This document shows positions 1-64,000 of a stretch of DNA of 64,000 bases, in pieces. Source of the stretch: Henricia sp. BOLD:AAB3569 (taxonomy: Eukaryota; Echinodermata; Asteroidea; Spinulosida; Echinasteridae); the NCBI GenBank assembly GCA_037783545.1, contig JBBELK010001083.1:388956-452955 (forward strand). Direction: 5' to 3'. A program made the position numbers and the translations under genes. The notes under the pieces were generated by a model. It was not told where the DNA came from. It made no database searches and saw nothing but the letters and a program-made list of their open reading frames with translations. Each line of letters starts with the position of its first letter. The stretch's first letter is position 1.

Positions 1-384
1 TATAAGTAACTTATCAACAAGACGACTTGAGATGGCAAGTATCCGTCCTTCCAAACGCGACATGTAACACCCGGGAGAGGTGAGACAAAACGAACGCGCG
101 TTCACGGAAAGTCCACGAAATCGGTCCACGGCGAACGCGAACAGTTCACGCGGGCGAAACGGTAACGGAAACAGTCCAAGATGACGAAGAACGAGCCGGA
201 AACAGGGGTAGAACTTCTCACAGGGCAATCTTCTCAAAACGAAATGGAAATCTTCTTCAAGTAGAGTCGGCCGATGGTCATCACGACAACAACATTCAGT
301 GGGCCGCCAGTGGTCTTCTCCCAGTCACTTTCCTCCGTAGTGAAGTGGAACTCACAAGGCTTAAAGGGCCAGCATAGACATCAT
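1..384. other. Unassigned leading sequence
   Basis: No gene or repeat recognised. The first 250 bases are richer in CG dinucleotides (several GAACGCG and TTCACG words) than the following DNA. The 62-codon open frame at 274-462 has no recognisable domain and runs into the 75-bp repeat, so I do not call it a gene. Confidence 0.5.
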
Positions 385-459
385 CTAATAAAATACAATG
401 AATGTTGTTCTGGTGATGGTCTTAGGCGTCTTAACTCAGTAACGGCAAGAGTTGGAATG
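385..459 (+). repeat. 75-bp direct repeat, left copy
   Basis: Identical by eye to 1637-1711. It begins CTAATAAAATAC and ends GAGTTGGAATG. The flanks differ on both sides, so the two copies bracket 1.18 kb of unrelated AT-rich DNA. Confidence 0.9.
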
Positions 460-1636
460 TAAATTAATACCATAAACTTATTAAAACTAATTATCGAAAA
501 TAACATAAAACAAATGAACTTAAACTTAAGTAAAAGTCTGACACAGTAAATGCCTCTTTAAACTTTGATTGGTATACATGTACCTTTAAGTGGAAATTCG
601 ATCAATTGACTTTCCAAAACAATTGAGAAAAGGTCAAACAGCCGAAAATGATATAAACATGTCAACACAGTCCATTACCCAGCCAGTGGTCTTAGCTAGC
701 AGCTAAACCGCAAACACAGTGGCTCGAAGCATGGTCGAAGTAAGCACATTGGCATGTGCGAAGGTCATGTACATGTATGCCAATCTGAAACCTGTTCCTT
801 ATAGCACAGTGTGAACGAGTATTATTTTAAACTATGAATGGGCTTACAACGTATTTCGAAACATTCAACTTGAAGATTAACCGAATTATCGGTAACAATT
901 ACAGTATGTGATCTTATAAGAAAACTAAGTTTCATCTTTGGAATTCTTCAAGTTTAAAGGCACGTTATTTCCTTAAATTCAATCCACGAATTAAATGACT
1001 TTCCAATTAATGTATGTCTAAAGAACTAAATGTCTATCTAATTAAAAGTGACACTCAACTTATTTAAATGTAAACATTATGTGTGTTTCAGCATAAAGAA
1101 ACTGTTCACTTGCGACGAACATAATGTTGCCTTATTATTAAACACTCAACTGATTTCCATTAAATGCTTATTAAATAAAATCAGCAATATCACCTATAAT
1201 CAGTGGTTAAAGCGATACGGTACGTATGTAGCCTAACTGCAATCTAATTCGTGATCATCGAGAATTCTAAATTATCATTATTAATATTAAAGGTGCACAA
1301 GATTCTTAATGAGAAATCACAAATCCATTCTCTGCAATGCTCACTATTGGTTTAGCTCATCTTAAAGTATTCAAGAATAATTTGTGTAACAATTCCTAAA
1401 TGTTGCGTGTACGTCCGATTAACACAAATTACTTGCAAATTATATCTCATGTATCGCACCATTAGTTCCAACGATTGTTGATGGAATAGACAGAATTTAT
1501 TAACCACAAGGGCCATAATGCTTCAATAATTTGATTGAACTGATTATACCTTGTCAAACCAATAAAACACTAAATAAGTAAACTAACGATTCTACAATTA
1601 ATGTATAAGGGTAAGATTCAGAAATTGTGAACTTAC
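460..1636. other. AT-rich stretch between the 75-bp repeats
   Basis: About 1.2 kb with no supported gene, long inverted repeat or copy elsewhere in the window. The short open frame at 1048-1236 shows no domain. It may be a single insertion between the two 75-bp repeats or the spacer of a tandem duplication. Confidence 0.4.
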
Positions 1637-1711
1637 CTAATAAAATACAATGAATGTTGTTCTGGTGATGGTCTTAGGCGTCTTAACTCAGTAACGGCAA
1701 GAGTTGGAATG
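1637..1711 (+). repeat. 75-bp direct repeat, right copy
   Basis: Exact match to 385-459. About 230 bases of unassigned sequence follow before the first duplicated unit begins near 1945. Confidence 0.9.
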
Positions 1712-1944
1712 GCCTCACCCTCACCAGAACAAACACCAGCTACCAAACATCTTGAATATCCATTACGGTCATTCGGGGTGCCAAGAAACAAGGGAGTTTG
1801 CGGTTAGCCGTGAAGGCTGGTCCAGTGGATTATCGACCCATTTCAGAAGTTTCCTTGAGAAGGGCAAACTTTGAGAAAATAGACTTGACTTAGTCTCATC
1901 ATGTCACTGCCCCAAAGGCGAATTTTGGGGGTGGTGACACTCGG

Positions 1945-2342
1945 CATTGGTAAAAATGGTTCAGTACTACATGTATAGTGCTATATACTACTACGTGTAG
2001 TACGATTCGCATGTCGCCACCTAAGTCTGAAATAAATGACAAAATGTATAGATTTCTTTTGTTTACTTAAAATGACACATCAAGCATCATTCAACTGGGG
2101 ATTTAATGGGAAAACCTAATTTGAGGAGTGAGAAAAATGTGAGATGTGTGGCCTATCTAATATATTTCGTACATAAGGTCTGAAGCCATGGTCAACTTGT
2201 CCATCCTTTCCCGATTTACTAAAAAGACATTTTCGCTTGGACCCCCCTCCCCCCTGTACGCATGGTGTACGCAATGTCAACCCCCCCCCCCCCCCCCCCC
2301 CCCCCTCCTCCCTCTCCGTGCGTACGTACTTTATGGACGGCC
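1945..2342 (+). mobile_element. TE-F, left-truncated copy
   Basis: Matches the interior and right end of the complete TE-F at 25706-26277. The right TIR, TGCGTACGTACTTTATGGAC, lies at 2319-2338. The left TIR is missing. A run of about 25 C residues starts near 2281, next to GTACGCATGG words, as in the other copies. Proline- and glycine-rich open frames here are translations of the poly-C tract. Confidence 0.7.
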
Positions 2343-3214
2343 CCAATATTACATGCGTATATGTGTGCTCGGAAACAGCCTCTGATGTTTTTAGCTGTGA
2401 CAGACAACACTACACAGTTTCATCAGGCCAACTTTGTTTAATTATATTTATTGCAGACAGAAAGAAAATGCCGTAACATATGGTACGATGGCTTGTATTC
2501 CAGTGTCTTGTCAAAATACGATCTATTTCGCGCCTCAACAATGTTTTCACTTTATCTGAAACTGAAATTGTCATACACAGATGTTTGAGTAGTTGTCAGA
2601 TATGATTACCTTGGCACTTTACTGCAGGCCAAATGGCATGTTTAGAAAATTAGCTCCAACGCAGCAAATAGAAGATCCTATCATGTTTCAGACCGTTGTT
2701 TTTCTCTTGTACTGTCAAAAACATGCAGTTAACTTACTAAAGTAAATTACTGGTAGCCAGCTAAATCACGTCCAGCTGGAGCCATCCATACTTCGCCAGC
2801 CGTTCTCGAGTGTTCTTCATCCACTCCGATCCCCACTAAACGGGGAGATATAATCTTAAGCCCATAGCAGGACGAGGAGCCGTTCAGCAGTGTCTTGAAC
2901 TGTTCAAAACACTCGAGAGGAAGGCCGAAAAACCTAAATCAAAGATGTTCAGAACGAGAAGAAGTCAGGAGTCCAACACGAAATGGAAAACAGTTTGATA
3001 GATCGTGAGATAGATTTGACAAGACAATAATATCCACCCTGAAAAAAATGTATGAAATGCATTTTAGAAGAAAACAAGCTGTCGGTCCATTATGTTACGA
3101 TATTTTCATTTTGTCTGCATTGGGGAAAGTTTTACTGATAAAACTATACAGTCAGTTAAGAACAATCAGTGAGGAACAACTGCACTATACCGTGATTCGA
3201 GACCACCATGCAGT

Positions 3215-3287
3215 TGACTTCACAGCTCAATTAGTATACAGACGTACATTAAGCAGAAGATCCGCGGTTCGAATCCCGGTGGAGCTA
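3215..3287 (+). repeat. Degenerate tRNA-like sequence (SINE head or tRNA pseudogene)
   Basis: Third, most decayed copy of the tRNA-like block at 23377 and 42385. The B-box-like GGTTCGAATCC is intact, but the D-arm region is altered and the acceptor halves (GACTTCA and TGGAGCT) pair poorly. Confidence 0.55.
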
Positions 3288-3481
3288 AGTTGCTTTTCAC
3301 TGCATCCAGATTTCTCAAACTCGATCATGGACATTATTTTGTCCACATTTGTAATTAATTCACCTCGGCGCGCGCGCGGCGGTCCCTGGGTTGTAATCCC
3401 TTATATAACATTTTATTTAAAAAAAAAACATTGCTGTGACTAAAATTTATGGGCGATCACACGCTCGACAGCACCTCCCCA

Positions 3482-3506
3482 CCCCCAACCCCCCCCCCCC
3501 CCCCTC
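3482..3506 (+). repeat. Poly-C tract
   Basis: C-homopolymer broken by single T or A residues, one of several in the window (2281, 25750, 25806, 45149, 45204, 61568, 61826, 63382). Such runs are prone to length error in sequencing and assembly. Confidence 0.9.
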
Positions 3507-5174
3507 CCATTCTAAATGGTCTAGCGACGCCACTGCTTTTAGTCGGTTTTTGTTTGAGGAAAAAATTTGGGTAACTGCAATGGGCTTTAAGAACAACATA
3601 ATAGGCCGTTGTTAAGTACATGTATAGGCCTACTTATCTAAAATACTAATCCAACATCTGCGTGTAACATTTTGTATGCGCTCATATTTACACAGCAACA
3701 GGCAACAGCGAGTTGAGTTCCTTTCTCTTTCGAATGAGTGCTCTGTGATTTTTAAGTGCGCTGCACAACGTACTGGACCTACAGCTTTAAATCCCAACCG
3801 AAGAACGGAACAAGTTTAGTTACGCACTTTGCGCAATAGCGCAGGTACTAGCAGGAGTCTGAAGATCACAGCCGAAGACGCCCACCCCCTCAAAGTTTGG
3901 GATACAGCCCATAAACTACAGTAACTCGATCGTTGCCACGTGGCAATAATGGAGTGGGTTGCAATCAATATCATGTAATAAGACTACGCATATACCTTAT
4001 ATCTGGAATCTAACGGAAAACATGAGCTGTCAAACCTTGTCGACCATGTCGCGCCAATGTCTCCATCCATTATCTTCACGTTCCTCAACAGTTTGTTATG
4101 TCCACGAAGAATAAGCGAGATTATTCTAGTAATTTCTATAGTGACTAAAATTTGTTAATAGACCTACTTCTTTGCTCTGCAGTTTGCCGGAATTTTTCAT
4201 GACATTCCATAGACTTGTGTTTACTATATACATTTCTCAGAAAACCTGCTTAGAAGCTAATTTGAATATTCATGAGACTATGTCATTGGAGAGCAGCCAA
4301 TAGCACGAGAGCTTATTGTTGCGGTATGATGTAATGTATAGTACAGTCTATTTTTGGTAGCTGGGGAAATTCCCTTGTATTGCTTTTTTTCTGAGAAGAG
4401 TTAAGACTCGGAGTTTCTAGATTTTTCTTTGGAAAATTACATAATCTTTCAAGAGTATGTAAAGTGGGCACTTAAATAGTATTGTCGGCACTTAATGTTT
4501 AGAAGGAGGACGTTGTTGTGATTATTATCGACGCGGGATTTGTCGACGGCGTTTTGATTGAGCCTTCAACGAAAGGATTTTCTGTCCACGTGTGCCGGAC
4601 GTTACCCGTGTATTGTTTCTTCGTGCATGCGATCCGTTGTTTCTTGAGAGAAAAAGACCGTGTTAATCTTGGCTAAGGAGTGCTCATCGCTGGATTTTCT
4701 CGGGACAGAGACTTAAAGAGCAGTTCGTCTTGTTGTCGTCTCGTCGTGGCCGGGAACTTTTCTCAGCATATTGCAGCGCCAAGAATCGTGATCGTCAACT
4801 TTTGTGCGTGGAGCCGCCGTTCTTCTAAGCCGTCAAGTCCTCACCTTAGTTTTCGTAAGATCTTGTCTTTATATTTCGTATAAGATCTTTCTTTAAGTGC
4901 TCACAACAAATTAACCTTACTTAATCACTGTGCATTTATTTTTGATTCTCGGATCATAACATAAATCATTGTTTCTTTGTTCTTACATCATAGTGTGATC
5001 TTGTTTGACTCCTTTGTTGCGTTTGGCGAGTTTCAATTTGTTTTTCTTGTTATAGTCTGGAACTTTCCGGACCGTAACAACTTGGCTAGTATCCACCAGG
5101 AACTAATAAAAATCGGTCCAGAATTAGCTTGTCGTTGCCGTCTGTAGATCGCTGCTTGAAGAGTCGTTTAGAAC

Positions 5175-5190
5175 TATAAACAGCTATAAG
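5175..5190 (+). promoter_or_regulatory. Possible TATA boxes upstream of the first exon-like block
   Basis: TATAAA at 5175-5180 and TATAAG at 5185-5190 lie 55-70 bases before the ATG at 5245. A start site around 5210-5220 would give a leader of about 30 bases. Same arrangement near 30820 and 50345. Inference from motif and spacing only. Confidence 0.35.
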
Positions 5191-5244
5191 AATCCTCACA
5201 TTTACACACTGTTCAACACATTCTGATCAACAACCAAGTATGCA

Positions 5245-5269
5245 ATGTCTTTGCTGCTTGTCGCTTTGG
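5245..5269 (+). pseudogene. Signal-peptide-like first exon, copy 1
   Basis: ATG at 5245 opens eight codons reading MSLLLVAL plus one base, followed directly by the splice donor GTAAGC at 5270. The start of a hydrophobic leader ending at a donor is the usual first-exon layout of a small secreted protein gene. In the inverted relative at 19873-19906 the frame begins four codons earlier with an ATG; here that codon is AAG, so this copy may have lost its original start. No second exon in a compatible phase was found downstream, so it may be a detached exon or chance. Confidence 0.35.
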
Positions 5270-5597
5270 GTAAGCATAGGTTAAAAACTTGATTCATTCA
5301 AATTCATATCCGGTTAAAGGTACACACCGGCCTACTGTTTACATGATTTAGTGATGTAGCAGCATTGACAATACTTTTTTGGTGGTCGTTGTGAAAAAAT
5401 ATCATCAAAATATCCCGTAATTTACTAAAGAAGTGCAAAATTAACAAAAACGGTCAAAAGACGGGTTATACGCTTTACCAGCCGTTGCAACTACGCGCGT
5501 ACCTCACGACTTTGTCACAAACGATTCGCTCTTCTCCTGCTCAGGATATCTCAAATTTTCTGCTCACGATTTTACTGGACAGCTTGACGACCGAATA

Positions 5598-5829
5598 GAA
5601 AATGGAGTTTTATTCGTTGGTAACGCCCCTCACTATAGACAAATTGCAATACCTTTGTTAACCTAATTTATGCCTGGCATTGTTCGCATACTCTGTAGTC
5701 AGTATACAGGTCACTGCGCTTACTGAAGCATGTTCACATAAAACCCAGTGCATTCCCCGAGCCTTCATTTCAGGTCTACCGTTCCACTGCTAACTACCCA
5801 TTGAGATTTGCTTAACTTCACGTTAAGTT
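5598..5829 (+). repeat. 232-bp repeat L1
   Basis: Matches 6371-6602 over its full length without indels by eye, and 6790-7020 as a clearly diverged third copy. Confidence 0.9.
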
Positions 5830-5981
5830 CACCGCGCACCACTTGCTAGCATTGCTTCTATTTTACCCACTATGTCCGTTCATCATGAAGGCTCTTTTAG
5901 CATTCAACAGTAATTCAATCAATTTAAAAACATATCTGCACCTAATGCTCCCGAAGACAAGTCGTCCGGGAAAGAGATTAA

Positions 5982-6212
5982 CGTGAAGCTGGCTGGTTTA
6001 CTGCTCAATACAAGGATATAAAGCCAAGAGCAGACAGCGGAGCAACGGAAAGATTAGAGATCGCTAAAGACGCCCAACTCAAGGAGCTGGAGGGAAGAAA
6101 GAAACGCAAGCGAGCAATCCCCCAACCGTCACCGACAAGATGGTTCAAAGAACAAAACTGGTCGTTACGATACTCTTTTTCGAGGTCTGTACAACAACCA
6201 CTGCACATATAA
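5982..6212 (+). CDS. Open frame of 76 codons without ATG
   Basis: Between repeats L1 and R1. The frame opens after TAA at 5979 and ends at TAA at 6210. The middle is rich in charged residues, including the basic stretch GRKKRKR, and is followed by WFKEQNW. AATAAA at 6268 lies downstream on the same strand, inside R1. It has no ATG, so it could be an internal exon or remnant of an element gene. No family recognised. The 84-codon open frame on the opposite strand (6005-6259) looks like its shadow. Confidence 0.2.
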   Translation, partial: REAGWFTAQYKDIKPRADSGATERLEIAKDAQLKELEGRKKRKRAIPQPSPTRWFKEQNWSLRYSFSRSVQQPLHI

Positions 6213-6234
6213 CCTTTGTTTTGTTTCAAAATGT

Positions 6235-6374
6235 CATCCGAACACAGACACCATCCCATGCTGTATTAATAAATTACTTAAAACCAAGTACTTATTGTTT
6301 TTGTCTTTATTGAGGTAGTTGGTTTAGAATGAAACTGCTTTTCGTTCGTATGAGCAAAGCGAAGCAGAACGAAA
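6235..6374 (+). repeat. 140-bp repeat R1
   Basis: Matches 11317-11456 without indels by eye. It contains AATAAA near its start and a short hairpin near its end (TTTCGTTC with GAACGAAA). It abuts repeat L2, giving the head-to-tail junction. Confidence 0.9.
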
Positions 6375-6602
6375 ATGGAGTTTTATTCGTTGGTAACGCC
6401 CCTCACTATAGACAAATTGCAATACCTTTGTTAACCTAATTTATGCCTGGCATTGTTCGCATACTCTGTAGTCAGTATACAGGTCACTGCGCTTACTGAA
6501 GCATGTTCACATAAAACCCAGTGCATTCCCCGAGCCTTCATTTCAGGTCTACCGTTCCACTGCTAACTACCCATTGAGATTTGCTTAACTTCACGTTAAG
6601 TT
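6371..6602 (+). repeat. 232-bp repeat L2
   Basis: Second copy of L1, joined directly to R1 with a four-base overlap (GAAA). Confidence 0.9.
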
Positions 6603-6789
6603 TCCACGTATTTTCCGTCCAAATTTCTTTTTTATTCACAGGCCTCCTATGAGCTTTAACTGGTAAGATGCCCGGACTGTGACTGCCTTTTGCCGCGTTA
6701 TAGGGAATTCGAAATCCGTGACGTCATCGCGCGTGCACTGTGGGTACACTATACTGCTCAGTTTTACAACGCATTCTTGCCGTTTCTGA

Positions 6790-7020
6790 AGTTGCGGATC
6801 AATTTAGCTTTATCCGTTGGTAACATCTCACTATAGACGAAATCCTCTACCTTTGTTAACCTAATTCACGCCTTGCATTGTCTGCATACTCTGTAGTCGG
6901 CATTCAGGTCTTTACGCTCACTAAAGTATGTTCACATAAAACCTTGTGTATTCTACGAGCCTTCAGTTTGAGGCATACCTATTCCACTGGTAACTATACC
7001 CATTGACATTTGTTTAAAGG
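6790..7020 (+). repeat. Diverged third copy of the 232-bp repeat
   Basis: Same order of words as L1 (CCGTTGGTAAC, CACTATAGAC, CTTTGTTAACCTAATT, ACTCTGTAGTC) with many substitutions and small indels, hence much older than the L1/L2 pair. Confidence 0.75.
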
Positions 7021-8270
7021 ACGTGTTAAATAAGGTTTTTATTAAATATAATTATAGTACAGGGTGTGTTTTACACATTACGATCAATTTCACAAAAAAA
7101 AAAAAGAAAAAAAAAAAAAAGACACACAATAACAGAGGAAATATCCATTGACTTGTGTACAAAATTGTCATTTTCGGTGAATTCTTGGTGTTATGATCTG
7201 TAACAGTTTACCGAGTTTGTTTAGTATGTCAGTTGCAACAATCCCAACAAGTTTGTTTGGGTCAGAAATGGATCAGTAGGCTACTGCTACTGTTTGAAAT
7301 GTGATGTTCTTTGTTTGTTTGTTTGTTTGTTTTTTAAACTGTGGTTTCTCTCTATGACTAGCAATAAGGAGCGCCCTCGTATGTCAAGCAAATTTCGTCG
7401 AGTGTGTAGTCTTTATTATATAGGCGTGAATATGTGCTATTACACATATATAATATAGGTACTCTTCCATTTTAATTAGCGCAAAACAAGATATAGCGTG
7501 TTGAACTAAGACTAATCAGACTTTAATAATTCTTTGCTGGCGCAATCTGTCACTGTGAGGGCGCTTCATAGTTAATCGCATCTTCGAGCTCTCTTGTATT
7601 CAGTCACATACACATGTACATGTACACGATTTCGCGGGAAACGGCTAATTTATAATATGCTTATCTCGGCTACCGATTGCTCTGTTTATGCAATAAAAGT
7701 AGTTTTTGGAATTTACAGGCAATTATCTGTAATGTGAAATGACGTATTCAACGACATTTTAATTTTTCCCCCAAGTCCTATTAGTCACAGGATATCCCGG
7801 TACAGTTTCGAGCAGAGTCCCACCCACTCTACCCTTCAGCTACACTTCATTCCATCCCAGGACAGCTGAAAACAATACTCCCAGCATTTGCCGGCCCATC
7901 TTGATCTGGTGTAGTCCCAACTAAGATCAGCGAGCCTGATACAGCACGAGGGTACTGCAACTCGGGCATCATTCAGGATGAACATAAGTGAGATGACGTC
8001 ATAAAGGTGCGATGTAATTATGAAGAATGTACCAGTAGCCAATAGTGTGATACTGTGAAAGTGTAAGAAAAATTAATAGCCCATGCTCTGTTCTGGGAAG
8101 AATTGGTGCATATGGTTATCAGTTATCAAGGAAGGAAATCAAGTTCCTTTCGTTGCTTTCTCTCTCCCATCGTAATTGTAAACAAGTTTGCATTGTCAGA
8201 GAAATCCTTTGTTAGAATCTATACAAAAATTGTTCAATTCCAATATACTATTCGCATATCGCATAGCCTA
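7021..8270. other. Interior of the insertion: poly-A, (GTTT)n and unassigned DNA
   Basis: A-rich tract near 7088-7121 and a (GTTT)n microsatellite at 7310-7335. The rest has no recognised gene. The open frames at 7836-8042 (minus) and 8103-8294 (plus) show no domain. Confidence 0.5.
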
Positions 8271-8271
8271 T

Positions 8272-8540
8272 GGGCAAAAGACGCCTTATACTAAATGTGA
8301 GTGATCTCGACCCTTCGTTTTCAACATGCATTTCAACTACAGAAATGGAAGAAACGTCTTCAGTTCTTTTCACAGAACGCACAATTATCGTTTATATATT
8401 TCTATACCAATCCTCGGGCAAAGATGCCTTATATTAGATTTTAGTAATCTCGACCCTTCCTTTTTAACATGCAATTTAACTACAGACGTGAAGAAACGTC
8501 TTCAGTTATTTCATAAAACGCACAATATATATCTAAAATA
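8272..8540 (+). repeat. Diverged tandem duplication, period about 144 bp
   Basis: Copy 1 starts GGGCAAAAGACGCCTTATA at 8272 and copy 2 GGGCAAAGATGCCTTATA at 8416. Both continue with ATCTCGACCCTTC, ACATGCA, AACTACAGA and GAAACGTCTTCAGTT in the same order. The two open frames here are by-products of the repeat. Confidence 0.75.
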
Positions 8541-9400
8541 GGGTTATCATCGTACAAATGTCGCACTCGACTATCGAAGATACCTCGGATTCACATGGGT
8601 CAATTAAATGAACATTCTCCCTTATTTGGCTTCTCGTCTGCGCCCTTGCTCTTTACTATAATAATGATGAAACGGCTCCTTCTCCACTGTCGATCGTGTG
8701 ACATTCTTATTGCCAAATCTAGACGATGGGTTTGTGTGTTGTACAAGCTTTAGATACTGATACAAGGATTCATTTGGTCTATAGAAGTACGAAAGATGCA
8801 TAAAACCTTGAATGAACGGGATTTGGTAAGCACACTGATTGACCTTAGTGATGGATGGATGAAATCTCGAGAATGGTTCTTTTATTGATAAATTATGGGA
8901 ACTTTTACGTATAGACTGTTTTGCTAGTTTAATTAATACAAGATAATTGACTCTTGATTAGCCCTAACACTATTCAACCCTCCAGAATAAATAATGTTAC
9001 ATACACCCTGGGGAGTTATAGACACGTTTGCTAACTTCAGATTGTGACATATCTTAAGGGGCTGCCTATTACGTTCCCTATTTTTTAGACATAGCGGGAT
9101 GGCTCGGTTGAAAGCATGTCACTTTAATATTACCTGATCAAACCGGTTTATCCAATTTTCTCCCAGGTCCAAAACAGACACTTTTCCGGACGGCTGTAAT
9201 CTGGTAATTTAAAAGCAATTTTAGCCAAAAACAAATGACTACTGTCTAATTCAAATCCCAAAGAAAGTAGCCTATATAGAACGATGCGTTTTTAGACTTT
9301 CATTTTAAGCTCTTGTCATATTATCCAAGCCAAAGGTGACATAAGCCTATTATGAGCTACATAATAGCTGTCGTGATTCGTTATTAGATAATAATAATAA
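8541..9400. other. Unassigned interior of the insertion
   Basis: About 860 bp of AT-rich DNA with no ORF of note, no inverted repeat and no copy elsewhere in the window. Confidence 0.4.
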
Positions 9401-9715
9401 TGATTAGATTTGTATAACGCACATATCCACCCTGCAGGGTGCTCAAGGCGCTGTTACCATTATTACCGATGCCATCAGGGAATCACCAGAACCATTTCGC
9501 TTCAACTAGGTGGCTGCTGGTCAGACGCACAACCCTATCAGCAGTTAGATTGTGGCATTCCCCTTAACAGCTTCCCATATATCGCTTGGGTTGACGAGGC
9601 AACTGGGATTAACTGCCCTGCCCAGGGACACAGACACGTTGGTCGAAGTGGGGCTCGAACCTAGGTACATGTACTCCAAACGCTTATACGGTCTCCACAG
9701 TACGCGGTCATGAGA
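9401..9715 (-). mobile_element. tRNA-derived SINE with L2/CR1-like tail
   Basis: On the minus strand it reads a tRNA-like head containing GGTTCGAGCCCC, then CCCTGGGCAGGGCAGTTAAT in the body, and a 3' end with CGTTATACAAATCTAATCATT followed by ATT repeats. That tail resembles the conserved 3' end of L2/CR1-mobilised SINEs. Short open frames across it (9410-9664 plus, 9545-9835 minus) are not genes. Confidence 0.65.
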
Positions 9716-11316
9716 CTTGAATTCAAGCATCCGCATTTGGCTAAGAGAGAAATAACCAGAGAACAGATAATGCCCAAAAAAAAAAAAAAAAGACACATTC
9801 CTGCTTAAATATATTAAAATCCCTTGCAAATACATTGAAAATTAATATTACGACTTGGAATTCATATCCTATATCTTTTATTTCTTTCAGAGACACTCGT
9901 GCAGTGACTGTATGCTCTGTGATTCTTCGATTGCTGTTTTCCTGGGAAATTGGGTAAACAAGTACAGAGGAATATGTATGTTAAAAAAGAGAAAACCATT
10001 GCTAGTTGGTCAGTATAATGAATTAGAGCCGGACAAAACAAAACCAAAAAAAAAAAAAAAATCCGAGGAGCCTGGAGGGCTACAGTTTTCAAAACTAGAC
10101 TGGATTGAAACCGGACGGATAATCCGAAGAGCCTGGAGGGCTACAGGGTTTTATGTATGGTACTCTATCCTTAAGGTCCAACCTATTTATGCAGAACATA
10201 GGTTTTATTGTTCTTATTCCTTTGTATTCTGATAATTATCAACAAATATTGGCCTTATTAGGCCTAATCCAAATAAACGTCTCCGTTTGTCCGTAATTTC
10301 CACAAATCTTAAGTTCCCTGAAGCTTGTTTTTTTTATTTTTTTTTTATATATTTTTTTTTTTACATTAGAGCTACAATTCCATTTAACGCTGTTTAAAGT
10401 CTAGATTAGTTCACTGAGGTTCATTTGCAGTGACATCAACATGTTGCAAATAAGTGATCGCCCTTTAAGACCACTCACTCGCTCTGTAATAATACCTGTG
10501 TACTTCAATAATAATTCTTTTAATCAAAAAGCAAATTTGATTTCAATACGCATGATCTTATTTTACATTGAATATCGGTTTGTGTCTAGATATACTTCAC
10601 TGTAGTTCCTTGCAAATATGCCAGTTGCAATAATTGCATTATGCTTTATAATATTTTATTGATGATTATTCTTTCAAACAATTTTAATCCCAATATGCAT
10701 TCGCATAATTGTGCTAATACAATTGTCTCAATGTCCGAAGAGCCTGAAGGTTGTTTATACAGAAATTAATACATGTACATGAGTTCATACCACGTATAAT
10801 TAACTATTATCAGAATAACTCATTCACTTTCTATAATTATATGACATGAATGTCTTGAGCTCACTCAGTTGAGGACTAACTGTTTGGTTTTAGAGGGAAG
10901 CGAGTAACCTTTACTTTGATTATACTTATTACAAGATGTATTTCTTTTTGTTTCATTTAAACTGAGATCTTCTCGCAAAGAAACCAATTCAGGCACCTCG
11001 GTAAACAATCCAGGTAATGGGACAATGAACAAGGGAGTGCACTCTCTTTTGGTATCCTAGGATGCACCCACGTTTCCTCCTCAATCAGAAAAAAAGGGGG
11101 TTTTTCGTGGCCTCCGAGTGCCTGTAGCTTTGCTGCATGGACTGATACCGAAAGCCTTGCCACGTTCCTGGAGAGATTACCGTTCTAAATCTTCGAACGT
11201 GATTTTGCCTAATATCATATAATTATAGTTCATTGAAATTTTGCGATATGCGTTCTGATTATGGTGTAAATATAGTTAATTTTGTTATCAACAAAAAGTG
11301 TTGTAAGGGTAGTTGG
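9716..11316. other. Unassigned interior with A/T homopolymers and a 26-bp direct repeat
   Basis: A-runs at about 9777-9792 and 10046-10061 and T-runs at 10327-10362. A 26-base word around GAGCCTGGAGGGCTACAG occurs near 10061 and, with one change, near 10120; a weaker relative lies near 10732. The open frames in 9855-10232 cross these tracts and have no domain. Confidence 0.5.
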
Positions 11317-11456
11317 CATCCGAACACAGACACCATCCCATGCTGTATTAATAAATTACTTAAAACCAAGTACTTATTGTTTTTGTCTTTATTGAGGTAG
11401 TTGGTTTAGAATGAAACTGCTTTTCGTTCGTATGAGCAAAGCGAAGCAGAACGAAA
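11317..11456 (+). repeat. 140-bp repeat R2
   Basis: Right end of the insertion, matching R1 at 6235-6374. Module B resumes at 11457 with TTTCCGTTTTCTTTTGAGG, as at 31240. Confidence 0.9.
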
Positions 11457-11815
11457 TTTCCGTTTTCTTTTGAGGAGTTGGCATCATGTTTTTTCTTCAC
11501 GAACGTACACCGAAGCAATACGCCCTCTTGTGTGTGTGTGCACTCGGGCTATTTGCCGTGCTGCGCGGGGCAAATATCCTACACTCCACGGTATAGCCTG
11601 CCGTAGCACGCGCTCGCTCCCGTTCTCCGGACTCTCGAAACAAACAATTATGTTCGAATTTTCATACTTATGTTTAACTTTGTTTCATACCTGTATAAAT
11701 AGTCTCTCTCTTGTCAATTACTTATAAATATTGGGGGGAAATCAGAGTTGAATTTGGTGCAGTTCTGCAGTAACAAACATTTATACGGCTGGAAATACAA
11801 CTAACTCACAAGACC

Positions 11816-11864
11816 ACGTGACTTTTCTGAACCAGAATTTGATTCCGAAAAGTCACGTGACCTT
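11816..11864. repeat. Inverted repeat with terminal CACGTG
   Basis: CACGTGACTTTTC and GAAAAGTCACGTG flank a short centre. In unit 2 (31598-31641) the arms are 20 bases and perfect; here they carry mismatches. Unit 3 retains only the right arm (from about 53456), because its private segment starts there. Confidence 0.8.
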
Positions 11865-13399
11865 GAATTTTTCAAAAGTGCGAAAAAACGGCCAAATTTG
11901 ACGGCGTCTTTTCAGGATATATCTAATTTACTCTCGAAGGCGCTTCAGAATAATGTATGGGTCTATTTTGTCCCAAGACAAGTGAAACGCGCAAAATCAA
12001 ACATTTAGTATGTGTGGTACGTAGCCTACATGTATATCAAGGATTTCACATTTTCAACATTGACCTCCAAACTAATTCATCATGTTATTAATTCATCATT
12101 AAGGAGTAAAAACGGCTTTACATGCGTACATGGAAATAATTATCTTTGGCAAGTTATAAAGACCTTTTCTTTAAAACAGCCGAGTACTGATAGTATAATT
12201 AAACCACCAGTAATAGCAATACTTATAACAAGGAAACGTTTATCCCGAGCCTTTATTTTCCTTTATTTCCAAGACTGATAATCGGCAAAATAGACGACTG
12301 CTGTTACATTTTCCAATGCCAAGTCACAATATTAACAATACATTTATCTAACTGTGGTTTTGTCAAATAGAGGACTTTTGTCACAATTAAATGCACACTG
12401 TGGCTTCAAAAACTTTGGTATTTTTAATGCCTTTAAAGTACAAGCTACATGGATGACAAAAATCAAGAGATTTTCGAAATGCGTGTTTCTAGTAAAATTG
12501 CACTTATAAAAAAACATCAGACTGCTTATATTTTGCTGATGGTTTGTGATTTTAGTTTGAATGATGGTAACCAAATATGTATTTAGACAGTAACCAAAAT
12601 GTATAGCTTATAATAAGTGATATTATATGATAAAATGAACCTCGATTTTATGACTGGAAAAGCTACTGTAACAATCAAACCTCATGATACAATCAAACCT
12701 TGAAAATAGCATTGTTACATACTTTTTCTTTAACAAGCAATTAGATTCGATCAAAATTTTCGTTTAAATAATATAGGAACCAACTGAAACCCAAGACCCA
12801 AACCCAATACATGCATAGTTAAGATATGAGCATTTTACAATTTAAACCCATTTGTTTTATTTTGTATGCATGCAGATATTTAACATACACGTTTCTAAAA
12901 CTTTCTACCACATAAGTGCCTAAATTGCCAATGTATTTAGATCTACAATGTATGTAAACTGTGTCAAACAATTATTTCGAAAACATGACACAGACTATCA
13001 AAAGATGATAAATCCAGAAATTTACTTTTAATCTGCAAGTGTAAACAAAAAGGCTAGAAGCAATTTTGAAAGAAGACCACCTTGAATCAATCCAGTCATT
13101 TCAAATAATTAATATTTTTATTCTGGCAATCACATAGATGAAAATCTAAACTCCAAAGCAGATTTTGGTGAAGATGAATAAATTTGTTCTTAATGATTGT
13201 GTTTTGGAAGAGTAGGGTGGAGCAAGTTGATCACCCTCTAGGTAATGAACGCAAGCTCAGGCCAATTTCTGTGTAGCTGCAGAGTGCTATTTTTACAGAT
13301 GTCCTGTGAAATGGCTTGATCTTGATCTTGATGCAGTAACTGAAGCATTTTGGAAAACCTGAGCATGAAAATAAATATGTACATCTCAATGATAATGCT

Positions 13400-13817
13400 G
13401 ATAATTTAAAGAACGCTGAATGCCGCAATGGGGCGACATTTCGGGAAGACTCTCGCCGGGGACCACCGAAATTTCGGCAAGAATTACTCAAAATGACACC
13501 TTATTTTTTTACCCAAAGCTTCCGGAGATGGTCGCAGACCTAGAAGAAAGACAGTTCCAGACCTAATAAAAATGGTTCTCGATTTAAAAAAAAATGGTTT
13601 TTGACCTAAAAAAAATAATTTTAAACTCAAAAATATTAGGGCGACACCAAAATGTCGCCCTATTGAGCACGTCGCCCTAATATACTTCCAAATACTGAAA
13701 GCCGTCCAGATCAAACTGTACGGTTTGATCTGGACGGCTTTCAGTATTTGGAAGTAGCCCTAATATACTTTTTTACACACGATTTGTCGCCCTATCCTAC
13801 AATTCATAGTTTTTAAC
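13400..13817. other. Segment present in unit 1, absent from unit 2, partial in unit 3
   Basis: About 418 bp between CTGATAATTTA and CTAAACGAAAAATTATC, which are directly joined in unit 2 near 33189. Unit 3 keeps its left part (54970-55145). It contains short palindromes of GGGCGACA words and the 72-nt hairpin at 13684-13755. Confidence 0.7.
13684..13755. repeat. Perfect 33-bp inverted repeat with 6-nt loop
   Basis: Arms 13684-13716 and 13723-13755 are exact reverse complements (ACTTCCAAATACTGAAAGCC... outward). The hairpin is bracketed by direct copies of GCCCTAATATACTT. It could be a tiny palindromic insertion or a cruciform-forming site. Confidence 0.9.
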
Positions 13818-14164
13818 TAAACGAAAAATTATCAGCAGTTGACCATTACTGAATTTGTGTGTACAAAACTGCCAGCGAAATTTTGTTCTAGTATAATTTT
13901 CACCTTTTCCCTCTTTTTTATTGCGGTTATAAAATTGTAACATTTGCCCAAAATTAGTAATGGTCAACTTCTGAATTCGTAAAATAGGTTTGCTATAAAT
14001 TTATCATTCGCCAAAACACATTTCAGACCGACGTGACATGCACATTAACTATAGAGACAGTCCAGCTGCACACTTTTCTTCTCACATTTCCAGTCTGTTT
14101 TCTCGTCTTGAGACGCATCCCAGGATTCATGATTGGTATTTTAAAAATCAGAAATGTTCACAGA

Positions 14165-15198
14165 TAAGTTAAACTTGGATCAGTCAACTTTGCCGACTGT
14201 CTGCGTTAAGCGGGACTCCCACTGTACGATGTTTGCCACGAATTTCCAACGATTAGGTACGATTTGTTACGATTGGTATAGACTCTATACACAATCGTAC
14301 CAAATCGTAGCTAATGGTTGGAAATTCGTGGCAAACATCGCACAGTCGGAGGCCCGCTTGACATGAATCTAGGTCACAACATTTGAAAAATCTAACTGTT
14401 TCTTTTGAGTGAAAAGATGTTTTTAAAGCAGTTTTTGAAGACAAAATTTAAGAATTAATAGTTGGTCTGGTAACGTTTCTCAGTCTGTATGTTTCGTAAT
14501 AGTGGATGCGTAGTAATACGACCACTTGCAAGCAGACACGGCGTCTCAGAAACTAGTCTGGTAACGTACTTCAACCTACATGTTTTGAAATAGTAGGTGC
14601 ATGGTAATCACGACTAATTGCGAGCACACGGCAGTGTCTAAATCAGGTGCTCGCTTAAGGAAAACGCTCTTATTTCTATGAGGATGGTCGAATTTTGGGA
14701 TTTCTTTTTGTAATAAGCACATTGACAATACAAGAAGTACATGTGTAAAATAAAAATAGAAAAAGTGGAAAAATCTAAGATATTTTGTCCTTTGTTGTTT
14801 TTGGCATGGACCTTATTACCATCTCCATATTATATACTTTATTTATCAACACAAGCAAAAAATATAAATTATTACAAACCAATTTACAAGAAGGAAAAAC
14901 AGTAGGGCAGTTGTTTGACCACTAACTATAACCAAATCCCCGAAATGTGCAAACAAACGATTCTGTTTCGTTTGTAATGCCTCATTTTTAGCAGACGACG
15001 AGAAATATTTCGTCTGCTACGAGTAGTCGTGTTTCCCGAAGATTATAACATAATATGCACGGATTCCTGATAGGTAACAGACGAAATAACGCCCTCAATG
15101 TAATGATTAAAAAACTTTTCATTCGAAAATATTAGATTATTAGTATGTTAATGAGTGATTTTGTATACACCAGCCAGTGTTGGAATGCATTATATTGC
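14165..15198 (+). mobile_element. TE-B copy, left-truncated and cut by BEL LTR
   Basis: Shares the TE-B interior (from GTTAAACTTGGATCAGTC to ACACCAGCCAGTGTTGGAATGC) with 20646-21896 and 24594-25605. The left TIR is missing. The right part stops at the BEL LTR fragment at 15199. It carries the MITE-A at 14209-14358. Confidence 0.75.
14209..14358. mobile_element. MITE-A, palindromic
   Basis: About 150 bp that fold almost entirely on themselves: ends AGCGGGACTCCC and CGGAGGCCCGCT, inner arms GCCACGAATTTCCAACGATT and its complement. Confidence 0.85.
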
Positions 15199-15297
15199 TG
15201 TTCTGCACCGTCTGTGCGGTTTGCCGCCCTCTGTCGGCTGTTTGTGTACAGTCTTATTCCACACACAAGTAGTCGATTTGTTAATACAATCACGTTC
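15199..15297 (+). mobile_element. BEL LTR fragment, 5' 99 bp
   Basis: Matches the first ~100 bases of the LTR at 34805 (TGTTCTGCACCGTCTGTGCG...) and has the same left flank, ATGCATTATATTGC. It switches at ATCACGTTC to unrelated sequence. The same truncated junction occurs at 56024-56120. The shared flank means it descends from the same insertion as 34805. Confidence 0.85.
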
Positions 15298-15717
15298 ATG
15301 CCTGACAAGGTTTGGGTGAGTTCCAGGGGGGAATTAGTGTGTCATGGTGAGAAAATGACACATTTGTTTTGTCCTCTTTTGTGGTAACCTGTTCATGTTC
15401 TTAAACATTCTCAGCTCTACTGGTGAAAAGACCACATCCCAATGAAAAATGATAAAGCAAGAGCTGAGATTATCTTAGCTAGTTCAGTGAAGCCTTGCCA
15501 TCATGATCTCTCTTGAGCTTTATTCCTTTGAGGGATATGTTCAGCTAAAATTTGATATATTATTTTCCTACATTAAATCCAATTTAATAATAAATATCTA
15601 TAAATGTCTTTAATTTAATACTGGTGACAGAACTTTTTAGGTCGAGTGTATTTCATGATGATATATGACATCCCTGTATAGGTTACTGGCCCTTTACTCA
15701 GTGTGTTCTAAGATAAC

Positions 15718-15925
15718 GGTTGACCTAGACTTGGTTCCAAGTCCGAGATCCTGTTTTGTTTTCCGTATGCGTAGCGCCCTCTGTTGATTTGTGAAAATTA
15801 TGGACAGGGAACTAGTCTATTTAGGTTCAGACAGAAATAGACTAGTTCCCTGTCCATACATTTCACAAATCGGAAACGGAAAACAAACCAGGATCTCGGA
15901 CTTGGAACCAAGTCTACGGTTAACC
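15718..15925. repeat. 208-bp near-perfect palindrome
   Basis: Left arm starts GGTTGACCTAGACTTGG; the right arm ends CCAAGTCTACGGTTAACC. The centre is TAGGTTCAGACAG between AATAGACTAGTTCCC-type arms. This single copy corresponds to a four-copy tandem array in unit 3 (56541-57288). Confidence 0.85.
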
Positions 15926-16090
15926 CTGAAACATGAATACCTTTGAGTTTTCTCCAATGAATCTGTGTTTTCCGTTGAAAGTCCCATTGGTTTGTGCAGT
16001 GTGTGTGGACATTTTGAGGGATAGCGTGTGATAGCATAGCAACAATATTCAAGGGGGCGGAGTTATTTCGGCAAACTCGGAACAAAGCAT

Positions 16091-16336
16091 TAGCCTTTTT
16101 GAAGTATGGCGGACACAATAGGAGGGCGCACTTTGCAGTGGGTATAAAATCGACTAAAATGCAAAATAACTCAGTTTTTCACTTTACACTTATTAAATGT
16201 ATTTATAATTCTGTCTATGTATTATAATTACAACATGTAAATCAAGTTTTTGGAAAGAAATACAATTGATAAAAAAATTCATACCCAAATGAAATTGCGC
16301 CCTTTCCTTTTGTTCCGCCATACTTCTAAAAGGCTA
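16091..16336. mobile_element. MITE-H, 246-bp TIR insertion in unit 1 only
   Basis: Ends TAGCCTTTTTGAAGTATGGC and GCCATACTTCTAAAAGGCTA, flanked by AT on both sides. Unit 3 has the empty site AAAGCATTGGGTTTGC near 57448. The AT duplication (or ATT) is 2-3 bp. Confidence 0.85.
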
Positions 16337-16816
16337 ATTGGGTTTGCAGTCTCTACTTGACAACGTGGGGATCGCCCCTTTAGATTTCTCCGTGGGTTTT
16401 CAACTCACTTTTAAAATTGCATCTCCTTCTTCGTCACCTCAAGTTGATAATAAAGTACAGTTTGCTAATATCATGATGACATAAAAGATGTCAAAAAATA
16501 ACAATAGCAATGGAACTAACCAATGACTATGTTGCACAAAATCTGTGGGTTGTAGAACTACACAGGACAGCTAGTAGGCAACGAGTCGCAGACGATGTGC
16601 GAATCGTCACATCTGCATGGCCAACACAAATCTTCTAATAAACTCAACAACCATGTAGATCCGTCGGGGTGGAATTGGAGATACCCTGATTCGTTTTTCA
16701 CTTGGCATGACCGTCCGGCGGCGCGTCCGGGATAAAATGAGCCGCTGCTGAAAGAGGCTGTTGGAAACAACAGGGCTGCGTTTAGACTGGTTCCCGTCCA
16801 CATATAAGCGAACCAA

Positions 16817-16875
16817 TCTATAGGGATCGGGAACCAATCTAGGCTGCGTTTAGATTAGTTCCCGATCCCTATAAG
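16817..16875. repeat. Hairpin, 23-bp arms
   Basis: TATAGGGATCGGGAAC... and ...GTTCCCGATCCCTATA with one mismatch in the arms; also present near 57930-57986. Confidence 0.8.
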
Positions 16876-17214
16876 GGGCGTTCGAGATGCTGACACCGGG
16901 TAACATCAACTTACACCGGAGCGTTCTTTTAGCCATCACGTGTTACACGAGTCTGCCCCTAGTCCGGCAGCCACCAGGCTCAACCTTGTTTTGGGGTCTA
17001 TAGTTTTTTTAAATAATGGATTATGGTTCCTGAGATAGCCAAATTTACCAAACATAAAACTGTTACTCTGTTGGTATTGAGCAATTTTAGATATAGGCAA
17101 AAAACAAAATGGCCGCCAAAAACCTGGTTTTTGACAGAAAATAATAATTTTAAGAGTACATTTGCGTATGATAGCCAAATAATTTGCATTTATTTCTCAA
17201 AGGCAAATGTCTAA

Positions 17215-17770
17215 AACAAACCTGCATAATGTATACGGCGGCCAAATGTAAATTTATGAACTGGAGGCATTAATAGTCATTTATTAGAGGGATTTATCAG
17301 AAGTGCCATAAATATAATTTTCTAACCATTGTAGTGCAATACTCTCTTCTCTATAAAGAATAATAAAAATAATATCTCTGAGTCCCACAGGCAAGGATGA
17401 AAGTTTTTCAGTAAAGTAGGTTATACTGCTAGTGCCTTGGTTCTTAAATAATGAATAAAATCTTATTGTTATGTTATTAATGGTAAATTAGTCTCTTTAC
17501 CGGTTTTCTTTTAACTCATTTCGTTATTATTTCCCTCAATGTGTTAGTTTCCAGGATTTTTTCTAATGTATATATTTTCATAGAACAAATAGGTTTTTAT
17601 TCACTTGATAATGTGTGATACTTCATATCACATGCTAACAACGCACTTTGGCTTTACAACATGAAATGTTAACGATATTACTTGAAAACTTAAATGGATG
17701 AAACTAATAAAAATATCTGCTGATACCATTTGTAATTGACACTGCGACAGTTCTTTATGTTTGGTGATAT
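17215..17770. other. TE-E interior, AT-rich
   Basis: No gene. Unit 3 differs here by a replaced block (58336-58432). Confidence 0.4.
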
Positions 17771-18309
17771 GTGACCCGCTCTGCGAAAAAGGGTATCAAG
17801 TCGCGCTGGCTATAGTATTCTTTTTGCGACCATAATACCACAGTCACAATTAGCTTGCGATATGTTTGCGAGTAGTTTGCGACGGATTTCTAGGCATTTT
17901 CGGCCGGGGCCCCACGGGACTCCTTGCGGCTGCCGGGTAATTTTTGGGCATCGGGCGGGCATCGAGTTACTTTTAACTCGGACTTAAAACCTGGTGCGGC
18001 GTTTCGCATCGCAAACTGATCGCCAATAAATCGGTCGATGCCTGGCCAATGTCCGGCAGGGCATCGCACACATCGGGCGGGCTCCGGGCCAAATTTTTGA
18101 CAACTCAGACAATCCATATATCGGCCAGGCGCCGTCCAGGCTCCGCCCAGACGCTGCTCGCCGCACTTTTAATTGTGACTCCCAATCGCGCGATCGTTCG
18201 CCGACCTCTACACGCCGGCCGATGCCTATAAATCGCACACGCCGCCCGGCCTCCGCTTTAATTGTGACTTAGGCATAAGAATAAATCTGTGGCATTTCAA
18301 CGCTCATTA

Positions 18310-18401
18310 CACTATGAGCAAGAACATGTACATGTTCATTGTAACCCCATTGTTAGTAACAATGGTGTGTGCCCAATTTCCATTGTTAGATGTTCATAGT
18401 G
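18310..18401. mobile_element. 92-bp insertion with TTA duplication, unit 1 only
   Basis: 8-bp TIRs CACTATGA/TCATAGTG, flanked by TTA at 18307-18309 and 18402-18404. Unit 3 keeps the empty site CTCATTAACAC near 59698. The 86-codon open frame from 18314 starts inside this insertion and runs into the minisatellite, so its leader-like N-terminus is fortuitous. Confidence 0.85.
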
Positions 18402-18415
18402 TTAACACAAAAGAA

Positions 18416-18525
18416 ATTCCAGGGGGAACACAGCCATTCCAGGGGGAACACAGCCATTCCAGGGGGAACACAGCCATTCCAGGGGGAACACAGACATTCC
18501 AGGGGGAACACAGACATTCCAGGCG
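18416..18525 (+). repeat. 20-bp minisatellite, 5 copies
   Basis: Unit AGGGGGAACACAGCCATTCC from 18421 to 18520; the last two copies have CAGACATT. Equivalent array at 59720-59819 with different variant units. Confidence 0.95.
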
Positions 18526-18666
18526 GTATCTGGGCAACGCCAGGAATTTCCATTGTGTTTTGGTATTTTATTGAGCGTGGATTTGCCGCGGATTTCTTTT
18601 TGTGGTCGTAAAAAGAATTCTAGCCAGCGTGACTTAATACCCTTTTTCGCAGAGCGGGTCACATAT

Positions 18667-19340
18667 GGGATCACGCATCCACGTCTTCCTGAGACTGATT
18701 TACATTGTTTGCTTCTCTAGTTTGGTCGTTCAGGCATTTCATAGATGCATTACAGGCACAAAACATTGTGTATGATGAGAGTTTGGCCTTGTTGCACTCA
18801 CAATACTAACTCGGGCAAAACACCAGAACATAATTTATTGGACTCATCTAGGATAGGCTATTGTATTACATCTACTGTAACTACTTGACATTTATAACAT
18901 TGAAAAGAAAACTTACATCCTTACAATATTGAAGGGTTAGCATATGGCTTAGATGTACATTGTGCCTCAACATTGAATAATGTTAGACTTTTTTGAAGAG
19001 TATTTTTCTTTGTTGTTTTAGATGTAGGATTAACATAAACCATGGAAAAGGCAGCCATTCTGAAAAGAACAGAGTGGATGTTCCTCTAGAATTTGAAGTA
19101 GATGACTCTACAACTATTCTTATACCTATCTTGTAAATTTGATCTCAATACAGGCCACTTTGTTATTATTTCAATGGGATGGGTGGCCATTTTGACAAAT
19201 GGTTTCCATGTCAACTGTATTAACATTTGATATTGGTATAATCCATATTTCTTGTGAGGCTATTGGATACCTCTGTATGAAATGTTGTCATTCTGTGACC
19301 TTTTGAACAATTATAAAGCATTACAGCCACACTATAACAG
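18667..19340. other. TE-E interior, right side
   Basis: AT-rich, no gene. Matches 59966-60460; unit 3 lacks about 280 bp between GATGCATT and TTTTGAAGAG. Confidence 0.45.
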
Positions 19341-19482
19341 AGCAATTGGTGCAATAAAAATTGCTCAATGCTGACAGAGTAACAGTTTTCAGATTTTTCA
19401 AACCGAGGGTCTAGACTATCATAATCCGTTGAAAAAAAAACACTATAGACCCCAAAACAAGGTTAGGCCCAAAATCTGGACT

Positions 19483-19866
19483 ACCCGGTGGCAGCCACCA
19501 CTACCCGAGCTCGCGGGCGGGTCTGTGGTGTAGAGCAAGGTGTAATGACGTCACCTAGTAACCGCGATTATACTTTTGTGCACTCGTCTGTGGAAAGCCG
19601 GGTACCAGTTGTTGGCGAACGATGCACACGTTTGCAATGTTTGCGTGTTTGGAATGCAAATGTAGTCTAGGGCATTTAATGTGTTACTTTCATACCAGAG
19701 CATTTATTACATATTATGTACAGGAAAAAAAGGAAAAGTCGCCGACGAAAATTAATTTTGCAGAACAAAATTATAATATTGTCAAAAAAATAAACTTCAC
19801 AAGGCGGCGATCTGTGGCTACTAAAGATATAATATAATAGCAAACGTGTTTTATAATTCAATATTA
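19483..19866. other. Unassigned link between unit 1 and the inverted A fragment
   Basis: Single-copy. It starts GC-rich, with CCGAGCTCGCGGGCGGG and TGACGTCA (a CRE-type octamer), then becomes AT-rich. On the minus strand a possible acceptor (ATCTTTAG, ending at 19821) lies only 52 bases below the donor at 19872, too close to be persuasive. Confidence 0.35.
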
Positions 19867-20035
19867 CTTACCCAAAGCGACAAGCAGCAAAACGATTGCA
19901 TACATGGTTGTTGATCACAATGTGTTGAACAGTGCGTAAATGTGAGGATTATGTCGGGTTCTGAACGACTCTTCAAGTGGCGATCTACAGATGACAATGA
20001 CAACCAAGCTAACTCTTGAGCGATTTTTATTCGTT
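19867..20035 (-). repeat. Inverted fragment of module A with first exon-like block
   Basis: Reverse complement of the part of module A around 5110-5275. Matching words include CTTGAAGAGTCGTT, ATCCTCACATTTAC, ACTGTTCAACACATT and GATCAACAACC. It is more diverged than the direct copies are from each other, so it derives from an older duplication. Confidence 0.8.
19873..19906 (-). pseudogene. Signal-peptide-like first exon, inverted copy
   Basis: On the minus strand ATG at 19906 opens eleven codons reading MYAIVLLLVAL plus one base, followed directly by GTAAGT. Compared with the module A copies the ATG is intact and the hydrophobic run kept, with conservative changes. That is what a real leader exon would show, but with so few codons it cannot be proved. 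A short continuation after the acceptor candidate at 19821 stops after 15 codons. Confidence 0.35.
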
Positions 20036-20093
20036 CATGGTGGATAGTTTATATGCCAACTATCGATGACGGTGGAGATAAGCAGACATTAGC

Positions 20094-20420
20094 TATGGAG
20101 CGTCAAAAGTTGACAACCTAAATTTCTCATTTTCTGCTAGTAGATTTTCAGGTTTTTTGGTTTCGCAAGGAGTATTTTCAAAAAACACAATTTTACGACT
20201 CTCGCGGCGCCCCAAAAGTGAACGACTAATAAATTAGCTCGCGGCGCCCCAAAGAGTAAACAACGCCCCTATATTCAAAATAGAATGGTCTTTTTTGAAG
20301 CCGCCCTACATGCCGTTCTATTTGTTTGTTTTGAAAATACTCTTTGCGAAACCAAAAAACCTGAAAATCTACTAGCATAAAATAAGAAATTTGGGTTGTC
20401 ACTTTTGACGCTCCATACAT
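20094..20420. repeat. Inverted repeat, ~90-bp arms around a GC-rich centre
   Basis: Left arm 20094-20188 (TATGGAGCGTCAAAAGTTG...) pairs with right arm 20329-20420. The centre has two direct copies of CTCGCGGCGCCCCAAA. A related, partly rearranged copy lies at 23975-24200 and 43381-43605. Confidence 0.75.
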
Positions 20421-20706
20421 TGATGCGACATAGTTAGCAAGGTTTGACAACTCGTGTCCTCTGTTACATTCCAGATACATATAGGAGGTAACATGACTAC
20501 AACCCACTCCATATTGCCACGTGGCAACATGATTTATATGTTACTGTCTCGCAAACTTGGGGGTAGGGAGAGGCGGAGTGGTGGAGGGCATCTACCGTGT
20601 GGGCTCGATCCAAATGGTACTTGCGCTATTGCGCAAAGTGCGTAAAGCCTAGTTTCCATATACAAGTTAAACTTGGTTCAGTCAACTTTGGCGACAGTCT
20701 GCGTTA

Positions 20707-21068
20707 AGCGGGCCTCCCACTGTGCGATTTTTGCCACGAATTTCCAACGATTAGGTAGCCTACAATTTGTTACGATTGTGTATAGACTCTATACACAATC
20801 GTGCAAAATCGAAGCTAATGGTTCGAAATTCGTGGCAAAAATCGCACAGTGGGTAGCCTTTAGTCAAGGCGTCCGTGGCGAGGTTTGTTTTGTGCACTGT
20901 TTTGCTATAGCGCTTGAGAAAAGACTAACATTCATACTGCAGACTGTTGTCTGGGCGGACAGTCCGTGCGTGGTAGCCTTTCCCCAAGCGTTGGTAAAAC
21001 TGACTGCGCGCATATATATAACTCGCCACGGCAGCCTTGACTAAAGGCTACACAGTGGGAGGCCCGCT
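20707..21068. mobile_element. MITE-A interrupted by MITE-G
   Basis: Left end AGCGGGCCTCCCACTGTGCG, right end CACAGTGGGAGGCCCGCT. The right arm is split by a 197-bp insertion with its 9-bp duplication. Confidence 0.85.
20854..21050. mobile_element. MITE-G, 197 bp, 29-bp TIRs, 9-bp duplication
   Basis: Starts TAGCCTTTAGTCAAGGC and ends GCCTTGACTAAAGGCTA; with the adjoining CCGTGGCGAG the TIRs reach 29 bases with two mismatches. CACAGTGGG is duplicated at 20845-20853 and 21051-21059. An 8-9 bp duplication points to a hAT- or Mutator-like mobiliser; no transposase inside. Confidence 0.9.
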
Positions 21069-22534
21069 TAACATGAATCTAGGTCACAACATATGAACAA
21101 TCTAACTGTTTCTTTTAAGTGAAAAAATGTATTTAAAGCAGTTTTTGAGGACAAAAATTAAGAAACAATAGTTGGTCTGGTAACGTTCCTCAGTTTGTAT
21201 GTTTCGTAATAGTAGATGCGTAGTAATACGACCACTTGCAAGCAGACACGGCGTCTCAGAAACTAGTCTGGTAACCTACATGTTTCGAAATAGTAGGTGC
21301 ATGGTAATCACGACTAATTGCGAGCACACGGCAGTGTCTAAATCAGGTGCTCGCTTGAGGAAAACGCTCTTATTTCTATGAGGATGGTCGAATTTTGTAA
21401 TAAGCACATTGACAATACAAGAAGTATACATGTGTAAAAAAATAATTTAAAAAGTGGAAAAATTTAAGATATTTTTTCATTTGTTGTTTTTGGCATAAAC
21501 CTTATTATCATCTCCATATTATATAATTTATTTATCAACACAAGCAAAAAATAACAATTATTACAAACCAATTTACAAGAAGGAATAACAGGTAGGGCAG
21601 TTGTTTGACCACTAACTATAAACAAAATCCCCGAAATGTGAAAAAAACATGTCTGTTTCGTTTATAATGCCTAATTTTTAGCAGACGACGAGAAATATTT
21701 CGTCTGCTATACAGGTATATACAGACGAAATAACGCCCTCAATGTAATGATTAAAAAACGTTTCATTCGAAAATATTAGATTTTCAGTATGTTAATGAGT
21801 GGTTTTGTATACACCAGCCAGTGCTAGTTAGGCACATTTAGCGGTAAATTGACCGGACTATCTCTGCGTCTGTTACGTCTATATGGAGACCGGGCTTAAC
21901 TAAATTTGCTCCGTTCATCGGATAGGATTTAAGGCTGTAGTTCCACTATGTTGTGCATAACACACTTAAAAATCACAGAGGACGTTTTCGCAAGGTAAAG
22001 AAGCTATAAGCACTTTACACAAAATATTAGATGCGTATATGTGAGCTCAGAAACGGCCTCTGATGTTCTTAGCTGTGACAGACAACACTATACAGTTTCA
22101 TCAGGCCAACTTTGTTTAATTATATTTATTGCAGACAGAAAGAAAAACCCGTAACATATGGTACGATGGCTTGTATTCCAGTGTCTTGTCAAAATACGAT
22201 CTATCTCGCGCCTCAAAATGTTTTCACTTTATCTGAAACTAAAATGGTCATACACAGATGTTTGAGTAGCTTGACTCCTTAACAGTTGTCAGATATGATT
22301 ACCTCGGCACTTTACTGCAGGCCAAATGGCATGTTTACAACAGGATCATTGTGCACGTTTGAACCATTAGGCGTAATCGAAACTCCGAGTAGAACTGCGT
22401 TCTCGGGGTGACAGTTACGTGAAAGAGCAATTACGAGTGTATGGGTTGAATCTTTGTTTTTCTTTAAAATATTTGGAAGTTGGCGTAGCTCTGGCTGTTG
22501 AGAAAATATTGCCTCAAAATTTCAGTGAAAATGA

Positions 22535-22539
22535 TATAT

Positions 22540-22602
<63 letters not shown>

Positions 22603-22752
22603 CCACATCCAACAGCGGAGAGACAGGAATGGGAGCAAGAGTGGTTGAGTGCCTTGCTCAAGGGCACAGGTGCCACAACTTGTCGCGGCCCGGAATCGAA
22701 CCTACATTTTAGTACTAGCACAGGAACTTAAGTTCGACGCACTAGACCGCTC
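22535..22752 (-). mobile_element. tRNA-derived SINE with (ATTT)n tail, unit 2 only
   Basis: Minus strand: tRNA-Leu-like head (GAGCGGTCTAGTGCG ... GGTTCGATTCCGGG), body with GCACCTGTGCCCTTGAGCAA, and an (AAAT)n tail at 22537-22601. Unit 3 has 12 bases (GCTCCAGCATAT) in place of the insert, and unit 1 has a related GCTCCA word, so the insertion removed about 12 bp and left no clear duplication. Confidence 0.8.
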
Positions 22753-23376
22753 AGTAATCCTATCATGTTTTAGGCCGTTGTTTTTCTCCGGTACTGTCAA
22801 AAACATGCAGTTAACTTACTAAAGTTGCGAGTAAATTACTGGTAGCCAGCTAAATCACGTCCAACTGGAGCCATCCATTATTTGCCAGCCATCTTTGTTC
22901 ACGAGTGTTCTTCATCCACTCCCCACTAAACGGGGAGATAGAATCTTAAGTCCAAGTCGGACGAGAAGCCGTTCAGCTGCCGTCCTCTCTCGTGAGGTCT
23001 GAACGGGACCACTCTGGACTACGCTGGATCAGCTCGTAAGCAACTCTGCCGTGTTCTGGAAAGGACGGATGGGAGCCGAGTGTTTTGAACTGTTCAAAAC
23101 ACTCGGGAGGAAGGCCGAAAAACGTGAATCAAAGATGCTCAGAACGATAAGAAGTCAGTAGTCCAACACGAAATGGAAAACAGTTTGATAGATCGTGAGA
23201 TAGATCGTAGTTTAACAAGACAAAAATATCCACCATGAAAGAAACGTATGAAATGCATTTTACAAGAAATACAAGCTGTCGGTCCATTGGGCAAAGTTTT
23301 CCTGATAAAACTATACAGTCAGTTAGGAACAATCAGTGAGGAACAACTGCACTACCGTGATTCGAGACCACCAGTT

Positions 23377-23453
23377 GGCTTCATAGCTCAATAATTTGGT
23401 AGGGCGTCTGTACGTTAAGCAGAAGGTCCGCGGTTCGAATCCCGGTGGAGCCA
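23377..23453 (+). repeat. tRNA-like sequence (SINE head or tRNA pseudogene)
   Basis: 77 nt. The acceptor arms GGCTTCA/TGGAGCC pair over 7 bp with one G-T, the D arm GCTC/GGGC pairs, and TCTGT/GCAGA closes a 7-nt loop ACGTTAA with GTT in the anticodon position. The T arm (CGCGG TTCGAAT CCCGG) has two mismatches and base 33 is C rather than T, so it is probably not a working tRNA. The copy at 42385 has GTG in the anticodon position. Confidence 0.6.
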
Positions 23454-23655
23454 ATTTGCTTTTCACCTCATCCAGATTTCCCAAACTCGATCATGTACAT
23501 TTGTTCACATTTGTATCAAATTAATTCACCTCGGCGGGTTATAATCACTTATTTAAAACTAGCAGCAGTCTGAAGACCACAGCCGAAGACGCCGCCCGCC
23601 CCCCGAACCCCCACCCCCTCAATCATACAGATGGCTATTGCTTGAGTCAATGTTA

Positions 23656-23807
23656 AGCGGGCCTCCCACTGTGCGATTTTTGCCACGAATTAGGTGCGAT
23701 TAGGTACTATTTGTTACGATTGTGTATAGACTCTGTACACAATCGTACCAAATCGTAGCTAATCGTTGGAAATTCGTGACAAAAAATCGCACAGTGGGAG
23801 GCCCGAT
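23656..23807. mobile_element. MITE-A with TTA duplication
   Basis: AGCGGGCCTCCC ... GGGAGGCCCGAT, flanked by TTA at 23653-23655 and 23808-23810. Its unit 3 counterpart is 43062-43213. Confidence 0.85.
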
Positions 23808-24232
23808 TTATACATCAAACATGCTTCTGGTCGTGCTTGCGAAAACGATCGGTCCGACATGACACTCACTCCATTGGGTGGTCCTTTGATGTGCGGCTCA
23901 CTTCCGACTCTCTCGCGCAGCCAACCTGGTGGCGCGGAATGTAGGGCGGGTCCACAAAAGACCATTCCATTTTGAATATAGGGGCGTTGTTTACTCTTTG
24001 GGGCGCCGCGAGATAAGTTAATTTAGTTGTCCACTTTTGGCGCGCCGCGTGTCGTCAAAGTAAATTCCAAATTTCTGCTAGCAGAAAATTGGGGTTTTTG
24101 AAAATACTCTTTGCGATACCAAAAAACCTGAGAATCTACTAGCATAAAATGAGAAATTAGGGTTGTCACTTTGACGCTCCATACATTGGCGCGACATGGT
24201 TAGCAAGGTTTGACAACTCGTGTCTTCTGTTA

Positions 24233-24418
24233 AGCCTGGTTTCCATATGATCGTAACGCGGGCACGCAGACTAGACGCAAACAACCGCAACGCAAACACT
24301 GACGGAAACAGTCGGCAAAGTTAAACTTGGTTCAACTTTGCCGACTGTCTGCGTTACTGTTTGCGTTGGTAGTTTGCGGCACTCTCTGCGTATGTTACGT
24401 CTATATGGAAACCGGGCT
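24233..24418. mobile_element. Short TE-B derivative, 186 bp
   Basis: AGCCTGGTTTCCATAT ... ATATGGAAACCGGGCT, TTA at 24230-24232 and 24419-24421. The related empty site CTGTTACATTCC is at 20461-20472. It contains only the two ends of the 1-kb TE-B. Confidence 0.9.
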
Positions 24419-24593
24419 TTACAATCCAGATAGGAGGTAACATGACTACAACCCACTCCATATGCCACGTGGCAACATGATTTATATGTTACTGTCTCGC
24501 AAACGTGTGGGTAGGGAGAGGCGGGGTGGTGGAGGGCATCTACCGTGTGGGCTCGATCCAAATGGTACTTGCGCTATTGCGCAAAGTGCGTAA

Positions 24594-25605
24594 AGCCTAG
24601 TTTCCATATAATCGTAACGCGCGCGCGCAGACGAGACGCAAACAAAGGCAACGCAAACACTGACGGAAACAATCGAAAGGTTAAACTTGGTTCAGTCAAC
24701 TTTGCCGACTGTCTACGTTAAGCGGGCCTCCTACTGTTTCTTTTAAGTGGAAAGGTGTTTTTGAAACGTTCCTCAGTCTGTATGTTTCGTAACAGTGGAT
24801 GCGTAGTAATACGACCACTTCCGAGCAGACGATGGCGTCTCAGAAACTAGTCTGGTAACGTACTTCAAGCTACATGTTTCGAAATAGGCCTAGTAGGTGC
24901 ATGGTAATCACGATTAATTGCGTGCACACGGCAGTGTCTAAATCAGGTGCTCGCTTAACAAAAACGCTCTTGTTTCAATGAGGATGGTCGAATTTTGGGA
25001 TTTCTTTTTGTAATAAGTACATTGACAATACAAGAAGTGTAAGAAAAAAATTGAAAAAGTGGAAAAATCTAAGATATTTTTCCCTTTGTTGTTTTTGGCA
25101 TGGACCTTATTACCATCTCCATATTATATAATTTTTGTATCCACACAAGCAAAAAATAACAATTATTACAAACCAATTTACAAGAAGGAATAACAGGTAG
25201 GGCAGTTGTTTGACCACTAACTATAAACAAGATCCCCGAAATGTGAAAAAACATGTCTGTTTCGTTTATAATGCCTCAATTTTAGCAGACGACGAGAAAT
25301 ATTTCGTCTGCTACGAGTAGTCGTAGCAGTCGTTTCCCGAAGATTATAACATAATATGCACGGATTCCTGATAGGTAACGGACGAAATAACGCCCTCAAT
25401 GTAATTATTAAAGTTACCGCGAAAAAAAAATCACATTTTAACTCATTCGAAAATATTAGATTTTCAGTATGTTAATGAGTGATTTTGTATACACCAGCCA
25501 GTGTTGGAATGCAATATATTGCAATTAGTTCTAGTTCAGGCACAATTTACCCGTGAATTTACCGGACTATCTCTGCGTTTGTTACGTCTATATGGAAACC
25601 GGGCT
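24594..25605. mobile_element. TE-B, 1012 bp, TAA duplication
   Basis: AGCCTAGTTTCCATATA ... TATATGGAAACCGGGCT, flanked by TAA at 24591-24593 and 25606-25608. A related empty site (GTGCGTAACTAAA) is present in reverse orientation near 26615-26630. A remnant MITE-A left end lies at about 24725. No transposase ORF. Confidence 0.85.
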
Positions 25606-25705
25606 TAACTAAATTTGCTCCGTTCATCGGATAGGATTTAAGGCTGTAGTTCCACTATGTTGTGCATAACACACTTAAAAATCACAGAGCACGTTTTCGC
25701 AAGGT

Positions 25706-26277
25706 TCGTCCATAAAGTACGTACGCATGAGATGCCGACTTTTTAGACACCCCCCCCCCCCCCACCCCCCTGTACGCATGGCGTACGCAGTGGCTCCAAC
25801 CCCACCCCCCCCCCCCCCCCCCCCCATCCCCCCCCCCCCCCCACCCCCTGTACGCATACGCATTCCTCAGCATTGGTAAAAATGGTTTAGTACTACATGT
25901 ATAGTGCTATATACTACTACGTGTAGTACGATTCGCATGTCGCCACCTAAGTCTGAAATAAATGACAAAATGTATAGATTTCTTTTGTTTACTTAAAATG
26001 ACACATCAAGCATCATTCAACTGGGGATTTAATGGGAAAACCTAATTTGAGGAGTGAGAAAAATGTGAGATGTGTGAGAAAAATGTGTGGCCTATCTAAT
26101 ATATTTCGTACATTTCTGAATCCATGGTCAACTTGTCCATCCTTTCCCGATTTACTAAAAAGACATTTTCGGTTTGCGTACATACGCATTGGCTTGGACC
26201 CCCCTCCCCCTGTACGCATGGTGTACGCAATGTCAACAACCCCCACCCCCCTCCGTGCGTACGTACTTTATGGACGG
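25706..26277. mobile_element. TE-F, complete, with poly-C subterminal tracts
   Basis: Exact 20-bp TIRs GTCCATAAAGTACGTACGCA (25708-25727 and complement 26256-26275). Poly-C runs next to repeated GTACGCATGG and CGTACGCA words near both ends. Related empty site GCAAGGTAAAGAAGC at 21997 and near 41207. Exact ends and duplication are unclear. The glycine-rich minus-strand frames come from the C runs. Confidence 0.75.
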
Positions 26278-27244
26278 CCCCAAGAAGCTATAAGCACTTT
26301 ACACAAAATATTAGATGCGTATATGTGTGCTCGGAAACGGCCTCTGATGTTTTTAGCTGTGACAGACAACACTACACAGTTGTTTGAGTAGTTGTCAGAT
26401 ATGATTACCTCGGCACTTTACTGCAGGCCAAATGGCATGTTTACAACAGGATCATTGTGCTCGTTTGAACCAATGGGCATGGTAATCGAAACTCCCGAGT
26501 AGAACGGCGTTCTCGGGGTGACAGTTACGTGAAAGAGCATACGTGAGAGAGTGCATGGGTTGAATCTTTTTTTTTCTTCAACATACTGGACTACAGCTTT
26601 AAGAACGGAACAAGTTTAGTTACGCACTTTGCGCAATAGCGCAGGTACTAGCAGGAGTCTGAAGACCACAGCCGAAGACGCCCACCCCCTCAAAGTTTGC
26701 GAGACAGCCCATAAACCACATACAGTAACTCGATCGTTGCCACGTGGCAATAATGGAGTGGGTTGCAATCAATATCATGTATAATAAGACTACGCATACC
26801 CTATATCTGGAATGTAACAGAAGACATGAGCTGTCAAACCTTGTCAACCATGTCGCGGCAATGCCTCCATCCATTATCTTCACGTTCCTCAACAGTTTGT
26901 TATGTCCACGAAGAATAAGCGAGATTATTTTAGTAATTTCTATAGTGACTAAAATTTGTTTATAGGCCTACTTCTTTGCTCTGCAGTTTGCCGGAAACTT
27001 TTATTATGAAGAATTAGTGGCAAACGTGTACGGTATTTATACCGTTCATCATGTTTTACGACCTTTTGCACAAAACATATGAGACTAAACATATTTTTTT
27101 CTCACTCGAAAATGTGGGTATCTCCATCAAATTTGCACTTACCGATGCTTGATGAGTCATTTCAAAAAAAGAAAAACATTCTGATCAACTTCTCAACCCT
27201 CAGTACCATTTATTATTAATGTTAACTTGTTATTAATTTTTCAG
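26278..27244. other. Module C, right part
   Basis: Duplicated in unit 3 (45673-46800) and, to about 26990, in unit 1 (2340-4190). It includes CTTTGCGCAATAGCGCAGG, an inverted relative of the TE-B target region. No gene recognised; the open frames at 26620-26892 and 26744-26965 recur only with the duplication. Confidence 0.6.
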
Positions 27245-27731
27245 TTCAACAGTGATGCGGACAAGGCACCAACCACCAGGTGCATTAGGGGTCAGGAAGT
27301 GAAGATTTCACTTACCTGAACAGTGATTGGATCAAAACTGTCAAGGAGCGAAGACCTCAGATGCAGCACATATTGTCCCAACCTGTACCTACATTTGAGG
27401 CTTGAGGATAAACAGGATGACATCGCCGGTGAACACAAACGTATGAGCAAGCGTCAAATGCCAACCAGGTATTCATCAAGTGATCTACAACACTTGTTTT
27501 AACGTCTAAATTTTTTTAACGTCTGTATTCTAAGCATCGATTTTGAAGAATGTAGATATGGATATTAAATAATGACAACAATTTTTTTTTGTTAGTAAAT
27601 TATTTTTCTTTCCTAGATCATTCTCTCGAAGAGGTGTATTTGGCATTTGGAAGAGAGCAGCCAACCCATGTCTACTCATTCTCAATAGGAGATGGACCCG
27701 CGAAGGTGAAAGTCGTTCCCAAATGGCATGA
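27245..27731 (+). pseudogene. Two exon-like blocks, unit 2 copy
   Basis: Block 1 (27245-27468) follows TTTTTCAG and ends at CAG before GTATTC. It is open in one frame except for one TGA after 24 codons. Block 2 starts at 27617 after TTTCCTAG. Joined in phase, it runs 37 further codons to TGA at 27729. In another frame block 2 stays open to 27769 and reads more protein-like (…EEVYLAFGREQPTHVYSF…). AATAAA lies at 28015. The domain is not recognised. Unit 3 copies differ at amino-acid-changing sites, arguing against function. Confidence 0.3.
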
Positions 27732-27771
27732 AGGTGATACCCACCAGCAGCAACTTCAAGACATTACGTGA

Positions 27772-28683
27772 CTGGAAACCTTTAAAATAAGGAACAGCAG
27801 CATTACATAAGTGTTACAGTACAAGTAATTAATTGTATTTCCTTGTTATCTACACTACTTGACTCGCATTCTTGTCATTCCATTCCTTCATTGTGTGTAT
27901 TATGCAATCAGTTCATTTCTCCATTGTATGTGTTGTGCAATCACCTACAGGTACAATACGTTCTAAAGAAATCACTGAATTGTCATAACAATGCTTTGCG
28001 GGTTGAAGCTGTTTAATAAAGTGTTAAATAATTTGGAACATGTTTTATTTCCCCACAATTACAGTCGTAGTAATATGTTGATGATGCATGAAAGGTAAAC
28101 AAATATTTTCCAAACTTAAAACACCTTAAGTTAGCAGTTTTCTTCCACAAAGATACCATATCATGTGATTGTTACCTTGCTATCAACACTTTTAGTTTCC
28201 TTTTTCATTGTCTGTTCGTAAAGTAAAATTTTGGGGCTTTAAAGATAATGAAGACTTTGATGACGACTGACATTGCAAAAGATGAGGACAGCAGTGATGG
28301 TGCAATGAAGTATTGAAAAAAAGGGAAAAACTTTCTGAACTCCAGGGGCCAATTTCATGGCGCTATTGGCACGAAACATTACTTAGCACATGATTTATCT
28401 GCTTTATATTGCAAAAGTTGGTTGCCTGACAAAATATTGTGATATGTATTTACATGTGCACTAAAATGTTGATACTGTTTTTAAGCACAATTTGAAAATA
28501 CAAATGTAGCTGGTTCCTCATCTTACAAAGTAATTCATTAATAAAATCTGTGCTCGGCAAATTTGTGCTAAACAGCGCCAGGTACAAAGTTCATGGAGCT
28601 TTCCAGTACAGAAATGTGCTCAACACAAAGTTTATTTACTTTTCAAAATTTTTTCCAGCCAAATCCATGTGTGATTTTGTATA
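27772..28683. other. Possible 3' flank with AATAAA; otherwise unassigned
   Basis: AATAAA at 28015-28020. AT-rich, no ORF. Absent from unit 1, present in unit 3. Confidence 0.4.
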
Positions 28684-28993
28684 AAGGGGAGTAATTCACA
28701 CTATCGCGGAAAAATCACACTGTTCCATTGGTTTGTACACAAACTGGTTTGCCGCTTGTGCGCGGCCTATCGCGACGCGCAAAACGTTTTGAGCTGGGTC
28801 AAAGTTCAAATTTGTTGAACTTTGACCGCGGTGCGCTGACCTTTCCAACGCGCAGCCAATGAGGTATCAGAGAAGCCCCAAGTTACCAGAGTGGAATTTT
28901 CTATTTCGGGAATAATCGGCGATTGGGAGCTCATGCAATGCGGTGAGCGCAGCGCGAAAGTGTGATTTTTCCGCGATAGTGTGTATCCGCCTT
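28684..28993. mobile_element. MITE-C, 310 bp
   Basis: The inverted ends share CACACTATCGCGGAAAAATCACACT near each terminus, with outer AAGG/CCTT next to TA on both sides. The interior has TTCAAATTTGTTGAA (a short palindrome) and is GC-richer. Copies at 48240-48549 and 59385-59664. Confidence 0.8.
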
Positions 28994-29693
28994 TACGATT
29001 GACTTGTATCCAGGTACTTTAACCTCACAAAACGTCCCAAATTGTTTCATAAATTGTAAATTTTGAGGTTCAGAATGTTTCGATTTACTGATTTAATTTT
29101 CGGTTTGTGGAAATAAAGCAAATAAAATCCATGGGCTTTCCCATTCAGTGGCACGTCCGTTCCGATTGACTTTTGTTTAGATGTGGAGCGGGAACCAGTC
29201 TAGCGCCGTATTCGAAAGGACGGATCACGTAATATATGGACGGGGGCGGCCGATTTTAGCAGGGATTACACACTACGAACAAACGCAACAAATATTAATA
29301 TTTTCAAACAGGAAGAATTTATTCCTCTCCCAACACGGTTGTAAAACATTCAAATGCAGTTTCAATGGGTATATGATGCATTTTAATATTGGCGGCGTAC
29401 TTGAACGTTCATAAAATCCCTGCATACCCTACAAATAATGGTACGATCCGTCGCGCAATGACACTCGAGAGCCTTGTCAACTGGGCGCGCGGCGAAGCAC
29501 TCATTGCTATTCCGATAAGAAGAAAGTAGTTTAAAGATATATACAAAAACCAGAAAAAACGTAAAAAATACCCTTACATTTTCTTTTTAACATCGATATA
29601 TGTTTTTACCAATCAATAAGGATTCTTACTGTGTAGCTCTGGTTAAGTATTTTGGGTGTTACACGGACGAGGAAATTCCGACTGACCTAATTC
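28994..29693. other. Unassigned, duplicated in unit 3
   Basis: The open frame at 29181-29414 begins in GGAACCAGTCTAGCGCC and shows no domain; its unit 3 version has a 12-18 base deletion. No other signal seen. Confidence 0.4.
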
Positions 29694-30161
29694 TATAGAC
29701 TTGTGTTTACTATATACATTTCTCAGAAAACCTGCTTAGAAGCTAATTTGAATATTCATGAGACTATGTCATTGGAAAGCAGCCAATATCACAAGAGCTT
29801 ATTGTTGCGGTATGATGTAATGGTAGTACAGTCTATTGTTGGTAGCTGGGGAAATTCCCTTGTATTGCTTTTTTTCTGAGAAGAGTTAAGACTCGGAGTT
29901 TCTAGATTTTTCTTTGGAAAATTACATAATCTTTCAAGAGTATGTAAAGTGGGCACTTAGATAGTATTGTCAGCACTTAATGTTTAGAAGGAGGACGTTG
30001 TTGTGATTATTATCGACGCGGGATTTGTCGACGGCGTTTTGATTGAGCCTTCAACGAAAGGATTTTCTGTCCACGTGTGCCGGACGTTACCCGTGCATTA
30101 ATTGTTTCTTCGTGCGATCCGTTGTTTCTTGAGAGAAAGAGACCGTGTTAATCTTGGCTAA

Positions 30162-30312
30162 AGCGGGCCTCCCACTGTGCGATTTTTGCCACGAATTTCC
30201 TACGAATTGGTACGATTATCGGAGACTGCCTATAGACTCCACACACAATCGTACCAAATCGTACTCAATCGTGGGAAATTCGTGGCAAAAATTGCACAGT
30301 GGGAGGCCCGCT
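30162..30312. mobile_element. MITE-A, 151 bp, exact empty site known
   Basis: AGCGGGCCTCCC ... GGGAGGCCCGCT, flanked by TAA at 30159-30161 and 30313-30315. Unit 1 has the uninterrupted TTGGCTAAGGAGTGC at about 4668. The 3-bp TAA duplication is typical of PIF/Harbinger elements. Confidence 0.95.
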
Positions 30313-30882
30313 TAAGGAGTGCTCATCGCTGGATTTCTCGGGACAGAGACTTAAAGAGCAGTTCGTCTTGTTGTCGTCTCGTCGTGGCCGGGAACTTTTC
30401 TCAGCATATTGCAGCGCCAAGAATCGTGATCGCCAAATTTTGTGAGTGGAGCCGCCGTTCTTCTAAGCCGTCAAGTCCTCACCTTAGTTTTCGTAAGATC
30501 TTGTCTTTACATTTCGTATAAGATCTTTCTTTAAGTGCTCACAACAAATTAACCTTACTTAATCACTGTGCATTTATTTTTGATTCTCAGATCATAACAT
30601 AAATCATTGTTTCTTTGTTCTTACATCATAGTGTGATCTTGTTTGACTCCTTTGTTGCGTTTGGCGAGTTTCAATTTATTTTCTTGTTATAGTCTGGAAC
30701 TTTCCGGACCGTAACAACTTGGCTACTATCCACCAGGAACTAATAAAAATCGGTCCAGAATTAGCTTGTCGTTGCCGTCTGTAGATCGCTGCTTGAAGAG
30801 TCGTTTAGAACTAGAAAACAGCTATAAGAATCCTCACATTTACACACTGTTCAACACATTCTGATCAACAACCAAGTATGCA

Positions 30883-30907
30883 ATGTCTTTGCTGCTTGTC
30901 GCTTTGG
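30883..30907 (+). pseudogene. Signal-peptide-like first exon, copy 2
   Basis: Same MSLLLVAL plus one base and donor GTAAGC as at 5245-5269, with upstream TATA-like words. No compatible second exon seen in module B. Confidence 0.35.
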
Positions 30908-31236
30908 GTAAGCATAGGTTAAAAACTTGATTCATTCAAATTCATATCCGGTTAAAGGTACACACCGGCCTACTGTTTACATGATTTAGTGATGTAGCAG
31001 CATTGACAATACTTTTTTGATGGTCGTTGTGAATAAAAGATCATCCAAATATCCTGTAATTTACTAAAGAAGTGCAAAATTAACAAAAACGGTCAAAAGA
31101 CGGGTTATACGCTTTACCAGCCGTTGCAACTACGCGCGTACCTCACGACTTTGTCACAAACGATTCGCTCTTCTCCTGCTCAGGATATCTCAAATTTTCT
31201 GCTCACGATTTTACTGGACAGCTTGACGACTGAATA

Positions 31237-33534
31237 GGAATTTCCGTTTTCTTTTGAGGAGTTGGCATCATGTTTTTTCTTCACGAACGTACACCGAAGC
31301 AATACGCCCTTGTGTGTGTGTGCACTCGGGCTATTTGCCGTGCTGCGCGGGGCAAATATCCTACACTCCACGGTATAGCCTGCCGTAGCACGCGCTCGCT
31401 CCCGTTCTCCGGACTCTCGAAACAAACAATTATGTTCGAATTTTCATACTTATGTTTAACTTTGTTTCATACCTGTATAAATAGTCTCTCTCTTGTCAAT
31501 TACTTATAAATATTGGGGGGAAATCAGAGTTGAATTTGGTGCAGTTCTGCAGTAACAAACATTTATACGGCTGGAAATACAACTAACTCACAAGACCACG
31601 TGACTTTTCGGAACCAGAATTTGGTTCCGAAAAGTCACGTGACCTTGAATTTTTCAAAAGTGCGAAAAAACGGCCAAATTTGACGGCGTCTTTTCAGGAT
31701 ATATCTAATTTACTCTCGAAGGCGCTTCAGAATAATGTATGGGTCTATTTTGTCCCAAGACAAGTGAAACGCGCAAAATCAAACATTTAGTATGTGTGGT
31801 ACGTAGCCTACATGTATATCAAGGATTTCACATTTTCAACATTGACCTCCAAACTAATTCATCATATTATTAATTCATCATTAAGGAGTAAAAACGGCTT
31901 TACATGCGTACATGGAAATAATTATCTTTGGCAAGTTATAAAGACCTTTTCTTTAAAACAGCCGAGTACTGATAGTATAATTAAACCACCAGTAATAGCA
32001 ATACTTATAACAAGGAAACGTTTATCCCGAGCCATTATTTTCCTTTATTTCCAAGACTGATAATCGGCAAAATAGACGACTGCTGTTACATTTTCCAATG
32101 CCAAGTCACAATATTAACAATACATTTATCTAACTGTGGTTTTGTCAAATAGAGGACTTTTGTCACAATTAAATGCACACTGTGGCTTCAAAAACTTTGG
32201 TATTTTTAATGCCTTTAAAGTTCAAGCTACATGGATGACAAAAATCAAGAGATTTTCGAAATGCGTGTTTCTAGTAAAATTGCACTTATAAAAAAACATC
32301 AGACTGCTTATATTTTGCTGATGGTTTGTGATTTTAGTTTGAATGATGGTAACCAAATATGTATTTAGACAGTAACCAAAATGTATAGCTTATAATAAGT
32401 GATATTATATGATAGAATGAACCTCGATTTTATGACTGGAAAAGCTACTGTAACAATCAAACCTCATGATACAATCAAACCTTGAAAATAGCATTGTTAC
32501 ATACTTTTTCTTTAACAAGCAATTAGATTCGATCAAAATTTTCGTTTAAATAATATAGGAACCAACTGAAACCCAAGACCCAAACCCAATACATGCATAG
32601 TTAAGATATGAGCATTTTACAATTTAAACCCATTTGTTTTATTTTGTATGCATGCAGATATTTAACATACACGTTTCTAAAACTTTCTACCACATAAGTG
32701 CCTAAATTGCCAATGTATTTAGATCTACAATGTATGTAAACTGTGTCAAACAATTATTTCGAAAACATGACACAGACTATCAAAAGATGATAAATCCATA
32801 AATTTACTTTTAATCTGCAAGTGTAAACAAAAAGGCTAGAAGCAATTTTGAAAGAAGACCACCTTGAATCAATCCAGTCATTTCAAATAATTAATATTTT
32901 TATTCTGGCAATCACATAGATGAAAATCTAAACTCCAAAGCAGATTTTGGTGAAGATGAATAAATTTGTTCTTAATGATTGTGTTTTGGAAGAGTAGGGT
33001 GGAGCAAGTTGACCAACCTCTAGGCAATGAACGCAAGCTCAGGCCAATTTCTGTGTAGCTGCAGAGTGCTATTTTTACAGATGTCCTGTAAAATGGCTTG
33101 ATCTTGATCTTGATGCAGTAACTGAAGCATTTTGGAAAACCTGAGCATGAGAATAAATATGTACATCTCAATGATAATGCTGATAATTTACTAAACGAAA
33201 AATTATCAGCAGTTGACCATTACTGAATTTGTGTGTACAAAACTGCCAGCGAAATTTTGTTCTAGTATAATTTTCACCTTTTCACTCCTTTTTATTGCGG
33301 TTATAAACTTGTAACATTTGCCCAAAATTAGTAATGGTCAACTTCTGAATTCGTAAAATAGGTTTGCTATAAATTTATCATTCGCCAAAACACATTTCAG
33401 ACCGACGTGACATGCACATTAACTATATAGACAGTCCAGCTGCACACTTTTCTTCTCACATTTCCAGTCTGTTTTCTCGTCTTGAGACGCATCCCAGGGT
33501 TCATGATTGGTATTTTGAAAATCAGAAATGTTCA
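31237..33534 (+). repeat. Module B, copy 2
   Basis: Matches 11457-14164 except for the missing 418-bp block. The perfect CACGTG-ended inverted repeat is at 31598-31641. No gene recognised. Confidence 0.8.
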
Positions 33535-33582
33535 CAGATAAGTTAAACTTGGATCAGTCAACTTTGCCGACTGTCTGCGTTA

Positions 33583-33733
33583 AGCGGGCCTCCCACTGTA
33601 CGATTTTTGCCACGAATTTCCAACGATAAGGTACGATTTGTTACGATTGTGTATAGACTCTATACACAATCGTACCAAATCGTAGCTAATGGTTGGAAAT
33701 TCGTGGCAAAAATCGCAGAGTGGGAGGCCCGCT
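33583..33733. mobile_element. MITE-A inside TE-B
   Basis: AGCGGGCCTCCCACTGTACG ... GGGAGGCCCGCT, same position within TE-B as at 14209 and 20707. Confidence 0.85.
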
Positions 33734-33734
33734 T

Positions 33735-34240
33735 GACATGAATCTAGGTCACAACATTTGAAAAATCTAACTGTTTTATTTGAGTGAAAAGATGTTTTTA
33801 AAGCAGTTTTTGAAGACCAAATTTAAGAATTAATAGTTGGTCTGGTAATGTTTCTCAGTCTGTATGTTTCGTAATAGTGGATGCGTAGTAATACGACCAC
33901 TTGCAAGCAGTCACGGCGTCTCAGAAACTAGTCTGGTAACGTACTTCAACCTACATGTTTCGAAATAGTAGGTGCATGGTAATCACGACATGAATCTAGG
34001 TCATAACATATGAAAAATCTAACTGTTTCTTTTGAGTGAAAATATGTTTTTAAGCAGTTTTTGAAGACAAAATTTAAGAATTAATAGTTGGTCTGGTAAT
34101 GTTTCTCAGTCTGTATGTTTCGTAATAGTGGATGCGTAGTAATACGACCACTTGCAAGCAGACACGGCGTCTCAGAAACTAGTCTGGTAACGTACTTCAA
34201 CCTACATGTTTCGAAATAGTAGGTGCATGGTAATCACGAC
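33735..34240 (+). repeat. 252-bp tandem duplication within TE-B
   Basis: GACATGAATCTAGGTCA starts at 33735 and again at 33987; both copies run to GTAATCACGAC. Unit 1 has one copy. Unit 3 keeps the diagnostic junction ATCACGACATGAATC near 55180, so units 2 and 3 share this event. Confidence 0.85.
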
Positions 34241-34804
34241 TAATTGCGAGCACACGGCAGTGTCTAAATCAGGTGCTCGCTTAAGGAAAACGCTCTTATT
34301 TCTATGAGGATGGTCGAATTTTTGGATTTCTTTTTGTAATAAGCACATTGACAATACAAGAAGTACATGTGTAAAAAAAAAATAGAAAAAGTGGAAAAAT
34401 CTAAGATATTTTGTCCTTTGTTGTTTTTGGCATGGACCTTATTACCATCTCCATATTATATACTTTATTTATCAACACAAGCAAAAAATAAAAATTATTA
34501 CAAACCAATTTACAAGAAGGAATAACAGTAGGGCAGTGGTTTGACCACTAACTATAACCAAATCCCCGAAATGTGCAAAACAAATGTCTGTTTCGTTTGT
34601 ATAATGCCTCATTTTTCGTCTGCTACGAGTAGTCGTGTTTCCCGAAGATTATAACATAATATGCACGGATTCCTGATAGGTAACAGACGAAATAACGCCC
34701 TCAATGTAATGATTAAAAAACTTTTCATTCGAAAATATTAGATTATTAGTATGTCAATGAGTGATTTTTTATACACCAGCCAGTGTTGGAATGCATTATA
34801 TTGC

Positions 34805-35131
34805 TGTTCTGCACCGTCTGTGCGGTTTGCCGCCCTCTGTCGGCTGTTTGTGTACAGTTTTATTCCACACAACTTTAGTCGATTTGTTAACAATCACGTT
34901 CGTTTTTCCTCACACTTTGCAATACAACCTTTTTATGACGAAATTAGGAACTGCCAACTTTGTTTAGCGCCTGTGTACGCATTGTCTTTTCACACCATTT
35001 CATTGACGGAGTGCCCACGAGTCTATTTGAATTAAAACGGAGCTTAGACGCTAATTCCTGACTCCAAAGTCGTTCTTGAAAGGAGTTTGGCTGGTTGTCA
35101 ATTTACAGTTAGACACACTGTAAAGAGGACA
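34805..35131 (+). repeat. BEL 5' LTR
   Basis: Starts TGTTCTGCACCG, ends GAGGACA (TGT...ACA), 327 bp. It differs from the 3' LTR at a handful of substitutions plus small indels (for example ACAACTTTAG against ACACAAGTAG), so the copy is not very recent. Confidence 0.9.
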
Positions 35132-35239
35132 GTACAGTGAAAAGACAGGAATCAACTGGTGTTACAACAGCTACGGCAGTCAGTTTTGGCGATTGTGAAG
35201 TCATCAGTCACATGCTGTAACATTACAACATACTGCATC
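35132..35239. other. BEL leader between LTR and Gag
   Basis: Expected to hold the primer-binding site; I could not match it confidently to a tRNA 3' end. GGTGTTACAACAGC near 35158 is one possibility. Confidence 0.4.
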
Positions 35240-36395
35240 ATGGAAGCCGACAGATCATCGCAGACGTATTCTAAGGTCACGAGGAGTGACGAGGTCATCT
35301 GCAGCACTGAGTGAAGCTGCCAGGGCACGAGGACGGGCTGAAGCAGCACGCGTTCGTGCAGAATTTTCAGGGCAAGAGGCAAAACTGGCATTAGAGAAGG
35401 AAATTGGATGCAGAGAATTGTATACTCACTCATCAGAAAGAGGCAGCAGCAGCAGTTGCCGAAGCTGATGCATTGGAGGTGGCTCTAGAGGGAGACAATA
35501 TACTTGGTGGCATTAAGTCAAGTTTGCCGCTATCGCAGAAAGACGTCATGCAGCGTACTGAAGAGTATGTTGAACGACACATGCCAGTTTTGCAGCCGAT
35601 AATCAACTTCCCGCCCACCTTTCACAGCTCGCAAGCTATGCAACCAGTTTCATCGGTTTTTCCATCAACCAATCAAAACCTGCAACAGGACTCAAAACCG
35701 GTAGTGTTGCCATCACTTTTCCCCATCAAGACACAAATGGTGTCAACGCCTAGCAACCAACGACCTGCATACACCAATGCACCGCCCGAGACCAAGACGG
35801 CACTAACAAACCAGAGGATATGAACAACTTTGCGAAATACCTCGCAAAACGCGAACTTATTACCACAGGTTTGTCACATTTTGACGACCAACCTGAAAGT
35901 TTCAGGGCATGGCAGTCATCATTCCGCAGTGCTACCAATGATCTAGGGCTCACGGCGAAGGAGGAATTGGATCTGCTACTAAAATGGTTGGGGAAAGAAT
36001 CATCTGAACATGTCGGGAGAATCCGTGCTGTACATGTTTACGATCCAGAAACGGCTCTCAGAAAATCATGGGAAAGACTGAAAGAACACCATGCAGCACT
36101 AGAGGTCATAAAAAGCATTATTTTCCACAAGTTGGACTCTTTTCCTCGAACAGCAAGCAGGGATCATCTCAAGCTAAGACAACTTGGCGACGTGCTGAGA
36201 GAAGTAGAAAGTGCCAAGGAAGATGGGTATTTGCCCGGTCTTGCATATCTTGACACCGCACGTGGAATCAACCCCATCGTGGAAAAACTGCCACATGGTC
36301 TGCAAGAAAAATGGATCAGCAAGGGCTCCAGGTACAAAAACCAAAATGATGAACACTTTCCTCCATTCTCCTTTCCTCCATTCTCTCATAGATGA
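35240..36395 (+). pseudogene. gag: BEL Gag-like region, frameshifted
   Basis: ATG at 35240 opens a short N-terminal piece. Coding then passes through at least two other frames: an Ala/Arg/Glu-rich, probably coiled-coil part (35286-35468), a Pro/Gln-rich part (35404-35823), and 191 codons from 35820. The last part has FDDQPESFRAWQSSF and the KWLGKESSEH...RIRAVHV region typical of the Gag-like DUF1759 family of BEL elements. A 15-bp direct duplication around TTTCCTCCATTCTC (36356-36385) lies where the frame breaks into the next segment. Capsid-type function is known for the family; this copy cannot make an intact protein. Confidence 0.85.
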
Positions 36396-37539
36396 ACGCA
36401 AGACCTTTCTACGGGAAAAGGGAATCTGGTTCAAGTGCTGCGCATCATCATCTTACCTCGCCAAAGATTGCGGAATTGCTACAAAATGCAACGAAAGTGA
36501 GAGTGATCGCCACATCGCAGTAATGCACCCAGGCCCTGCTCCTTGGACACTAAATGCCCCTGTCCCTGCTCCACATCATGGCGGGGAGGAGGAATCTGGG
36601 TCTACCATCCCTTCTGCAGTCACATCCAAGTGCACTGAAGTTTGTGGCGAAGGCCTACCAGCACGATCATGCTCCAAAATATGCTTGATGAAAGTGTATC
36701 CCCAAAATAAGTCCGAAAGTGCAGCCAAAATGTACGCCATAATCGACGATCAGAGTAACAAGTCTTTGGCAAGGTCGGAGTTTTTCGATCTCTTCAACAT
36801 ACAGTCCAGTTCATCGCTCTATTCCCTCAGAACATGTGCCGGAGTTACTGAGATGACTGGAAGGAAAGCAGATGGCTTCCAGATTGAAGCAGCAAATGGA
36901 GGAGTTAGTCTAATCCTACCTCCACTCATCGAATGCAATGAGATCCCCAACAACAGAGCTGAAATACCGACGCCAGAAGCAGCTCTTCATCACTCTCACC
37001 TGAAGCCTGTGGCGTCTCTCGTCCCAGAATTGGATCAGAATGCTGAAATTCTTCTGTTACTTGGAAGAGACATTCTGAGAGCTCACAAAGTAAGAGAGCA
37101 AGTCAATGGCCCGCATGACGCTCCCTTTGCTCAACGACTTGACTTGGGCTGGGTTTTAGTCGGCGACGTTTGCATAGGAAATGCACACAAGCCTACCATC
37201 AACAGCTTCAAAACCCACATCTTAGAAAATGGACGTCCGTCACTTTTCACTCCGTGCCCAAGCCGGATCCATCTGACAGAAATGATGAGTTACAGCAGGG
37301 AGCCTCACGAAATCGCACCCCAAGCGTTCAACGCAGGTCCCGTAAAAAAATCTGCAGATAAACTCGGGAGTGACGTATTCCAAGGAACACCCGATGACAA
37401 CAAGCCAGCTTTGTCCATTGAAGATACGATCTTCCTCAAGACTATGGAAAAGGAATTCTATAAAGACGAGGCCAACAGTTGGGTAGCTCCTTTTCCATTT
37501 AGAGTGCCAAGACGTCCTCTTCCTAACAATCGTGAATAA
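36386..37539 (+). pseudogene. pol: BEL zinc knuckle, protease and start of reverse transcriptase
   Basis: Part of an open frame that begins at 36211 in the shadow of Gag; meaningful coding starts near 36386. A CC...C cluster (codons encoded near 36436-36471) matches the BEL zinc knuckle, but the expected His is Tyr. The aspartic-protease-like DUF1758 domain follows, with IIDDQSN at 36742-36762 as active-site motif. The C-terminal part (NSWVAPFPFRVPRRPLPNN) is the fingers start of the reverse transcriptase. TAA at 37537 interrupts the frame; the next segment continues in the same frame. Confidence 0.85.
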
Positions 37540-38466
37540 GCCGTTAGCCGACTCACCTCACTGCGACGCAGTCTAGACACGAAACCTGTGATGAAAGAGC
37601 AGTACTTGGCTTTCATGAATAAGCTGTTGGAAAACGATCACGCAGAGGTAGCGCCCCAACTTCAAGCGGGAGAAGAGTGCTGGTACCTGCCAACATTTGG
37701 TGTGTATCATCCGCAGAAGCCAGACCAAATCAGGGTAGTATTTGACTCGAGTGCCAAGCATGATGGCATCTCCCTCAACGATGTCCTACTCTCCAGCCCT
37801 GATCTTAATAACAGTCTCATGGGAGTTATAATTCGTTTCAGGAAGGAACCAGTCGCAGTGATCGCAGACATCCAACAGATGTTCTACTGTTTTGCCGTAC
37901 GAGAGGATCACAGAAATTACCTGAGATTCCTGTGGTACAGAGATAACAACTTGACAAAGGACGTCATCGAGTACAGAATGAAGGTCCATGTCTTTGGAAA
38001 CAGCCCATCCCCCGCAGTAGCCATATATGGTCTGAGAAGAGCCGCCCAAGAAGGTGAACCTGCCCATGGCTCAGACACCCGAGAATTTGTTGAGAGGCAT
38101 TTTTACGTCGATGATGGACTCACTTCAGTCCCCACAGATGAGCAAGCTATAGACCTCCTGCAGAGAACCCAATCATCATTGTCAGAGTCAAATTTGCGGC
38201 TGCACAAGGTTGCTTCAAACAGCATATCTGTGATGCAAGCATTCCCCCAAGAAGACCATGCCAAAGGTATGAAAGACTTTGGTCTTGGAGATGAGACAGG
38301 ACCGGTCCAGCGCAGTTTGGGATTATGCTGGGAGACGGCACCTGACACATTCACATTCAAGGTTTCAACAAAGGATAAGCCATTCACACGCCGAGGTATC
38401 CTGTCAACATTGAACAGCCTTTTCGGGTGGGACACGCCACTCCCTGAAGTTCGGATGAATGAATGA
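37540..38466 (+). pseudogene. pol: BEL reverse transcriptase
   Basis: Same frame as the previous segment, after its nonsense codon. Counting from Met at 37588: motif A around D94 (VIADIQQMF), motif B FGNSPSPAVA, motif C YVDD at residues 173-176. The catalytic aspartates are all present. Near 38420 the frame runs from STLNSLF directly to GWDTPLPE: the region with the conserved DPLG motif that normally joins RT to RNase H is missing, an internal deletion of some tens of codons. TGA at 38464 follows. Confidence 0.9.
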
Positions 38467-38881
38467 GAGGCATGGAAAGATTCCCTTCAGTGTTTGGAAC
38501 AGCTCCATATCCCTCGCACCTATGCCTCAAAATCCCTCACAATTAAGAGTACAGAAGACCGACTTGTGTCTATTCTCGGATGCATCGACTCGAGCCATCG
38601 GCGCAGTGGCCTATCTCAGAACCATAGACGAATCTGGGAAGGTTGAAATGGGATTTGTTTTAAGAAAATCCAAGCTGGCTCCCTTGCTACAACCAACAAT
38701 ACCACGTCTAGAACTGTGTGCTGCAGTGCTGGCCATGGAGATGGCAGACTTCATCCTGGACGAGATTGACTTCAAACCAGAAGCAGTGAAGTTCTATTGT
38801 GACAGCAAGGTTGTTCTCGGGTACATTTGCAATGAAACAAGCGTTTCTACGTGTACGTACACAACAGAGTTCAGCGGATGA
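38467..38881 (+). pseudogene. pol: BEL RNase H region, frameshifted
   Basis: Coding continues in the RT frame for about 30 codons (EAWKDSLQ...YASKSL), then shifts near 38555 to the frame containing FSDASTRAIGAVAYL, LELCAAVLAMEMAD and FYCDSKVVLGYI. These carry the acidic residues of the RNase H-like fold. A second frameshift near 38840 leads into the integrase frame. Shifts of this kind show decay after insertion. Confidence 0.85.
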
Positions 38882-40656
38882 GGCAGTCAACCAACCCAGA
38901 ACAATGGCACTACGTACCAACAGAGCACAACCCGACCGACCACGCTTCTAGAGCAGTCTCGGCATCTCAGCTCACGGATACATCATGGTTCACAGGACCG
39001 ACCTTCTTGCTCAAAGCAGACGATGCCAAGAAGGAAGAGAATCCTTTCGACTTGATCAGTCCAGAGATGGATGCAGATATTCGGCCAGAAGTGAGAAGTT
39101 TTGTCACCCAGACTGACAAGAGACGGCTTACGTCGGAGCGATTTGAGCACTTCTCGACATGGAACTCTCTCTTAAGGGGTGTTGCATTCCTCATCCATGT
39201 CGCTCGTTCCTACCAGAACTCAGAAAATAAGTCTACCGAATGCAGAGGTTGGCACGTATGCCATAAGCCACGCACTCCAGATGAGTTGGACCAGGCCAAA
39301 CAAGTCATTCTCAAGACAATTCAAGGAGAAGCCTACTCTGACGAGCTTGCCGCTCTCGACCAGAAGAGAGACGTACCCCAAACAAGTTCGATCCTCAAGC
39401 TGAATCCCAATGTGGAAAATGAGCTCCTGATAGTAGGCGGTCGTCTGAAGCATGCCCAATTGGAAAGCCACGAAAATCATCCCATCTTCATTCCAAAGCA
39501 CAGTCACATTGCCACGCTTCTGATACGACACTACCATGAGCAGGTGGAACATCAAGGTCGCCATTTTACCGAAGGAGCCATTAGATCAGCAGGCTTTTGG
39601 ATTGTTGGCGCCAAGAGGCTCATCAGCTCCGCTATACACAAGTGTGTAACCTGCAGAAAGCTACGTGGAAAAATGGAAAACCAACAGATGGCGGATCTAC
39701 CACCTGAGCGACTCAGTACGACCCCATCCTTCTCGTATGTGGGTCTAGATGTCTTTGGTCCATGGACAGTTGCCGCACGTCGAACCAGAGGAGACCACGC
39801 ACAGAGCAAGCGTTGGGCTGTACTGTTAACTTGCATGAGCACCAGGGCAGTGCACTTTGAAGTTCTAGAGTCCATGGACGCTTCCAGCTGTATCAACGCG
39901 CTGAGAAGATTCTTTGCAATCCGAGGACCAGCAATACAACTGAGGTCAGATTGTGGAACTAATTTCATTGGAGCCTGCAACGAACTCCAGTTTGGTAAGA
40001 AGCACCCAGAAGACACCGACGTCCACCGCTACCTCGGCAGTCACGGATGCACTTGGGTATTCAACCCACCTCACTCATCACACATGGGAGGTTCCTGGGA
40101 ACGCATGATTGGAGTGACGCGTAGGATCCTAGACTCTATGCTGTTCCACAACAAATCCCCTCTGACGCACGAGACCCTGTGCACCTTCTTAGCCGAAGCA
40201 GCAGCTATCATCAATGCAAGACCCCTTGTTCCAGTCTCAACGGATCCAGAGTCACCATTCATTCTGACACCCGCAATGCTGCTCACCCAGAAGTCCGGCA
40301 CCCCACCACCTCCAGGGAATTTCACCGAGAAGAACCTCTTCAAGAGTCAATGGAGACAAGTGCAGAGTCTCGCTACCAAGTTCTGGTCTCGTTGGAGTCG
40401 GGAGTACCTAGCAACCCTACAAAGCAGACGAAAGTGGACGCAAACACAGCGCAACCTCCAGGAGGGAGATCTTGTCCTCTTGAAAGATAAACAAGTCGTC
40501 CGTAATGAGTGGCCCTTAGCGCTGGTTTCTTCAGTCCTTCCAGGTGATGACGAGAAGGTCCGCATCGTAGAAGTCAAGGTTGCTGCTCAGGGAGGCGTCA
40601 GGAAATTTGTGAGGCCAGTCACCGAGCTTGTTCTCCTGCTACCCAACGAGGACTGA
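38842..40656 (+). CDS. pol: BEL integrase and C-terminal domain (601-codon open frame from 38851)
   Basis: The longest intact frame in the window. Residues 1-40 finish RNase H (YVHNRVQRM, VPTEHNPTDHASR). An H2C2 zinc-binding domain has HYHEQVEHQG and CVTCRKLRG near residues 230-270. The DDE integrase core has D300 (GLDVFGPW), D367 (RSDCGTNF) and E417 (GGSWERM), all present. A DUF5641-type C-terminal domain (WSREYLATLQ, LVLLKD) follows and ends at TGA 40654. As part of a broken polyprotein it is unlikely to be expressed with RT. It is the 3' end of pol, not a separate gene. Confidence 0.92.
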   Translation, partial: RFYVYVHNRVQRMRQSTNPEQWHYVPTEHNPTDHASRAVSASQLTDTSWFTGPTFLLKADDAKKEENPFDLISPEMDADIRPEVRSFVTQTDKRRLTSERFEHFSTWNSLLRGVAFLIHVARSYQNSENKSTECRGWHVCHKPRTPDELDQAKQVILKTIQGEAYSDELAALDQKRDVPQTSSILKLNPNVENELLIVGGRLKHAQLESHENHPIFIPKHSHIATLLIRHYHEQVEHQGRHFTEGAIRSAGFWIVGAKRLISSAIHKCVTCRKLRGKMENQQMADLPPERLSTTPSFSYVGLDVFGPWTVAARRTRGDHAQSKRWAVLLTCMSTRAVHFEVLESMDASSCINALRRFFAIRGPAIQLRSDCGTNFIGACNELQFGKKHPEDTDVHRYLGSHGCTWVFNPPHSSHMGGSWERMIGVTRRILDSMLFHNKSPLTHETLCTFLAEAAAIINARPLVPVSTDPESPFILTPAMLLTQKSGTPPPPGNFTEKNLFKSQWRQVQSLATKFWSRWSREYLATLQSRRKWTQTQRNLQEGDLVLLKDKQVVRNEWPLALVSSVLPGDDEKVRIVEVKVAAQGGVRKFVRPVTELVLLLPNED

Positions 40657-40715
40657 ACGCTATGTATATATGTTTTTTAAGAGTTAGTGCCATCTTAAAG
40701 ATGCCAGATGGGGAG

Positions 40716-41037
40716 TGTTCTGCACCGTCTGTGCGGTTTGCCGCCCTCTGTCGGCTGTTTGTGTACAGTTTTATTCCACACACAAGTAGTCGATTTGTTT
40801 ACAATCACGTTCGTTTTTCCTCACACTTTGCAACATTTTTATGACGAAATTAGGAACTGCCAACTTTGTTTAGCGCCTGTGTACGCATTGTCTTTTCACA
40901 CCATTTCATTGACGGAGTGCCCACGAGTCTATTTGAATTAAAACGGAGCTTAGACGCTAATTCCTGACTCCAAAGTCGTTCTTGAAAGGAGTTTGGCTGG
41001 TTGTCAATTTATAGTTAGACACACTGTAAAGAGGACA
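40716..41037 (+). repeat. BEL 3' LTR
   Basis: 322 bp, TGTTCTGC to GAGGACA. About 60 bases separate it from the pol stop. Unit 3 follows directly. Confidence 0.9.
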
Positions 41038-42384
41038 CAAGTTCAGGCACATTTAGCGTTAAATTGACCGGACTATCTCTGCGTTTGTTACGTCTATATG
41101 GAGACCGGGCTTAACTAAATTTGCTCCGTTCATCGGATAGGATTTAAGGCTGTAGTTCCACTATGTTGTGCATAACACACTTAAAAATCACAGAGGACGT
41201 TTTCGCAAGGTAAAGAAGCTATAAGCACTTTACACAAAATATTAGATGCGTATATGTGAGCTCAGAAACGGCCTCTGATGTTCTTAGCTGTGACAGACAA
41301 CACTATACAGTTTCATCAGGCCAACTTTGTTTAATTATATTTATTGCAGACAGAAAGAAAAACCTGTAACATATGGTACGATGGCTTGTATTCCAGTGTC
41401 TTGTCAAAATACGATCTATCTCGCGCCTCAAATTTTTTTCACTTTATCTGAAACTGAAATGGTCATACACAGATGTTTGAGTAGCTTGACTCCTTAACAG
41501 TTGTCAGATATGATTACCTCGGCACTTTACTGCAGGCCAAATGGCATGTTTACAACAGGATCATTGTGGCAGTTTGAACCATTGGGCGTAATCGAAACTC
41601 CCGAGTAGAACTGCGTTCTCGGGGTGACAGTTACGTGAAAGAGCATACGAGTGTATGGGTTGAATCTTTGTTTTTCTTTAAAATAGTTGGAAGTTGGCGT
41701 AGCTCTGGCTGTTGAGAAAATATTGCCTCATAATTTCAGTGAAAATGAGCTCCAGCATATAGTAATCCTATCATGTTTTAGGCCGTTGTTTTTCTCCGGT
41801 ACTGTCAAAAACATGCAGTTAACTTACTAAAGTTGCGAGTAAATTACTGGTAGCCAGCTAAATCACGTCCAACTGGAGCCATCCATTCTTTGCCAGCCGT
41901 CTTTGTTCACGAGTGTTCTTCATCCACCCCCCACTAAACGGGGAGATAGAATCTTAAGTCCAGGTCGGACGAGAAGCCGTTCAGCTGCCGTCCTCTCTCG
42001 TGAGGTCTGAACGGGACCACTCTGGACTACGCTGGATCAGCTCGTAAGCAACTCTGCCGTGTTCTGGAAAGGACGGATGGGAGCCGAGTGTTTTGAACTG
42101 TTCAAAACACTCGGGAGGAAGGCCGAAAAACGTGAATCAAAGATGCTCATAACGATAAGAAGTCAGTAGTCCAACACGAAATGGAAAACAGTTTGATAGA
42201 TCGTGAGATAGATCGTAGTTTAACAAGACAAAAATATCCACCCTGAAAGAAACGTATGAAATGCATTTTACAAGAAATACAAGCTGTCGGTCCATTGGGC
42301 AAAGTTTTCCTGATAAAACTATACAGTCAGTTAGGAACAATCAGTGAGGAACAACTGCACTACCGTGATTCGAGACCACCAGTT

Positions 42385-42461
42385 GGCTTCATAGCTCAAT
42401 AATTTGGTAGGGCGTCTGTACGTGAAGCAGAAGGTCCGCGGTTCGAATCCCGGTGGAGCCA
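42385..42461 (+). repeat. tRNA-like sequence, unit 3 copy
   Basis: Same fold as 23377-23453, but the anticodon loop reads ACGTGAA (GTG). The change between duplicates suggests drift in a non-functional copy. Confidence 0.6.
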
Positions 42462-42565
42462 ATTTGCTTTTCACCTCATCCAGATTTCCCAAACTCGATC
42501 ATGTACATTTGTTCACATTTGTATCAAATTAATTCACCTCGGCGGGTTATAATCACTTATTTAAA

Positions 42566-42962
42566 ATGTTATTTTCACAGTTAAAAAAAATCACTGTGAC
42601 TAAAATTTAAGGGCGCTCACACGCACACCATGTAACAGCACGCCCCCACCTCATTCAAAATGGTCGGGTTTTGTTTGGGTAACTGCAATGTATTGGGCTT
42701 TAAGAACAACATAATAGGCCGTTTTTAAGTACACGTAGACCTACTTAGGTCTATCTAAGATACTTATCCAACATCTGTGTGTAACATTTTGTATGCGCTC
42801 ATATTTACACAGCAACAGGCAACAGCGAGTTGAGTTCCTTTCTCTTTCGAATAAGTGCTCTGTAATTTTTAAGTGCGCTGCACAACAAACTGGACCTACA
42901 GCTTTAAATCCCATCCGAAGAACGGAGCAAGTTTAGTTACGCACTTTGCGCAATAGCGCAAG
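42566..42962. other. Block kept in units 1 and 3, deleted in unit 2
   Basis: Corresponds to about 3405-3850 of unit 1; unit 2 joins TTATTTAAAA directly to CTAGCAGCAG near 23560. No gene. Confidence 0.7.
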
Positions 42963-43061
42963 CACTAGCAGCAGTCTGAAGACCACAGCCGAAGACGCCG
43001 CCCGCCCCCCGAACCCCCACCCCCTCAATCATACAGATGGCTATTGCTTGAGTCAATGTTA

Positions 43062-43213
43062 AGCGGGCCTCCCACTGTGCGATTTTTGCCACGAATTAGG
43101 TGCGATTAGGTACTATTTGTTACGATTGTGTATAGACTCTGTACACAATCGTACCAAATCGTAGCTAATCGTTGGAAATTCGTGACAAAAAATCGCACAG
43201 TGGGAGGCCCGAT
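43062..43213. mobile_element. MITE-A with TTA duplication, unit 3 copy
   Basis: Counterpart of 23656-23807; TTA at 43059-43061 and 43214-43216. Confidence 0.85.
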
Positions 43214-43638
43214 TTATACATCAAACATGCTTCTGGTCGTGCTTGCGAAAACGATCGGTCCGACATGACACTCACTCCATTGGGTGGTCCTTTGATGTGC
43301 GGCTCACTTCCGACTCTCTCGCGCAGCCAACCTGGTGGCGCGGAATGTAGGGCGGGTCCACAAAAGACCATTCCATTTTGAATATAGGGGCGTTGTTTAC
43401 TCTTTGGGGCGCCGCGAGATAAGTTAATTTAGTTGTCCACTTTTGGCGCGCCGCGTGTCGTCAAAGTAAATTCCAAATTTCTGCTAGCAGAAAATTGGGG
43501 TTTTTGAAAATACTCTTTGCGATACCAAAAAACCTGAGAATCTACTAGCATAAAATGAGAAATTAGGGTTGTCACTTTGACGCTCCATACATTGGCGCGA
43601 CATGGTTAGCAAGGTTTGACAACTCGTGTCTTCTGTTA

Positions 43639-43824
43639 AGCCTGGTTTCCATATGATCGTAACGCGGGCACGCAGACTAGACGCAAACAACCGCAACGCA
43701 AACACTCACGGAAACAGTCGGCAAAGTTAAACTTGGTTCAACTTTGCCGACTGTCTGCGTTACTGTTTGCGTTGGTAGTTTGCGGCACTCTCTGCGTATG
43801 TTACGTCTATATGGAAACCGGGCT
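43639..43824. mobile_element. Short TE-B derivative, unit 3 copy
   Basis: Counterpart of 24233-24418, with TTA on both sides (43636-43638, 43825-43827). Confidence 0.88.
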
Positions 43825-43999
43825 TTACAATCCAGATAGGAGGTAACATGACTACAACCCACTCCATATGCCACGTGGCAACATGATTTATATGTTACTG
43901 TCTCGCAAACGTGTGGGTAGGGAGAGGCGGGGTGGTGGAGGGCATCTACCGTGTGGGCTCGATCCAAATGGTACTTGCGCTATTGCGCAAAGTGCGTAA

Positions 44000-45004
44000 A
44001 GCCTAGTTTCCATATAATCGTAACGCGCGCGCGCAGACGAGACGCAAACAAAGGCAACGCAAACACTGACGGAAACAATCGAAAGGTTAAACTTGGTTCA
44101 GTCAACTTTGCCGACTGTCTACGTTAAGCGGGCCTCCTACTGTTTCTTTTAAGTGGAAAGGTGTTTTTGAAACGTTCCTCAGTCTGTATGTTTCGTAACA
44201 GTGGATGCGTAGTAATACGACCACTTCCGAGCAGACGATGGCGTCTCAGAAACTAGTCTGGTAACGTACTTCAAGCTACATGTTTCGAAATAGGCCTAGT
44301 AGGTGCATGGTAATCACGATTAATTGCGTGCACACGGCAGTGTCTAAATCAGGTGCTCGCTTAACAAAAACGCTCTTGTTTCAATGAGGATGGTCGAATT
44401 TTGGGATTTCTTTTTGTAATAAGTACATTGACAATACAAGAAGTGTAAGAAAAAAATTGAAAAAGTGGAAAAATCTAAGATATTTTTCCCTTTGTTGTTT
44501 TTGGCATGGACCTTATTACCATCTCCATATTATATAATTTTTGTATCCACACAAGCAAAAAATAACAATTATTACAAACCAATTTACAAGAAGGAATAAC
44601 AGTAGGGCAGTTGTTTGACCACTAACTATAAACAAGATCCCCGAAATGTGAAAAAAACATGTCTGTTTCGTTTATAATGCCTCAATTTTAGCAGACGACG
44701 AGAAATATTTCGTCTGCTACGAGTAGTCGTGTTTCCCGAAGATTATAACATAATATGCACGGATTCCTGATAGGTAACGGACGAAATAACGCCCTCAATG
44801 TAATGATTAAAGTTACCGCGAAAAAAAAAAATCATTTTAACTCATTCGAAAATATTAGATTTTCAGTATGTTAATGAGTGATTTTTTATACACCAGCCAG
44901 TGTTGGAATGCAATATATTGCAATTAGTTCTAGTTCAGGCACAATTTACCCGTGAATTTACCGGACTATCTCTGCGTTTGTTACGTCTATATGGAAACCG
45001 GGCT
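44000..45004. mobile_element. TE-B, unit 3 copy
   Basis: Counterpart of 24594-25605; TAA at 43997-43999 and 45005-45007. Confidence 0.85.
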
Positions 45005-45104
45005 TAACTAAATTTGCTCCGTTCATCGGATAGGATTTAAGGCTGTAGTTCCACTATGTTGTGCATAACACACTTAAAAATCACAGAGCACGTTTTCGCA
45101 AGGT

Positions 45105-45672
45105 TCGTCCATAAAGTACGTACGCATGAGATGCCGACTTTTTAGACACCCCCCCCCCCCCCCCCACCCCCCTGTACGCATGGCGTACGCAGTGGCTCCA
45201 ACCCCCCCCCCCCCCCCCCCCGCCCCCACCTCCTGTACGCATACGCATTCCATATATACCTCAGCATTGGTAAAAATGGTTCAGTACTACATGTATAGTG
45301 CTATATACTACTACGTGTAGTACGATTCGCATGTCGCCACCTAAGTCTGAAATAAATGACAAAATGTATAGATTTCTTTTGTTTACTTAAAATAAAAAAA
45401 TCAAGCATCATTCAACTGGGGATTTAATGGGAAAACCTAATTTGAGGAGTGAGAAAATTGTGAGATGTGTGAGAAAAATGTGTGGCCTATCTAATATATT
45501 TCGTACATTTCTGAATCCATGGTCAACTTGTCCATCCTTTCCCGATTTACTAAAAAGACATTTTCGGTTTGCGTACATACGCATTGGCTTGGACCCCCCT
45601 CCCCCTGTACGCATGGTGTACGCAATGTCAACAACCCCCACTCCCCTCCGTGCGTACGTACTTTATGGACGG
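45105..45672. mobile_element. TE-F, unit 3 copy
   Basis: 20-bp TIRs at 45107-45126 and 45651-45670. The poly-C runs differ in length from unit 2, as expected for homopolymers. Confidence 0.75.
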
Positions 45673-46800
45673 CCCCAAGAAGCTATAAGCACTTTACACA
45701 AAATATTAGATGCGTATATGTGTGCTCGGAAACGGCCTCTGATGTTTTTAGCTGTGACAGACAACACTACACAGTTTCATCAGGCCAACTTTGTTTAATT
45801 ATATTTATTGCAGACAGAAAGAAAATGCCGTAACATATGGTACGATGGTTTGTATTCCAGTGTCTTGTCAAAATGCGATCTATTTCGCGCCTCAACAATG
45901 TTTTCACTTTATCTGAAACTGAAATCATACACAGATGTTTGAGTAGTTGTCAGATATGATTACCTCGGCACTTTACTGCAGGCCAAATGGCATGTTTACA
46001 ACAGGATCATTGTGCTCGTTTGAACCAATGGGCATGGTAATCGAAACTCCCGAGTAGAACGGCGTTCTCGGGGTGACAGTTACGTGAAAGAGCATACGTG
46101 AGAGAGTGCATGGGTTGAATCTTTTTTTTTTCTTCAACATACTGGACTACAGCTTTAAGAACGGAACAAGTTTAGTTACGCACTTTGCGCAATAGCGCAG
46201 GTACTAGCAGGAGTCTGAAGACCACAGCCGAAGACGCCCACCCCCTCAAAGTTTGCGAGACAGCCCATAAACCACATACAGTAACTCGATCGTTGCCACG
46301 TGGCAATAATGGAGTGGGTTGCAATCAATATCATGTATAATAAGACTACGCATACCCTATATCTGGAATGTAACAGAAGACATGAGCTGTCAAACCTTGT
46401 CAACCATGTCGCGGCAATGCCTCCATCCATTATCTTCACGTTCCTCAACAGTTTGTTATGTCCACGAAGAATAAGCGAGATTATTTTAGTAATTTCTATA
46501 GTGACTAAAATTTGTTTATAGGCCTACTTCTTTGCTCTGCAGTTTGCCGGAAACTTTTATTATGAAGAATTAGTGGCAAACGTGTACGGTATTTACACCG
46601 TTCATCATGTTTTACGACCTTTTGCACAAAACATATGAGACTAAACATATTTTTTTCTCACTCGAAAATGTGGGTATCTCCATCAAATTTGCACTTACCG
46701 ATGCTTGATGAGTCATTTCAAAAAAAGAAAAACATTCTGATCAACTTCTCAACCCTCAGTACCATTTATTATTAATGTTAACTTGTTATTCATTTTTCAG

Positions 46801-47287
46801 TTCAACAGTGATGGGGACAAGGCACCAACCACCAGGTGCATTAGGGGTCAGGAAGTGAAGATTTCACTTACCTGAACAGTGATTGGATCAAAACTGTCAA
46901 GGAGCGAAGACTTCAGATGCAGCACATATTGTCCCAACCTGTACCTACATTTGAGGCTTGAGGATAAACAGGATGACATCGCCGGTGAACACAAACGTAT
47001 GAGCAAGCGTCAAATGCCAACCAGGTATTCATCAAGTGATCTACAACACTTGTTTTAACGTCTAAATTTGTTTAACGTCTGTATTCTAAGCATCGATTTT
47101 GAAGAATGTAGATATGGATATTAAATAATGACAACAATTTTGTTTTGTTAGTAAATTATTTTTCTTTCCTAGATCATTCTCTCGAAGAGGTGTATTTGGC
47201 ATTTGGAAGAGAGCAGCCAACCCATGTCTACTCATTCTCAATAGGAGATGGACCCGCGAAGGTGAAAGTCGTTCCCAAATGGCATGA
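46801..47287 (+). pseudogene. Two exon-like blocks, unit 3 copy
   Basis: Blocks 46801-47024 and 47173-47287, same splice-like borders as in unit 2. The in-frame TGA is also present. GCG to GGG and CTC to TTC changes relative to unit 2 alter residues. Confidence 0.3.
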
Positions 47288-48239
47288 AGGTGATACCCAC
47301 CAGCAGCAACTTCAAGACATTACGTGACTGGAAACTTTTAAAATAAGGAACAGCAGCATTACATAAGTGTTACAGTACAAGTAATTAATTGTATTTCCTT
47401 GTTATCTACACTACTTGACTCGCATTCTTGTCATTCCATTCCTTCATTGTGTGTATTATGCAATCAGTTCATTTCTCCATTGTATGTGTTGTGCAATCAC
47501 CTACAGGTACAATACGTTCTAAAGAAATCACTGAATTGTCATAACAATGCTTTGCGGGTTGAAGCTGTTTAATAAAGTGTTAAATAATTTGGAACATGTT
47601 TTATTTCCCCACAATTACAGTCGTAGTAATATGTTGATGATGCATGAAAGGTAAACAAATATTTTCCAAACTTAAAACACCTTAAGTTAGCAGTTTTCTT
47701 CCACAAAGATACCATATCATGTGATTGTTACCTTGCTATCAACACTTTTAGTTTCCTTTTTCATTGTCTGTTCGTAAAGTAAAATTTTGGGGCTTTAAAG
47801 ATAATGAAGACTTTGATGACGACTGACATTGCAAAAGATGAGGACAGCAGTGATGGTGCAATGAAGTATTGAAAAAAAGGGAAAAACTTTCTGAACTCCA
47901 GGGGCCAATTTCATGGCGCTATTGGCACGAAACATTACTTAGCACATGATTTATCTGCTTTATATTGCAAAAGTTGGTTGCCTGACAAAATATTGTGATA
48001 TGTATTTACATGTGCACTAAAATGTTGATACTGTTTTTAAGCACAATTTGAAAATACAAATGTAGCTGGTTCCTCATCTTACAAAGTAATTCATTAATAA
48101 AATCTGTGCTCGGCAAATTTGTGCTAAACAGCGCCAGGTACAAAGTTCATGGAGCTTTCCAGTACAGAAATGTGCTCAACACAAAGTTTATTTACTTTTC
48201 AAATTTTTTTCCAGCCAAATCCATGTGTGATTTTGTATA

Positions 48240-48549
48240 AAGGGGAGTAATTCACACTATCGCGGAAAAATCACACTGTTCCATTGGTTTGTACACAAAC
48301 TGGTTTGCCGCTTGTGCGCGGCCTATCGCGACGCGCAAAACGTTTTGAGCTGGGTCAAAGTTCAAATTTGTTGAACTTTGACCGCGGTGCGCTGACCTTT
48401 CCAACGCGCAGCCAATGAGGTATCAGAGAAGCCCCAAGTTACCAGAGTGGAATTTTCTATTTCGGGATTAATCGGCGATTGGGAGCTCATGCAATGCGGT
48501 GAGCGCAGCGCGAAAGTGTGATTTTTCCGCGATAGTGTGTATCCGCCTT
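48240..48549. mobile_element. MITE-C, unit 3 copy in module C
   Basis: Counterpart of 28684-28993, TA on both sides. Confidence 0.8.
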
Positions 48550-49698
48550 TACGATTGACTTGTATCCAGGTACTTTAACCTCACAAAACGTCCCAAATTG
48601 TTTCATAAATTGTAAATTTTGAGGTTCAGAATGTTTCGATTTACTGATTTAATTTTCGGTTTGTGGAAATAAAGCAAATAAAATCCATGGGCTTTCCCAT
48701 TCAGTGGCACGTCCGTTCCGATTGACTTTTTTTTAGATGTGGAGCGGGAACCAGTCTAGCGCCGTATTCGAAAGGACGGATCACGTAGGGATTTTAGCAG
48801 GGATTACACACTACGAACAAACGCAACAAATATTAATATTTTCAAACAGGAAGAATTTATTCCTCTCCCAACACGGTTGTAAAACATTCAAATGCAGTTT
48901 CAATGGGTATATGATGCATTTTAATATTGGCGGCGTACTTGAACGTTCATAAAATCCCTGCATACCCTACAAATAATGGTACGATCCGTCGCGCAATGAC
49001 ACTCGAGAGCCTTGTCAACTGGGCGCGCGGCGAAGCACTCATTGCTAATCCGATAAGAAGAAAGTAGTTTAAAGATATATACAAAACCAGAAAAAAACGT
49101 AAAAAAGACCCTTACATTTTCTTTTTAACATCGATATATATGTTTTTACCAATCAATAAGGATTCTTACTGTGTAGCTCTGGTTAAGTATTTTGGGTGTT
49201 ACACGGACGAGGAAATTCCGACTGACCTAATTCTATAGACTTGTGTTTACTATATACATTTCTCAGAAAACCTGCTTAGAAGCTAATTTGAATATTCATG
49301 AGACTATGTCATTGGAGAGCAGCCAATAGCACGAGAGCTTATTGTTGCGGTATGATGTAATGTATAGTACAGTCTATTTTTGGTAGCTGGGGAAATTCCC
49401 TTGTATTGCTTTTTTTCTGAGAAGAGTTAAGACTCGGAGTTTCTAGATTTTTCTTTGGAAAATTACATAATCTTTCAAGAGTATGTAAAGTGGGCACTTA
49501 AATAGTATTGTCAGCACTTAATGTTTAGAAGGAGGACGTTGTTGTGATTATTATCGACGCGGGATTTGTCGACGGCGTTTTGATTGAGCCTTCAACGAAA
49601 GGATTTTCTGTCCACGTGTGCCGGACGTTACCCGTGCATTGTTTCTTCGTGCGATCCGTTGTTTCTTGAGAGAAAGAGACCGTGTTAATCTTGGCTAA

Positions 49699-49838
49699 AG
49701 CGGGCCTCCCACTGTGCGATTTTTGCCACGAATTTCCTACGAATTGGTACGATTATCGGAGACTGCCTATAGACTCCACACACAATCGTACCAAATCGTA
49801 CTCAATCGTGGGAAATTCGTGGCAAAAATTGCACAGTG
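49699..49838. mobile_element. MITE-A, right end deleted
   Basis: Left TAA at 49696-49698 retained. About 15 bases, including the right terminus and right TAA, are missing compared with 30162-30315. Confidence 0.85.
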
Positions 49839-50406
49839 ATGAGTGCTCATCGCTGGATTTCTCGGGACAGAGACTTAAAGAGCAGTTCGTCTTGTTGTCG
49901 TCTCGTCGTGGCCGGGAACTTTTCTCAGCATATTGCAGCGCCAAGAATCGTGATCGCCAAATTTTGTGAGTGGAGCCGCCGTTCTTCTAAGCCGTCAAGT
50001 CCTCACCTTAGTTTTCGTAAGATCTTGTCTTTACATTTCGTATAAGATCTTTCTTTAAGTGCTCACAACAAATTAACCTTACTTAATCACTGTGCATTTA
50101 TTTTTGATTCTCGGATCATAACATAAATCATTGTTTCTTTGTTCTTACATCATAGTGTGATCTTGTTTGACTCCTTTGTTGCGTTTGGCGAGTTTCAATT
50201 TGTTTTTCTTGTTATAGTCTGGAACTTTCCGGACCGTAACAACTTGGCTAGTATCCACCAGGAACTAATAAAAATCGGTCCAGAATTAGCTTGTCGTTGC
50301 CGTCTGTAGATCGCTGCTTGAAGAGTCGTTTAGAACTATAAACAGCTATAAGAATCCTCACATTTACACACTGTTCAACACATTCTGATCAACAACCAAG
50401 TATGCA

Positions 50407-50431
50407 ATGTCTTTGCTGCTTGTCGCTTTGG
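50407..50431 (+). pseudogene. Signal-peptide-like first exon, copy 3
   Basis: Identical in sequence to 5245-5269 and 30883-30907, donor GTAAGC at 50432. Confidence 0.35.
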
Positions 50432-50834
50432 GTAAGCATAGGTTAAAAACTTGATTCATTCAAATTCATATCCGGTTAAAGGTACACACCGGCCTACTGT
50501 TTACATGATTTAGTGATGTAGCAGCATTGACAATACTTTTTTGGTGGTCGTTGTGAAAAAAGATCATCAAAATATCCCGTAATTTACTAAAGAAGTGCAA
50601 AATTAACAAAAACGGTCAAAAGACGGGTTATACGCTTTACCAGCCGTTGCAACTACGCGCGTACCTCACGACTTTGTCACAAACGATTCGCTCTTCTCCT
50701 GCTCAGGATATCTCAAATTTTCTGTTCACGATTTTACTGGACAGCTTGACGACCGAGTAGGAATTTCCGTTTTCTTTTGAGGAGTTGGCATCATGTTTTT
50801 TCTTCACGAACGTACACCTAAGCAATACGCCCTT

Positions 50835-53455
50835 TAGACTTGATGTCAAGTCTGTAACTAGACCGGTTGTTTCGTAAACGGCAGCAGCGTAGTCGTGAAT
50901 GGACTGGGATTGGGAACAAGTCTAATCGACCTCTAGTTACACGGTCTATGGAGATTGCTACCAGAATTGGACGTAGAGAGCTGATTGGTTGAAACGCAGG
51001 ACGACATTAATATTCATGTTACTCCTTTAAAAGGATGTGTTTTTTGTGAATTTTGAATTGGGTTTCATCTCCATCAAACGCATCAGCAAGCTTGAAGTGC
51101 AAATTTGTTTAGGCTAGGCTACATATCATACATGTACATGTACGTAAGCCTATTCGACTTGATTTATTTATGCGAATTTGCGATTATCGATGTTTTTTCT
51201 TTAAAATATAATCGATGATGATTGCATGATTGTCAGATCGTGGTTATGGAGAAAGATAGAGCTTAAATTTTGAACAGTGCTGTCGAGCATGGGCGCCAAA
51301 GAATAGGGTTGTCGGCCTCGATCGTTGAAGCCGAAGCTAGGGACTTGGAAATATGTGACATCATCAGCCACGCAGTCGTGACAAGTATTATTGGTCAAAT
51401 CCGTAACCGAAGTTTGCAAGCTTGATAGACCGCTGCGTGAAATTGCACTGTAAATCATGCTGCCTTTAGTTTCTGTTATTTAATCTGCCAGGCTTTTTGG
51501 TACAGGCCTATTGGGGCTGGTTTTCTTTGTATTTGTGCCAAATATCACGCAAATCAACCTGTGCAGTGGTGAGATTTTACGCCCCAAAATATCACCAAAA
51601 TCGGCAGTTGGCGGGCGCCGTCAACTATATAGTAATTGATTGAAGACTCCAGTACAGGCATGACTACATGCATAACCAAGCCCGCGCCTATAGTGCCCTC
51701 ATCATGCTCTACTTGGCACCGATGTTTATTGTCAGTTAATGGCGCCCTGTTTACAGTCTGCTCTTGAAGGACAAGATAAATATATAACGCTTGAAATTAA
51801 AACTAATTAACCAAGAAAAAATAACGTGCTTCGTGCCAAGGAGGGCACTTTGTATCACATCACAATTTTTGAAGTTGCTGTCTATTCATTTTCATTGACA
51901 ATTCCGCACGTAAATTTGACACATTTTAACAAGCATAAAATAGGAACCGGTTGATGAATTTTTGCAACAAAAGTATTTTTGATATCTGTTGCAACTCGTC
52001 TGTTGTGTGAAAATGGTTTTAACTCAAAATATAGATTTATAATTTATTTTCCAAGTCGCTAAGCAAATGGGGCAGTTTTAATGTGCTTTTCAAGCTTTAG
52101 GTCAAATTTGTCACCTTCTTAACATTTGCCAGTCTTGTATGACAAGGACCGCAGATCTTCGATGGTGAGGAAAGATTTGTTTGCAGGACTTGTTTTAATC
52201 TGGAGCGAAGATCTGATTTATAAAGACTGTAATATTTCTTGCAGGATAGTAAAGTCGTGTTCACGTACGCCACTTGTGGGTATTAATGCTGGCCATTTTA
52301 GCCACCAGCAACACGTTTTGAAAACCAACTAGTCGAAGAAGAATGTTACAGACAAAAACAAAAATCCAATTTGTAGTAAAAAAAAAAATTAAAAAAAACA
52401 ACGGGCAAAATCGTTCACGCGTTCGTCGAGTTTGGAAAGTTGGCAGTGCGCTCGATCCCTTTCAATTTTACATAAAGCGCATCTTAGTCCGTGGTGCGTT
52501 AACTGGACTGCAGTGCCACGAAAGTTAGAAAACGATAAGGCAAAAGAACGTAAAAGTATTTTAAATACATTCTGCTCAGCTTCATTTGTTTTCTGCGACG
52601 TGATAAAGGGCTGTGCAGTTTAATTTATCGATGTATTTAGCCCTTGACACAAGTAATTGGCGCAATCACATATAAAGGGACTGATACCGATTTAATACTT
52701 GAATATACTGTTAGAACACATTCATCAAAAGAAGCTGATACAAGATCTCCCATAATCATTATAGGGGAGATCTTTTTTATAAATATTGTTGTACATTTAT
52801 TTGTACATCATAAATGCTCTTGACTGTAACTTAACGTACTATATTTCACTAAACGCAACACAGTTTCTCTAAATAACAATATTGGAGTTTTAAAACACGC
52901 ATTAACCGAATAAGATAACATTACATCCCCTCTGGTAGAAGTGGACGTTACCACGGCACGATGGACGAAATGTTATTGGCTGGTTCTATGGCAACAGCGT
53001 GATTATATATTACGCGCCATGAAGCATTAAATGATTGCTTTCCGGTGACGTCACGCCTTCCAGCCACCATTTTGGTGGGCATTTTTATGACCCACGTGGC
53101 TCGAGTAATAACCGGCAAAAAAAGCAAGAAAAGCGCATTGGTTGCACTTACCTCTGTTGCTTGACCTTGCTTTATGTTGTTGCGCCATGGCTGTTGTATC
53201 GAGAAAGATAAAAACGCATTTCTTTAGGCTAAATCGCGATTTTTTTTTTTTTAAACGCACTTTCGTTTTTACAAGCCGAGTGCATGCTCAATAATTTGAA
53301 CGTATATCACAACGCCCGCGTGCGCCATCTTCGAATGAAAATACGCTTGTGAGTATTTTTTACGCGTGTTCATGTGCGTCTATTGGCGCGCGCGTGTACG
53401 CGCGTGGCTGTTGCCCACCACACATTCCCGGATGTTCTACGTCATCGAAAGCAAG
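50835..53455. other. Unit-3-specific 2.6-kb segment
   Basis: Replaces about 300 bp of module B (from AATACGCCC to the CACGTG inverted repeat). It carries no copy of the other repeats. It contains a small hairpin with AAGATCTCCC/GGGGAGATCTT arms (52743-52776), CRE-type GTGACGTCACG at 53045-53055, an ATTGG word at 52975, and a possible first exon on the minus strand (53152-53188). The open frames at 51201, 52126 and 52343 show no domain. Confidence 0.5.
53152..53188 (-). CDS. Possible first coding exon (12 codons) with splice donor
   Basis: Minus strand: ATG at 53188 in good Kozak context (AGCCATGG), 12 codons reading MAQQHKARSSNR plus one base, then GTAAGT (53146-53151). Upstream on the same strand is a CpG-containing region with AAGATGGCGCACGCGGG near 53330, resembling YY1-type sites of TATA-less promoters. 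The family is not recognised and no second exon was found below it in the segment. It may be the 5' end of a host gene broken by the rearrangement, or chance. Confidence 0.25.
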
Positions 53456-55165
53456 AATTTGGTTCCGAAAAGTCACGTGACCTTGCATTTTTCAAAAGTG
53501 CGAAAAAACGGCCAAATGTGACGGCGTCTTTTCAGGATATATCTAATTTACTCTCGAAGGCGCTTCAGAATAATGTATGGGTGAAACGCGCAAAATCAAA
53601 CATTTAGTATGTGTGGTACGTATACTTGTATATCAAGGATTTCACATTTTCAACATTGACCTCCAAACTAATTCATCATGTTATTAATTCATCATTAAGG
53701 AGTAAAAACGGCTTTACATGCGTATTTGGAAATAATTATCTTTGGCAAGTTATAAAGACTTTTTTTAAAAACAGCCGAGTACTGGTAGTATAATTAAACC
53801 ACCAGTAATAGCAATACTTATAACAAGGAAACGTTTATCCCGAGCCTTTATTTTCCTTTATTTCCAAGACTGATAATCGGCAAAATAGACGACTGCTGTT
53901 ACATTTTCCAATGCCAAGTCACAATATTAACAATACATTTATCTAACTGTGGTTTTGTCAAATAGAGGACTTTTGTCACAATTAAATGCACACTGTGGCT
54001 TCAAAAACTTTGGTATTTTTAATGCCTTTAAAGTTCAAGCTACATGGATGACAAAAATCAAGAGATTTTCGAAATGCGTGTTTCTAGTAAAATTGCACTT
54101 ATAAAAAAACATCAGACTGCTTATATTTTGCTGATGGTTTGTGATTTTAGTTTGAATGATGGTAACCAAATATGTATTTAGACAGTAACCAAAATGTATA
54201 GCTTAAGTGATATTATATGATAAAATGAACCTCGATTTTAAAGCTACTGTAACAATCAAACCTCATGATACAATCAAACCTTGAAAATAGCATTGTTACA
54301 TACTTTTTCTTTAACAAGCAATTAGATTCGATCCAAATTTTCGTTTAAATAATATAGGAACCAACTGAAACCCAAGACCCAAACCCAATACATGCATAGT
54401 TAAGATATGAGCATTTTACAATTTAAACCCATTTGTTTTATTTTGTATGCATGCAGATATTTAACATACACGTTTCTAAAACTTTCTACCACATAAGTGC
54501 CTAAATTGCCAATGTATTTAGATCTAACTGTGTCAAACAATTATTTCGAAAACATGACACGGACTATCAAAAGATGATAAATCCAGAAATTTACTTTAAA
54601 GCTGCAAGTGTAAACAAAAAGGCTAGAAGCAATTTTGAAAGAAGACCACTTTGAATCAATCCAGTCATTTCAAATAATTAATATTTTTATTCTGGCAATC
54701 GCACAGATGAAAATCTAAACTCCAAAGCAGATTTTGGTGAAGATGAATAAATTTGTTCTTAATGATTGTGTTTTGGAAGAGTAGGGTGGAGCAAGTTGAT
54801 CACCCTCTAGGCAATGAACGCAAGCTCAGGCCAATTTCTGTGTAGCTGCAGAGTGCTATTTTTACAGATGTCCTGTGAAATGGCTTGATCTTGATCAGTA
54901 ACTGAAGCATTTTGGAAAACCTGAGCATGAGAATAAATATGTACATCTCAATGATAATGCTGATAATTTGAACAACGCTGAATGCCGCAATAGGGCGACA
55001 TTTCGGGAAGACTCTCCCCGGGGACCATCAACATTTCGGCAAGAGTCACTCAAAATGACACCTTATTTTTTTACCCAAAGCTTCCGGAGATGCTTCCAGA
55101 CCGAAGAGAAACAGCTCCAGTCCCAATAAAAATGGTTCTCGACCTCTGAATTCGTAAAATAGGTA
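53456..55165 (+). repeat. Module B, copy 3
   Basis: Matches 11845-13560 of unit 1, including the left part of the 13400-13817 block, with small deletions. At about 55145 it jumps to the TE-B right half. Confidence 0.8.
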
Positions 55166-56023
55166 AAGTAGGTGCATGGTAATCACGACATGAATCTAGG
55201 TCACAACATATGAAAAATCTAACTGTTTCTTTTGAGTGAAAATATGTTTTTAAGCAGTTTTGAAGACAACATTTAAGAATTAATAGTTGGTCTGGAAATG
55301 TTTCTGAGTCTGTATGTTTCGTAATAGTGAATGCGTAGTAATACGACCACTTGCAAGCAGACACGGCGTCTCAAAAACTAGTCTGGTAACGTACTTCAAC
55401 CTACATGTTTCGAAATAGTAGGTGCATGGTAATCACGACTAATTACGAGCACACGGCAGTGTCTAAATCAGGTGTTAGCTTAAGGAAAACGCTCTTATTT
55501 CTATGAGGATGGTCGAATTTTGGGATTTCTTTTTGTAATAAGCACATTGACAATACAAAAAGTACATGTGTAAAAAAAAAATAGAAAAAGTGGAAAAATC
55601 TAAGATATTTTGTCCTTTGTTGTTTTTGGCATGGACCTTATTACCATCTCCATATTATATACTTTATTTATCAACACAAGCAAAAAATAAAAATTATTAC
55701 AAACCAATTTACAAGAAGGAAAAACAGTAGGGCAGTTGTTTGACCACTAACTATAACCAAATCCCCGAAATGTGCAAACAAAATGTCTGTTTCGTTTGTA
55801 ATGCCTCATTTTTAGCAGACGACGAGAAATATTTCGTCTGCTACAAGTAGTCGTGTTTCCCGAAGATTATAACATAATATGCACGGATTCCTGATAGGTA
55901 ACATACGAAAAAACGCCCTCAATGTAATGATTATAAAACTTTTCACTCGAAAATATTAGATTATTAGTATGTTAATGAGTGATTTTTTTATACACCAGCC
56001 AGTGTTGGAATGCATTATATTGC
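55166..56023 (+). mobile_element. TE-B fragment
   Basis: Right part of TE-B, from GTAGGTGCATGGTAATCACGACATGAATC (the junction of the unit 2 tandem duplication) to the BEL LTR fragment. MITE-A is absent because the left part is missing. Confidence 0.75.
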
Positions 56024-56120
56024 TGTTCTGCACCGTCTGTGCGGTTTGCCGCCCTCTGTCGGCTGTTTGTGTACAGTTTTATTCCACACACAAGTAGTCG
56101 ATTTGTTTACAATCACGTTC
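56024..56120 (+). mobile_element. BEL LTR fragment, unit 3
   Basis: First 97 bases of the LTR, then the same switch to ATGCCTGAC as at 15297. Confidence 0.85.
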
Positions 56121-58072
56121 ATGCCTGACGAGGTTTGGGTGAGTTCCAGGGGGGGAATTAGTGTGTCATGGTGAGAAAATGACACATTTGTTTTGTCCTG
56201 TTTTGTGGTAACCTGTTCATGTTCTTAAACATTCTCAGCTCTACTGGTTAAAAGACGACATCCCAATGAAAAATTATAAAACAAGAGCTGAGATTATCTT
56301 AGCTAGTTCAGTGAAGCCTTGCCACCATGATCTCTCTTGAACTTTATTCCTTTGAGGGATATGTTCAGCTAAAATTTGATATATTATTTTCCTACATTAA
56401 ATCCAATTTAATAATAAATATCTATAAATGTCTTTAATTTAATACTGGTGACAGAACGTTTTTGGTCGAGTGTATTTCATGATGATATATGACATCCCTG
56501 TATAGGTTACTGCCCTTTACTCAGTGTGTTCTAAGATAACGGTTGACCTAGACTTGGTTCCAAGTCCGAGATCCTGTTTTGTTTTCCGTATGCGTAGCGC
56601 CCTCTGTTGATTTGTGGAAATTATGGACAGGGAACTAGTCTATTTAGGTTCAGACAGAAATAGACTAGTTCCTTGTCCATACATTTCACAAATCGGAAAC
56701 GGAAAACAAACCAGGATCTCGGTTGACCTAGACTTGGTTCCAAGTCCGAGATCCTGTTTTGTTTTCCGTATGCGTAGCGCCCTCTGTTGATTTGTGAAAT
56801 CTATGGACAGGGAACTAGTCTATTTAGGTTCAGACCGAAATAGACTAGTTCCCTGTCCATACATTTCACAAATCGGAAACGGAAAACAAACCAGGATCTC
56901 GGTTGACCTAGACTTGGTTCCAAGTCCGAGATCCTGTTTTGTTTTCCGTATGCGTAGCGCCCTCTGTTGATTTGTGAAATCTATGGACAGGGAACTAGTC
57001 TATTTAGGTTCAGACCGAAATAGACTAGTTCCCTGTCCATACATTTCACAAATCGGAAACGGAAAACAAACCAGGATCTCGGTTGACCTAGACTTGGTTC
57101 CAAGTCCGAGATCCTGTTTTGTTTTCCGTATGCGTAGCGCCTTCTGTTGATTTGTGAAATCTATGGACAGGGAACTAGTCTATTTAGGTTCAGACCGAAA
57201 TAGACTAGTTCCCTGTCCATACATTTCACAAATCGGAAACGGAAAACAAACCAGGATCTCGGACTTGGGACCAAGTCTACGGTTAACCCTGAAACATGAA
57301 TACCTTTGAGTTTTCTCCAATGAAACTGTGTTTTCCGTTGAAAGTCCCATTGGTTTGTGCAGTGTGTGTGGACATTTTGAGGGATAGCGTGTGATAGCAT
57401 AGCAACAATATTCAAGGGGGCGGAGTTAATTCGGCAAACTCGGAACAAAGCATTGGGTTTGCAGTCTCTACTTGACAACGTGGGGATCGCCCCTTTAGAT
57501 TTCTCCGTGGGTTTTCAACTCACTTTTAAAATTGCATCTCCTTCTTCGTCACCTCAAGTTGATAATAAAGTACAGTTTGCTAATATCATGATGACATAAA
57601 AGATGTCAAAAAATAACAATAGCAATGGAACTAACCAATGACTATGTTGCACAAAATCTGTGGGTTGTAGAACTACCCAGGACAGCTAGTAGCAGTCTTG
57701 CAGACGGTGAACGAATCGTCACATCTGCATTGCCAACACAAATCTTCTAATAAACTCAACGACCATGTAGATCCGTCGGGGTGGGATTGGATATCCCCTG
57801 ATTCGTTTTCCATTCGGCATGACTGTCCGGCGGCGCGTCCGGGATTAAATGAGCCGCTGCTGAAAGAGGCTGTTGGAAACAACAGGGCTGCGTTTAGACT
57901 GGTTTCCGTCCACATATAAGCGAACCAATCTATAGGGATCGGGAACCAATCTAGGCTGCGTTTAGATTAGTTCCCGATCCCTATAAGGGGCGTTCGAGAT
58001 GCTGACACCGGGTAACATCAACTTACACCGGAGCGTTCTTTTAGCCATCACGTGTTACACGAGTCTGCCCCT
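56121..58072 (+). repeat. Module D, left part, copy 2
   Basis: Matches 15298-16960 but has the hairpin array (56541-57288) and lacks MITE-H. The minus-strand frame at 57161-57478 spans the array edge. Confidence 0.8.
56541..57288 (+). repeat. Tandem array of a 180-bp hairpin, four copies
   Basis: GGTTGACCTAGACTTGG starts at 56541, 56721, 56901 and 57081, an exact 180-bp period, with a final partial end to 57288. Each unit is itself palindromic. Units 2-4 are almost identical; the first has a few private changes (GTGGAAATTATGG, TTCCTTGTCC). Confidence 0.95.
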
Positions 58073-59384
58073 TGTCCGGCGGCCACCAGGCTCAACCTTG
58101 TTTTGGGGTCTATAGTTTTTTTTATAATGGATTATGGTTCCTGAGATACCCAAATTGACCAAACATAAAACTGTTACTCTGTTGGTATTGAGCAATTTTA
58201 GATATAGGCAAAAAACAAAATGGCCGCCAAAAACCTGGTTTTTGACAGAAAATAATCATTTTAAGAGTACATTTGCGTATGATAGCCAAATAATTTGCAT
58301 TTATTTCTCAAAGGCAAATGTCTAAAACAAACCTGATGTTATACACAATCTCAGATAACTTAATTTGCATATTCAATATGGCGCCAGCATTGTCTATTTG
58401 AGCTTAATTTGCATAATGAGGCATTAATATGGAGGCATTAATAGTCATTTATCAGAGGGATCTGAAGTGCCATAAATATAATTTTCTAACCATTGTAGTG
58501 CAATACTCTCTTCTCTATAAAGAATAATAAAAAATAAAATCTCCGAGTCCCACAGGCAAGGATGAAAGTTTTTCAGTAAAGTAGGTTATATTGCTAGTGC
58601 CTTGGTTCTTAAATAATGAATACAATATTATTGTTATGTTATTAATGGTAAACTAGTCTCTTTACCCGTTTTCTTTTGACTCATTTCGTTATTATTTCCC
58701 TCAATGTGTTAGTTTCCAGGATTTTTTCTAATGTATATATTTTCATAGAACAAATAGGTTTTTATTAACTTGATAATGTGTGATACTTCATATCACATGC
58801 TAACAACGCACTTTGGCTTTACAACATGAAATGTTAACGATATTACTTGGAAAACTTAAATGGATGAAACTAAAAAAAAATATCTGCTGGTACCATTTGT
58901 AATTGACACTGCGACAGTTCTTTATGTTTGCTGATATGTGACCCGCTCTGCGAAAAAGGGTATCTAGTCGCGCTGGCTATAGTATTCTTTTTGCGACCAT
59001 AATACCCCAGTCACAATAAGCTTGCGATATGTTTGCGAGTAGTTTGCGACGGATCTCTAGGCATTTTCGGCCGGGGCCCCACGGGACTCCTTGCGGCTGC
59101 CGGGTAATTTTTGGGCATCGGACGGGCATCGAGTTACTTTTAACTCGGACTTAAAACCTGGTGCGGCGTTTCGCATCGCAAACTGATCGATGCCTGACCG
59201 ATGTCCGGCAGGGCATCGCAGACATCGGGCGGGCTCCGGGCCAAATTTTTGACAACTCAGACAATCCATATATCGGCCAGGCGCCGCCCAGACGCTGCTC
59301 GCCGCACTTTTAATTGTGACTCCCAATCGCGCGATCGTTCGCCGACCTCTACACGCCGCCCGGCCTCCGCTTTAATTGTGACTT

Positions 59385-59664
59385 AAGGCGCGTTCATCAC
59401 ACTATCGCGGAAAAATCACACTGTTCCATTGGTTTGTACACAAACTGGTTTGCCGCTTGTGCGCGGCCTATCGCGATGCGCAAAACGTTTTCAGCTGGGT
59501 CAAAGTTCAAATTTGTTGAACTTTGACCGCGGTGCGCTGACCTTTCCAACGCGCAGCCAGTGAGGTATCAGAGAAGCCCCAAGTTACCAGAGTGGAATTA
59601 TCTATTTTGGAATAATCGGCGATTAGGAACTCATGTAATGCGGTGAGCGCAGCGCGAAAGTGTA
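59385..59664. mobile_element. MITE-C inside TE-D, right end missing
   Basis: Starts AAGGCGCG, CACACTATCGCGG; ends GCGCAGCGCGAAAGTGTAA without the terminal CGCGATAGTGTG. Unit 1 has the site without insertion near 18265 (GTGACTTAGGCATAAG). Confidence 0.8.
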
Positions 59665-59719
59665 AGGTATAAGAAGAAATCTGTGGCATTTCAACGCTCA
59701 TTAACACAAAAGAAATTCC

Positions 59720-59819
59720 AGGGGGAACACAGCCATTCCAGTGGGAACACAGCCATTCCAGGGGGAACACAGACATTCCAGGGGGAACACAGACATTCCA
59801 GGGGGAACACAGATATTCC
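59720..59819 (+). repeat. 20-bp minisatellite, unit 3 copy
   Basis: Five copies of AGGGGGAACACAGMCATTCC-type units. One has AGTGGG and the last CAGATATT, variants not found in unit 1. Confidence 0.95.
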
Positions 59820-60600
59820 AGGCGGTATCTGGGCAACGCCAGTAATTTCCATTGTGTTTTGGTATTTTATTGAGCGTGGATTTGCCGCGGATTTCTTTTT
59901 GTGGTCGTAAAAAGAATACTAGCCAGTATGACTTAATACCCTTTTTCGCAGAGCGGGTCACATATGGGATCACGTATCCACGTCTTCCTGAGACTGATTT
60001 ACATTGTTTGCTTCTCTAGTTTGGTCGTTCAGGCATTTCATAGATGCATTTTTTGAAGAGTATTTTTCTTTGTTGTTTTAGATGTAGGATTAACATAAAC
60101 CATGGAAAAGGCAGCCATTCTGAAAAGAACAGAGTGGATGTTCCTCTAGAATTTGAAGTAGATTACTCTACAACTATTCTTATACCTATCTTGTAAATTT
60201 GATCTAAATACAGGCCACTTTGATATAATTTTAATGGGATGGGTGGCAGTTGACAAATGGTTGCCATGTCAACTGTATTAAAATTTGATATTGGTATAAT
60301 CCATATTTCTTGTGAGGCTATTGGATACCTCTGTATGAAATGTTGTCATTCTGTGACCTTTTGAACAATTCTAAAGCATTACAGCCACACTATAACAGAG
60401 CAATTGGTGCTTTTATTAGCAAAAAAACACAATTTGGCGGCCAATTTGTTTTTGGCCGAAATAAAAATTGCTCAATGCTGACAGAGTAACAGTTTTCAGA
60501 TTTTTCAAACCGAGGGTTTAGACTATCATAATCCGTTGAAAAAAAAACTATAGACCCCAAAACAAGGTTAGGCCCAACATCTGGGTTTGGCTGCCGGACT

Positions 60601-61440
60601 AATACAGGAAAAAGTAAATATATCGATCACTGCGCCAACATTTTCGCGCCACTCGCAGACTACCAGCGACGCGCCGTCATGACTGTGTGGTTTTTCTATT
60701 ACGTGTAGTATTAGTCCGGGAGCCCAGCAGGATTTCATCATAATTTTGAGTGCAAAAGGTTTGAAGTGTGGGATTGGTAGAAGTAGCTGGGACATCTCCC
60801 AAACGGGCTTTCTTAAGTGTCCCGGGTGGTGCGTTGGGAGGGGGCAGCCCCCTAAAGTCGCCCAAAAATTCGGTTTCATCATAATTTTAGCACGGATCGT
60901 AAGGCCAACCTACACTGATTGAGAATTCGTTACTTAAGAAAGATATATTTGGTGCGTTAGCCACTTAAGAAAGCGGTTAATTAGCGCTAATTAGACGTTT
61001 AATCATAATTCTGAGTGCAAAGACAAAACGTATGTCTATGTGCACCCTACACACGGCTGAACACAAAAATGCCACTTAAGAAAATTTCTGGTGTTGCGAA
61101 CCCTACTTAAGAAAGGGTCAAAGGTTAATTAGGTCAAAGGTCACCAATATTCAAAATACGAAGAGCAAATTTTAAACGTGTTTGGATTAAAAGTTTATGA
61201 CAAATCAATCACGAATTAACCATTTAAGAACAAGATATGTGGTGCTAAGTCTAATTAAGAAGGCCTTCAATTAGCACTAATTACACCTTTAATCATAACT
61301 ACGAGTGCATCAATAAAACAAGTGCCAATGTGTTCCTATAACCATACAAAAGCAAAATCACCCGCTTAAGAAAATGTTCGGTGGTGCGAACCCTGCTTAA
61401 GAACGCCTGGAAATCCTAAAGCTCAGGGTCACGTGTAACA
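60601..61440. repeat. Degenerate tandem repeat, period about 265-290 bp
   Basis: TCATAATTYTGAGTGCA-like words recur near 60736, 61001 and 61292, and CACTTAAGAAA / GCGAACCCT(A/G)CTTAAGAA words recur in the same order. CTTAAGAA occurs many times. The 60568-60882 minus-strand frame has no domain. Confidence 0.55.
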
Positions 61441-61640
61441 GTAAGCCCCGCCCCCTGCGTCTTCCCATTCCCGCCCTGCAGCCCGGCGCACTGCATCCCG
61501 GGCGCCCTGCACTGCCGACCCCAGGCGCCATGGTCCCCGGTTCCCTCTCCCGGTCCTGATCCCCACACCAATCCCCCCCCCCCCCCCCCCCCCCCCCCCC
61601 CACCCCAACCCACCTTCTCCCCCAGCCGGTCATGATACGT
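61441..61640. repeat. GC-rich block with long poly-C tract
   Basis: Unusually GC-rich for the window, ending in about 30 C residues (61568-61601). The Gly-rich minus frames reflect base composition only. Confidence 0.8.
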
Positions 61641-62298
61641 GCAAGTTACGGATATGCCGTTGTCAAACACGATTGCAAATTGAAGAATAATGTCGAGGTG
61701 GTTACGGTGTATAAAAGGAGGGCACCAGCGCCCCCTCCCCTTCCCCGCTGAGCTACATCAGACCGATCACCCAACCCGACGATCTGGGCTTGTCAGGAGT
61801 TGAAGTTCCACTTTCATGAAAATCCCCCCCCCCCCCCTCCCCCGGCCCCACCCCGACCAAACCAGCCTACGCGCCACTAACTGTGCGTGATTTCCGATTT
61901 GCTGATAAATAATTTGTAACCTAAGAACAGCATATCACGTGTATAAGTGCGTAAGGACAACTTATTTAGCAAATTTATTGGTATCAATTAGAGTAATGCC
62001 CACAAGTTCAACACTTGATTCACAAACAAGCTAACGAACCAAATTCCACAAATTAAGAAGAAATATTCCCAGTGGCGGATCCAGCCTCATTAAAATACAG
62101 GAATACGATGGATTTCAGGGGGTTATTTCCGTCCGTTTTGTGTTTAGGAACTGGTTAAAGATCGGTAATACATGTATTAGCCACCTTTGGTAATGGAGTG
62201 CGACATTTTATGTTTGTGTTGATTTTGGTTAACCTATCCGGACCGGAACCAAGTCAGACCACATACTGCGAGCTTCCACCCTAGCCCTCCGACGACTC
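61641..62298. other. Unassigned
   Basis: Short poly-C tract at 61826-61838; otherwise no ORF, repeat or inverted repeat recognised. Confidence 0.4.
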
Positions 62299-62301
62299 CA
62301 G

Positions 62302-63120
62302 GGACCTTATTCACAAAGCGCTCTTAGGGCTTAAGAGCTCGTAAACCGCTCGCAAGTCCCTCTTAGTAATTTACGTGGTATTCACCATCCCTTCGTAAAT
62401 TTTAAGAGCGTGCGTAGAGTCACACATCTGTGTACACAGGGGTTTATGGGGTACTTGCATTGTTGTCCTATTTTCCCTTTTCTTTATAATTCCTCTGTGG
62501 GGTACCACTGTTCCTTTTGAATTTCTTTATGGGGTACCATTGTTCCATTGTGTTTGGTACCCCACAAGTGTGTCCGTGTTAGACCATTGTAACTTGCGGG
62601 AGGTCTGAGCTCCCTTAACGTCCACTTTAGTCTAAGAGATTGTTCATCGCGTTTATTTTTCGCGTAATTTTAGCCCACGTGTCGTTTTTGCACTTCAAAG
62701 TTGCTGTGTCGCAGAATTTACTGACAAGTGTTTTGTAGTTAACCTCAACGAGGCCAACCAGCTTGTCCACTTCATCTCCGCTAAAGTTTGCTTTGCGTGC
62801 ACGTTTCTGCTTTTTCTTGGACTCTGCCATCCTTTCAGTGCTCACGTCCCTTGATCTGTAGAGAATGTGTCCGTGCACGGCAGTCGGGCGCCGCCCTAAA
62901 TAACTTTGCATTGCGTAACACCGTCAGCGTAAATAATGCCCCAGACCATCAGATCTTATTTAACGACCACGCAAGTTAATATCTCGGTAACTGAAGTGCA
63001 TGTTATGAAGACTTCATGAATACCACTTAGTACGCTCTCAAAGCCCTCGCAAAGTCCTCGTAACTTCTTCGTAAGTCACTCTTAGTGAGCAAATTTAAGA
63101 GCGCTTCGTGAATAAGGCCC
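62302..63120 (-). mobile_element. PIF/Harbinger-type element with Myb-like ORF, 819 bp
   Basis: Inverted ends GGACCTTATTCACAAAGCGC and GCGCTTCGTGAATAAGGCCC, direct CAG on both sides (62299-62301, 63121-63123). The ends continue with CTCTTA words and further CTCGCAA/CTTCGTAA subrepeats. It encodes only the Myb/SANT-like protein; the DDE transposase of autonomous Harbingers is absent. Confidence 0.75.
62627..62911 (-). CDS. Myb/SANT-like DNA-binding protein, Harbinger/NAIF1-type
   Basis: 94 codons from ATG at 62911; a second ATG at 62830 (MAESKKKQKRARKANFS) is the likelier start, since it opens the conserved part and gives 67 residues. A basic run KKKQKRARK precedes the domain: NFSGDEVDKLVGLVEVNYKTL, then KCKNDTWAKITRKINAMN. 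This is the pattern of the Myb/SANT-like domain found in Harbinger second ORFs and in vertebrate NAIF1. The stop after NNLLD cuts it right after the third helix, so it is truncated compared with family members. It lies wholly within the TIR element. In active elements this protein helps bring the transposase to DNA; function here is doubtful. Confidence 0.7.
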   Translation of the reverse strand: MQSYLGRRPTAVHGHILYRSRDVSTERMAESKKKQKRARKANFSGDEVDKLVGLVEVNYKTLVSKFCDTATLKCKNDTWAKITRKINAMNNLLD

Positions 63121-63123
63121 CAG

Positions 63124-63246
63124 ATCTCTAGCACCCGGTCACACCGAGCTGCCCTAATAAAAAGAGATAGCCCATGCTTCTGACACTATCCGCCATGCGG
63201 TCCTGCCCAAGGACTTTTCCAGGATCCAAGCCCTCACAAGTTATCT
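63124..63246. other. Short unassigned link
   Basis: No feature recognised. Confidence 0.4.
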
Positions 63247-63379
63247 ATTAACCACGCCTAGGACCACCCGCCGGCCGTAAACAGATCAGGAAATTCCACG
63301 AAATCACTCATACCCGCGCGCCCTCCGCCCTGAGCCGGACAATAGGACTGATCTATATCCTAATGTCCGTACAATACCA
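63247..63379 (+). repeat. Left arm of an inverted repeat around the Penelope fragment
   Basis: TAACCACGCC ... CCGCCGGCC and ATAGGACTGATCTATATCCT ... CCGTACAATACC match the reverse complement of 63920-63987. About 60 extra bases (63277-63338) interrupt this arm. Confidence 0.8.
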
Positions 63380-63381
63380 AA

Positions 63382-63416
63382 TCCCCCCCCCCCCACCCCC
63401 CCCCCCCCCCCCACCC
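63382..63416 (+). repeat. Poly-C tract
   Basis: C run broken by two A residues, immediately inside the left inverted arm. Confidence 0.9.
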
Positions 63417-63418
63417 CC

Positions 63419-63895
63419 CTATATACCACTCTCTCTGGAAGGACCCCACACCAGCCACAGGACGCAATATTTCCAGTCAATTGCTGACTCTCCACCAGCC
63501 AGGACAAGATGGCAGTAATCGTAGTCTGCTTTGTCCATGTCTACGGGAAGGATGGGTATGGATCGGTCTTGGCGTAGGGCTTGGAGTGCTGACAGTTCTT
63601 GCCTTGAGTAGTTAGGTCTGGTTTGCTTGGCTTGCTTGAGTACTTGGTGGATTTGGAGTCGGACATAATGTGTAAAGCGCCATGAGTATCTTGCAGGATA
63701 GACATGTGCGCTATATAAGATGCCATTATCATCATCATCTACGGTCGTCTTGCTGAGGTGTTGTAAGGCCAGTTCTGTTGACTGAATGATGTCCTCGACC
63801 GGGATGGCAAAGTTCATGCCGAGGGACAGAACTTTGGTTTCTGTGCGTGAGAGCGGTCGCTGCAGGCTGAGGTTGACCACGGTTTGGCTAATCAA
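63419..63895 (-). pseudogene. Penelope-like retroelement, N-terminal fragment
   Basis: 158 codons on the minus strand. Residues 14-48 (LSRTETKVLSLGMNFAIPVEDIIQSTELALQHL) and about 80-125 (HQVLKQAKQTRPNYSRQELSALQALRQDRSIPILPVD) match the conserved start of Penelope-type reverse transcriptases, which leads to an LPADKG-like motif; here that motif is altered. A piece of SINE 3' end (63661-63741) lies between them and is read through in frame. The catalytic RT and GIY-YIG parts are missing, so this is a dead fragment. Confidence 0.65.
63661..63741 (+). mobile_element. SINE 3' tail inside the Penelope fragment
   Basis: Plus strand GCGCTATATAAGATGCCATT followed by ATC repeats, the typical L2/CR1-type SINE 3' terminus. 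It adds about 27 codons without breaking the minus-strand frame. Confidence 0.65.
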
Positions 63896-63919
63896 GGATG
63901 GCTGGGACCTGAAGGGCTT

Positions 63920-63987
63920 GGTATTGTACGGACGTTAGGATATAGATCAGTCCTATTGGCCGGCGGTTGGTCCAAGGCGTGGTTACT
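63920..63987 (-). repeat. Right arm of the inverted repeat
   Basis: GGTATTGTACGGACGTTAGG ... GGCGTGGTTAC, complementary to 63247-63379. The window ends 13 bases later, so the element's right side may continue. Confidence 0.8.
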
Positions 63988-64000
63988 AAATGACTTGGTG

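Follow-up and report, generated by a model that had tools for sequence, protein, structure and literature searches.

The window, as we call the whole 64,000-nucleotide stretch of Henricia sp. DNA analysed here, contains an exact insertion of 5855 bp with the order A1-X-B1/A2-Y-B2 and without a target duplication (Table 1). The insert is composed of two head-to-tail noncoding mobile elements, one short and one long, which have their ends in common. As these ends read ATGGAG...AACGAAA, the insert is bounded by positions 5602 and 11456, a small refinement of the 5598..11456 given in a preliminary description that had rightly recognized an insertion with split direct repeats. That description overlooked a third copy of the left end, A3, which may be a remnant of an inner copy that has lost its right end.

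Table 1. Features of the insert and its empty target sites (window coordinates).
Feature	Position	Strand	Remarks
Short unit A1-X-B1	5602..6374	+	773 bp; starts ATGGAG, ends AACGAAA; no recognised protein; alone at L028 and L032
Long unit A2-Y-B2	6375..11456	+	5082 bp; ends as in short unit; no recognised protein; found singly at 14 of the 21 independent insertions
Left-end repeat A1	5602..5829	+	identical to A2; identity extends over 232 bp (5598-5829 vs 6371-6602)
Left-end repeat A2	6375..6602	+	identical to A1
Diverged internal left-end copy A3 (81%)	6801..7017	+	no right end precedes it; also in other Y copies
Right-end repeat B1	6235..6374	+	identical to B2 (140 bp, 6235-6374 vs 11317-11456)
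Right-end repeat B2	11317..11456	+	identical to B1
Head-to-tail junction AACGAAA/ATGGAG	6368..6380	+	same at 10 other loci; at least 13 exact junctions among the matches listed
Terminal hairpin, short unit	6340..6374	+	TTTCGTTC-19 nt-GAACGAAA; covariation
Terminal hairpin, long unit	11422..11456	+	covariation
Left subterminal inverted repeat AGTTTTATTC	5606..5615	+	also 6379-6388
Right subterminal inverted repeat GAATGAAACT	11409..11418	+	second copy at 6327-6336; most older copies have GAATAAAACT
Empty target site, unit 2	31240..31241	.	joined flanks vs empty site 44/46
Empty target site, unit 3	50763..50764	.	joined flanks vs empty site 44/46

The insertion site is intact in two other units of the window. 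The exact empty site noted earlier in unit 2 was thus confirmed and joined by one in the third unit, and the head-to-tail junction placed at 6371-6374 recurs base for base, the window being one of 11 loci that carry it. The two or three A residues thought to be shared with the target turned out to be the element's own terminal A residues (1+3) lying beside host A (TAGAAA|TTTCC at the site). The pattern is not due to chance, as the same ends recur across the genome: a 17-mer of the B end has 273 occurrences with at most one mismatch, versus 0 for the reversed control.

A script found 21 independent insertions with both ends in the host genome, namely 14 of Y alone, 2 of X alone and 5 of X-Y pairs. 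Left and right flanks were identical over k = 1-5 bases at 9, 2, 1, 0 and 0 of these sites, no more often than mispaired flanks (8.35, 2.45, 0.65, 0.15 and 0.05). The host base was A at -1 in 14 of the 21 and at +1 in 11; a TT target appears only if the opposite strand is taken as the reference. Empty counterparts of three further pairs likewise match the flanks on either side of the join. The one for L022 matches at 46/46 positions, as does each of two empty copies for L025, where the target (CTCACAGT|GGCTCG) has zero bases in common with the element junction at the join. The empty copy for L024 reads across the join after a 2-base shift (the script's own placement gives 17/46), and 30 further matches in C673 extend 7 bases beyond it. 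The comparison of empty with filled sites, which the preliminary description had proposed, therefore upholds its claim that no target duplication was made.

X lies to the left of Y at all 13 exact junctions among the matches listed in two lists. L024 and L025 contain sister X and sister Y sequences at different target sites, and the pair has thus moved as one unit at least once. Pairs also occur in diverged lineages (L049, C82). In a tree of Y, paired and single copies are intermixed, with 8 changes, at least 5 of them forced, compared to 7.5 after shuffling. The mean end branch, with values copied from the tree and 4 of 24 rows (L016, L042, L045, L048) excluded as diverged, is 0.0041 for single Y (13 rows) and 0.0020 for the other 7 rows (p=0.052), so single Y copies may be older than the pairs. 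The two members of a repeat pair tend to resemble each other more closely than they resemble their counterparts at other loci. A1 and A2 show 3 differences in total over six loci (mean 13.7; 8 of 720 permutations were as low), and B1 and B2 differ by 0-1 in seven loci (the window, L022, L024, L025, L027, L031 and L049). However, the likeness is not universal: B1 and B2 of L042 have 13 differences, and at C122 and C1087 A1 differs from A2 in its first letters. We dropped the reading of L027 as a 5'-truncated copy, because an A motif was found 904 bp before its X; it is probably an interrupted copy. The repeated A ends in C383 were rejected as element tandems, since they have one flank in common and are host duplications.

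The terminal hairpin of the right end is under constraint. Among 14 distinct variants of its 8-bp stem, 94.6% of the cells are paired, and 12 cells in 3 pairs have compensatory changes on both sides, where a cell is a sequence and not an event. None of 500 shuffles reached these values, either for cells or for score; the weaker measures were unremarkable (pairs 62/500, pair types 134/500). In addition, a short stretch of the left end recurs in inverted form 36-48 nt inside the right end. The 10-mer lies 4 nt inside the left end and 38 nt inside the right one, with one change in young copies, and a match of this kind arose in 31 of 5000 shuffles and 38 of 3000 genomic pairs (0.6-1.3%). As the match is short and nearly invariant among copies, covariation is no test for it. 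Pairing of the arms across the B/A junction, as in an att-like site, showed zero two-sided changes, and an inner CTGCTT/AAGCAG palindrome gained no support (1 cell, 224/500 shuffles).

That no known protein is visible in the insert, as the preliminary description stated, was borne out by a comparison of its 84 stop-to-stop frames, each 38 aa or longer, with Pfam. It gave nothing relevant (best E 0.0082, unrelated), and neither a reverse transcriptase (RT) nor a tyrosine recombinase (YR) nor any other transposon protein was recognised. For the 101-aa frame in X, Pfam gave no match, and the 49 matches to this frame in the genome were X copies and short diverged pieces with no long coding frame. 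A left-end 28-mer had no match in viral_contigs. Long frames in some of the copies were rejected as the element's own and belong to other transposons: L035 has Gypsy-like frames and an endonuclease frame, L040 and L023 have RT frames that we read as LINE-like, and L038 has a DUF4817 frame that we take to be mariner-like. In L034, a broken X is followed by a weak GDSL-like frame.

No autonomous partner with the same ends, encoding either Rep/helicase or YR, was present among the matches listed. The genome contains at least 150 matches to Helitron_like_N, many in frames of more than 3000 aa; judged by eye, none of the 150 scored is within 20 kb of the best 100 of 191 A-type or the best 100 of 273 B-type ends, and the nearest among the matches listed is about 35 kb away (C258). 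Slices of 4.5, 1.6 and 1.8 kb around a Helentron in C330, which may stop short of its ends, showed no such end. A relative encoding YR or RT between the repeats, which had been expected to settle the class, was likewise absent among the matches listed, and two nearby YR genes lie outside the elements. The one in C333, about 2.6 kb from an A end, was rejected as a partner, as the ~660 bp of host DNA before A holds no B. The closest among the matches listed, in C499, has a B-like end about 1 kb downstream of it. The stretch beside this YR (query 1-688) is common to C380, and its part 261-689 to over a dozen other loci where a YR match likewise adjoins it; the similarity ends there, whereas C490 and C548 carry the B side of C499 from 683 on. 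Hence this YR belongs to a nested element of its own, and it too was rejected. Another YR is found about 7 kb beyond the right end in C340.

The anatomy of the ends resembles that of Helitron2/Helentron-like elements and their HINE derivatives, and we therefore favour, with somewhat better than even confidence, a family of non-autonomous rolling-circle elements of this kind. Each element extends from a left end (ATNNAGTTTTATTCG) to a right end (GAATRAAACT...terminal hairpin). Nicking at a left end and copying of one strand would be the task of a Rep-type enzyme provided in trans, copying would halt at the hairpin of a right end, and the product would be inserted blunt and without target duplication. 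At this locus two elements are fused head to tail; copying past the first right end would move the pair as one unit, and a start or stop at the inner ends would yield single units. The likeness of paired ends is not specifically predicted by this rolling-circle explanation.

That likeness is expected if A1-X-B1A2-Y-B2 is instead a non-autonomous PAT/Ngaro-type retroelement with split direct repeats, which are remade at each reverse transcription, a YR inserting the circle and single units being later deletions between repeats. PAT/Ngaro elements are not known to duplicate their target, and they integrate where the target has a core in common with the junction of the circle. The movement of the pair, the constant X-Y order, the missing duplication and the possibly greater age of single Y all suit this explanation, but we consider it unlikely. 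Neither RT nor YR was recognised in the insert or, among the matches listed, tied to its ends, the L025 join has no homology and needs no common AAA core, and paired ends are sometimes unlike. Moreover, the two junctions of a circle are alike, so that Y-X should also be found, and it occurs at 0 of the 13 junctions among the matches listed; the covariation lies within B and not in the B/A arms. Of the circle integration by a YR proposed in the preliminary description, a mobile composite that moved as a unit without duplication stands, and the YR class is unsupported. Copies without the internal junction, named there as speaking against it and for a simple tandem, make up 16 of the 21 independent insertions, although in-situ loss by recombination between the repeats could also explain them.

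Somewhat less probable again is a transposon class not yet described, with hairpin ends and the X-Y composite as its normal form (for example, another HUH or single-strand mechanism). The A-rich ends with the hairpin at the very terminus fit HINE descriptions only in part, no partner is among the matches listed, and the pair persists in diverged lineages; yet most single features have a precedent in Helitron2/Helentron elements, and the partner may simply be lost, diverged or missed. More doubtful still is the specific version in which this composite is the true mobile unit, neither Helitron nor YR retroelement, using neither duplication nor shared core and keeping its end pairs alike by its own copying mechanism. 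Two unrelated adjacent insertions, in which X happened to land at the left end of a Y already present, would agree with X and Y each occurring alone. This is highly improbable given the exactness and constant order of the junctions, and the sister pairs in L024 and L025 already contradict it.

The locus belongs to a genome-wide set of young insertions of a hairpin-ended element, several with empty sites, whose end structure is backed by covariation and whose fused pair moves together and, apparently, singly. Comparison of copies can therefore test where a rolling-circle-like process starts, stops and reads through, or how split repeats are homogenised.

Among known systems, canonical Helitrons (Helitron1) have 5'-TC, 3'-CTRR and an A|T target, which the family lacks, the ends here being ATGG...AACGAAA, or TTTCG...CCAT on the other strand. 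The absence of a shared core at L025, the one ambiguity-free join, sets the family apart from PAT/Ngaro elements. It shares with them the A1-B1A2-B2 order as one mobile unit, but they carry RT and YR (PMC4157794), neither recognised here, and many units here are single. Helitron2 of Fusarium oxysporum (FoHeli; PMC5148889) likewise has asymmetric inverted repeats, a hairpin at an end, reported joined ends, a T/A-rich target and two elements 2 bp apart, but the surveyed FoHeli encode Rep-Hel and have other terminal sequences. Helentrons and the non-autonomous, DINE-1-like HINEs are described with T-rich ends, TT targets and a palindrome 8-35 bp inside the right end (PMC4067079), whereas here the strand defined by the inverted repeat shows A-rich ends and targets and the palindrome forms the very terminus; further differences are the 5-kb length of a unit with no recognised protein, the recurrence of a composite of two units and the lack of a matching autonomous element among the matches listed. 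Published Helitrons include tandem arrays and head-to-tail junctions (PMC5876387), and tandem copies whose inner members are truncated at the 3' end have been described (PMC7492417). The likenesses to Helentrons and HINEs (PMC4067079, PMC7492417) are the absence of target duplication, confirmed here by empty sites, the lack of a recognised protein, AT-rich targets, tandem copies and an inner left end (A3) that lacks a right end. The right end has a palindrome, here a covarying 8-bp stem, and the inverted repeats are placed as in HINEs (PMC4067079): here they lie 4 nt inside the left and 38 nt inside the right end, there 2-4 nt and ~38-60 bp inside, respectively.

Self-comparison of the window revealed three related host units. 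The insertion is carried by unit 1 and is absent from the same site in units 2 and 3. We set its boundaries using other copies of the element, which start with ATGGAG and end with AACGAAA. With a slash marking the join, the unit 1 flanks read GAATAGAAA/TTTCC, and the empty sites read GAATAGGAA/TTTCC in unit 2 and GAGTAGGAA/TTTCC in unit 3. The insert consists of a 773-bp short unit (X) and a 5082-bp long unit (Y) that meet at AACGAAA/ATGGAG. The left-end repeat A (232 bp) and the right-end repeat B (140 bp) are identical between X and Y, and the unit middles show no mutual similarity at the cut-off of the window self-comparison. Elsewhere, the window contains BEL/Pao-like retrotransposon frames flanked by direct repeats, and a palindromic (MITE-like) repeat of roughly 150 bp recurs in the host units in both orientations.

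Positions of the insert and of other repeats in the window
Feature	Position	Basis or content
Insert (X-Y pair)	5602-11456	bounds from ends of other copies
A3, diverged A copy inside Y	6801-7017	
MITE-like repeat copies	14205-14362, 20703-20853, 23652-23805, 30161-30313, 33579-33734, 43058-43211, 49698-49838	window self-comparison
BEL/Pao-like frames	35754-40653	Peptidase_A17, DUF5641, integrase
Direct repeats flanking these frames	34805-35131, 40716-41037	96.6%

Searches of the host genome (740 Mb in 2104 contigs) used A, B and X as queries; the best 40 of 193, the best 40 of 281 and all 38 candidates, respectively, were scored, and 40 stretches (L009-L048) were retrieved, followed by smaller pieces. 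Scanning the fetched stretches by script identified 24 two-ended insertions, 3 of them duplicate loci. The 21 independent ones comprise Y alone (14), X alone (2) and the X-Y pair (5). Outside this count are paired loci that carry an interruption or rearrangement or run past the end of the stretch (L023, L026, L027, L038, L042, L045), single Y copies split over stretches or with an unmatched left end (L029/L030, L037, L039/L041), and one-ended copies such as L033-L035, L040 and L044. An older locus, L049, has the order short-short-long, its last unit being cut by the stretch. The preliminary description had treated the split repeats as the plan of the element; further pairs with the same ends do exist, but 16 of the 21 two-ended insertions are single units.

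Among the broken copies, X breaks off near position 220 in L033, with unrelated sequence beyond, and near 216 in L034, downstream of which lies a weak GDSL/SGNH-like frame (L034:1272-1820, E 0.0038). Distant B-type ends (about 76-86%) form same-strand pairs about 4-10 kb apart on contigs C118, C376, C244, C683 and C288, perhaps a wider composite family. Of the pieces L080 and L081 (C80, C738), C738 has a diverged right end immediately ahead of host sequence, which in C80 runs on without a break; ~110 bp further on, C738 also has a left end belonging to this family.

The absence of a target duplication, claimed previously for the window copy, holds across the 21 insertions. For k = 1-5, the k host bases leading up to the left end equalled the k host bases following the right end in 9, 2, 1, 0 and 0 cases, close to the mispaired-flank control (8.35, 2.45, 0.65, 0.15 and 0.05). 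An A precedes the insertion in 14/21 and follows it in 11/21. A single query combining seven left flanks gave matching places elsewhere for L022, L024 and L025, of which four were retrieved. The empty sites of L022 and of L025 (both copies) match at 46/46 across the join. The L024 copy scored 17/46 in the script placement because its slice begins 2 bases late; shifted by 2 bases, its letters agree across the join by reading. At the L025 target, ACAGT/GGCT, the join has no base in common with the element junction and the element ends are placed without ambiguity. The L024 insertion sits in a long host-repeat array (C673:1212-160301) whose members are often spaced by about 3 kb. On C673, a further 30 matches extend 7 bases beyond the L024 join, one of which was read.

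L024 and L025 show the X-Y pair being copied as a single unit: they group as sisters both in the Y tree (100/99) and in the X tree (98/98, bootstrap not settled; 1 difference in 780), and they occupy different targets. At least 13 exact head-to-tail junctions were found among the matches listed when end matches were compared by eye, and X is on the left at 13/13 of them (script check of the hand-entered list). A1 and A2 of the same locus resemble each other more closely than those of different loci do (3 differences versus 13.7; six loci, 8/720 permutations), also with L049 added (5 versus 95.3; 8/5040); L031 and L042 were left out, their A2 being truncated or A1 lying outside. Seven loci have 0-1 differences between B1 and B2, the exceptions being L042 (13) and the rearranged L026 (3). 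In C122 and C1087, the initial letters of the two A copies are not the same.

Two readings of the coexistence of singles and pairs remain: a choice of start and stop during copying, or in-situ deletion between the repeats that turns pairs into singles. In a Y tree of 24 rows (9 paired, 15 single; weak inner branches 11/21), the two labels are intermixed, with 8 changes versus 7.5 when shuffled, at least 5 of them forced by well-supported branches; single L015 and paired L027 are sisters (100/100). The end branches of singles are longer (p=0.052, 20/24 rows), a weak sign of deletion. For the competing explanations of the element as a whole, the L042 exception and the 14 hairpin variants described below pull the odds in both directions.

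The right end carries a hairpin whose loop, GTATGAGCAAAGCGAAG, is almost invariant in diverged copies, whereas its stem changes in step. The arm pairs are TTTCGTTC/GAACGAAA, TTTCATTC/GAATGAAA, TTTAGTTC/GAACTAAA, TTTTATGC/GTATAAAA (one G-T), TTTCATGC/GCATGAAA and TTTTATGC/GCATAAAA. Across 14 distinct variants, 94.6% of cells are paired, and two-sided changes occur in 12 cells at 3 pairs, which 0/500 shuffles reached; the number of pairs that changed on both sides (62/500) and the number of pair types (134/500) stand out less. Subsets gave 4 cells in 9 rows (1/500) and 8 cells in 11 rows (0/500). Unpaired stem changes are seen in C275, C82, C4, L026 and L042. Between the B bases and the A-side arm, itself invariant, no two-sided change occurred in nine rows. 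The left motif AGTTTTATTC faces GAATAAAACT, located 38 nt from the right end; several older copies show a perfect match and young ones a single change (G.T if read as a pair), and its chance probability, taken alone, is only moderately low.

The preliminary description found the insertion to fit integration by a tyrosine recombinase (YR), as in PAT/Ngaro elements, allowed for a non-autonomous or unrecognised class, and looked to a relative encoding YR or reverse transcriptase between the repeats. Scoring the best 141 of 474 YR candidates in the host genome gave two close cases that were examined, and both fail. Open Helitron_like_N frames are numerous (best 150 of 173 candidates scored), and none of those scored lies <20 kb from the element ends listed.

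These searches also brought up other elements. A YR family with ~80-bp inverted arms near its end, which we infer to be DIRS-like, occurs at L082 (C499:62629-63480) and at more than twelve further loci; on C499, the YR element is nested within a B-type element. A Helitron_like_N protein on C330 (L071-L073) has a frame of >3000 aa, with a 1499-aa open stretch before the domain of the rolling-circle initiator protein (Rep) and a ~50-bp minisatellite on the 5' side.

Among the titles and abstract openings consulted in the open-licence literature on split-direct-repeat non-autonomous elements or tandem Helitrons, none describes a two-unit hairpin-ended family of this kind. The end features found here match those of HINE/Helentron and Helitron2 elements in the portions consulted of PMC4067079, PMC7492417 and PMC5148889. 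Given these features, with none of the scored Helitron_like_N frames near the listed ends and both examined YR cases failing, the element works most like a rolling-circle element and is a candidate member of that class. The same portions describe, for these groups, tandem copies with inner members truncated at the 3' end, and A3, which lies within Y and is not preceded by a B, fits such an arrangement.
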